DNA of 29,967 nt from a virus. This document shows positions 1 through 29,967 of this stretch, in pieces; positions within the stretch are counted from its first letter, which is position 1, and every line of letters starts with the position of its first letter. The stretch spans positions 1 through 29,967 of IMG/VR virus record IMGVR_UViG_3300006638_000018, one strand, 5' to 3'. Made by a program: the position numbers and the translations under genes. Under the pieces are notes generated by a model. That model was not told the DNA's origin, did not search any database, and saw only the letters and a program-made list of their open reading frames with translations.

Positions 1-143
1 ATCCAAAAGACCGCTGGGACTCTCTTCTATGCATCTTGAACGACGCACAGAACGAGTGTGAGCGTCTGACAAATCACGTCGCGCCAGCGTGTGATTTGGA
101 CCGGGTGAAGCGACTCGGGGAACTCGTCGGGACCGTCAAGTGA
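1..143 (+). CDS. C-terminal end of an unrecognised small protein (partial)
   Basis: An open frame runs in from the left edge and ends at TGA 141-143, giving 46 visible residues ending RLGELVGTVK. It has two isolated cysteines and mixed charge; no domain is recognisable from so short a piece. Its stop overlaps the GTG of the next gene in a GTGA junction, the arrangement used throughout the rightward run, which supports it being a real gene end rather than chance. Function unknown. Confidence 0.6.
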   Translation, partial: PKDRWDSLLCILNDAQNECERLTNHVAPACDLDRVKRLGELVGTVK

Positions 144-337
144 GCCCACAGCCCAACGTCCTACGAATCATCGAAACCCTCCGCCCTGAACTGACGGAGA
201 AAGCCCAGAAGATGCGCAACAAGGGAGCATCGTTCGACGCCATCGCTCGGATGCTCTGCAACGAAACGGGGATGGAAGTAGGGCGCGAGACGGTGCGGCG
301 GTACTTCGCGCCGGACAAGGTGAGCGATGAAAAGTGA
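140..337 (+). CDS. Small HTH-like protein, 65 aa
   Basis: A 65-residue, charged, mostly helical protein. The central part (GASFDAIARMLCNETG, about residues 29-44) followed by VGRETVRRYF reads like a helix-turn-helix: a helix beginning IARML, a turn, and a recognition helix ending in RRYF, as in resolvase/HTH_23-type small DNA-binding proteins. The GTG start overlaps the upstream stop by GTGA, and the 3' end overlaps the nuclease gene by 11 bp, so it is translationally coupled inside the recombination block. It may be a small regulator or an accessory of the recombination genes. The HTH reading is inference from spacing and not certain. Confidence 0.7.
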   Translation: MSPQPNVLRIIETLRPELTEKAQKMRNKGASFDAIARMLCNETGMEVGRETVRRYFAPDKVSDEK

Positions 338-1118
338 TTACGACAACGCCCTCGCGCACAAGTACCGCGTAGAGCATGACGGGGATTTCGTCCCCGGAGT
401 CACGACGGCGATCAACATTCTGGACAAGCCCGGCTTGAAATGGGCAGCCGCGAAGTTGACCGCTGAGTACACCTTCGACTACGCGGTGAACGAGACGATC
501 AACCCAACGGACACGCCGGACGAAGAAATCCTCAAGCACTGCACCGGCCATTTCGACCGCGTTTGGCGAGACAAGGCCGCGACCGGAACCCGAGTTCACG
601 ATGTAGCGGAGCGTTGGACGAACGGCGAATCAGTTGAGGTGTCCCTCGCGGACCAAGGTTTCGTAGACGCACTCGAAGCGTTCCACAAGGAGTTCAAGCC
701 GCGATTTCTCATGGCTGAACGCGTAGTTCTCAATAAAACGCTGGGCTTTGGTGGCAGATTCGACTTCATCGGATACCTGGAGGGCATAGGGGTAGTCTTG
801 GGAGATTACAAGAGTGGCTCTAAACGGCCTCTGGAAGCCGCGCTCCAGGCCTCTGCCTACCTCCACGGCAAACTAGCCACCTACGACGAGAACGGGGCAC
901 TGAGCGAACTGCAGTCCCTACCAAAACTCGACGGAGCAAGGACGATCTACCTCCACGCGGACGGCAGTTTCGAGATGTCAGACCCCTTTGAGATAATTCC
1001 AGAGGACGAAGCGTTCGAGGCTTTCACAGCCTGCTTAAAGTTATTCACGCTTCACAAGAGCCTTACCAAAACACTAAAACAAGGGGAAGAAAATGGCAGA
1101 GTTCAAGAGGAATCTTGA
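327..1118 (+). CDS. PD-(D/E)XK exonuclease, Cas4/RecB-like
   Basis: 263 aa. The nuclease signature is visible in order: His91 in TGTRVHDVAE, Asp146 in GGRFDFIG, the Asp160-x-Lys162 pair in LGDYKSG, and a QxxxY motif (Gln174-Tyr178, LQASAYL). This is the core of RecB/Cas4-like PD-(D/E)XK nucleases, which cut DNA using two metal ions. No four-cysteine iron-sulphur cluster is seen (a single Cys at 72), so it is closer to phage RecB-like exonucleases than to classical Cas4. It is followed, with a 26-bp overlap, by an Erf-like protein; exonuclease plus annealing protein is the standard phage two-component recombination pair. Start ATG 327 is chosen because it overlaps the previous gene by only 11 bp. 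Confidence 0.85.
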   Translation: MKSDYDNALAHKYRVEHDGDFVPGVTTAINILDKPGLKWAAAKLTAEYTFDYAVNETINPTDTPDEEILKHCTGHFDRVWRDKAATGTRVHDVAERWTNGESVEVSLADQGFVDALEAFHKEFKPRFLMAERVVLNKTLGFGGRFDFIGYLEGIGVVLGDYKSGSKRPLEAALQASAYLHGKLATYDENGALSELQSLPKLDGARTIYLHADGSFEMSDPFEIIPEDEAFEAFTACLKLFTLHKSLTKTLKQGEENGRVQEES

Positions 1119-1707
1119 TTACATCGACGTTGCAGCACGACTCGTAGAGATGAGGACGAAGTTCCCAGACCTCACGATGCAACAGGTTTCAATGGAGTTC
1201 GTCTCAATCGGACAGAAGGACTTCGTGGTCTACACCGCCGCGGCGTACCGGACACCGGAGGACGTTCGACCTGGAATTGGAACGGCGTGGGAACCCATTC
1301 CTGGCCCTACCAACTTCACAAGGGACTCCGAGGTTCAGAACGCGGAGACGGCGGCCTGGGGCAGGGCGTTAATCGCCATCGGAGCTTCGACCAAGAACGG
1401 CATCGCGTCGGCGGAGGAAGTCAGCAACCGTTCGGGCGACCAGGAACAACGCCCCGCTCACCAAGCGCCACGCGACAGCACAACGGGCGCCTCCAACGAT
1501 CCCCGCATTGACCTCATTCTGCGCGCATCCCAACAGGGGGACAACGACTTCCTCAACTCTCTCGCCACGCAGTTCATGGAGCGCGGAACGTTGACGGAGA
1601 AGCAGATTGAGTCAGGGACGCGGCAGGCGCAGAAAATCGTCACCACGCCGCGTTCGGCACCCCCACGCGAGGACTACCCCTTCGCCGACGAGGAAGAAAG
1701 ATTCTGA
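1093..1707 (+). CDS. Erf/Sak-like single-strand annealing or ssDNA-binding protein
   Basis: 204 aa. Residues 79-110 contain SEVQNAETAAWGRAL followed by IASAEEV, the conserved (A)ETxAxGRAL...GIASAxEV block of Erf-superfamily phage recombination proteins and related ssDNA-binding proteins. The N-terminal 78 residues have mixed alpha/beta character. The C-terminus is acidic and ends YPFADEEERF, resembling the acidic tails that ssDNA-binding proteins use to recruit partners. The gene overlaps the exonuclease by 26 bp and has a purine-rich AAGGGGAAG ribosome site. It probably coats or anneals ssDNA made by the nuclease during phage recombination. Family membership is judged by eye; a dedicated SSB is the alternative. 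Confidence 0.7.
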   Translation: MAEFKRNLDYIDVAARLVEMRTKFPDLTMQQVSMEFVSIGQKDFVVYTAAAYRTPEDVRPGIGTAWEPIPGPTNFTRDSEVQNAETAAWGRALIAIGASTKNGIASAEEVSNRSGDQEQRPAHQAPRDSTTGASNDPRIDLILRASQQGDNDFLNSLATQFMERGTLTEKQIESGTRQAQKIVTTPRSAPPREDYPFADEEERF

Positions 1708-1709
1708 CC

Positions 1710-2021
1710 ATGAAGCGCGTCTCCGACAAGCGCAAGATAGTGAACGCGCAGCGCAAGGTCTTGATGCTAGAGAAGTTCGGGCCGCGCGAGGAGTGGAAGT
1801 GTTCGATGAACGGAATCTGGACGATAGCCCAAGGCGTTCAGGTAGGTAAGTGCCACGGAGCGGTCAACGGCCACGAGTTGTTGAAGCGTTCACGCGGCGG
1901 GTCGATTATCGACATGGACAACGTGACGCTACTCTGTGACGGTCACAATTCTTGGGTCGAGGACCACCCAATAGAGGCACACCGGCTCGGGCTTTCAATG
2001 CACACCTGGGAGGCATCGTGA
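1710..2021 (+). CDS. Small HNH-family endonuclease-like protein
   Basis: 103 aa. The HNH pattern can be followed: Cys31 and Cys48 as possible zinc ligands, Gly54-His55-Glu56 (NGHELLKRSRGG), Asn71 in DNVTLL, then Cys76 and His79-Asn80 (LLCDGHNSW). In HNH proteins the first His is the general base and the last His/Asn bind metal. The N-terminus is strongly basic, consistent with DNA binding. It could be a free-standing homing-type nuclease or a recombination or replication nuclease; its place next to the exonuclease/annealing pair favours the latter. The stop overlaps the GTG of the next gene. Confidence 0.75.
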   Translation: MKRVSDKRKIVNAQRKVLMLEKFGPREEWKCSMNGIWTIAQGVQVGKCHGAVNGHELLKRSRGGSIIDMDNVTLLCDGHNSWVEDHPIEAHRLGLSMHTWEAS

Positions 2022-2389
2022 ACGAACCCGACACCCTCTTCACCATCGGGGGCCATTGGTTTAAAAGCGAAATACTCAAGTTTGAATCCTGGCAACGCCA
2101 CGACCCGCCCTCCATCCACTACTCTCAGACTTCGATGGACGCGGCGACCTCCATCAAGCCCAAAGCTCCAACTCTCCGAGAACGCGTCTACCAAGCGATT
2201 AAGAACTCGCCATCAGGTCTGACGGACGAGGAAATCTGCCTCGTCACCCTTTTAGGCCCGTCTACTGCTAGACCAAGGAGAATAGAACTCGCAGCCGAGA
2301 CCCCGCCGCGCATCCGCAGTAATGGAAAGCGCAAGACCGTGAGTGGACGTGACGCCACGGTATGGGTCGTGACGAACGCGGATTCTTGA
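2018..2389 (+). CDS. Winged-helix DNA-binding protein
   Basis: 123 aa from GTG 2018, chosen because GTG overlaps the previous TGA (GTGA) while an upstream ATG at 1952 would run through the HNH gene. Residues 50-120 fit a winged helix: TLRERVYQAIKNSPSGLTDE, then a recognition helix (STARPRRIELA) and a wing with SGRDATVWVV at the end. This is the familiar phage pattern of a GLTDEE turn followed by a TxRPRRxEL helix and GRxAxVW. It probably modulates early transcription or replication. The N-terminal 45 residues are unrelated to the wing and of unknown role. Confidence 0.7.
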   Translation: MNEPDTLFTIGGHWFKSEILKFESWQRHDPPSIHYSQTSMDAATSIKPKAPTLRERVYQAIKNSPSGLTDEEICLVTLLGPSTARPRRIELAAETPPRIRSNGKRKTVSGRDATVWVVTNADS

Positions 2390-2724
2390 GGTACGCGGCG
2401 GCCCTTCTCTTGGCCGCGATAATTTCATTGTCAGGACAGGCCGGTGCCTCGAAGCCCCTCGTCTCGTCGTCAGTGATGGCAAAGACGATCAAAGTCATGC
2501 ACTGCGAAACGGGTAACTGGCACACGAACGGGCCGCGCTACTACGGCGGGCTCGGCTGGCTCGACGCGACCTGGCTCTCCTATCGGCTCCCAGGCTTCCC
2601 GCGCTACGCCTCACAAGCCACCCCCGAACAACAGGCCCGCGCGATGCTCCACTTCGTCACGGTCGCCCTTCACGGCTGGTGGCCTCATCAGACGTACCCG
2701 GCGTACTGCGGACCTGGTTACTAG
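2362..2724 (+). CDS. Signal-anchored transglycosylase-like (Rpf-like) protein
   Basis: 120 aa. Residues 9-24 are hydrophobic after a charged start, a signal peptide or membrane anchor ending near QAGA. Residues 45-110 match the transglycosylase-like/Rpf fold of Actinobacteria: CETGNWH with catalytic Glu49, YYGGLGWLDATW, ASQATPEQQ and a terminal GWWPH. Such domains cleave the glycan strand of peptidoglycan outside the membrane. The gene is in the early/recombination block, not in a lysis cassette, so it may remodel the wall during infection or lysogeny. ATG 2362 overlaps the upstream gene by 28 bp; TTG 2386 is an alternative start that overlaps the upstream stop and keeps the hydrophobic segment. 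Confidence 0.7.
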   Translation: MGRDERGFLRYAAALLLAAIISLSGQAGASKPLVSSSVMAKTIKVMHCETGNWHTNGPRYYGGLGWLDATWLSYRLPGFPRYASQATPEQQARAMLHFVTVALHGWWPHQTYPAYCGPGY

Positions 2725-2737
2725 TGAACCTCTTCAC
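2724..2737. promoter_or_regulatory. Operator-like dyad GTGAA-N4-TTCAC
   Basis: GTGAACCTCTTCAC is a perfect 5+5 bp dyad with a 4-nt spacer. It begins at the last base of the previous stop codon and ends 15 bp before the -35 box at 2753. The same dyad occurs three times before the scaffold-capsid operon (24335-24417). Binding by a dimeric regulator, perhaps an activator given its upstream position, is inference. Confidence 0.6.
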
Positions 2738-2752
2738 AAGCCCTCAATAGGC

Positions 2753-2781
2753 TTGCACGCCTACTCCGTTCGTGCCATACT
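2753..2781 (+). promoter_or_regulatory. Promoter for the 2809 gene run
   Basis: TTGCAC (2753-2758), a 17-nt spacer, then CATACT (2776-2781) preceded by TGC, an extended -10. The -10 is followed by TGAG. The same layout is seen at 9724-9696 (minus strand) and at 24385-24413, which supports a common phage promoter form. Start of transcription would be near 2788, giving a leader of about 20 nt with an AAAGGGGAAG ribosome site. Confidence 0.6.
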
Positions 2782-2808
2782 TGAGTAACGTCGAACAAAG
2801 GGGAAGTA

Positions 2809-3129
2809 ATGAAAGTTGAAGTAGAAATGGGAGAGTGCGTCAGTTGCAGGGAGCCAATCTCTGCATGGGAGTGGGTTTCGGGTGAGCCGTGGTGCGAGAT
2901 ATGCGTCCTGGTCAGCGCCGCGAAATGCGAACTCTGCAAAGAACTGGTGGATGTTCAAGTCGGCTACCAGGTCAGCCGCGGAGCAACATCATCCTTCGTC
3001 TGCCCGAACGATCTACTGCCTTTCGTTCTACGCGAACGACTCAATCCAGTGGAGTGCTGTCAACCCGACTACGACTACGAGCGCGGCCAGTACATCCACG
3101 ACGACGACTGCACAGGGGACGCCCCATGA
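2809..3129 (+). CDS. Cys-rich zinc-binding-type protein, 106 aa
   Basis: First gene after the promoter. Four CxxC-type or isolated Cys groups are present: CVSC (10-13), CEIC (29-32), CELC (40-43) and Cys65, with a CC pair at 83-84. The first three groups can form zinc ribbons of the LIM/RING-like kind. The acidic tail contains DDDC. No enzyme motif is visible. Such small zinc proteins in phages often bind host proteins; no specific partner can be named. The ribosome site is AAAGGGGAAG before ATG 2809. The stop overlaps ATG 3126 (ATGA). Confidence 0.75.
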   Translation: MKVEVEMGECVSCREPISAWEWVSGEPWCEICVLVSAAKCELCKELVDVQVGYQVSRGATSSFVCPNDLLPFVLRERLNPVECCQPDYDYERGQYIHDDDCTGDAP

Positions 3130-3164
3130 CCGGCAAAGACCAAGACCCGAAGGAGATGAAATGA
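3126..3164 (+). other. 12-codon mini-ORF linking two genes
   Basis: ATG 3126 overlaps the stop of the 2809 gene (ATGA), and its own stop 3162-3164 overlaps ATG 3161 of the next gene (again ATGA). It would encode MTGKDQDPKEMK. Its length is exactly the distance between two genes, so it may serve only to pass ribosomes along; the AAGGAG inside it is the ribosome site of the 3161 gene. Chance is the alternative. Confidence 0.3.
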
Positions 3165-3352
3165 GACACAACCCAATCAGGGGCCTCGTCTTGACGAGCA
3201 ACCCTCCCCAGTATTACTGCGTGGATGATGACGGGAACCGTAACCCGTGCTACTGCCACGTCTGCGACTGGGACGGGTGGGCTCCGCAGAGCGAGGACGA
3301 GATGCACGCGATAAGCAACGAGAGATTGCTCCGGCTGTTCGAGGTGAGATGA
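3161..3352 (+). CDS. Small Cys-rich protein, 63 aa
   Basis: 63 aa from ATG 3161, chosen because an AAGGAG ribosome site lies 5 nt upstream; longer readings would overlap the 2809 gene out of frame. The core CYCHVCDWDGW (30-40) is a compact Cys cluster, with Cys20 as a possible fourth ligand. The C-terminal helix ISNERLLRLFEVR is charged. Unrecognised; likely a small metal-binding protein. Stop and next start overlap (ATGA at 3349-3352). Confidence 0.7.
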   Translation: MRHNPIRGLVLTSNPPQYYCVDDDGNRNPCYCHVCDWDGWAPQSEDEMHAISNERLLRLFEVR

Positions 3353-3816
3353 CCGACACCCCCATATCCCGAGAGCAAGCGATTGAAGCGCTCGAAACGC
3401 GAGTTGAGGAATCGGAACAACGCGCGGCTCGGAACGAGTTCGGCGACGCCGAGTGGGAACGTGGCTGGCTCATTCGCAGGCGCGGGATGGAGGATGCACT
3501 CAACATCATCTCGGCCCTTCCCCCTCTCAACTCACTAAGAGAACCCCTAGAACCAAGCATTTACAGTCACGATGAGAACCATCTGCCGGACAACGAACTG
3601 CCGGGGATGTGGGAACGGTCCGACTATGAGGGCGGCGAAACCGATTCTCGTGACGCCATCCTCACCACCTCTCCCCCGATACAAGGAGAGGGCGCGTGCC
3701 CGCATGTTGACTTGCACGGCGATTCTTGGAAGGGGCAAACGATATGGGGCAAACCGTTCGCGCACTGCCCCGACTGCGGTCAACCACTTTCCAGCCCACA
3801 AGAAGAGGGCCGATGA
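3349..3816 (+). CDS. ISR-domain protein with C-terminal zinc ribbon
   Basis: 155 aa from ATG 3349 (ATGA overlap). The N-terminus PISREQAIEALETR followed by GMEDALNIISALPPL matches the phage small-protein type with an ISRxxAIEAL helix and an I..L..LP helix, also seen in the 4381 gene, so the two look paralogous. The C-terminus holds Cys117, His119, Cys140 and Cys143 (CPHVD...HCPDCGQPLSS), a zinc ribbon. The final PLSSP segment is encoded by a repeat that recurs at other gene ends in this run. Function unknown. Confidence 0.75.
   Translation: MTDTPISREQAIEALETRVEESEQRAARNEFGDAEWERGWLIRRRGMEDALNIISALPPLNSLREPLEPSIYSHDENHLPDNELPGMWERSDYEGGETDSRDAILTTSPPIQGEGACPHVDLHGDSWKGQTIWGKPFAHCPDCGQPLSSPQEEGR
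3774..3795 (+). repeat. Gene-junction repeat A, copy 1
   Basis: 22 bp identical to 4331-4352, containing the 18-mer GGTCAACCACTTTCCAGC that also occurs at 6127-6144. It encodes the (C)GQPLSS tail of the 3349 gene. Similarity to the third copy continues to the next start codon, where both downstream genes begin (A/G)TGAAACTCG. Here the Cys belongs to a genuine zinc ribbon, so this may be the ancestral copy. Confidence 0.8.
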
Positions 3817-4379
3817 AACTCGTTTACGCTGACCCTCCTTACCTCGGTCAATGCGCGAGCTACGACCACTTCCACGGTGAAGGTCTTGAAATGCCGTGGG
3901 ATGGGCTGTGCTGGGATGATTTAAACACGCAGCTCATTCTTCTCGACTGGTTGAGCGTGGTCCCAGATGGGTATGCGTACTCGTGCAACCCGAGCGATTT
4001 GGGGGCGGTCGCATCGCGCTTCTATACGGGCGTTCGGATCGCCGCGTGGACCAAAACCTGGCACCAGATACGCCCGACGACCGTGCAATTCGCGTGGGAG
4101 CCGGTGATATTCAGCCCATCTCGCAAGGACAACAAGCGCACGCCAATGGTCCGCGACTGGCTCAGCTGCGCCGTGACGCAACAGACAGGGCAGCGCGGGG
4201 CCAAGCCCGACGCCTTCAATGACTGGATTCTCGACCTCTTGGTCTACGAACCGGACGATGAATTCGTGGATCTATTCCCCGGCAGTCATTCAATGCAACG
4301 AGCGTTAGACCGATTTGAGCAACGACTTCGCTGCGGTCAACCACTTTCCAGCGCCTCTACACCTGAAATGGAGAGTTGA
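3813..4379 (+). CDS. DNA methyltransferase, N6-adenine/N4-cytosine type
   Basis: 188 aa from ATG 3813 (ATGA overlap). DPPY (7-10) is catalytic motif IV of amino-methyltransferases. KPDAFNDWILDLL (131-143) and FVDLFPGSHSMQRAL (151-165) correspond to motifs X and I in permuted order, with the SAM-binding motif near the C-terminus. Motif I reads DLFPGSH where GSG is usual. The enzyme would methylate adenine N6 or cytosine N4 using SAM. It is small, with little room for a separate target-recognition domain. There is no adjacent restriction enzyme, so protection of phage DNA from host restriction is likely. The last 15 residues come from junction repeats. Confidence 0.8.
   Translation: MKLVYADPPYLGQCASYDHFHGEGLEMPWDGLCWDDLNTQLILLDWLSVVPDGYAYSCNPSDLGAVASRFYTGVRIAAWTKTWHQIRPTTVQFAWEPVIFSPSRKDNKRTPMVRDWLSCAVTQQTGQRGAKPDAFNDWILDLLVYEPDDEFVDLFPGSHSMQRALDRFEQRLRCGQPLSSASTPEMES
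4331..4352 (+). repeat. Gene-junction repeat A, copy 2
   Basis: 22 bp identical to 3774-3795. It gives the methyltransferase a CGQPLSS ending although that protein has no zinc ribbon, so the Cys here looks like a passenger. It runs directly into repeat B. Confidence 0.8.
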
Positions 4380-4384
4380 AATGA
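4346..4384 (+). repeat. Gene-junction repeat B, copy 1
   Basis: 39 bp matching 4809-4847 at 35 positions. It spans the end of the methyltransferase gene, the stop codon, the GGAGAG ribosome site and the ATG of the next gene. It encodes SSASTPEMES; copy 2 encodes SSAPTPEGES. Confidence 0.8.
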
Positions 4385-4842
4385 GTAATCCTACTGAGCC
4401 AAGTGAACTGAGGGGCGACGTGATTTCACGAATAGCGGCGATTGAGGCAGTGAAGAAATGCCGACCGCGAGAGCCGTTCCAGTACGCACACGAATACACA
4501 GAGCGTGACATGATTGATTTGCAGATTATCCCGTCTCTCTCGACTCTTCCGAGTGTCCCTGAACCACCGACATGTCCAAATCCAAAAATTCACGTCGCAT
4601 GCAATCTCGACGGCGAAGGCTACTGCTCGACTCACACTTCATGGCGCTGTTTCCCGAACCGTGGCGAAATCGCAGGTGTCGTTTCCAGCGCCCCTACAGG
4701 GCTAACGAGGGAGACTTTGTTGACATTGAAAGAGCAACTTTACGAGCGGGCGAACTCCTTTTACGACGATGAGCAAATCGACGCTTTCATTGATTTGATT
4801 CTTGAATCTTCCAGCGCCCCTACACCTGAGGGGGAGAGTTGA
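4381..4842 (+). CDS. ISR-domain protein, apparent fusion of two small proteins
   Basis: 153 aa from ATG 4381, one base after the previous stop, with GGAGAG upstream. Residues 13-60 (DVISRIAAIEAV ... IIPSLSTLPSVPEPP) resemble the N-terminal part of the 3349 protein. Residues 65-90 hold CPNPKIHVAC and CSTHTSWRC, a possible zinc site. Residue 101 onward begins VSSAPTG, encoded by 16 bp identical to the gene-end repeat at 4809, then a separate helical segment (LKEQLYERANSFYDDEQIDAFIDLIL). The protein ends SSSAPTPEGES. The internal copy suggests that two cassettes were joined after loss of a stop. No enzymatic motif is seen. Confidence 0.75.
   Translation: MSNPTEPSELRGDVISRIAAIEAVKKCRPREPFQYAHEYTERDMIDLQIIPSLSTLPSVPEPPTCPNPKIHVACNLDGEGYCSTHTSWRCFPNRGEIAGVVSSAPTGLTRETLLTLKEQLYERANSFYDDEQIDAFIDLILESSSAPTPEGES
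4683..4698 (+). repeat. Internal relic of junction repeat B
   Basis: TTCCAGCGCCCCTACA is identical to 4809-4824 and in the same reading frame (SSAPT in both), but lies inside the 4381 gene with no stop after it. It is best read as an old gene boundary now internal to a fused gene. Confidence 0.65.
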
Positions 4843-4847
4843 AATGA
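4809..4847 (+). repeat. Gene-junction repeat B, copy 2
   Basis: Second copy of the 39-bp junction, spanning the end of the 4381 gene, the GGGGGAGAG ribosome site and the ATG of the truncated methyltransferase at 4844. Confidence 0.8.
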
Positions 4848-4898
4848 AGCCGCGACTTTTGGATTTGTTCTGCGGGGCTGGTGCGCTAAACTGGTCCA
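4844..4898 (+). pseudogene. N-terminal remnant of a C5-cytosine methyltransferase
   Basis: From ATG 4844, with a good ribosome site in the junction repeat, the frame reads MKPRLLDLFCGAGAL, which is SAM-binding motif I at the extreme N-terminus of a C5-methyltransferase. After about 18 codons the similarity stops and an HNH gene begins in another frame. The frame stays open to 5371 but its translation there is a low-quality shadow of the HNH gene. A complete methyltransferase with its own RPRLLDLFCGGGG motif follows at 5455. The codons of the two motif I copies differ at many synonymous sites, so this is not a recent duplication; the remnant looks like a displaced older gene. Confidence 0.6.
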
Positions 4899-5450
4899 AT
4901 GACAACAGTGACGTGCCAGCACTGCGGCGAGGTGTTCGAGTCCCAGCGCAAGACGCGGAAGTTCTGCTCGCGGGGCTGTTCCAATCGAGCCGCCTGGGTG
5001 GTCACGAAGACGCGCCAATGCCGACACTGCGGCAAGGAGTTCCCGGTGTCAGGGATAGGCGACGCCAATCGTCAGCACTGTTCCAAGGAATGTGCCAAGA
5101 ACCACGCGGCCAAGACGGTGAGCACCTGGCAGGCCGAGCACCCCGAGATGCGGACGACCTACCGCAAGAATCAACTAACCAAGGACCCTGGCTACGAGCG
5201 GAAACGGTGGCAGGACCGCAGGGGAAGGATTCTCGACCTACTGGGCGGCGAATGCGTCGTGTGTGGGGTAACGAACCCCTACTGGCTGCACGTCGACTTC
5301 ATCCCTACGGGACGGGGTCAGACGTACCGACACCCCAGGCACTACCGATACGTGTCGGAGCATCTGGATGAGTTCCGAATCCTCTGCGCCAATCACCACT
5401 ACGAACTCACCCTCACCGGGCGAATCAAAGGAACCGACATCACCCAATAG
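4899..5450 (+). CDS. HNH homing-type endonuclease with double zinc ribbon
   Basis: 183 aa. Two N-terminal zinc-ribbon units are clear: CQHC...FCSRGC (6-27) and CRHC...HCSKEC (41-65). The C-terminal nuclease shows CVVCG (119-123), His131-x-Asp133, and ILCANHHYEL (161-170) with the closing Cys/His metal ligands of the HNH fold. A basic linker (TYRKNQLTKDPGYERKRW) joins them. This is the usual build of phage free-standing homing endonucleases. The gene starts inside the remnant methyltransferase and ends inside the 5' part of the intact one. There is no good ribosome site before ATG 4899 (CTGGTCCA), so it may be translated poorly or through the remnant's initiation. Confidence 0.85.
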   Translation: MTTVTCQHCGEVFESQRKTRKFCSRGCSNRAAWVVTKTRQCRHCGKEFPVSGIGDANRQHCSKECAKNHAAKTVSTWQAEHPEMRTTYRKNQLTKDPGYERKRWQDRRGRILDLLGGECVVCGVTNPYWLHVDFIPTGRGQTYRHPRHYRYVSEHLDEFRILCANHHYELTLTGRIKGTDITQ

Positions 5451-6165
5451 ACCCAGGTTGCTTGATCTTTTTTGTGGTGGGGGGGGCGCAGCCATGGGCT
5501 ACCACCGAGCTGGGTTCGAGGTAGTGGGAGTGGACATCAACCCGCAGCCTAACTACCCGTTTGAGTTTCACCGGCTAGACGCGATGACTCTCGCCCCGCA
5601 GTCATCCCACCGGTGCTGGCATCCTGGAAAGCGAACGAATTCAGCAGACTGCCTCGGGGCATTTGATGTCATTCACGCGAGTCCTCCCTGTCAGCACTAC
5701 AGCACCGCTACGGGGAAGAGCCGGCAGCATCTGTACCCCGATTTGGTTGGGCGAGTACGTGAATTACTAATCTCCGCCGGGGTTCCCTACGTCATCGAGA
5801 ACGTGCCAGGTTCACCCCTCTCTACCACCTTCGTTCTTTGCGGCTCGATGTTCGGGCTGAGAGTTCGCCGGCACCGCCTCTTCGAGAGCAGTTTTCTCGT
5901 TATGCCGCCGCGTTGCGCCCACAAAACACAAGGGGAACCCGTTGGCGTGTACGGGATGGGGGGCGCCTACCGAGAGCGGGCAAGCGGGGGGAGTAGAGGA
6001 AACAAGGCCGCGCCGGCGCAGTACGCGGAGCTTATGGAAATGCCGTGGGCCGAACCGTCAGAAATTCGCCTCGCAATCCCCCCCGCCTACACCGAATACA
6101 TAGGAACCCAACTTTTGCAGCACTTGGGTCAACCACTTTCCAGCCCAGTGAAGGAGGACCTGTGA
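5368..6165 (+). CDS. C5-cytosine DNA methyltransferase
   Basis: 265 aa. Motifs in order: I DLFCGGGG (33-40); catalytic Cys108 in SPPCQHYS (IV); VIENVPGS (142-149, VI); RVRRHRLFES (165-174, VIII); and PPAYTEYIGTQLL (238-250, X). It transfers a methyl group from SAM to cytosine C5. At 265 aa it is shorter than usual, with a small target-recognition region (about 176-215). The start is uncertain: ATG 5368 has GGAG 7 nt upstream but adds about 29 residues with no family similarity, encoded over the HNH 3' end; TTG 5458 would begin at the conserved motif but has a weak ribosome site. The C-terminus GQPLSSPVKEDL comes from junction repeat A. Confidence 0.88.
   Translation: MSSESSAPITTTNSPSPGESKEPTSPNRPRLLDLFCGGGGAAMGYHRAGFEVVGVDINPQPNYPFEFHRLDAMTLAPQSSHRCWHPGKRTNSADCLGAFDVIHASPPCQHYSTATGKSRQHLYPDLVGRVRELLISAGVPYVIENVPGSPLSTTFVLCGSMFGLRVRRHRLFESSFLVMPPRCAHKTQGEPVGVYGMGGAYRERASGGSRGNKAAPAQYAELMEMPWAEPSEIRLAIPPAYTEYIGTQLLQHLGQPLSSPVKEDL
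6127..6144 (+). repeat. Gene-junction repeat A, copy 3
   Basis: GGTCAACCACTTTCCAGC, identical to the core of copies 1 and 2. Similarity to copy 1 goes on through CCCA, a purine-rich ribosome site and TGAAACTCG, the first codons of the next gene. It encodes GQPLSS at the end of the C5-methyltransferase. Confidence 0.8.
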
Positions 6166-6326
6166 AACTCGCCGTTTGTAAAAACTGCGGCCTCAAAATC
6201 TCGAACGAATGGGGTGCCTGGGGGCATGTCGAAACGCTGACGAGTTTGTGTGACAAGACCGAGATGGGCGGCAGAATTCTTTTGTTTGCAGCCCCTCAGA
6301 GCCAAGCGAAAGGTGAGGAAGCATGA
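6162..6326 (+). CDS. Small Cys protein, 54 aa
   Basis: 54 aa from GTG 6162, which overlaps the methyltransferase stop (GTGA) and has an AAGGAGG ribosome site 6 nt upstream, the strongest in this run. CKNCG (6-10), His21 and Cys29 could bind one zinc. The pattern CxNCGLxI....WxH resembles the one-knuckle small proteins common beside phage methyltransferases. Stop overlaps the next ATG (ATGA at 6323). Function unknown. Confidence 0.7.
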   Translation: MKLAVCKNCGLKISNEWGAWGHVETLTSLCDKTEMGGRILLFAAPQSQAKGEEA

Positions 6327-6943
6327 GTGACGAGGTGTGTTCAAATTGCGATGGGCGAAAATGTATGGGCTGTGTATTCCGCGAGCACCCTCACGAGTGC
6401 GCCGACGACTGCCCGTTTTGTTGTCCTCGTGACACGTCGAACGACTGCCATCACGGGGTTCCCGGCGATTGCGTTCTGTGCGAAAACGAACAACTCCGCG
6501 CCGAACTCGCCGCCCTTCGCGAGCCCGAGAGCGTGGTGTCACCAGACGAACCGACTGAGCGCGAATACGAAATGAATGTGCGCATGATGGAGATGCTCGT
6601 TGCTCTCGTAGCCATAAAGCAAGCGGCCCTCGATAGTTCGCTGGACAGAATCGCCGCGATTCTTGAAGGGCTGTCTGAGTCGGCACAAGAACGCTTGGAC
6701 GCTCGCGCCCCCACGTCACTAGACGACCGAGTAAAGAAGTTGGAGTGGCGGGAAGAAAGCGCAAAAGGCGGAGGCTTAGACGTTTTCGCTGACGGCTTCA
6801 CGATTCAGGATGACCTAGATCGCGGAGGCTGGAATCTTTACGTAGACAAAATCCACGTTTCCACGCTTGACGAAGCCAAATCACTGTCTCAAACCATCCA
6901 ATCCCTTCTCTCTAGCCCTACGTCAGTAGGGGGCGGGGAATGA
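6323..6943 (+). CDS. Cys-rich N-terminus plus coiled-coil protein, 206 aa
   Basis: Residues 6-53 hold a dense series of Cys and His (CSNC, CMGC, CADDCPFCC, CHHGVPGDCVLC), enough for two zinc sites. Residues 55-67 (NEQLRAELAALRE) start a coiled coil, and 80-145 are helical with heptad-like hydrophobics. Residues 150-200 look alpha/beta (LDVFADGFTIQDDLDRGGWN). The C-terminus LLSSPTSVGGGE matches the end of the next gene. A scaffold or host-interaction protein is possible; no enzyme motif is seen. Confidence 0.7.
   Translation: MSDEVCSNCDGRKCMGCVFREHPHECADDCPFCCPRDTSNDCHHGVPGDCVLCENEQLRAELAALREPESVVSPDEPTEREYEMNVRMMEMLVALVAIKQAALDSSLDRIAAILEGLSESAQERLDARAPTSLDDRVKKLEWREESAKGGGLDVFADGFTIQDDLDRGGWNLYVDKIHVSTLDEAKSLSQTIQSLLSSPTSVGGGE
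6921..6943 (+). repeat. Gene-junction repeat C, copy 1
   Basis: 23 bp covering the last codons (SVGGGE), the stop and the AGGGGG ribosome site for the next gene. It matches 7154-7176 at 22 of 23 positions (C/T difference inside the G-run). Confidence 0.8.
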
Positions 6944-7176
6944 GCCGAAGGAGTCGAACCGTGACCGTTACTGATTTCTCCGAAAATCGCGTGGTTAAGT
7001 TCCAACCAAGTTCTCCACCAGAAAAACGCGAGCCCGTATTAGTAAACGGTGAACGCGGAATTGTGAAGAAGGCCGCTGTCTCTTGGGTAGGGGATGTGTG
7101 GACGTTGACGAAACTTGTGGTCGTAATGGATGAACAGGCTTCTAGTTCGCCGGCGTCAGTAGGGGGTGGGGAATGA
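6940..7176 (+). CDS. Small beta-rich protein, 78 aa
   Basis: 78 aa beginning ATGA over the previous stop. The middle (EPVLVNGERGIVKKAAVSWVGDVWTL) alternates hydrophobic and polar residues like a small beta-barrel. It ends SSSPASVGGGE, nearly the same as the gene before it but with no other similarity. Unrecognised. Confidence 0.6.
   Translation: MSRRSRTVTVTDFSENRVVKFQPSSPPEKREPVLVNGERGIVKKAAVSWVGDVWTLTKLVVVMDEQASSSPASVGGGE
7154..7176 (+). repeat. Gene-junction repeat C, copy 2
   Basis: Second copy of the 6921-6943 repeat, again ending in ATGA where the next gene starts. Confidence 0.8.
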
Positions 7177-7304
7177 CCATGCAACGCGAACACGGACGCG
7201 CAACCTACAACAAGGGATGCCGCTGTAGGTTCTGTGTTGAGTCCTGCAAGCTCTACATGAGGCGCTACCGAGCGCGGAAGAAGGCCAGCCATTCTTACTC
7301 TTAG
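7173..7304 (+). CDS. CRC-type small basic protein, 43 aa
   Basis: ATG 7173 overlaps the previous stop (ATGA) and uses the AGGGGG ribosome site in repeat C. The 43-aa product has CRCRFC (17-22) plus Cys26, followed by a basic helix with YMRRYRARKK. The pattern HGxxxYxxGCRCxxC...YRR is one I recognise as a common tiny actinophage protein, probably zinc-binding and nucleic-acid-binding. The function is not established. Confidence 0.7.
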   Translation: MTMQREHGRATYNKGCRCRFCVESCKLYMRRYRARKKASHSYS

Positions 7305-7377
7305 CCAAATCCATGACCGCTTAGAACGAGAATTAGACCGTCTCGAAGAACTGGTTTCTGAGGTTCAGGAAGCGGGG

Positions 7378-7635
7378 TTGTCCGCGGCGAGAACAGAGTC
7401 CGAGTACAGGAGCGAGGCGGCGAAATGTGCGCTCTCCATACGTGCGACGGCCATGACCAAGATGACTGTGGGGGAAATCGACGCGGAGGTCCAAATCGCC
7501 TGCGAGAAACTCCACTTGGCGTACCTAATCGCGGCGAACAACTTAACAACGGTTCGCGAAGCGGTGAGAGCCGGGACTACAAGGGTTGACGCCCTACGAA
7601 GTCTCGCCGCGTCGTTCAGGTCTGCCGGAGGATAA
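7378..7635 (+). CDS. Helical phage protein with uncertain start
   Basis: From TTG 7378 (AGGA 8 nt upstream) the product is 85 aa, mostly helical: EYRSEAAKCALSIRA ... ACEKLHLAYLIAANNL ... DALRSLAASFRS. This resembles a widespread small phage family with an N-terminal coiled coil, a YKxAxAK helix and a C-terminal LxxxRSLxAxxR. The in-frame codons before TTG encode RLERELDRLEELVSEVQ, an obvious coiled coil that the family has, so the true protein is probably longer. That frame is open from 7261 but has no ATG, GTG or TTG; ATT 7291 with AGAAGG upstream, or a single-base indel after ATG 7313, would supply a start. The 3' end overlaps the leftward 7616 gene by 20 bp. Confidence 0.55.
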   Translation: MSAARTESEYRSEAAKCALSIRATAMTKMTVGEIDAEVQIACEKLHLAYLIAANNLTTVREAVRAGTTRVDALRSLAASFRSAGG

Positions 7636-7753
7636 CCTCCGTCTCTTCAATAACGTCCTGAATCATCCTCGGCAGCGCAGCAAACATCCTCCAGCGCCAG
7701 TAGTTGCAGTCGGCGCACTCGGGGTCGTCACAGAACTCGCTACAACTCACCAT
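7616..7753 (-). CDS. Small Cys-rich protein, last gene of leftward operon
   Basis: 45 aa from ATG 7753, overlapping the end of the 7747-8391 gene by 7 bp. CSEFC (4-8) and CADC (13-16) form a compact four-Cys zinc site, followed by an aromatic stretch (NYWRWRMF) and an amphipathic helix (MIQDVIEETEVILRQ). Unrecognised. It converges on the 7378 gene with a 20-bp tail-to-tail overlap. The coupling, Cys spacing and clean end support it as real despite its size. Confidence 0.6.
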   Translation of the reverse strand: MVSCSEFCDDPECADCNYWRWRMFAALPRMIQDVIEETEVILRQT

Positions 7754-8391
7754 TTCACCGCTTGGTAGGCGATCTGCTCGTTGTTGAAGGCGTACGTCCC
7801 TTGTGAGGTCACGACGTGGGTGTAGTCGAATACGAATTGCGTCCAGGTGTAGTGCGTGATGAACCCGTCATCTACGACCGTCAGAGTCTTAGAATTCGCT
7901 TGGATTATGCCTAGAACGTGCATCATCACCGGACCAGTTATCGAAGCCTCGACGCCTCCGTTGTTGGCGGCTTGGACGATCTGATATTTGTTCGTGACAG
8001 TGGTGATTGACGCGGCGCGGTGTCCGGCGAAACCGTGACTGAGTAGGTAATTCTGCCCCGCGACCAACCCATTCACTGCGTAGTTGGGGTCGAAGCCAAT
8101 CCCGTAGGTGCTGTACGCAGATAGGACTTCACTCGTGGTTATCTTCGACTTCGGCCACCTCGCTAGAACTAGGTTCGCCGCTGTCTCATACTGGCAGTCT
8201 CCCGTGGTGAAATTACCGAACGCTTGAAAGGGCTTGGTAATCTCCAAAATCCCAGAGCGCGAGAACGTCGTTTTGTATGTTGCGGCACCAGCGACGGATG
8301 AACAGCACAAGGAAATGCATCCGGCGATCCAGGCATATTTCCGAGCGCGACGCTGACCCCTGCCACTCATGCTCGGGTATGTGGCCCCCAT
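7747..8391 (-). CDS. Exported papain/C39-like cysteine peptidase-type protein
   Basis: 214 aa from ATG 8391, chosen because GAAAGGAG lies 5 nt upstream. A basic n-region (GRGQRRARKYA) and hydrophobic core with several Cys lead to AGA-A, a signal peptide of about 35 residues. The mature part has a papain-like layout: TTGDCQYETAANLVLARWP with a candidate nucleophile Cys, a Y...G helix region, then GPVMMHVLGIIQ with a candidate His, and TLTVVDDG with a candidate Asp. This resembles secreted C39-like proteins of Actinobacteria. It could act on the host surface, on competitors or in superinfection exclusion. The catalytic assignment is by eye. It lies antiparallel to most of the genome, as phage accessory (moron) genes do. 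Confidence 0.6.
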   Translation of the reverse strand: MGATYPSMSGRGQRRARKYAWIAGCISLCCSSVAGAATYKTTFSRSGILEITKPFQAFGNFTTGDCQYETAANLVLARWPKSKITTSEVLSAYSTYGIGFDPNYAVNGLVAGQNYLLSHGFAGHRAASITTVTNKYQIVQAANNGGVEASITGPVMMHVLGIIQANSKTLTVVDDGFITHYTWTQFVFDYTHVVTSQGTYAFNNEQIAYQAVKW

Positions 8392-8518
8392 AGCGCTCCT
8401 TTCGCAAGACGTAGTTCGCATGCCTGCGCCTTGATTTGTCAAAATCTGTACGAACACTCGTTCGCCTGCGCCGCGTCGGGGACAAGTCGACGCAGCGCAC
8501 GCGCTCGGCGTGCTGATT

Positions 8519-8638
8519 CTAAAACGCTCCTTCCTGTTCTAAGAGCCGCGCGTAGGGTGTGGGTTGCCCTGTGCGTAACTCGTGGTTCTCTGTTCGGAGT
8601 TGTGCCAGTTCGCGGCCAGCTTCCTGGAGTGCCTTCAT
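8519..8638 (-). CDS. Small coiled-coil protein, 39 aa
   Basis: 39 aa from ATG 8638, whose ATGA overlaps the stop of the 8635 gene. Residues 4-23 form a heptad-like helix (LQEAGRELAQLRTENHELR), then GQPTPYARLLEQE. No other motif is visible. The ATGA coupling on both sides of this pair and the coiled coil argue for a real gene. A 127-bp gap without a supported gene separates it from the exported protein; that gap carries a TTGACA (forward 8437-8442) but no convincing -10. Confidence 0.5.
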   Translation of the reverse strand: MKALQEAGRELAQLRTENHELRTGQPTPYARLLEQEGAF

Positions 8639-8787
8639 CGCCGCGTCGAGTTGACGGGTCGTAGCGCCTCTCCCAACTGGTCATAGGCGTTGTAAATCCG
8701 GCGCGACTCTTCACCGTTGCCGTCTAGGTCTTCGGCCAGTTGCAACAGTTCGCCGCGTATCTCAATAATGCGCTCCCTGGTGGTCAT
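8635..8787 (-). CDS. Small acidic helical protein, 50 aa
   Basis: 50 aa from ATG 8787, overlapping the stop of the 8784 gene (ATGA). The sequence is helical with regular hydrophobics (RERIIEIRGELLQLAEDLDG) and then ESRRIYNAYDQLGEALR. Unrecognised; it resembles the small helical subunits seen in phage accessory operons. Coupled at both ends. Confidence 0.55.
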   Translation of the reverse strand: MTTRERIIEIRGELLQLAEDLDGNGEESRRIYNAYDQLGEALRPVNSTRR

Positions 8788-9113
8788 GCCGCCACCTCGA
8801 AACTCAGCACGTCGCCGATAGGGATTACGCGCTTAACGCTGAGCATCTTGGTCGAGACTCCGGCGATCTTGCGCGTCTCAGGCTTCAGCACGTAGACGAA
8901 CGATCCGCTAGGACTCAGGAACATCAGCCCTTTGAGCGTCTCGGTCATTAAAGCGACCTCAGCGCGGCCCAGAACGTCGTCCATGCGCAACAGCGCCGCG
9001 GCCTTGCATACTTTCGCCAACGTCGCTTTCGTGGTGAGAGTGGCCTTTACGGCCTCGTCTCGTGAATCGCCCAACTGTAGATACAGTCGGCTTTCAGTCA
9101 TTGTCATATCCAT
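8784..9113 (-). CDS. Unrecognised 109-aa protein
   Basis: Begins at ATG 9113 with AAGGGA immediately upstream. The first half is helical (VKATLTTKATLAKVCKAAALLRMDDVLG), the second half beta-rich with a hairpin-like MFLSPSGSFVYVLKPE and ending GDVLSFEVAA. No catalytic or metal-binding pattern is evident. It is third-last to be expected in a regulator-type operon, but nothing in the sequence assigns it a role. Confidence 0.6.
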   Translation of the reverse strand: MDMTMTESRLYLQLGDSRDEAVKATLTTKATLAKVCKAAALLRMDDVLGRAEVALMTETLKGLMFLSPSGSFVYVLKPETRKIAGVSTKMLSVKRVIPIGDVLSFEVAA

Positions 9114-9171
9114 GTCCCTTGTTCCGTTGGGTTGGTGTCTCCAGCCCTCAGCACGTCCGATGCGGGCGAAC

Positions 9172-9189
9172 TGAGCGCCGGAGCGCTCA
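9172..9189 (-). terminator. Hairpin after the first leftward gene
   Basis: A perfect 7-bp stem TGAGCGC/GCGCTCA with a 4-nt loop, starting 1 nt after the stop of the 9191 gene. There is no T-run, so it may attenuate rather than stop transcription, giving more product of the first gene than of the five behind it, or it may protect the upstream mRNA. Confidence 0.45.
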
Positions 9190-9190
9190 A

Positions 9191-9661
9191 CTACGCCGCT
9201 GTGACGATGTAGCCCGTTGTCTCGCCACGGTTGCGGCCTGTCGCCTTGTAGGTCCGCTCCAACTTGAGCCCGATAGCGTGAGCTACTTTTAGCATGGACT
9301 CAAGACCGCAAGCGCCATCTAGTCGTACCCCGCCGCCTCCCGTGACCGTCATTCCGTAGAGCCGATCTGCGGCCATGCTGTGTTCGTACCACGGTTCGCG
9401 CGCGGGCGTGAAATAGCGAATGTCAGCACGCTCGGCAACGGCTTGTAGGCGCTTTGGGTAGGTTGCTTCCATCCAATTTCCAACGCTGGTCCCGGTCATG
9501 TCATAGCCGCCACCGTTGCACCTAAAGCGCTTGCCGGTGTTCTGGTCCGTTACGGTCATGATGTTGTAGCCGTACGTCTCGCGCCCGCGACTCACAGACC
9601 ATGAGAAAGCCAAGTACGTTGGTTCGATCTCTTCGGGCTGAATCTCTGTCGTGTTCGTCAT
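9191..9661 (-). CDS. Conserved phage protein, 156 aa, first gene of leftward operon
   Basis: Starts at ATG 9661 with GAAGGGACAAGATT upstream. The pattern SRGRETYGYNIMTVTD, then KRFRCNGGGYDMTGT, and LYGMTVT...VRLDGACGLESML is one I recognise as a conserved protein of many actinobacteriophages, of unknown function. It has alpha/beta composition with no transmembrane segment. One Cys in FRCNGGGYDM and one in GACGLESM are the most conserved-looking points. Being promoter-proximal and followed by a hairpin, it is probably the most expressed gene of this operon. Confidence 0.65.
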   Translation of the reverse strand: MTNTTEIQPEEIEPTYLAFSWSVSRGRETYGYNIMTVTDQNTGKRFRCNGGGYDMTGTSVGNWMEATYPKRLQAVAERADIRYFTPAREPWYEHSMAADRLYGMTVTGGGGVRLDGACGLESMLKVAHAIGLKLERTYKATGRNRGETTGYIVTAA

Positions 9662-9684
9662 AATCTTGTCCCTTCGTCATTACT

Positions 9685-9727
9685 GCACTGTGTCAAGTAT
9701 GGCATGAACTAAGCACAGTGTCAAGTA
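9685..9727 (-). promoter_or_regulatory. Operator-like direct repeats on the leftward promoter
   Basis: Two 15-bp direct repeats, GCACTGTGTCAAGTA (9685-9699) and GCACAGTGTCAAGTA (9713-9727), differ only at the centre of the CAC(T/A)GTG core. They are 28 bp apart. One covers the -35 box, the other the -10 and the likely transcription start, the geometry expected of a repressor that blocks polymerase. The binding protein is not identified. Confidence 0.6.
9696..9724 (-). promoter_or_regulatory. Leftward promoter
   Basis: On the minus strand: consensus TTGACA (9724-9719), a 17-nt spacer, then CATACT (9701-9696) preceded by TGC. Transcription would begin near 9689, leaving a leader of about 28 nt before ATG 9661. 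The -10 with its TGC extension is identical to the one at 2776. Confidence 0.7.
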
Positions 9728-10078
9728 GAAAGAGAACGATAAGTGTTACAACTGCGTTACGATTAAATGTCGCCGCGTCTCCCTCATTCCTGCTACCATG
9801 AACTCGACCAGCGTTCCCTTGACGCCGACACCTCATAACCATTTCGGGGATGGTCATAAGTTGGTTGGCAGTGCGTCTAAGCCGTTTCCGCAGCCTGACG
9901 ACTGCCGTAGAAATGAGTTTCAACAACTTTTTGGACCATCTCAAGACTTGCGTTTATCCTGGTCAGTGAGTGGCACTGTACTATTGCCGGCGACAGATAA
10001 TGCCTTAGAACGAACCACAGCGCGTGCCAAATGGGTTCAGTTGACTGCTATTCAGCTCAACCCCGCCGCGAACCGTTT
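9728..10078. other. About 350 bp without a supported gene
   Basis: Open frames here (a forward 103-codon frame at 9798-10109 and a minus frame at 9693-9944) lack ribosome sites, have unnatural composition, and run across the leftward promoter or antisense to the RHH gene. No repeat or strong hairpin was seen. It may hold the leader of an unrecognised transcript or a decayed gene. Confidence 0.5.
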
Positions 10079-10234
10079 TCACTGCTTAGTCGTCCTGGCT
10101 TCTAAGTAGTAGGAGGAGAGGATAGACCTAATCACTGCGCTTAAAGGTTTGCTCGATTTGACTGAATCTTCTTTCAATCGTTCCAATAACTCAGGTTTGA
10201 TGCGTACGTGGATGAGTTCAGATCGTGTGGCCAT
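10079..10234 (-). CDS. Ribbon-helix-helix (Arc/CopG-type) regulator
   Basis: 51 aa from ATG 10234. SELIHVRIKPELLERLKED (5-23) is the beta-strand plus first helix of the MetJ/Arc/CopG fold, and KPLSAVIRSILSSYYLEA (29-46) is the turn and second helix. Such proteins dimerise, insert the paired strands into the major groove, and bind short direct or inverted repeats as repressors. Three TTGTCACACA repeats begin at this start codon, so self-repression is likely. There is no Shine-Dalgarno sequence before ATG 10234 or the alternative GTG 10240, so the mRNA may be leaderless. No antitoxin partner or toxin is adjacent. It may be the phage's main switch or a local repressor. Confidence 0.75.
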   Translation of the reverse strand: MATRSELIHVRIKPELLERLKEDSVKSSKPLSAVIRSILSSYYLEARTTKQ

Positions 10235-10273
10235 TGTCACACATTAGGCGTTTGTCACACAGATTGTCACACA
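10234..10273 (-). promoter_or_regulatory. Three TTGTCACACA direct repeats
   Basis: TTGTCACACA occurs at 10234-10243, 10252-10261 and 10264-10273, all in the same orientation, at steps of 18 and 12 bp, directly upstream of and touching the RHH start codon. RHH repressors commonly bind tandem short sites, so these are the natural autoregulatory operators. An iteron-like replication role is the alternative. Confidence 0.6.
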
Positions 10274-10656
10274 TGATGAGTTAGTGATAATGAGACTCAA
10301 TCTCATTTAGGCAGACTTTCGCTACATTCCGTGATTATCACGATACATTGGCTATCATTCGCTGTCATTCGCTCTCGATCACGTTGATAACGCTCTCAGC
10401 TTTACGTAATCACTATTATCGGCGTTACTCATGTACACATCACACCTGATGAGCAAGCATATCTATGTGTAGTGATGAGAGAATGATGTTCAGAGCATGG
10501 TCATGGTGCGAGGTCGTGTGAGTTGTGGGAATCGGCTGTGTGTACAAGTTGCGAACCGGGTATGTGCCCAGACGGGTAGGGAAATGTAGTAACTATGTCA
10601 CTTACGTACAAAGCCCAATAAGTTATCCTGTCGTAGACCTAAGAATGGAGTCCACC
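10274..10656. other. AT-richer noncoding control region with dyads
   Basis: About 380 bp without a gene on either strand. It holds AATGAGA-ctcaa-TCTCATT (10289-10307, perfect 7-bp stem), CGTGAT-T-ATCACG (10330-10342, perfect 6-bp dyad), a tandem TCATTCGCTGTCATTCGCT, and ACACAT/ATGTGT dyads near 10433-10470. It is visibly richer in AT than the flanking genes. It separates the leftward genes from the packaging genes, so it is a candidate origin or switch region. No promoter could be assigned confidently. Confidence 0.45.
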
Positions 10657-10806
10657 ATGCCCGAGTCAGTCTTTACCCTTCACGACGGAGCGAACCTTTT
10701 GGGTATCCACGCCACTAAGGAAAGCGCCGAGACGTGGTCTCGCGAGGCTACGCCGCCCTATCCAGATGCCACCGTTACCGAATGGTGCGTCGAGGACTTC
10801 GCCTAA
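10657..10806 (+). CDS. Small phage protein, 49 aa
   Basis: Start ATG 10657 is preferred over ATG 10645 because GGAG lies 6 nt upstream. The 49-aa product MPESVFTLHDGANLLGIHAT followed by KESAETW and ATVTEWCVEDFA follows a common small phage pattern: a beta-strand VFxLxDGxNLLG, an xxT(K/R)ExAE helix and a terminal beta-strand VTEWxVE. This is a compact alpha/beta protein of unknown function, often found singly among phage early genes. Confidence 0.6.
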   Translation: MPESVFTLHDGANLLGIHATKESAETWSREATPPYPDATVTEWCVEDFA

Positions 10807-10815
10807 CACGAAGAA

Positions 10816-10837
10816 GCCGGAGAACTATGCCTCCGGC
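10816..10837 (+). terminator. Hairpin after the 49-aa gene
   Basis: GCCGGAG-aactatgc-CTCCGGC, a perfect 7-bp GC-rich stem 9 nt after the stop codon of the 10657 gene. No T-run follows. Its position directly after a stop is typical of an intrinsic terminator or mRNA-stabilising hairpin in GC-rich phages. Confidence 0.45.
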
Positions 10838-10881
10838 CCTACCTCCGCATCGCACACCCCGGCTAAGAGGCGCCAACTTGT

Positions 10882-10919
10882 CAACCCTGAAGACCGCACG
10901 TGATCAGTCTTTGGGGTTG
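10882..10919 (+). other. Strong 13-bp RNA hairpin
   Basis: CAACCCTGAAGAC pairs with GTCTTTGGGGTTG around a 12-nt loop. As plus-strand RNA the stem is unbroken over 13 bp because the two central steps are U-G and G-U wobbles; as minus-strand RNA those become A-C mismatches. An outer alternative, CGCCAAC (10871-10877) with GTTGGCG (10916-10922), competes for the same 3' arm. The loop contains CACGTG. It could be a terminator before the packaging genes or a switchable RNA element. Confidence 0.45.
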
Positions 10920-10924
10920 GCGTT

Positions 10925-10990
10925 CTAATGCCTTATGAGAAAGACCACTCCACAGATACCGACGATGACGAGGACGACGATTAAAAGCAT
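10925..10990 (-). CDS. 21-aa single-span membrane peptide
   Basis: From ATG 10990, with AAGGGAG ending 4 nt upstream, the minus strand encodes 21 residues that are almost entirely hydrophobic (LLIVVLVIVGICGVVFLI) and end RH. This is one complete transmembrane helix. Tiny membrane peptides of this form occur in many bacteria and phages. The good ribosome site and uniform hydrophobicity support it; antisense to an acidic 18-codon frame that has no ribosome site. A role in host membrane physiology or as a holin-like or toxin-like peptide is speculation. Confidence 0.45.
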   Translation of the reverse strand: MLLIVVLVIVGICGVVFLIRH

Positions 10991-11049
10991 GGGACTCCCT
11001 TCGAGAGTTATCTCGCGCTTGGGTCCGCCACGCTGTTTTCAGTGTACCT

Positions 11050-11055
11050 GATAAT
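11050..11055 (+). promoter_or_regulatory. Possible -10 element before terminase
   Basis: GATAAT matches five of six consensus -10 positions and lies 27 bp before the terminase ATG. No -35 box is seen at normal spacing, so an activator would be needed. Transcription would start about at 11062, placing the parS-type palindrome just inside the transcribed region. Confidence 0.3.
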
Positions 11056-11066
11056 CTCGTACTAAT

Positions 11067-11080
11067 GTTTCACGTGAAAC
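11067..11080. promoter_or_regulatory. parS-like: parS-type palindrome GTTTCACGTGAAAC
   Basis: An exact 14-bp palindrome identical to the core of the conserved chromosomal ParB-binding site (TGTTTCACGTGAAACA), with the upstream T also present and only the last base different. It ends one base before the terminase ATG, occupying the place of a ribosome site. Binding by host ParB is inferred from the sequence match alone; no parA or parB gene is in this window. Confidence 0.65.
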
Positions 11081-11081
11081 C

Positions 11082-12998
11082 ATGGTCATAAGCTCCCAGC
11101 AGTGGCTCCTCTACGAAGAGTCTCGCGCCAGGGGATTGAACCAGGCGAAAGCCGCCAGAGCCGCGGCGATAGGGATTTCCTCAGCGAAGCGGCATGATTC
11201 TCGCGCTCCCGAGGGTACAAAGTACCGTGAGATTGCCAGATTAGCCAGGAATCAGCCGGACCCGATGCGGCCCGCTCAACTTGGTCCTGAGGCGAAGAAA
11301 GCTTTGAAGGACTTCAACTACTTCCAGAAGCGATACCTAGGCCGGATTGGACTCCCCTGGCAGCAGGACGCGGCGAAGCAGATCGTCAAATTGCTCCATT
11401 CCGAAGACAAGGAGTACGTGGTCATCAACGCCCCCCCGGGAAGTGGTAAATCATCCTTCTTCACCTACGCCCTGCCTCTCTGGTTGACGTGTCAGGACAG
11501 GGCCATTCGAGGATTAGTAGGTTCGGCAACCGCCAGACTTGCCTCTCAGTACACGGCGAACATCCGTCGAGCTTTGGAATCCACCCTCCCGATTCTGGCG
11601 GATGAGGAGGATTTAGCCAAAGGAATAGCCGTTGACGCCGAGGCCACCCTCTCTGAGGATTTCGGACGCTTCAAGCCCGTCGATCACGAGAGTTGGACCA
11701 AGGACGCCTTCATCGTCCAGCAGTTCGACGGTGCCTCGATTACCTCAAAAGAACCGACCTGGACCGCCGTCGGGAGGGACCAGGAATTCATCGGGGGACG
11801 GTACGACTTCTGTATCTGGGACGACCTCGTTACTTCTAACAGACTTAGGTCTTTGGAAACCGTCGAGAAGGACCGGGACTGGTGGGACACCTACGCGGAA
11901 CGACGGTTAGAGCCTGGGGGGTTGCTGATACTCCAGGGTCAAAGAATGGGCGCCAACGATCTGTACAGGTACTGCCTGGACATGGAAGTAGTCGATATCG
12001 AGGAAGACGCCCAGGACGATTTAGAGGGCGTTTCGATGAGGGAGAGTGAAGATGGGTCCAAGAGGAAGTACCACAGCATCATCTACCGCAGCCACTACGA
12101 CGAGTTCTGTAAAGGGAAAGACACCCATAAGTTGTCCGCCGACCCTTGGCCCAAGGGCTGCCTTTTGTCTCCAAGAAGGGTTAGCTGGCGCGAAGTGTCG
12201 TCTATGCAGCACCGTCGCCCGGACACCTACGCCCAGGTCTACCAGCAGTTAGACGTTTCCAACGACACGGTTCTCGTGGACCCAGCCTGGATAAGCGGTT
12301 CGGGTAATTTCGTCGGCTGCTGGGACATGGAGAGGGATAGGCTGGAGATTCCCCAAGGGCTCGCTCCTCCCACGTATTCGATAGTCTCCGTTGACCCCTC
12401 TCCCACCAGGTACTGGGCTATCGAGTGGTGGCTGTACAACGAACCCTCGGACCAGTGGTTCCTCATTGATTTACTTAGGTCAGGCTTGGACGCGCCGGAT
12501 TTCCTGGACTGGAACCAGAACGAAGCGCAGTACTACGGGGTGATGGAGGACTGGCAGCAGATGAGCTACAAACTGGGTGCTCCGATAACCCACTGGATAG
12601 TGGAACGTAACGGCGCGCAGAGGTTTCTTCTTCAGTACGACCACGTCCGCAAGTGGCAAGCGAAGAACTCCGTTCAGATAATCCCCCACGACACCTACCG
12701 CAACAAGGTCGATGACGAGTTCGGGGTGCAGATGATCGCTCCGGCGTTCAAGTTCGGTCGCGTCCGCCTTCCTGGGAAGTCAGCGCGTAACGCGAAGGTC
12801 CAGCCGATGGGCCGGATGCTCGCGATGAAACTGGTGGATGAGGTGACGCGGTTCTCGACCACCTCATCCTCTAAAGGTACGACCGACGACTGCGTGATGG
12901 CGATGTGGTTCGCGCTCTTTCAGATGCAGTATTTAGCCATCCCATCAAGTACAATCAGGCCTAGCCGCAGACCGTCGTGGTTAGGAAGGGCGTCGTGA
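11082..12998 (+). CDS. terL: Terminase large subunit
   Basis: 638 aa. ATPase: Walker A APPGSGKS (117-124) and Walker B YDFCIWDDL (241-249). Nuclease: VSVDPSP with Asp438, HWIVERNG with Glu508, and GTTDDCVMAMW with Asp602-603, the three acidic positions of the RNase H-like headful or cohesive-end nuclease. It cuts concatemeric DNA and drives it into the prohead through the portal. The N-terminal 60 residues (LNQAKAARAAAIGIS) look HTH-like and may substitute for a small subunit; no separate small terminase gene was recognised nearby. ATG 11082 has no Shine-Dalgarno sequence because the palindrome at 11067-11080 occupies that spot. Confidence 0.93.
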   Translation: MVISSQQWLLYEESRARGLNQAKAARAAAIGISSAKRHDSRAPEGTKYREIARLARNQPDPMRPAQLGPEAKKALKDFNYFQKRYLGRIGLPWQQDAAKQIVKLLHSEDKEYVVINAPPGSGKSSFFTYALPLWLTCQDRAIRGLVGSATARLASQYTANIRRALESTLPILADEEDLAKGIAVDAEATLSEDFGRFKPVDHESWTKDAFIVQQFDGASITSKEPTWTAVGRDQEFIGGRYDFCIWDDLVTSNRLRSLETVEKDRDWWDTYAERRLEPGGLLILQGQRMGANDLYRYCLDMEVVDIEEDAQDDLEGVSMRESEDGSKRKYHSIIYRSHYDEFCKGKDTHKLSADPWPKGCLLSPRRVSWREVSSMQHRRPDTYAQVYQQLDVSNDTVLVDPAWISGSGNFVGCWDMERDRLEIPQGLAPPTYSIVSVDPSPTRYWAIEWWLYNEPSDQWFLIDLLRSGLDAPDFLDWNQNEAQYYGVMEDWQQMSYKLGAPITHWIVERNGAQRFLLQYDHVRKWQAKNSVQIIPHDTYRNKVDDEFGVQMIAPAFKFGRVRLPGKSARNAKVQPMGRMLAMKLVDEVTRFSTTSSSKGTTDDCVMAMWFALFQMQYLAIPSSTIRPSRRPSWLGRAS

Positions 12999-14866
12999 CG
13001 ACCTCTATCGAATCCATCGAGCAGTTCTATCGACAACGACAGGCTGAACGCGGACCCTTGCTGATGCGCTGGGCGGAAGTAGCGCGTCACGTTGACGGGG
13101 ATATCACCGTCCCGCTCTCTGAACTGGATAAAGACGAGAAGTCGATGGCCGTCAATCTGATGGGGCCTGGGTTAGACCAATTAGCGATGCGAATCGCCTC
13201 GACGATGCCCGACATCTCAGTCGATGCTCTACGACCAGGATTCAAGGAATCGGAGAACAGGGCCGACACCAAGCGCAAGGCGATGCTCTCGTGGTGGGAC
13301 ATGAACCGCATGGATATGATTATGCGCCGGCGAGCTCGGTATCTCCTTGGGTACGCAGCAAGCCCAGTCTCCATCTCCTTCATGGCGATGAACCCGCTCG
13401 ACAAGCGAGAGATGCCCCACTGGCGAGTCTTGAACCCGATGTGCGTCTTTCCCGCTCCGACGACGGACCCCAACGACATCGAGCCGCCGAACTCCATCCA
13501 CTCGACGCTGCAGACGTTGTCCTGGCTGCAAGCGACCTACCCAGTGCAAACGTCGGTTCTGTACAAGGGGAAGGCCAATCCCTCTACGAAATTTGAAATC
13601 CTTGAGTACAACGACGACGAGGAAACCGTCTTACTCGCGTTAGGAGCGGTGAAGGAATCCGACGAAGGTCCTCACTGGATGGCCGCGAGCACCGTCGCGA
13701 ACGGGACGCAGAGTTGCGTGGAACTCGCGAGAGTGGTGAACCGCGCCGGGATCCCGTTGACGGTGTATCCCGGCAGGATAACGCTCTCCAAACTACAGGG
13801 GATGTTCGACCAACTCATGCCCGTGTATCACAACGCCTCGAAACTCGCGGCCTTGGAATACATCGCCATCAAGCAAAGTATCTTCCCCGAGCAGTGGTTG
13901 GTCAGCCACCCCAACTCGCCTGGTCAGGCGCAGATAATTAACGCGGCGGACGGGTTAACCGGCGTCATCGGAGAAATCAGGAATGGGCAACTTCAGCAAA
14001 CTCAAACCCAGCCATCTGTACAAGCGGCTCAGATGCAGGACCGACTGGAGCGCGTTGGAAGACTCGCTGGAGGACTACCTGCTGAACTGGGTGGTGAATC
14101 CGCCACGAACATCCGCACCGCACGAAGGGGCGAAGCAGTCCTTGGCGCAGCGATTGACATGCCGGTACAAGAGCATCAAGAGATTTTTGAAGACAGCCTT
14201 GAAGCGGAGAACCGGCGAGCGATAGCGGTCTCTAAAGGACACTGGGGACCGAAGCAGTTCTCGTTCTACATCCCTCGCAACGGGAAGATGACCTCAAAAG
14301 ACTACGTCCCGAACGACGTATTCGAGAACGATCAGAACGTCGTCAAGTACGGAATGACTGGAACGGACGCGAACTCCTTCGTCATCGCGATGGGACAACG
14401 TCTTCAGATGGAAACCATCTCCCAAGAGACCTTCATGGAGATGGACCCAGTTGTTGAGGACGTGCAGGAAGAACTCGCACGCATCAACATCGGCGGCGCA
14501 CGCAGGGCGATGATGAGTTCAGTCGAGAACGGCGCAAGCCAAGGCCAGATTGACCCGACGTTCATCGCTCGCTTCGCCCAAGCCTTACAGGACGGCAAGA
14601 CGAACCCAGAAGATGCCCTGGTCAAGGTACATAAAGAGATGCAGGCCGAACAAGCCGCGCAGCAACCCCCTCCGGGGGCAGCCGCTCCCCAGCCTGGGCA
14701 GATGCCTGGGATGACTGGCGCCCCCGGAGTCCAGGGCGGTGTGCCGATGCCGCCACAGGGCCAAGGGGCACTAGCGAAGATACTCGGGAACCTTAGGCAA
14801 CCCGCGGCACAAGGACCAAGTGAGCAGGCTGGGAATGCGCCGCCTCCTAACGCGATGGCACAGTAG
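12995..14866 (+). CDS. Portal protein
   Basis: 623 aa from GTG 12995, chosen over GTG 12977 because it makes a GTGA overlap with the terminase stop and has AGGAAGGG upstream. The N-terminal region (FYRQRQAERGPLLMRWAEVARHVDG), long helical middle, and position directly after terL fit a phage portal; the phrase YKGKANPSTKFEILEYNDDE is typical of the wing-type beta region. About the last 75 residues are Pro/Gln/Gly-rich and low in structure. It forms the ring vertex through which DNA passes and to which internal and tail proteins attach. Family assignment rests mainly on context and size. Confidence 0.85.
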   Translation: MTTSIESIEQFYRQRQAERGPLLMRWAEVARHVDGDITVPLSELDKDEKSMAVNLMGPGLDQLAMRIASTMPDISVDALRPGFKESENRADTKRKAMLSWWDMNRMDMIMRRRARYLLGYAASPVSISFMAMNPLDKREMPHWRVLNPMCVFPAPTTDPNDIEPPNSIHSTLQTLSWLQATYPVQTSVLYKGKANPSTKFEILEYNDDEETVLLALGAVKESDEGPHWMAASTVANGTQSCVELARVVNRAGIPLTVYPGRITLSKLQGMFDQLMPVYHNASKLAALEYIAIKQSIFPEQWLVSHPNSPGQAQIINAADGLTGVIGEIRNGQLQQTQTQPSVQAAQMQDRLERVGRLAGGLPAELGGESATNIRTARRGEAVLGAAIDMPVQEHQEIFEDSLEAENRRAIAVSKGHWGPKQFSFYIPRNGKMTSKDYVPNDVFENDQNVVKYGMTGTDANSFVIAMGQRLQMETISQETFMEMDPVVEDVQEELARINIGGARRAMMSSVENGASQGQIDPTFIARFAQALQDGKTNPEDALVKVHKEMQAEQAAQQPPPGAAAPQPGQMPGMTGAPGVQGGVPMPPQGQGALAKILGNLRQPAAQGPSEQAGNAPPPNAMAQ

Positions 14867-15327
14867 TGCCACACGCACGCTCTTCTCCTCGCGGAAAGTT
14901 ACAACCGAACCGCGCTGACTTAACGCGCCCTGCCGTCCAGACCGTCCCCGGTCAAGGTTACGGTGAAGCGGCAGCACAACGATCCGCGATGCAAGCAATC
15001 CCGCTTCCAACGCCACAAGTCCCCGGTGGGGGTGCGCCCACGTCGCCCCCCACCGGCCCTCCCTCCGCGCTCGCAGGCGCTCCGATGGTTGGTTCTAACG
15101 GTCCACTCACCAGACCTACCGAGCGACCGAACGAACCAGTAACGCACGGACTTCCCGTAGGGCCAGGCGCGGGGCCGGAAGCGTTGCAAGGTGTCGGTGC
15201 GGCGGCGAGAGAGAACGCAGTAGAGCAAGGGACGCTTTCGCACCTCCTCACCTCGTTGGCGTCAGTCCCTAACGCCACGTCAGCAATCAAAGACTTGGCC
15301 GCGCGCGCGACGCAGGGCGTGATGTGA
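14866..15327 (+). CDS. Pro/Gly-rich virion-associated protein, 153 aa
   Basis: GTG 14866 overlaps the portal stop by one base. The start, RGKLQPNRADLTRPAVQTVPGQGYGEAA, and RPNEPVTHGLPVGPGAGPEAL form a pattern I recognise from actinophage proteins placed directly after the portal; the rest is low-complexity Pro/Gly. The last 40 residues are helical. No enzyme motif is seen. A head-interior or portal-associated structural role is inferred from position. Confidence 0.65.
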   Translation: MPHARSSPRGKLQPNRADLTRPAVQTVPGQGYGEAAAQRSAMQAIPLPTPQVPGGGAPTSPPTGPPSALAGAPMVGSNGPLTRPTERPNEPVTHGLPVGPGAGPEALQGVGAAARENAVEQGTLSHLLTSLASVPNATSAIKDLAARATQGVM

Positions 15328-18300
15328 GCCTTCAATCGACTGACCCCACCGCTCCGCCGCCTACGCCAACCGCGTCGGGCTTTTCAACATCTCTCAACAC
15401 CGTTCTGAACACAGCTCCAGAGTTAGCGAAGTCCCCAGGACTCTCCGTTGGGATAGCACAGGCCGGTGGAGATACGCAAGGCAATTCACAAGCAGTAGCG
15501 AGAGGGACGAACGCCATCTCCGACACGACCGCGCACGCCTCGGTCGCGGCGGCGGTCGGCGGCGGGAACGTCCTGCAAACTGCTCTCGACTGGTTCGGCA
15601 ATCACGTCTCTTCGACGGTCGGTCAGTACGGGTCTGACGTTATCAAGGGTGTGCAGAAGGTCGGTTCGGCGGCGCTCGGCACGCTGAACAAGCCAATGCA
15701 AATCGTCCAGCACGAGTACAGGTATTTACATGACGTGGAGGCGACGCATGGCCCTATGGCCGCGTTACTGGAAGGAATTGGCATAGCCGCAGGCGCAGTC
15801 GGCGGGACTCTTGCCACCGGGAGTCTCTACGGCGGCGTCTTAGGAGCGGAGGCCGCGACGGGTGTTGAGTCGCAACTCTTCTACAACGACTCGTGGAGCC
15901 GCACCTCGAAGGCTAGTTACGTCGATCCCAACACCCATCAGCAAGTCTCATTCGGGCGCGACGTGGTGTCGGAACTCTCGCGAGTTGTCCCAGGCCTGCA
16001 ACGGCAGTCAACCGGATTCAAAGTAACCTCAGGTCTTCTCGACGGGGTGTTCGACATGAACGTCGGTGGGACGGAACTCCTAGGTCTTGCTGGGAAGGCC
16101 AACTCTGCCGAAGGACTCGGGGGGGTCCTGGGTGATTACTTTCCTGGCAAGGCCCCGCAGACGACGGAACAGTTCGACAGTCTGTTGAACTCAGTCTCAG
16201 GTGGCAACGTTCGCAGGGCCTTTCGCGATATCGCGTCCAAGACATCGGGAGAGATTGCTACCGCCTACCGTCCTCTCGCAAATCAGGCGGATTTCTTAGG
16301 CGCCCTCGGGCGGGCGAACACCGAGGAGGATGTCGCGCAGTTGTTCCGCTCAGCAATCAGGACGCACGAACTCGCCTTCATGGAGAAACTGCCGACATTC
16401 TCCGTAGGAAGGCTTCCCTTCCAGGCGATGCACGAAGCGATGGGCAACTCTGCCATCCCTGGCGTGCAGAATCTCTTTCGTGCAACCTCTCGCCTGCCGA
16501 CCTCGTGGGATGACGTAGAGAAGGTTTGGACCAACAAGCAGTTCGACCCCGCGTCCTCTGCCGACAGCGGGATACTCGGTGTCTATAGAACTGCGTTGTT
16601 CACCGAGAACCAGCACACCGCGGCTTCGCTCTCGCAAGCATTTGCCAACGCGGACGTTCCAGGGAAAATCCGTATCTGGAAGAACCTCCAGATGTCCACC
16701 ATGATCAACATGGCTGGGTATCACGGCTTCTCGAAGGATGAATACTTAGCAGCCGCGTTCGACGACCCGACGGTCCGAGCGGAGTGGGGTCACGCAATCG
16801 ACGAAGCCGTCGCTCAAGGGATGTTCGGCAAGTCTGCGGTGTATGGATACTCACCCGAAGCGGACATCTCGACGGTGAGAGACACGCAGACGGGCGCCAC
16901 ACACTCAGCAGCGATAACGAAGAACCAGACAGGAAGTTTCGAGTACCTCGACCTCGCAAAAGTCCGACGGGCGGGGCAGATTCTTGGCAACCACAAGGCT
17001 GCTGCGATGATTGGCGGATTCGGGGACTTCGCGTACGACCACGTAACGGCAGCGGTCTTTAAGCGCTGGGTGCTGATGTCACCGTCCTACGCCATGCACA
17101 TCTCTCTCGCGGAGTTAATCCCCAACGCGTTACGTCTCGGCCCGTTCACACTTGTACGGAGTTCCGTCGAAGGGCGCATGGCTGAACTCGGAGTGAAAGC
17201 AGAGCAGGGCGACATCAACGCCGTCGAAGGTATCGTCTACAAAACGCTTCGTCACATCCCGGGACTGACCATCGACTCGAAGAACGTCCAGTACGCGACG
17301 GACGCGATTCTCAGCAACGACGGGCAGATAGTTCCTCGCGCGTTGAGTTCGGGCCACAACTACGCCGACGAGATTCTTCCGCGAGATGAGAAGTCGGTCA
17401 GCCTCATCAGACGGGGGATGTTCGATTCAGGCAAGACGGCGCAGAAACTCTCTGACGACTTCGCACTCTACGGGGCTGGGAGTAAGCAGTACGACGACGC
17501 GTGGCAGGCGTCGCTGCACGAAAGTTCTAGGGATGAAGCAAGCCAGATGGCCGCGAAGACAATTCGGGCAGGCGCGGCGCGCGGCGAAACGCTGGACGAA
17601 GCGACGGCTAAGGCGACTCAAGAAGTGGCTGCGTACCTCCGTAGTGAACCCGAGGCCTACAAAGGCTTCTTCCTGCGCTCACTACCGCACATAACGTCGT
17701 TTCCCGCTGGGATTGACCGACCTCCCAACATGGATCAGTTCGACGAGTGGGCGAACGCGATTGTGAAGAAAGTGGTTGGAGAGACGAAGGGTGTTGACGG
17801 GACACTGCATGTCCCGCTTCTAAGCCACGTCGCCAATGGAGAGTTGGTCGATGATGCCGAACTCTCCGCTATCCCCGCACACCAACGCCCACTCATGGTG
17901 AAGGGCCGCGAGGCGGTTCCTTCGGGCGACCCCTCACTTCAACGAATCGCCAACTGGGGCTTTCGTCGAGTCCTGAATCCGATGGTGAACTTCCTCAGCC
18001 GTCAACCGATTTGGATGGCGCAGTACATCAAGGAACGCACGCTGCTACAAGACGCAGTGGACCGTGGGTTCTTGAGTGACGACGAAGCGAAGGTCGCGGC
18101 CAACATCCGCTCAACGCAAAAGGTGATGGACAACGTTCACAACCTGACCGACCGCACACAGTGGACCGTGACCTTCAGGAACTGGGCGCCGTTCTACTTC
18201 GCGCAAGAGCAGGCGTATCGCAGGATGGGACGGTTGTTGGCCGACAACCCCGCCGCCTTTAGGAAGTATCAACTGATGATCACTTCCATGCACGACGTGG

Positions 18301-19793
18301 GACAGATATTCGGCGGCAAGGATGGACACGGCTACCTCGTAATTCCTGGGACTGGGTTTATGACGGCTGGCGCCGTAAGCGCTGCGGCGATGCTTGGACT
18401 CCCCGTTGACACTGCGACCCCTATCGGCATGGGCTGGAACCTCTCAAGTTCGAGCGTCATCTTCCCTCTCTCAGCAGGCTTTCGTCCCGACGTTGGGCCT
18501 CTGCTTTCCATTCCGGTTTCTGCCGTTGCTCAGTTCTTCCCTGAAACGCTCTCACCTGTTCTCGGTGCTGACCTACAATCGACCGCCGCGACGCTCCTAG
18601 GGCCAACCGCGACCGAGCCCATCTACGAACAGATGGTGCCGAACACGATTCTCCAACGCCTCCTGACGGCGGCGGTTCCTGGCTTCGCGCAACGCACGTT
18701 CAACTCCACGATGATGCAGGTCTTGGCAACGTTGGCGTATGAGAACAAAATCCCACCCGCCGACGCGAACTACCGCCAGATGCAGAACTTCATTGACACC
18801 GTGCGCTGGCAGACGCGAGCGCTCTACGTGATGAAGGCACTCGTCGGAGCGGTGACGCCTGTCTCGCCCGAGTTGACGAACCCTATCTACAACCAGTTCT
18901 CCGCAGACTTGACGGCAGAAATCAACTCGCACAAATCCATCGCCGCCGGTTTCCAGGCCTTCGCGCAGAAGTACCCCGGCGCGTGGCCGTTCGCCGTTGC
19001 GCAGTCGCAGAACATCACGGGTGCCACCGTTCCTTCCTCAGTCGCTGCGGAGAAGTGGATCAACGAGAACATGGACCTCATCAACAAATATCCGAACGCT
19101 GGAATCTTGATGATGCCGATGACCGGACTTTCGACGAAGTACAACGCGGCGGTGTACAACGAACAAATCGCCCAAAGCCTCCGAGTGAAATTGCATCCAT
19201 CGGAACCGCAGGAGTTCGGCAATATCACCGTTCCGAGCTACATCGACTCGCTCTACATCGGCGCGGGAAACGCGACCTTCTACAAGTGGTACGGGCAGTA
19301 CACCGCGCAGATAAAGGGACTGGCGGGAACACAGAAGTACGACGCCGAGCAAGCCTTCTGGGGCAAGGGCACGCCTGGTTCGGGAACCATCGGTAAGTAC
19401 GGCCTGCAAAACCCCGTCTGGTATAACTGGTTCAACTCGAATACGCGAGAGATTCAGCGCGGCGAGACAATCAAGCAGATGACGAAACTCTTAGCCGACA
19501 ACCCGCAACTGAAGACGCCCCTCGCGGAGAACACGCGAGTTCTCTTGAACGGCTATCAGTCCTACGAGAAGCAAATAACCACGTTGACTCAAGATGGCGC
19601 GTCGAGTTCTTTACAAACTGCCGCGAAGGATACCTGGGACGCTTACCTGCAAAATGTCGCGACAACCGACCCTGAGATGATTAACGTCATCACGGGGCTG
19701 TTCATGTCCATCACCACCCCGACCTCGCAATCCGTCAACGCCACCAACTCACCCGGTGCCTTTACCGCTAAGTCGTGGAGGCCCGCAGCGTGA
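15324..19793 (+). CDS. Very large virion protein, 1489 aa, probably internal or ejected
   Basis: Begins with GTG 15324 over the previous stop (GTGA). A Ser/Thr/Ala-rich N-terminus is followed by a hydrophobic Gly/Ala segment at about 145-185 (LLEGIGIAAGAVGGTLATG), a membrane-active candidate. The middle is a long helical region. Around residue 935-975 the stretch LTDRTQWTVTFRNWAPFYFA ... YRRMGRLLADNP follows a conserved pattern of giant actinophage virion proteins, and another hydrophobic Gly/Ala segment lies at about 1010-1060. No protease, lysozyme or polymerase motif is obvious. Position between portal and capsid genes, as in podovirus-like genomes, suggests an inner-core protein ejected with DNA; a tape measure is less likely because the sequence is not heptad-repetitive. 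Confidence 0.6.
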   Translation: MSLQSTDPTAPPPTPTASGFSTSLNTVLNTAPELAKSPGLSVGIAQAGGDTQGNSQAVARGTNAISDTTAHASVAAAVGGGNVLQTALDWFGNHVSSTVGQYGSDVIKGVQKVGSAALGTLNKPMQIVQHEYRYLHDVEATHGPMAALLEGIGIAAGAVGGTLATGSLYGGVLGAEAATGVESQLFYNDSWSRTSKASYVDPNTHQQVSFGRDVVSELSRVVPGLQRQSTGFKVTSGLLDGVFDMNVGGTELLGLAGKANSAEGLGGVLGDYFPGKAPQTTEQFDSLLNSVSGGNVRRAFRDIASKTSGEIATAYRPLANQADFLGALGRANTEEDVAQLFRSAIRTHELAFMEKLPTFSVGRLPFQAMHEAMGNSAIPGVQNLFRATSRLPTSWDDVEKVWTNKQFDPASSADSGILGVYRTALFTENQHTAASLSQAFANADVPGKIRIWKNLQMSTMINMAGYHGFSKDEYLAAAFDDPTVRAEWGHAIDEAVAQGMFGKSAVYGYSPEADISTVRDTQTGATHSAAITKNQTGSFEYLDLAKVRRAGQILGNHKAAAMIGGFGDFAYDHVTAAVFKRWVLMSPSYAMHISLAELIPNALRLGPFTLVRSSVEGRMAELGVKAEQGDINAVEGIVYKTLRHIPGLTIDSKNVQYATDAILSNDGQIVPRALSSGHNYADEILPRDEKSVSLIRRGMFDSGKTAQKLSDDFALYGAGSKQYDDAWQASLHESSRDEASQMAAKTIRAGAARGETLDEATAKATQEVAAYLRSEPEAYKGFFLRSLPHITSFPAGIDRPPNMDQFDEWANAIVKKVVGETKGVDGTLHVPLLSHVANGELVDDAELSAIPAHQRPLMVKGREAVPSGDPSLQRIANWGFRRVLNPMVNFLSRQPIWMAQYIKERTLLQDAVDRGFLSDDEAKVAANIRSTQKVMDNVHNLTDRTQWTVTFRNWAPFYFAQEQAYRRMGRLLADNPAAFRKYQLMITSMHDVGQIFGGKDGHGYLVIPGTGFMTAGAVSAAAMLGLPVDTATPIGMGWNLSSSSVIFPLSAGFRPDVGPLLSIPVSAVAQFFPETLSPVLGADLQSTAATLLGPTATEPIYEQMVPNTILQRLLTAAVPGFAQRTFNSTMMQVLATLAYENKIPPADANYRQMQNFIDTVRWQTRALYVMKALVGAVTPVSPELTNPIYNQFSADLTAEINSHKSIAAGFQAFAQKYPGAWPFAVAQSQNITGATVPSSVAAEKWINENMDLINKYPNAGILMMPMTGLSTKYNAAVYNEQIAQSLRVKLHPSEPQEFGNITVPSYIDSLYIGAGNATFYKWYGQYTAQIKGLAGTQKYDAEQAFWGKGTPGSGTIGKYGLQNPVWYNWFNSNTREIQRGETIKQMTKLLADNPQLKTPLAENTRVLLNGYQSYEKQITTLTQDGASSSLQTAAKDTWDAYLQNVATTDPEMINVITGLFMSITTPTSQSVNATNSPGAFTAKSWRPAA

Positions 19794-21460
19794 GTAATAT
19801 CCCCACCTACACAGGCTCAGGCGGTACGACTACTACGCCCTCCAGCAGCGCAGGTACGGCGGGGATGTTCGCTGGTTCATCCTCTGGTAATTCAGTCTCG
19901 GACCAGTTGGTCGCTATCCAAACTCAGTTGAAGTCAATGTCCCCCGCGCAGTTCTTCGCGGCCTACGACATCACCTCAACGACCCAAGCCCTCTACCTCT
20001 CTAGCGCCGGAGGGTTGAACGACAACGCCGTCTATCTCGCCTACTACAAATCCCTCAACCAGCAAGAACGCCAGCAACTCCAGAGCCAGATGGTCACTGT
20101 CGGCGCTCTGCCCGCGGCGGACGCGAACGGACTGGAGAACTCTGCGTCGAAGGCAGCGTGGGAATCACTCATCGGCCAGAGCGCCGCACAGGGGACGAAC
20201 GTCCTTTCGTACCTCGCGCAGAATGCCACCGGCACCAACTCGATACAGAACCAGATTTCGGCCAATCTCACTCGGGCGCAACAGAACGCCGTCCAGCCCA
20301 TCGTGGCGACGGTTGAGAATCCCACCACCCTCTCAGCGACGATCACCGCAGCCTTCGAAACCGCACTCGGCTATTCTCCTGACCAGGCGCAGATTCAGTC
20401 CTTCGTCTCTCAAGTCCAGGGCCAGGACACCGCCTACGCGCAAGCCCCTAGAACTGAGGCGCAGGCGCAGATAAACCTCGCGCACTCCCAGGAATCGGCC
20501 CTCAACAAACTAGGTCCCGAGGGTATCGACTCGGTTATCCAGGCGTACCAGGCGGCGGTTTCAGGGACAAAGATGCCTGGCGCTGGGACCGTTCAGGGAC
20601 CGGCGAACGGCGCACAACCCACTCCCGGCCAGACCAACTTCGAGCCGCCAGGAAGCCCACTAGCACCAGGAACGGTCCCGGCCTTTAACGCCAGTGGGCA
20701 GGTAGGAGGGGCCACGGTCGCCCCGTCAGCGCAGGCGAAGACCGTCCAGACTCCCGCAGACCCGTCACTCGGTGCCTCTATCGGCGCGGACATCAGCCAC
20801 ATGAACTTCGCCGGGGCGCAACCTGGCACCAAAACCTCCTACGACGTGACCTCCACAGCGAACCCAACATCATTCCAGGCTGGGACACCGGGAACCACAC
20901 CGATCTACGGTGGACTGTACGCACTTTCCGCAGCGGACTGGAAGAAAGCACAAGCCGACTACGCACCCGCGAAGAAGTACGCGACACCTGGCGCAGCCCC
21001 ATCCTCAGTTCAACTCGGTGCGTTCTCCGCCGTTCTCCAAAGTGCCTACGACTCCAATGGGGGTAGTTGGAGTAAGGCCGTCGCCTCGATTGCGTCAGGT
21101 TCTCCCTTCGGAACTGCGGAAGGGACCCACCTCTCTAACTTCGGGAATCAAGTCGCGACGGAAGTGAACAATCAAATCGCCTCGCTGCAAAGTCAGGTGA
21201 ATAACGACACCGTGACGACGAAAGTCTCAGCCCCCGACGCCACAGCAGAGGCGAATCTCGCGGCGAAGCAATCCGACCCCACTGGGTACTACGCCGCGCA
21301 GGACGCTAGTTGGGGTTCAGTCCTGAATAAGATGCTCTCAGGAACGCCCTCCATGTACAACCAATCCTCAAGTGACACCTTCACTGGCCCTGTGGGGGCA
21401 CAGGCCGCTACCGCACCCGCAGCAGCCGCACCGACGACCGTGGGGGCAGGAGCACCGTGA
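19790..21460 (+). CDS. Ala/Gln/Ser-rich virion protein, 556 aa
   Basis: GTG 19790 (GTGA overlap, GGAG upstream) is preferred to GTG 19775. Residues 1-45 are Gly/Ser/Thr-rich. Residues about 50-260 are helical, with NDNAVYLAYYKSLNQQERQQ and ALGYSPDQAQIQSFVSQVQ, then a long Pro/Gly linker, then a second helical part (LQSAYDSNGGSWSKAVASIA), the SxxxA-type motif of small repeated helices. Low-complexity linkers between helical domains are typical of proteins that pass through the portal channel. No enzyme motif is visible. It forms a series with the next two genes. Confidence 0.6.
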   Translation: MSNIPTYTGSGGTTTTPSSSAGTAGMFAGSSSGNSVSDQLVAIQTQLKSMSPAQFFAAYDITSTTQALYLSSAGGLNDNAVYLAYYKSLNQQERQQLQSQMVTVGALPAADANGLENSASKAAWESLIGQSAAQGTNVLSYLAQNATGTNSIQNQISANLTRAQQNAVQPIVATVENPTTLSATITAAFETALGYSPDQAQIQSFVSQVQGQDTAYAQAPRTEAQAQINLAHSQESALNKLGPEGIDSVIQAYQAAVSGTKMPGAGTVQGPANGAQPTPGQTNFEPPGSPLAPGTVPAFNASGQVGGATVAPSAQAKTVQTPADPSLGASIGADISHMNFAGAQPGTKTSYDVTSTANPTSFQAGTPGTTPIYGGLYALSAADWKKAQADYAPAKKYATPGAAPSSVQLGAFSAVLQSAYDSNGGSWSKAVASIASGSPFGTAEGTHLSNFGNQVATEVNNQIASLQSQVNNDTVTTKVSAPDATAEANLAAKQSDPTGYYAAQDASWGSVLNKMLSGTPSMYNQSSSDTFTGPVGAQAATAPAAAAPTTVGAGAP

Positions 21461-23151
21461 CCATACCCAAGGACGCCGTAACCTTCATTCAAGGCGTGTT
21501 GAAGGGAATTGGCGCGCCCATCAACGCCCAGACCGAACAGGGGTTCGTCAACTGGCTCGCAAACGAACAGGGTGGCCCGAATCTCACCTCCTTTGAAGCC
21601 AACAAGGGCAACCCTCTGGGTGTCATGGACCCAGCGGGACACGCGGCGGGAACCTCTGGCAACGTCCAGGGAGGGATCAACGCGACGGTCGCCAACCTTC
21701 TTGGTGGGAATTACAACAATCTCGTCGCGGCCTTTAGGAAGGGAACGTCCTCGGCAGAGATAGACCAGCAGGTCGTCGCCTCTCCTTGGAATGGGAACAG
21801 GTACGGCGGCGCGGCCCAGTTCACTGCGACGGCTACCGGACAATCGACCGGGGCAGCCGGGACGACCGGAGAGGTCGGGGCAGTCAACGTCCCCAAGCAA
21901 CCAGCCATCGCCCCCATCGCTGGCGCGGACATCAAGAACTTCTACGGCTATGACCTGACCCCGTTCAACAACTCCACGGAACTCGGCAAGATGGAACAGA
22001 CCATCAAGCAGTACGTGGAAGATCCCGGCTACGCGAAGACGATAGACACGAAACTCGCAACGACCTACGGGTATCAGACGAACTGGTGGAAGAACATCCC
22101 CCAGGTCAATGCCGCGATGCTCTACGCGGCGGTCAATCTCGACCCGTCGAACGCTACGCAGCAGAACGAATTCCAATCCATGCTGGCTCAGACCCAGTGG
22201 TGGAAAACAACCACCTCCAACGGAAGGTATTGGGATGAGGCCTACGGGACGAATGGTTCACAAGGGACCGACCCCGCCCAAGCATCTCAGGCCATCCAGA
22301 ACGCTCAGGAGAAAGTCTTAGCCGACGCTAACCAGATAGGTGTGACGCTCAGTAAGCAGGAGCTCGATTCCATCGCTCTCACGTACGCGAAGAACAACTA
22401 CGTCGCGTCAGGATCGTTCGGCACTGCCTCTGGGACCGCCCCGGAGTGGCTGGACCAAGCAATCGTTGACACCCTGATGAACATTCAGGGACAGAAGATA
22501 GGGAAGATACCCACCGACTTCTCCACCCTCGCGGCGGGGCAGAGTCAGTTCGGACTTGATACGCAAGGGACCCCAGGAACCACTGCACCCGGCGGGACGC
22601 CGACTGGTCTTTACGGCATCTCAGCGCAACTTTACTCAAACTTCCAGAACATCGCCCAGCAGTACTTGATGTACAACCCCAACAACCCCAGCGGGAGTCT
22701 GATGAACCAGAACTCGCTCTTGCAGGCCGTTCAGGGGGCGTTAAAGAACTACACCGGGACCGGCTCATCTTTCGGATCGTCGAACCTCATCACTGGCGCG
22801 GAGCAGCAGTTCACGCAACAGATGATTACCCAGGCCTCTCAGATGTACCCCGGCATGGCGGCGGCTATCGCGGCAGGAACCACCCCCCAGGCGTACGTCC
22901 AGCCCTACTCATCTGTAATATCCCAGATGACGGGCATTGACCCGGCCTCGATTAACTTCACCGACCCCAAATGGAACTGGGTCATCGCAACCCCGGACCC
23001 CAAGACCGGCCAGAAGACCGCTTTAACCTCGGACCAGGTTCAGCAGAAACTCGCAACGACTCCCATGTTCGACCAATCAAATAACGCGGCACAGATGGCT
23101 GACAGCGTTACCACAGGACTTTCTAAGATGATGGGCTTCGGAGGGACCTAA
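21457..23151 (+). CDS. Virion protein with N-terminal lysozyme-like domain
   Basis: 564 aa from GTG 21457 with CAGGAG upstream and a GTGA overlap. Residues 1-115 follow the lysozyme-like pattern of phage wall-degrading domains: FVNWLANEQGGPNLTSFEAN with a candidate catalytic Glu in NEQGG, NPLGVMDP, VQGGINATVANLLGGNYNNL, and VVASPWNGNRYGG. The C-terminal third (MITQASQMYPGMAAAIAAG, YVQPYSSVISQMTGIDP, DPKWNWVI) is a conserved helical module of virion proteins. It probably travels with the particle and makes a small hole in peptidoglycan at DNA entry. The hydrolase call rests on motif spacing by eye. Confidence 0.6.
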   Translation: MTIPKDAVTFIQGVLKGIGAPINAQTEQGFVNWLANEQGGPNLTSFEANKGNPLGVMDPAGHAAGTSGNVQGGINATVANLLGGNYNNLVAAFRKGTSSAEIDQQVVASPWNGNRYGGAAQFTATATGQSTGAAGTTGEVGAVNVPKQPAIAPIAGADIKNFYGYDLTPFNNSTELGKMEQTIKQYVEDPGYAKTIDTKLATTYGYQTNWWKNIPQVNAAMLYAAVNLDPSNATQQNEFQSMLAQTQWWKTTTSNGRYWDEAYGTNGSQGTDPAQASQAIQNAQEKVLADANQIGVTLSKQELDSIALTYAKNNYVASGSFGTASGTAPEWLDQAIVDTLMNIQGQKIGKIPTDFSTLAAGQSQFGLDTQGTPGTTAPGGTPTGLYGISAQLYSNFQNIAQQYLMYNPNNPSGSLMNQNSLLQAVQGALKNYTGTGSSFGSSNLITGAEQQFTQQMITQASQMYPGMAAAIAAGTTPQAYVQPYSSVISQMTGIDPASINFTDPKWNWVIATPDPKTGQKTALTSDQVQQKLATTPMFDQSNNAAQMADSVTTGLSKMMGFGGT

Positions 23152-24224
23152 TGACGATGCCTGCAAATGACAACTCCTGGAACCAGGGACTAGCAACCAG
23201 CCAGCCCGTCGATGCCGCTACGCAGACCTACATCCAAGGCGGCGGGACGGTGACCGACCCGAACTTTGGGGGGACTGCCGCCGCTACCTCTACGGCATCA
23301 CAATCAGCAACCGCGACGGTGGACGCCTGGGCCACCTCCGTAGGACTAGGTTCGCTCTCACCCTGGATTAACCAGCAGATTCAGACCCTCGCCGGACAAG
23401 GTCTGGCCGCGTCGGACATCTACACCCAAATCGGCACGACGATTAACACCGCTCCAGGCTTCGACCAGATCATGCCGGGGTATAACCAGAGAATCAAGAA
23501 CGGCTACACCAACACCGACGCCAACACCGGAGCGGGGATAGCGGGATACATGGCCTACACCCAGCAACTCCAGGCGATGGCCGAGACGGCAGGATTAGTC
23601 CCTGGAACGTTGACGCCAACGGATATCGGAAACGCCTGGGCCGGAGACGTGTCAACCTCTGAGATGAGTGATCGAATCACCACCGAGTACACCAACGCAG
23701 TCAACGCTCTGCCAGCAGTCCAGGGAGAACTACAGAACTACGGCTACACACAGAGTCTTTCACCTGGTCAACTGGCCTCTTACTACCTAAATCCTGAAAA
23801 CACCACGGCTCAGCTTCAACAGCAGTTCAACTCAGCCGTCGCTGGCAGTGAAGGGAAACTCACTGGCTTCGGTGAAATCGGCCAATCGCAGGCCTACGCT
23901 CTCCAAGCCTTCCTCTCCAACGGTGGGCAGAACAATCTCTCGAACACTCAAGCCGCAGGATTCTTTGACAATTCGCTCGGAGGAGGACTCAACTCCATCG
24001 CTTCGATGGCGAACGCTGGTTTTGAAAACGCTCAACTCGGCACTGCTCAGAATGGTCCAGGCGTCGTCACTCAGCAGCAACTACTTGGTGCCGCTGAAGG
24101 AAACGCCGCGGCTCTTGCGGCCACTCAACGCGCTGCTCAGACTCGTGCTGCTCCTGGGGCTGGTGGTGGTGGATTTGCCAGCGATCAGGCCGGAGTTGCT
24201 GGCGCTGGTTTCGGCACTTCCTAG
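23151..24224 (+). CDS. Conserved virion protein, 357 aa
   Basis: ATG 23151 overlaps the previous TAA by one base. Residues about 55-110 (WATSVGLGSLSPWINQQIQT ... PGFDQIMPGYNQR) and 130-240 (ETAGLVPGTLTPTDIGNAWA, DVSTSEMSDRITTEYTNAV, LQNYGYTQSLSPGQLASYYL) match a conserved family of phage structural proteins found behind the portal and before the scaffold. The end is Gly/Ala-rich (GGGGFASDQAGVAGAGFG), also characteristic. It probably forms part of the internal core or neck with the two proteins before it. A low-complexity Ser/Thr/Ala start precedes the domain. Confidence 0.7.
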   Translation: MTMPANDNSWNQGLATSQPVDAATQTYIQGGGTVTDPNFGGTAAATSTASQSATATVDAWATSVGLGSLSPWINQQIQTLAGQGLAASDIYTQIGTTINTAPGFDQIMPGYNQRIKNGYTNTDANTGAGIAGYMAYTQQLQAMAETAGLVPGTLTPTDIGNAWAGDVSTSEMSDRITTEYTNAVNALPAVQGELQNYGYTQSLSPGQLASYYLNPENTTAQLQQQFNSAVAGSEGKLTGFGEIGQSQAYALQAFLSNGGQNNLSNTQAAGFFDNSLGGGLNSIASMANAGFENAQLGTAQNGPGVVTQQQLLGAAEGNAAALAATQRAAQTRAAPGAGGGGFASDQAGVAGAGFGTS

Positions 24225-24231
24225 AAACGCA

Positions 24232-24245
24232 GGGCGCTTGCGCCC
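24232..24245 (+). terminator. Hairpin after the packaging operon
   Basis: GGGCG-CTTG-CGCCC, a 5-bp GC stem with a 4-nt loop, 7 bp after the last stop of the operon. There is no T-run. Its position between two operons suggests a terminator. Confidence 0.45.
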
Positions 24246-24334
24246 GAGTACGCCGTTGTCGTTTGGTGGAGTCCTCACGCGCTGAAAGAACTTATGTCTA
24301 GTCGAAACTACAAACGTGTAATTCGGCTCTGCTT

Positions 24335-24417
24335 GTGAACGTTCTCACTATCTCCTTGTGAAAAGATTCACTTAGGCAGATGACTTGACATTGGAAGAAT
24401 GTCGTGAAATACTTCAC
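24335..24417. promoter_or_regulatory. Three GTGAA-N4-TTCAC operator-like dyads
   Basis: GTGAACGTTCTCAC (24335-24348, one mismatch), GTGAAAAGATTCAC (24358-24371, perfect) and GTGAAATACTTCAC (24404-24417, perfect). Steps between them are 23 and 46 bp. Two lie upstream of the -35 box and the third overlaps the -10, so a single dimeric protein could activate from the upstream sites and block from the third. The same dyad is at 2724-2737. Confidence 0.65.
24385..24413 (+). promoter_or_regulatory. Promoter of the scaffold-capsid operon
   Basis: Consensus TTGACA (24385-24390), a 17-nt spacer ending TGA, then AATACT (24408-24413). The TGn extension, spacing and ATACTT core repeat those of the promoters at 2753 and 9724. 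The likely transcription start is near 24420, leaving a leader of about 145 nt. Confidence 0.65.
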
Positions 24418-24471
24418 TTGACGTTAACGCCTCGGTGTCGTAGATCGACCTGAGTGTGGGCGTCGCTGCCG

Positions 24472-24496
24472 TTGGAACGAGCCGTGCCTCGTCCAA
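24472..24496 (+). other. Leader hairpin of the capsid operon
   Basis: TTGG-a-ACGAG pairs with CTCGT-CCAA around a 6-nt loop: nine base pairs with one bulged A, in the untranslated leader about 70 nt before the scaffold start. A bulged-A hairpin is a form often bound by regulatory proteins such as coat proteins. Function is unknown. Confidence 0.35.
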
Positions 24497-24564
24497 TGAG
24501 ATTGCCGCACGAGTCCAATTCGGAAATCCACGCGGTTCCACGTGTGTAAGCAAAAGGAAATGTA

Positions 24565-25047
24565 ATGCCAGAAGAGACTGAAGTACTGACACCCGAAGAA
24601 CTTCAATTGCCCAATGAAATCCAGGCGCAACTTCGCATTGGCCGCAAGGTCGCGAAGGAACTTGAGGCCTCCCAAGCCCAGGTAAAGCAAATGGAGAAGC
24701 AGTCGGCGATTGATAAAGCCGGTGTCCCAGAACACCCAGCACGAGATGTTGTCTTTGCGAACTACGACGGTCCGCTCGAAGCCGAACCCATTAGGGAGTA
24801 CGCGGCCAAGATGGGGATCGTCGCTCAAGAGGCGCCCACAGGGGTGACTGCTCAAGAGACGGAAGCGATGCGACAGATTCTCCAAGCCGGTGGGGGAAGC
24901 CCTCCCAGCTCAGGTGACATCGACGCCGCAGTTGCTATGCGAAATGCCAAGACCCCCCAAGAGGTCATGGACATCGTGAAGCAGGTGGCGGGTCAGCCGG
25001 GTTTCAAGAACGCTCAGGGTCTGATAGGCGTGTTGCCCGAGTATTAA
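24565..25047 (+). CDS. Scaffolding protein
   Basis: 160 aa, directly before the major capsid gene. It is acidic at the N-terminus (MPEETEVLTPEELQLP), then a helical coiled-coil stretch (QLRIGRKVAKELEASQAQVK), and helical to the end with charged residues throughout and no Cys. This composition and place are those of head scaffolds, which co-assemble with capsid protein and then leave. AAAAGGAAATGTA gives the ribosome site. It is the first gene behind the dyad-controlled promoter. Confidence 0.8.
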   Translation: MPEETEVLTPEELQLPNEIQAQLRIGRKVAKELEASQAQVKQMEKQSAIDKAGVPEHPARDVVFANYDGPLEAEPIREYAAKMGIVAQEAPTGVTAQETEAMRQILQAGGGSPPSSGDIDAAVAMRNAKTPQEVMDIVKQVAGQPGFKNAQGLIGVLPEY

Positions 25048-25050
25048 AGC

Positions 25051-25066
25051 GGGGCTAGGAGGCCCC
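25051..25066 (+). promoter_or_regulatory. Ribosome site displayed on a hairpin before the capsid gene
   Basis: GGGGC (25051-25055) pairs with GCCCC (25062-25066), leaving TAGGAG in the loop, so the AGGAGG Shine-Dalgarno sequence is mostly in the loop and ends 10 nt before ATG 25073. The stem may present the site to ribosomes or protect the abundant capsid mRNA. Confidence 0.45.
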
Positions 25067-25072
25067 TAACAC

Positions 25073-26083
25073 ATGGCTTATACCACCACAGGAACGGTTG
25101 ACTACGTTCAGACCAGTTGGGACATGCTCGCGTACTTCGCGCTGCGACCGGAAGAGTACTTCGACCAGGTAGCCGACGTGAAGCCGACGAACCAATCCAA
25201 CCCTGGTTCGAGCGTTGTCTTCAACGTGCAGAACGACATGGCACTCGCTACGACCGCCATCAACGAATCGACCGACATCACGCCGGTTGCCCTCACTTCA
25301 AGTCAGGTCACCTTGACCTTGGCTGAGTACGGCAACGGCACACTGACGACCTCCGCCCTTCGTGGTCAGGCGTTCGTGGACATCGACGCGATTCAGGCGA
25401 ACGTCGTCGGACAGAACGCGGGACGTTCCGTTGACGAGTTGGCGAAAATCCAGCTCCAAGGCGGCTCGAACGTCAGTTACGCGGCTGGTCCCGGCGTCAC
25501 CGCAGGTACGGCTGGGCAACCACCCGCCGCACGCAACCAGATCACCCCCTTGGACACGATTCGCGCCTACGACATCCGCTACAACGTGGCTGCCCTCAAG
25601 CGCAATAACGTCCCTGGTTACGGTGGGTACTACCTCACCTTCATCCACCCGGACGTTTCGTTCGACCTCTGGCAGGAGAGTGGCAACCAAGCCCTCATCG
25701 CCCCGCACGTCTACTCCGCCCCGGACGAAATCTTCCGTGGTGAGGTTGGTTCGTTCGCGGGCGCCAGGTTCATCGAGACCCCGACCGCCCCGCTGTTCGC
25801 GGACGCCGGTTCCTCGACGACCGACACCGACGTGTACGGGACGCTGTTCATCGGACGCCAAGCCCTAGCCAAGGTCTGGTCGATGAAGGACGGCAACGGT
25901 CCACAGCCCGTCATCGTCATGGGTCCGATCACCGACTTCCTTCGCAAGTTCCAGCCCGTCGGTTGGAAGTGGATGGGTGCCTACGGGGTCTTCCGTTCGC
26001 AGAGTGTCTGGCGCTTGGAGAGTGCTTCGTCCATCGGTCAGAACACGACCGCCGGAGTAGACACTCCCGCAGAGGACCTGTAG
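25073..26083 (+). CDS. Major capsid protein, N4-gp56-like
   Basis: 336 aa. The pattern fits the N4-gp56/P22-tail-adjacent capsid family: an N-terminal arm with WDMLAYFALRPEEYFDQVAD, a beta-rich region with SGSSVVFNVQ-like strands, YLTFIHPDVSFDLWQE, GEVGSFAGARFIETP, DVYGTLFIGRQALAKVW, and a closing strand pair FLRKFQPVGWKWMGAYGVFR. Those HPD and G..GSFAG.RFIET features are the most telling. It forms the HK97-fold shell after scaffold removal. It has only two other helical segments. A strong hairpin follows its stop, as expected for the most abundant virion gene. Confidence 0.85.
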   Translation: MAYTTTGTVDYVQTSWDMLAYFALRPEEYFDQVADVKPTNQSNPGSSVVFNVQNDMALATTAINESTDITPVALTSSQVTLTLAEYGNGTLTTSALRGQAFVDIDAIQANVVGQNAGRSVDELAKIQLQGGSNVSYAAGPGVTAGTAGQPPAARNQITPLDTIRAYDIRYNVAALKRNNVPGYGGYYLTFIHPDVSFDLWQESGNQALIAPHVYSAPDEIFRGEVGSFAGARFIETPTAPLFADAGSSTTDTDVYGTLFIGRQALAKVWSMKDGNGPQPVIVMGPITDFLRKFQPVGWKWMGAYGVFRSQSVWRLESASSIGQNTTAGVDTPAEDL

Positions 26084-26097
26084 CAGAACTAGGATTA

Positions 26098-26121
26098 GCC
26101 GGGGAGGGCGACCTCCCCGGC
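26098..26121 (+). terminator. 10-bp hairpin after the capsid gene
   Basis: GCCGGGGAGG-GCGA-CCTCCCCGGC, a perfect 10-bp stem with a GNRA-type tetraloop, 14 nt after the capsid stop. No T-run follows. It probably acts as a partial terminator or 3' end stabiliser, making capsid mRNA more abundant than that of the accessory genes behind it. Confidence 0.65.
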
Positions 26122-26140
26122 ACCTAACCAAAGGAGTTCC

Positions 26141-26542
26141 ATGGAAGCATGTGCAGCGTGTGGACGCGCAGACCTCATGCAGCCCGACGTGGTGAATCTT
26201 CAATGCCTCGCCTGCGGGGCCCTCACCTCTATCGACACGGGTAAAGTCGTCGTCCCTCACCCACCCGCGGAGAACCTGTCCAACGCTGGCTTGCCAGTAG
26301 TGGAGTTGGGCCACGTCGTGACGGCTGACGCTGACGACACCGACCGTCGCTACAAGGAGACACCCGCTGAAGAGGCAGCAGAGGCCCCTGTAGAGGCACC
26401 TGCGCCCGTCGGACCCATTCCTGCGCCAGTTGCCCCTGAACCTGTCCCCGAACCCGTTGTAGAGCCGGTAGTTGACATCGACTTCACGAACCTGACACCG
26501 GACCAGATTGCACGTATCCAAGCCATTGAGAGCGAGGGTTGA
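26141..26542 (+). CDS. Zinc-ribbon protein with Pro/Glu-rich tail
   Basis: 133 aa behind an AAAGGAG site. CAACG (4-8) and CLACG (22-26) make a four-Cys zinc ribbon of the transcription-factor type. Residues 70-115 are a Pro/Ala/Glu/Val repeat (PVAPEPVPEPVVEPVV). The end, FTNLTPDQIARIQAIESEG, is a small helix resembling a Lys/helix tail used to dock on another protein. It may be a late accessory or head-completion factor; function is not known. Confidence 0.65.
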   Translation: MEACAACGRADLMQPDVVNLQCLACGALTSIDTGKVVVPHPPAENLSNAGLPVVELGHVVTADADDTDRRYKETPAEEAAEAPVEAPAPVGPIPAPVAPEPVPEPVVEPVVDIDFTNLTPDQIARIQAIESEG

Positions 26543-26543
26543 A

Positions 26544-26789
26544 ATGACTGAAGTGATCAACACACAAACCGCCGGTTCACGCCTTCCTTCTGAAGTCCCG
26601 TGGAGTGGCGCGCAGTCCGGCGTCGGGTTGAAGCCCGACCTTGAAGGGATTGCTGGGCTTTCCACCAGCAACCTCCCTCCACGTCCCGTCCGAGCTAAGC
26701 AGCACGACGCGGCCTTCGACCACGGCGTCAGCGCCGAGGGGAGTCTTGACGGTAGAATCAACGAGAAGGGAGAGATACCATTTCTATAA
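26544..26789 (+). CDS. Small late protein, 81 aa
   Basis: ATG 26544 is one base after the previous stop, with GAGGGTTGA upstream. The sequence is polar and Pro/Gly-rich (LPSEVPWSGAQSGVGLKPD) and ends RINEKGEIPFL. No cysteine or hydrophobic helix. Unrecognised; it lies in a run of similar low-complexity late proteins that may be head decoration or completion factors. Confidence 0.6.
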   Translation: MTEVINTQTAGSRLPSEVPWSGAQSGVGLKPDLEGIAGLSTSNLPPRPVRAKQHDAAFDHGVSAEGSLDGRINEKGEIPFL

Positions 26790-26815
26790 ACCCAAAGGCC
26801 CGCAGGGCCGAAGGT

Positions 26816-27196
26816 GTGCGCCCTCTAAGTTCCGCTGACCTTGAAGGTTCCAGGGGTAAAGATGGACGCGGCGTCAACCTCCCGACATCCACCTACGAGA
26901 ACGCTGGCCCCACCCCTAACATCCGAGGCATCGAGCCCAACACCAACCTTCACGACGCCAGCAACTTCGAGCCAGCCTTCACTACGCAGACCTTCGGGCC
27001 TGAAGTCCCTCGTGGAGAGACGTTCGACACCCCCGACTCCTCGGGCCGCTTGGCCGGTGGAGAGGGAATGGGGACTCCGCGCAGCACCACCGACTCATCC
27101 TCAAGGAACTCCCACGCCTACACCATGCCCCCTGATTCCTTCAGTGCGATAGGTGAGAGTTACCCAGCGAACGGAGGACGCGATGGCGAGTCCTAA
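26816..27196 (+). CDS. Polar late protein, 126 aa, start uncertain
   Basis: From GTG 26816 (AGGG 8 nt upstream) the product is 126 aa, rich in Asn, Pro, Gly and Thr (NAGPTPNIRGIEPNTN, PDSSGRLAGGEG). The frame is open upstream and reads naturally as SINPKARRAEG just before the GTG; ATT 26780, with AAGGGAGAG upstream, would be the start of a 138-aa form. A short GGCCC-GCA-GGGCC hairpin lies at 26797-26809. No domain is recognised. Confidence 0.55.
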   Translation: MRPLSSADLEGSRGKDGRGVNLPTSTYENAGPTPNIRGIEPNTNLHDASNFEPAFTTQTFGPEVPRGETFDTPDSSGRLAGGEGMGTPRSTTDSSSRNSHAYTMPPDSFSAIGESYPANGGRDGES

Positions 27197-27431
27197 CATC
27201 CCCCAGCGTGACCCCGAAACGGGTGGCGGAGAAGCATCAAAGGGCTTCGCTGATTCCAGTTCCGCGCAGTACGCCGACACCGACCGTCACGGCAGGACTC
27301 AAACGGGTCACACCATCGACATCAGGCTTCCCCAGAACCTCGTCTCAGACCCAGTGTGGGGTGTTAACGTACCCGCTGGAGGAAAGAACCCACCCCTACC
27401 GCCCGAGATTCGGGTAACCGAAGGAGAATGA
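27183..27431 (+). CDS. Small late protein, 82 aa
   Basis: ATG 27183 is preferred over an upstream GTG at 27153 because GGAGG lies 5-6 nt before it; it overlaps the previous gene by 14 bp. Polar N-terminus (RDPETGGGEASKGFADSSSA), then DIRLPQNLVSDPVWGVNVPA, which reads as a beta-strand pair. No recognisable family. It is the third of three consecutive polar late proteins. Confidence 0.6.
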   Translation: MASPNIPQRDPETGGGEASKGFADSSSAQYADTDRHGRTQTGHTIDIRLPQNLVSDPVWGVNVPAGGKNPPLPPEIRVTEGE

Positions 27432-27432
27432 A

Positions 27433-28089
27433 ATGGCAGATTCCACACAGGCAGTAGGGACGGGCGCGGGCTCAACCTTCCCTCAGACCCCCGACGTGCT
27501 CAACCGGTCCTACGACCCCAACGTCGGCCCTGCGATCATGGCGATGCAACAGTTCTACGGCGGCTACACCGGCCCGAGTTCACTGACGAACGTCATCGCT
27601 CAGTCCATCCCGGACGAGTTGGCTACTTCGACCCTCACGGCCACGGCTGGAACGGTGTTCGCCACGCTGATGCAACTGTCGGCGGGAACGGTTCTCAACA
27701 ACGTCAGCATCATCAACGCTGCTGGAGCGGCCTCCACCCCCACTCACCAGTGGGCTGGTATCGCCTCGTTCGCCACGACCTCCAAGGTTCTTGCAGTGAC
27801 GGCGGACACCACGACCGCGGTCGTTTCAGCGAATACGGTGCAGACCTTCGCCTTCGCCGCTCCCTACACGGTTCCCGCATCGGGTCTGTATTACATCTTC
27901 TTCTGCATCGCAGGGACGACGGGTCCGACCTTCGCTGCCGCGACGACACTCTCGACGACTGGACGCGGTGCCGTTGCGCCGTACCTCTCGGGCCCGTGCG
28001 CGACGGGTCAGTCAACGGTGCTGGCGGTTGCTTCGACCTTTACCCAGCCCACCGCCCACGCCGCGCAGCCCCTCATCTACTTGTCCTAG
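27433..28089 (+). CDS. Beta-sandwich head fibre or tail fibre-like protein
   Basis: 218 aa from ATG 27433, one base after the previous stop, with AAGGAGAATGAA upstream. Residues about 70-200 alternate Thr/Ala/Val-rich strands: AGTVFATLMQLSAGTVLNNV, HQWAGIASFATTSKVLAVTA, FAFAAPYTVPASGLYYIFF and GTTGPTFAAATTL. This is the jelly-roll-like pattern of phage fibre domains (a strand ending YTVPASGxYY is diagnostic). It may decorate the capsid or bind the host surface. Its position between capsid accessories and tailspike suits either role. Confidence 0.7.
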   Translation: MADSTQAVGTGAGSTFPQTPDVLNRSYDPNVGPAIMAMQQFYGGYTGPSSLTNVIAQSIPDELATSTLTATAGTVFATLMQLSAGTVLNNVSIINAAGAASTPTHQWAGIASFATTSKVLAVTADTTTAVVSANTVQTFAFAAPYTVPASGLYYIFFCIAGTTGPTFAAATTLSTTGRGAVAPYLSGPCATGQSTVLAVASTFTQPTAHAAQPLIYLS

Positions 28090-28096
28090 GAGCACC

Positions 28097-28759
28097 ATGG
28101 CCGAGCCGTTCTATCGGATAGAAGAACAGCGAGGTCCATTCACTGTCACCGAGAGCACCTTCGAGTACCTGGCTAACGGCAGGACTCGGGAGTGGGTCAA
28201 GGACTCAGGGGGGAACTCAGCCACCACCTACGGGTACGACGACGACCGCGAGTACTACCAAGTCTGTGAGAGGGATGGGTCAATCTTGGTTCCCTTCACG
28301 GTGAGGCATCCGAAGACCGAAGCGGGCGTACCGAAGAACGCGAGTTGGGTCTACGTGGGTAATTCCAAGTACGACTACTGGCGCGTTCTCTGTGAGTGGT
28401 GGAAGCCGAAAGAGTTCGTCATCATCGAGCACGACGTGAAAGCCTCACCGGAAATCTTCGAGGAGTTTGCCGCGTGTCAAGAGCCTTGGTGCTACTTTCG
28501 TTACGACAACCACTCGGAAGAAGACGCGGAAGCCTGGAAGTACGGGATACTCGGTTGCACCCGATTTCAGGCTCGACTCATCAAGAAAGTCCCAGACGCT
28601 CTCAAAGGGATGCAGTGGCGCTTTCGCGACTGGCACCACGTTTCCACCGCGTTAGGGATGGCGCTTAGAGAAGCAGGGTTCGAACCTCACATCCACGGTG
28701 TCGTCGATCACCACCGCATGATGGACAAGGGCGGCGTAGCAGTGCTGATGGCAACATGA
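28097..28759 (+). CDS. Glycosyltransferase-like protein
   Basis: 220 aa from ATG 28097 with AGGAG 5 nt upstream. The stretch WWKPKEFVIIEHDVKASPEI contains EHDV, a DxD-like metal/nucleotide-sugar position, followed by EEFAACQEPWCYFRY, LGCTRFQARLI and GFEPHIHGVVDHHR. This is a pattern of actinophage glycosyltransferase-like proteins with GT-A topology. It might modify virion proteins such as the preceding fibre, or cell-surface or DNA sugars. No signal peptide or membrane helix is present, so it acts in the cytoplasm. The assignment is by motif recall. Confidence 0.55.
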   Translation: MAEPFYRIEEQRGPFTVTESTFEYLANGRTREWVKDSGGNSATTYGYDDDREYYQVCERDGSILVPFTVRHPKTEAGVPKNASWVYVGNSKYDYWRVLCEWWKPKEFVIIEHDVKASPEIFEEFAACQEPWCYFRYDNHSEEDAEAWKYGILGCTRFQARLIKKVPDALKGMQWRFRDWHHVSTALGMALREAGFEPHIHGVVDHHRMMDKGGVAVLMAT

Positions 28760-29244
28760 GCATCGCCTACGACTCCGCCACCCTCTACGACTCCGCCACC
28801 CCCTACGAAGGGGCGTCGTCAACGGGCTACGTCTTCACTCCTCCCGTGGTGAAAGTCGTCCCGACGTTCCTTCCTGGCTCGTCAGAGCTGGAGAAATCGC
28901 TCTGGGCGCACTTCGAGAATCGCTACCGCGGGGTGAACGTGTGGATTCTCTCGGACGGTTCAGTGGTTCAATCCGACCCCTCCCCAGAGAACTCCAACAC
29001 TGACATGAACAACGTTTATCCTTGGGATGTGAACAATCCCACGGCACCCTTCGTCCGTTCCATCTACATCGATGCGGGCGCCAATCCCCAGGTCGCCACT
29101 GAACACGTCACTGTCCACGCCGTCTACCCCGTCGCTAACTTCTACGGGGGTTCGAGTTACCAAGTCACGGACGCCCAGGCCGCGTTGCTGCTCGGCTACA
29201 CCGCGCATGGAGCCGGGTACGCAGATTGCCTAACCCCATTGTGA
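28756..29244 (+). CDS. Conserved virion-region protein, 162 aa
   Basis: ATGA overlap with the previous gene at 28756. The N-terminus has a short repeat (YDSATLYDSATPYEGA). RGVNVWILSDGSVVQSDP, followed later by VANFYGGSSYQVTDAQAALLL and GYTAHGAGYADCL, follows a small phage protein pattern (RGVNVxxxxDGxV... FYGGxxYxVTDAxAAALxxAGY) found near fibre and tail genes. It is beta-rich. Probably a structural accessory; no enzymatic motif. Confidence 0.65.
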   Translation: MSIAYDSATLYDSATPYEGASSTGYVFTPPVVKVVPTFLPGSSELEKSLWAHFENRYRGVNVWILSDGSVVQSDPSPENSNTDMNNVYPWDVNNPTAPFVRSIYIDAGANPQVATEHVTVHAVYPVANFYGGSSYQVTDAQAALLLGYTAHGAGYADCLTPL

Positions 29245-29251
29245 GGAACTA

Positions 29252-29967
29252 ATGCCTACTAACTATCCCGCCAGCATCGACAACTTCATCGACCCGACCC
29301 CCACGGAGCCGATGAACAGCCCGTCGCACTCGACCCAACACGCGAACCATAACGACGCCATCATCGCGATTGAAACCGCCATCGGCACGACTGGTTCGCC
29401 AAAGTTTGCCACTGGCGCGTCAGTCACCACAGCCGTGGGAGTTGAGACGACTCGTGCGACAGCGGCGGAGGCGCTGGCTCTACCCAAGACGGGTGGCACC
29501 ATGACAGGTCCCATTGTCGGCTTACAGGACAAGGGCTCGCAGGTCTTCTTCGCCAAGGCGTACGGGACGATGGACCCGACCGGAGCTACCGACTCCACCG
29601 CTGCCATCCTCGCCGCCATCGCTGCGGCTGCCGCGAACACACAGGGCGGCGTCGTGCAACTCCCACCTGGTATCTTCAAAATCTCCTCGTCGCTCGTGGT
29701 AAACAGCAACCTGGTCAGCATCATTGGGGCTGGCAATGCCGCCACGATTCTTGAACCCACGTCGGCCCTCAATGGGGGTACTGTCCTCACAGTGCAGATG
29801 AGCCCCTTTCAGACTGGTGTCAACTACTTCCAGGCGGGAACATTTTCTGGGTTCACCATAGATGGAGCGAACACGACCAACGCCACGGGCCTTCAATTCG
29901 GTGACATCGTGGGGGGTCGCGTTGATCTAAGCGTGAACAACTTCCGGGGGGCGAGCGGGGTCGGGGT
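29252..29967 (+). CDS. Tailspike/tail fibre, N-terminal part (cut by window end)
   Basis: ATG 29252 with GAGGAAC upstream; 238 residues are visible and the frame continues past the end. An N-terminal SHSTQHANHNDAIIAIETAI is the base module seen in many tail fibres, followed by LPKTGGTMTGPI and then KAYGTMDPTGATDSTAAILA, GGVVQLPPGIFKISSSLVV and VSIIGAGNAATILEPTSAL. The last three are the start of a right-handed beta-helix of the pectate-lyase/tailspike type. It would bind and probably cleave host surface polysaccharide. The receptor-binding part lies outside the window. Confidence 0.8.
   Translation, partial: MPTNYPASIDNFIDPTPTEPMNSPSHSTQHANHNDAIIAIETAIGTTGSPKFATGASVTTAVGVETTRATAAEALALPKTGGTMTGPIVGLQDKGSQVFFAKAYGTMDPTGATDSTAAILAAIAAAAANTQGGVVQLPPGIFKISSSLVVNSNLVSIIGAGNAATILEPTSALNGGTVLTVQMSPFQTGVNYFQAGTFSGFTIDGANTTNATGLQFGDIVGGRVDLSVNNFRGASGVG

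Follow-up and report, generated by a model that had tools for sequence, protein, structure and literature searches.

Short in-frame joints at gene ends are shared within and between phage genomes and may serve as sites of gene exchange

Here we report that unrelated neighbouring genes of a phage genome end in short, shared, in-frame sequences, and that comparable joints recur in phages with otherwise unrelated genomes. Alignment at the DNA level supports this sharing directly, and we consider it likely that the joints are sites of recombination, at which genes and parts of genes pass between phages with the reading frame and translational coupling preserved. The exchange of small genes between phages having almost no DNA in common, with expression unbroken, is an old question; in-frame joints that include a stop, a ribosome site and a start would be a likely answer, legible in the sequence itself.

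The window, meaning the whole stretch of DNA analysed (positions 1-29,967 of IMGVR_UViG_3300006638_000018), is identical across the overlap to a second assembly, IMG/VR 3300025679_000002 (44,612 b), which has a 127-b terminal repeat and is therefore closed. All records compared, including those designated G1 to G5 below, are metagenome assemblies, and genes were called by a simple script rather than an established gene finder, so that some short genes were missed. The repeats lie in a block of small early genes, listed here together with an exonuclease gene of the same window.

327..1118 (+), phage exonuclease (PHROG 298, E 1e-23), possibly part of the recombination machinery
3349..3816 (+), small gene (ORF), 155 aa, with an N-terminal ISR..AIEAL module, then a DNELPGMWERSDYEGG module, and a zinc-ribbon-like CPDCG C-terminal end with tail GQPLSSPQEEGR; DNA identity islands with G2; no family in Pfam or PHROG
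3773..3822 (+), joint A1: tail GQPLSS..., stop, ribosome site and next start (ATGAAACTCG); 22-bp core at 3774-3795
3813..4379 (+), N6-adenine methyltransferase-like gene, 188 aa, with tail RCGQPLSSASTPEMES, unlike that of G1; weak match to Pfam MethyltransfD12, under that model's cut-off
4331..4384 (+), hybrid joint A2/B1: A in the 5' half (4331-4352, as in A1), B in the 3' half (4346-4384), meeting in the overlap TTTCCAGC
4381..4842 (+), mosaic gene, 153 aa, with start, linker and tail islands in common with G5 gene 4973-5620
4393..4445 (+), start island, 49/53 bp identical to G5 4976-5028, 35 bp exact
4682..4711 (+), intragenic copy of joint B as a linker (SSAPTGLTR); 4687-4711 matches G2 at 25/25 and G5 over 21 bp exactly
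4798..4849 (+), joint B2: tail ILESSSAPTPEGES, ribosome site and next start; repeat core 4809-4847; 47/52 bp identical to G5
4844..4900 (+), C5-methyltransferase 5' stub (MKPRLLDLFCGAGALNWS), interrupted by the HNH ORF; 92.7% identical over 41 bp to the start of the C5-methyltransferase of G1
4899..5450 (+), HNH endonuclease ORF, 183 aa (PHROG 1271, E 6e-15), without a shared tail
5458..6165 (+), C5-cytosine methyltransferase body, start codon uncertain (PHROG 363, E 3e-35; Pfam DNA_methylase); most homologues stop near residue 223
6122..6171 (+), joint A3: methyltransferase tail GQPLSSPVKEDL, ribosome site and next start (GTGAAACTCG)
6162..6326 (+), small gene, 54 aa, starting within joint A3, without a shared tail
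6323..6943 (+), small gene, 206 aa, tail SSPTSVGGGE
6921..6943 (+), joint C1, from the repeat search
6940..7176 (+), small gene, 78 aa, tail SSPASVGGGE
7154..7176 (+), joint C2, 22/23 identical to C1

The repeats are real and not due to chance: within 3000-7700 exact repeats reach 22 bp, whereas in 200 dinucleotide shuffles the longest one averaged 11.8 bp and never exceeded 16, and repeated 14-mers number 22, compared with 0.06 in shuffles. The initial annotation had described three families at the ends of six consecutive genes, and its account of repeats A and C holds: two copies of A are identical (3774-3795 and 4331-4352, 22/22), a third at 6123-6144 agrees at 20/22, including 18 exact, and the pair 3773-3822 / 6122-6171 is 80% identical over 50 bp that include the next gene's start, while C agrees at 22/23. 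The two copies given for repeat B are likewise present (4346-4384 and 4809-4847, 35/39), with a third, partial copy that had been missed at 4682-4698, inside gene 4381-4842, where it encodes the linker VVSSAPTGLTR. The genes are not strictly consecutive, since the HNH ORF and the gene at 6162-6326 intervene without repeats, leaving six of eight gene ends. As described, the repeats at these ends encode C-terminal tails in a single reading frame (GQPLSS three times, SSA[S/P]TPE and SVGGGE twice each) and also carry the next gene's ribosome site and start, and unrelated proteins, two methyltransferases among them, have tails in common.

Comparison with a distant relative, G1, was in line with the expectation that breakpoints would fall at such sites. 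The body of the N6-methyltransferase (residues 1-172) is 76% conserved in G1, and DNA similarity sets in at the ATG and ends 2-5 nt short of repeat A2, beyond which the tail differs. Both methyltransferases of G1 keep their bodies and carry tails other than those in the window, of a type found on their G1 neighbours; most methyltransferase homologues have no such tail. In these alignments, orthologues differ in their tails at exact boundaries.

Joints are also found in common between phages that share little else. G1 and G4, which have unrelated virion genes and no protein matches to each other, have in common eight exactly matching stretches of 18 bp or more (19-32 bp), and all eight are at junctions, which make up only 10-12% of either genome; one of 31 bp (31/31) is flanked by different genes on either side in each phage. 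Between the window's phage and G5, exact identity of 18 bp or more is confined to the start island (35 bp), one tail (32 bp) and the linker (21 bp); their junction sequences agree exactly over up to 35 bp, and at 90% over 52 bp. On the evidence of these matches, joints constitute most of the DNA common to unrelated phages, with different genes beside them. Micro-ORFs made of little but joint sequence (MSRSAPPVGTQE in G1, MTRPPEPSERKEKK in G5) look like emptied slots, and these, like the A/B hybrid joint at 4331-4384, speak for exchange at joints. The suggested search for a junction next to other genes bore the interpretation out: junctions do recur beside different genes in unrelated phages. 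The 18-mer of A put forward for it was found in viral contigs only in this phage and in one chance match (L003), which sits inside an unrelated gene. It was junction B and the junctions of G1 itself, not A, that gave the answer. Searching with a B 18-mer matched G5, as well as L195 and L197, both rejected as chance.

Joint B was not found in 85,000 bacterial and archaeal genomes, nor joints of the B and G1 types in 50,697 phage records, where the remaining queries yielded at most remote methyltransferase homologues or a single match of 25 residues; the N6-methyltransferase gave a single weak match in bacterial genomes, and an Rfam search gave no match. A first control for tail similarity (65 of 16,265 nearby pairs versus 2 of 12,884) was inflated by ribosome-site similarity, and the idea of gene-end tails common to phages at large was given up. 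Once the ribosome site is excluded, or other phages' gene ends are taken as the control, a small excess is left outside this group; the strong form is confined to five genomes, with a modest excess in the wider survey.

In the process that we propose, the small early genes form a hypervariable block, and each joint in it spans about 20-55 bp, from the final codons of one gene through its stop to the ribosome site and start of the gene that follows. Where two phages, or two sites of one phage, have similar joints, recombination inside them would swap the gene or gene part between, leaving reading frame and translational coupling intact. Because the swap would occur within the joints, the incoming gene would acquire a tail of the family present at its new position, and unrelated neighbours would end up with common tails; joint sequences also double as linkers inside proteins, and parts of genes would therefore be exchanged as well as whole ones. 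The engine is likely to be annealing-type homologous recombination by a phage exonuclease and a RecT-like annealing protein, supplied by this phage or a co-infecting one. RecT matches were found in G1 and G5, YqaJ in G1 and the exonuclease in the window; the window's own phage and G4 gave no RecT match, and an AlphaFold2 model of the protein adjoining the exonuclease was unusable (pLDDT 44). Identities of 19-35 bp at joints are around the published minimal pairing segments of 23-27 bp for Red-beta and 31-34 bp for RecA (PMC3945230). That recombination at joints is the cause we infer from the overall pattern, and the recombinase involved and any benefit to the phages are likewise inferred. Against such recombination, no exchange event was seen between near-identical genomes. 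A further, doubtful extension is that unrelated phages of one habitat hold a common set of coding joints, which would act as a standard connector in exchanges of genes and of protein parts. Such a set would be retained since swapped genes, having frame and ribosome site, are at once expressible, and might be recognised by a dedicated phage protein.

Repeats within one genome could also arise by repeated copying of gene ends, with duplication and partial deletion (slippage, gene conversion) carrying them forward during gene gain and no exchange between phages being involved. The repeats are strongest inside one block of one genome, tails are most alike between neighbours, and joint A is known from this phage only, which speaks for such copying as well as against recombination at joints. 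Copying nevertheless leaves unexplained both the joints common to G1 and G4, and to the window's phage and G5, without common neighbouring genes, and the gene bodies whose similarity continues right up to the joints although the phages compared have different tails; as the whole explanation we regard it as unlikely, and it may act together with exchange.

Less probable still is that gene ends resemble one another only through a ribosome site and overlapping stop and start, selected for translational coupling. Every joint does have a ribosome site rich in purines, along with a stop/start overlap or short gap, and such convergence accounts for most neighbouring gene-end similarity in other phages. 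For the window it is largely refuted by identity that reaches well upstream of the ribosome site, silent positions included; gene ends of G3 and G5 remain distinct from control windows when the last 15 nt are excluded, and exact matches of 31-35 bp between unrelated phages are not expected from a ribosome site. The constant frame of the tails and their richness in P, S, A, G and E might suggest peptides selected for localisation, degradation or partner binding, a reading made very improbable by unrelated tails on orthologues, the absence of tails from most homologues, changes within families that are mostly replacements (silent versus replacement, 8 versus 15 in B and 0 versus 18 in the G1 type) and use of the same DNA as an internal linker. 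Least probable of all is site-specific movement by an integrase or homing endonuclease recognising the joint, for which there is one site per gene 3' end and an HNH endonuclease interrupting a methyltransferase gene of the block, and against which the HNH ORF lies inside a gene rather than at a joint, joints have no common hairpin and do not fold better than shuffled sequences (z from -1.25 to 1.76), and tyrosine recombinase PF00589, the one enzyme class covered, is absent from six records (G000-G005), though the host or the missing parts of incomplete records may hold one. The breakpoint and recurrence patterns thus favour gene shuffling as first suggested; a dedicated cassette system is unsupported because no integrase or other site-specific machinery was found.

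If recombination does occur at the joints, they offer a means to spot phages once in genetic contact, and a comparison of natural with scrambled joints is a testable prediction on exchange. They also caution against assuming that the C-terminal tails and linkers of such genes mirror protein function.

Several known systems bear comparison. Integron gene cassettes, reported in phages too (PMC9892861), similarly have a site at each gene's 3' end, similar sites along the array and shuffling of unrelated genes; in contrast, neither a tyrosine-recombinase integrase nor an attC-like site folding into a conserved hairpin was found here, and the joint is coding and in frame. The start-associated sequences (SAS) of cluster K mycobacteriophages, to which the initial annotation likened the joints, have a 13-bp consensus GGGATAGGAGCCC just upstream of starts, stay with their gene across phages and are linked to translation, and the 17-bp imperfect inverted repeats adjoining them are termed ESAS (PMC3203893). 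The likeness, short repeats at starts of unrelated small genes within one genome, is a loose one: SAS are tied to translation starts rather than shuffling and have a single consensus, whereas joints form several families, lie in the last codons of the upstream gene and differ between orthologues. Allowing up to 2 deviations, the motif has 2 matches in the window (0.84 expected) and none in the block, so is not enriched. As to inverted repeats like those of ESAS, a repeat search found none between joints, and joints fold no better than shuffled sequences.

As summarised in PMC4503421, the promoter early stem-loops (PeSLs) of T4-type phages are repeated intergenic sequences of early promoter and stem-loop terminator, held to mediate cassette shuffling (Arbiol et al. 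2010; Comeau et al. 2014). Joints resemble PeSLs, so described, as short repeats between genes of a plastic region, bordering different genes in related and unrelated phages, and differ in being coding, with no common hairpin and no excess of promoters or terminators: 3160-7400 has 1 promoter-like match (by a sigma-70-type consensus, which may not be that of the host) and 4 terminator-like ones, no more than the shuffle mean, none of them at a joint on the + strand.

Lambdoid phages have short conserved boundary or linker sequences. Temperate phages more widely show homology-driven mosaicism via Rad52-like recombinases (De Paepe et al. 2014, PMC3945230). The likeness here is that genes appear to be exchanged via short imperfect homology at module borders, found between otherwise dissimilar genomes, with identity lengths in the range of phage recombinases. 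What sets the joints apart is that the border is itself coding, formed by the end of one gene with its stop and by the ribosome site and start of the following gene; they are, moreover, repeated as families within one genome and differ between orthologues. Boundary-sequence mosaicism is thus known; what is new is a joint formed by the coding end of a gene and used also as a linker inside genes.

The window is a rotation of the closed 44.6-kb phage genome G003 (IMGVR_UViG_3300025679_000002; terminal repeat 127 bp), the overlap between the two being identical. The small genes considered here form one block:

about 3160-7640, block of small genes between the exonuclease region and the leftward genes

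The initial annotation proposed that three families of repeats at gene 3' ends (A, B and C, encoding the tails PLSSP, SSA(S/P)TPE and SVGGGE) form a cassette system for gene shuffling. All of these repeats, or joints, each combining C-terminal codons and stop with the ribosome site and start of the next gene, are present in the sequence. They lie far above chance, since the longest exact repeat reaches 22 bp against at most 16 bp in 200 dinucleotide shuffles, and 22 repeated 14-mers were observed against 0.06 in such shuffles. Six gene ends carry them as described, but these are not strictly consecutive, being six of eight ends in a series broken by an HNH ORF (4899-5450) and gene 6162-6326. 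A third B-like copy (4682-4698), absent from that account, serves as a linker inside gene 4381-4842, and the junction at 4331-4384 is a hybrid, with A in its 5' half (22 of 22 positions with 3774-3795) and B in its 3' half, joined in the common TTTCCAGC. Sharing among unrelated gene bodies persists in G003 and in phage G005 when the ribosome-site region is excluded. Outside the window, at G003 41062-41248 (locus L104 1062-1248), tandem-like repeats of ~30-39 bp lie inside a predicted 257-aa gene.

Orthologues with other tails mark the boundaries of the joints. The window's phage is distantly related to G001 (3300037100_000084, 46 kb), which has a similar layout and in which most matching structural proteins are about 21-49% identical. 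The N6-methyltransferases (window 3813-4379) are 76% identical over residues 1-172, and end in AAPPVGTQG in G001 versus RCGQPLSSASTPEMES in the window; their nucleotide similarity starts at ATGAAACTCG and ends 2-5 nt ahead of the A copy at 4331-4352. Likewise, the C5-methyltransferase ends in QLLQHL-SPPVVTQE versus QLLQHL-GQPLSSPVKEDL, and the tails extend a body that is already complete, since most homologues at 79 other loci terminate near residue 223. In G001 the PPVGTQ family also ends the two genes immediately upstream, and further gene-end families are APVEG, SPANE and LESLSQE, the last being the sole pair with related gene bodies as well.

At window 4844-5500 the C5-methyltransferase is interrupted by the HNH ORF. 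The 5' stub ahead of it, MKPRLLDLFCGAGALNWS, is 92.7% identical over 41 bp to the G001 gene, and a diverged copy of the stub motif after it, PRLLDLFCGGGGAAMGYH, is 70% identical, as if the HNH ORF had come with its own downstream methyltransferase and displaced the resident one.

Joints are also common to unrelated phages. Called proteins of G004 (3300048784_000146, 32.8 kb) gave no blastp match to those of G001, and all eight exact matches between the two genomes (19-32 bp) fall at gene junctions, zones that make up 10-12% of each. Both genes flanking a 31-bp match, TTCGGGGCCACCTGTAGGGACGCAAGAATGA, differ between the two phages, and a 17-mer of another joint occurs in these two only among 2.9 million viral contigs.

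G005 (3300025703_000003, 53 kb, terminal repeat 99 bp) has virion genes different from those of the window's phage, except for two small proteins that match weakly; the exonucleases of the two are 45% identical. Just three exact matches reach 18 bp or more, one covering a gene start (35 bp), one the same gene's tail (32 bp) and one an internal linker (21 bp; also common to G002, 25 bp). All belong to a single pair of mosaic genes, 4381-4842 in the window and 4973-5620 in G005, whose DNA alignment outside these islands is not above chance. Joint B ends three consecutive G005 genes (SSSAPTPETEK, SSSAPTPETEE, SSNAPTPETEG). The gene start TGAGCCAAGTGAAC (TEPSE in the protein) recurs three times in G005, at successive genes or micro-ORFs (locus L196 about 1920-2360, reverse strand), and has one copy in the window, from 4393; one block holds start-associated repeats beside end-associated joints. 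A 20-bp exact match between the unrelated G004 (17409-17428, inside a gene of another region) and G005 (5245-5264, directly 5' of the shared linker) is either chance or a further trace of exchange.

Micro-ORFs in G001 (MSRSAPPVGTQE) and G005 (MTRPPEPSERKEKK) hold little besides joint sequence, and may be the remnants expected once a gene between two joints is lost. In another phage (locus L159), 31 bp across the stop (GGTGTCGTCGTGACCGCGCCTGATCCGGGG) are common to two gene ends (about 5781-5816 and 6367-6402) with unrelated coding sequences, possibly an independent case. In G002, a gene adjoining a mosaic block (locus L105 about 2790-3180) encodes, throughout its C-terminal half, an extended series of short A-, R-, D- and W-rich repeats (AARDAAWDAA...).

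The sharing of joints, their boundaries and the hybrid junction are read directly from the sequences; from them we infer recombination at joints, the enzyme responsible and any benefit gained. Recombination would be of the annealing type at joints, and selection would retain products still in frame and translationally coupled. This mechanism is favoured because G001 encodes YqaJ and RecT, G005 encodes RecT and the window an exonuclease (PHROG 298; adjoining a protein of a PHROG with function not assigned), and because joint identities of 19-35 bp are around the published minimal pairing segments (23-27 bp for Red-beta, 31-34 bp for RecA; PMC3945230); phage recombinases work on short diverged homology (PMC3945230). 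The window's own phage and G004 gave no RecT match. That the tails are instead retained as a selected peptide is unlikely, since replacements outnumber silent differences (15 to 8 in B, 18 to 0 in the G001 type; pairwise counts in small families), silent positions are kept in identical stretches, and the same DNA serves as an internal linker. No tyrosine recombinase was found in the six records, no hairpin is common to the joints, and neither terminators nor promoters of the sigma-70 type are in excess.

The strong form of the arrangement, or part of it, occurs in five genomes. A wider survey did not support a general claim of shared gene ends across phages, most similarity of neighbouring gene ends elsewhere being close to what ribosome sites and shared genes would produce; at the sensitivity applied, cultured phage records yielded no such joints. 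Among published ideas, the closest are homology-driven mosaicism (PMC3945230), whose short homology at the borders of modules in dissimilar genomes is found here, start-associated sequences (PMC3203893; motif not enriched, with two matches in the window against 0.84 expected and none in the block), integron cassettes (PMC9892861) and T4-type PeSLs, as relayed in PMC4503421; from each of the last three the joints differ in at least one defining feature. What sets the joints apart from all four is that they are coding gene ends which recur in families within a single genome, vary from one orthologue to another and also serve inside genes.
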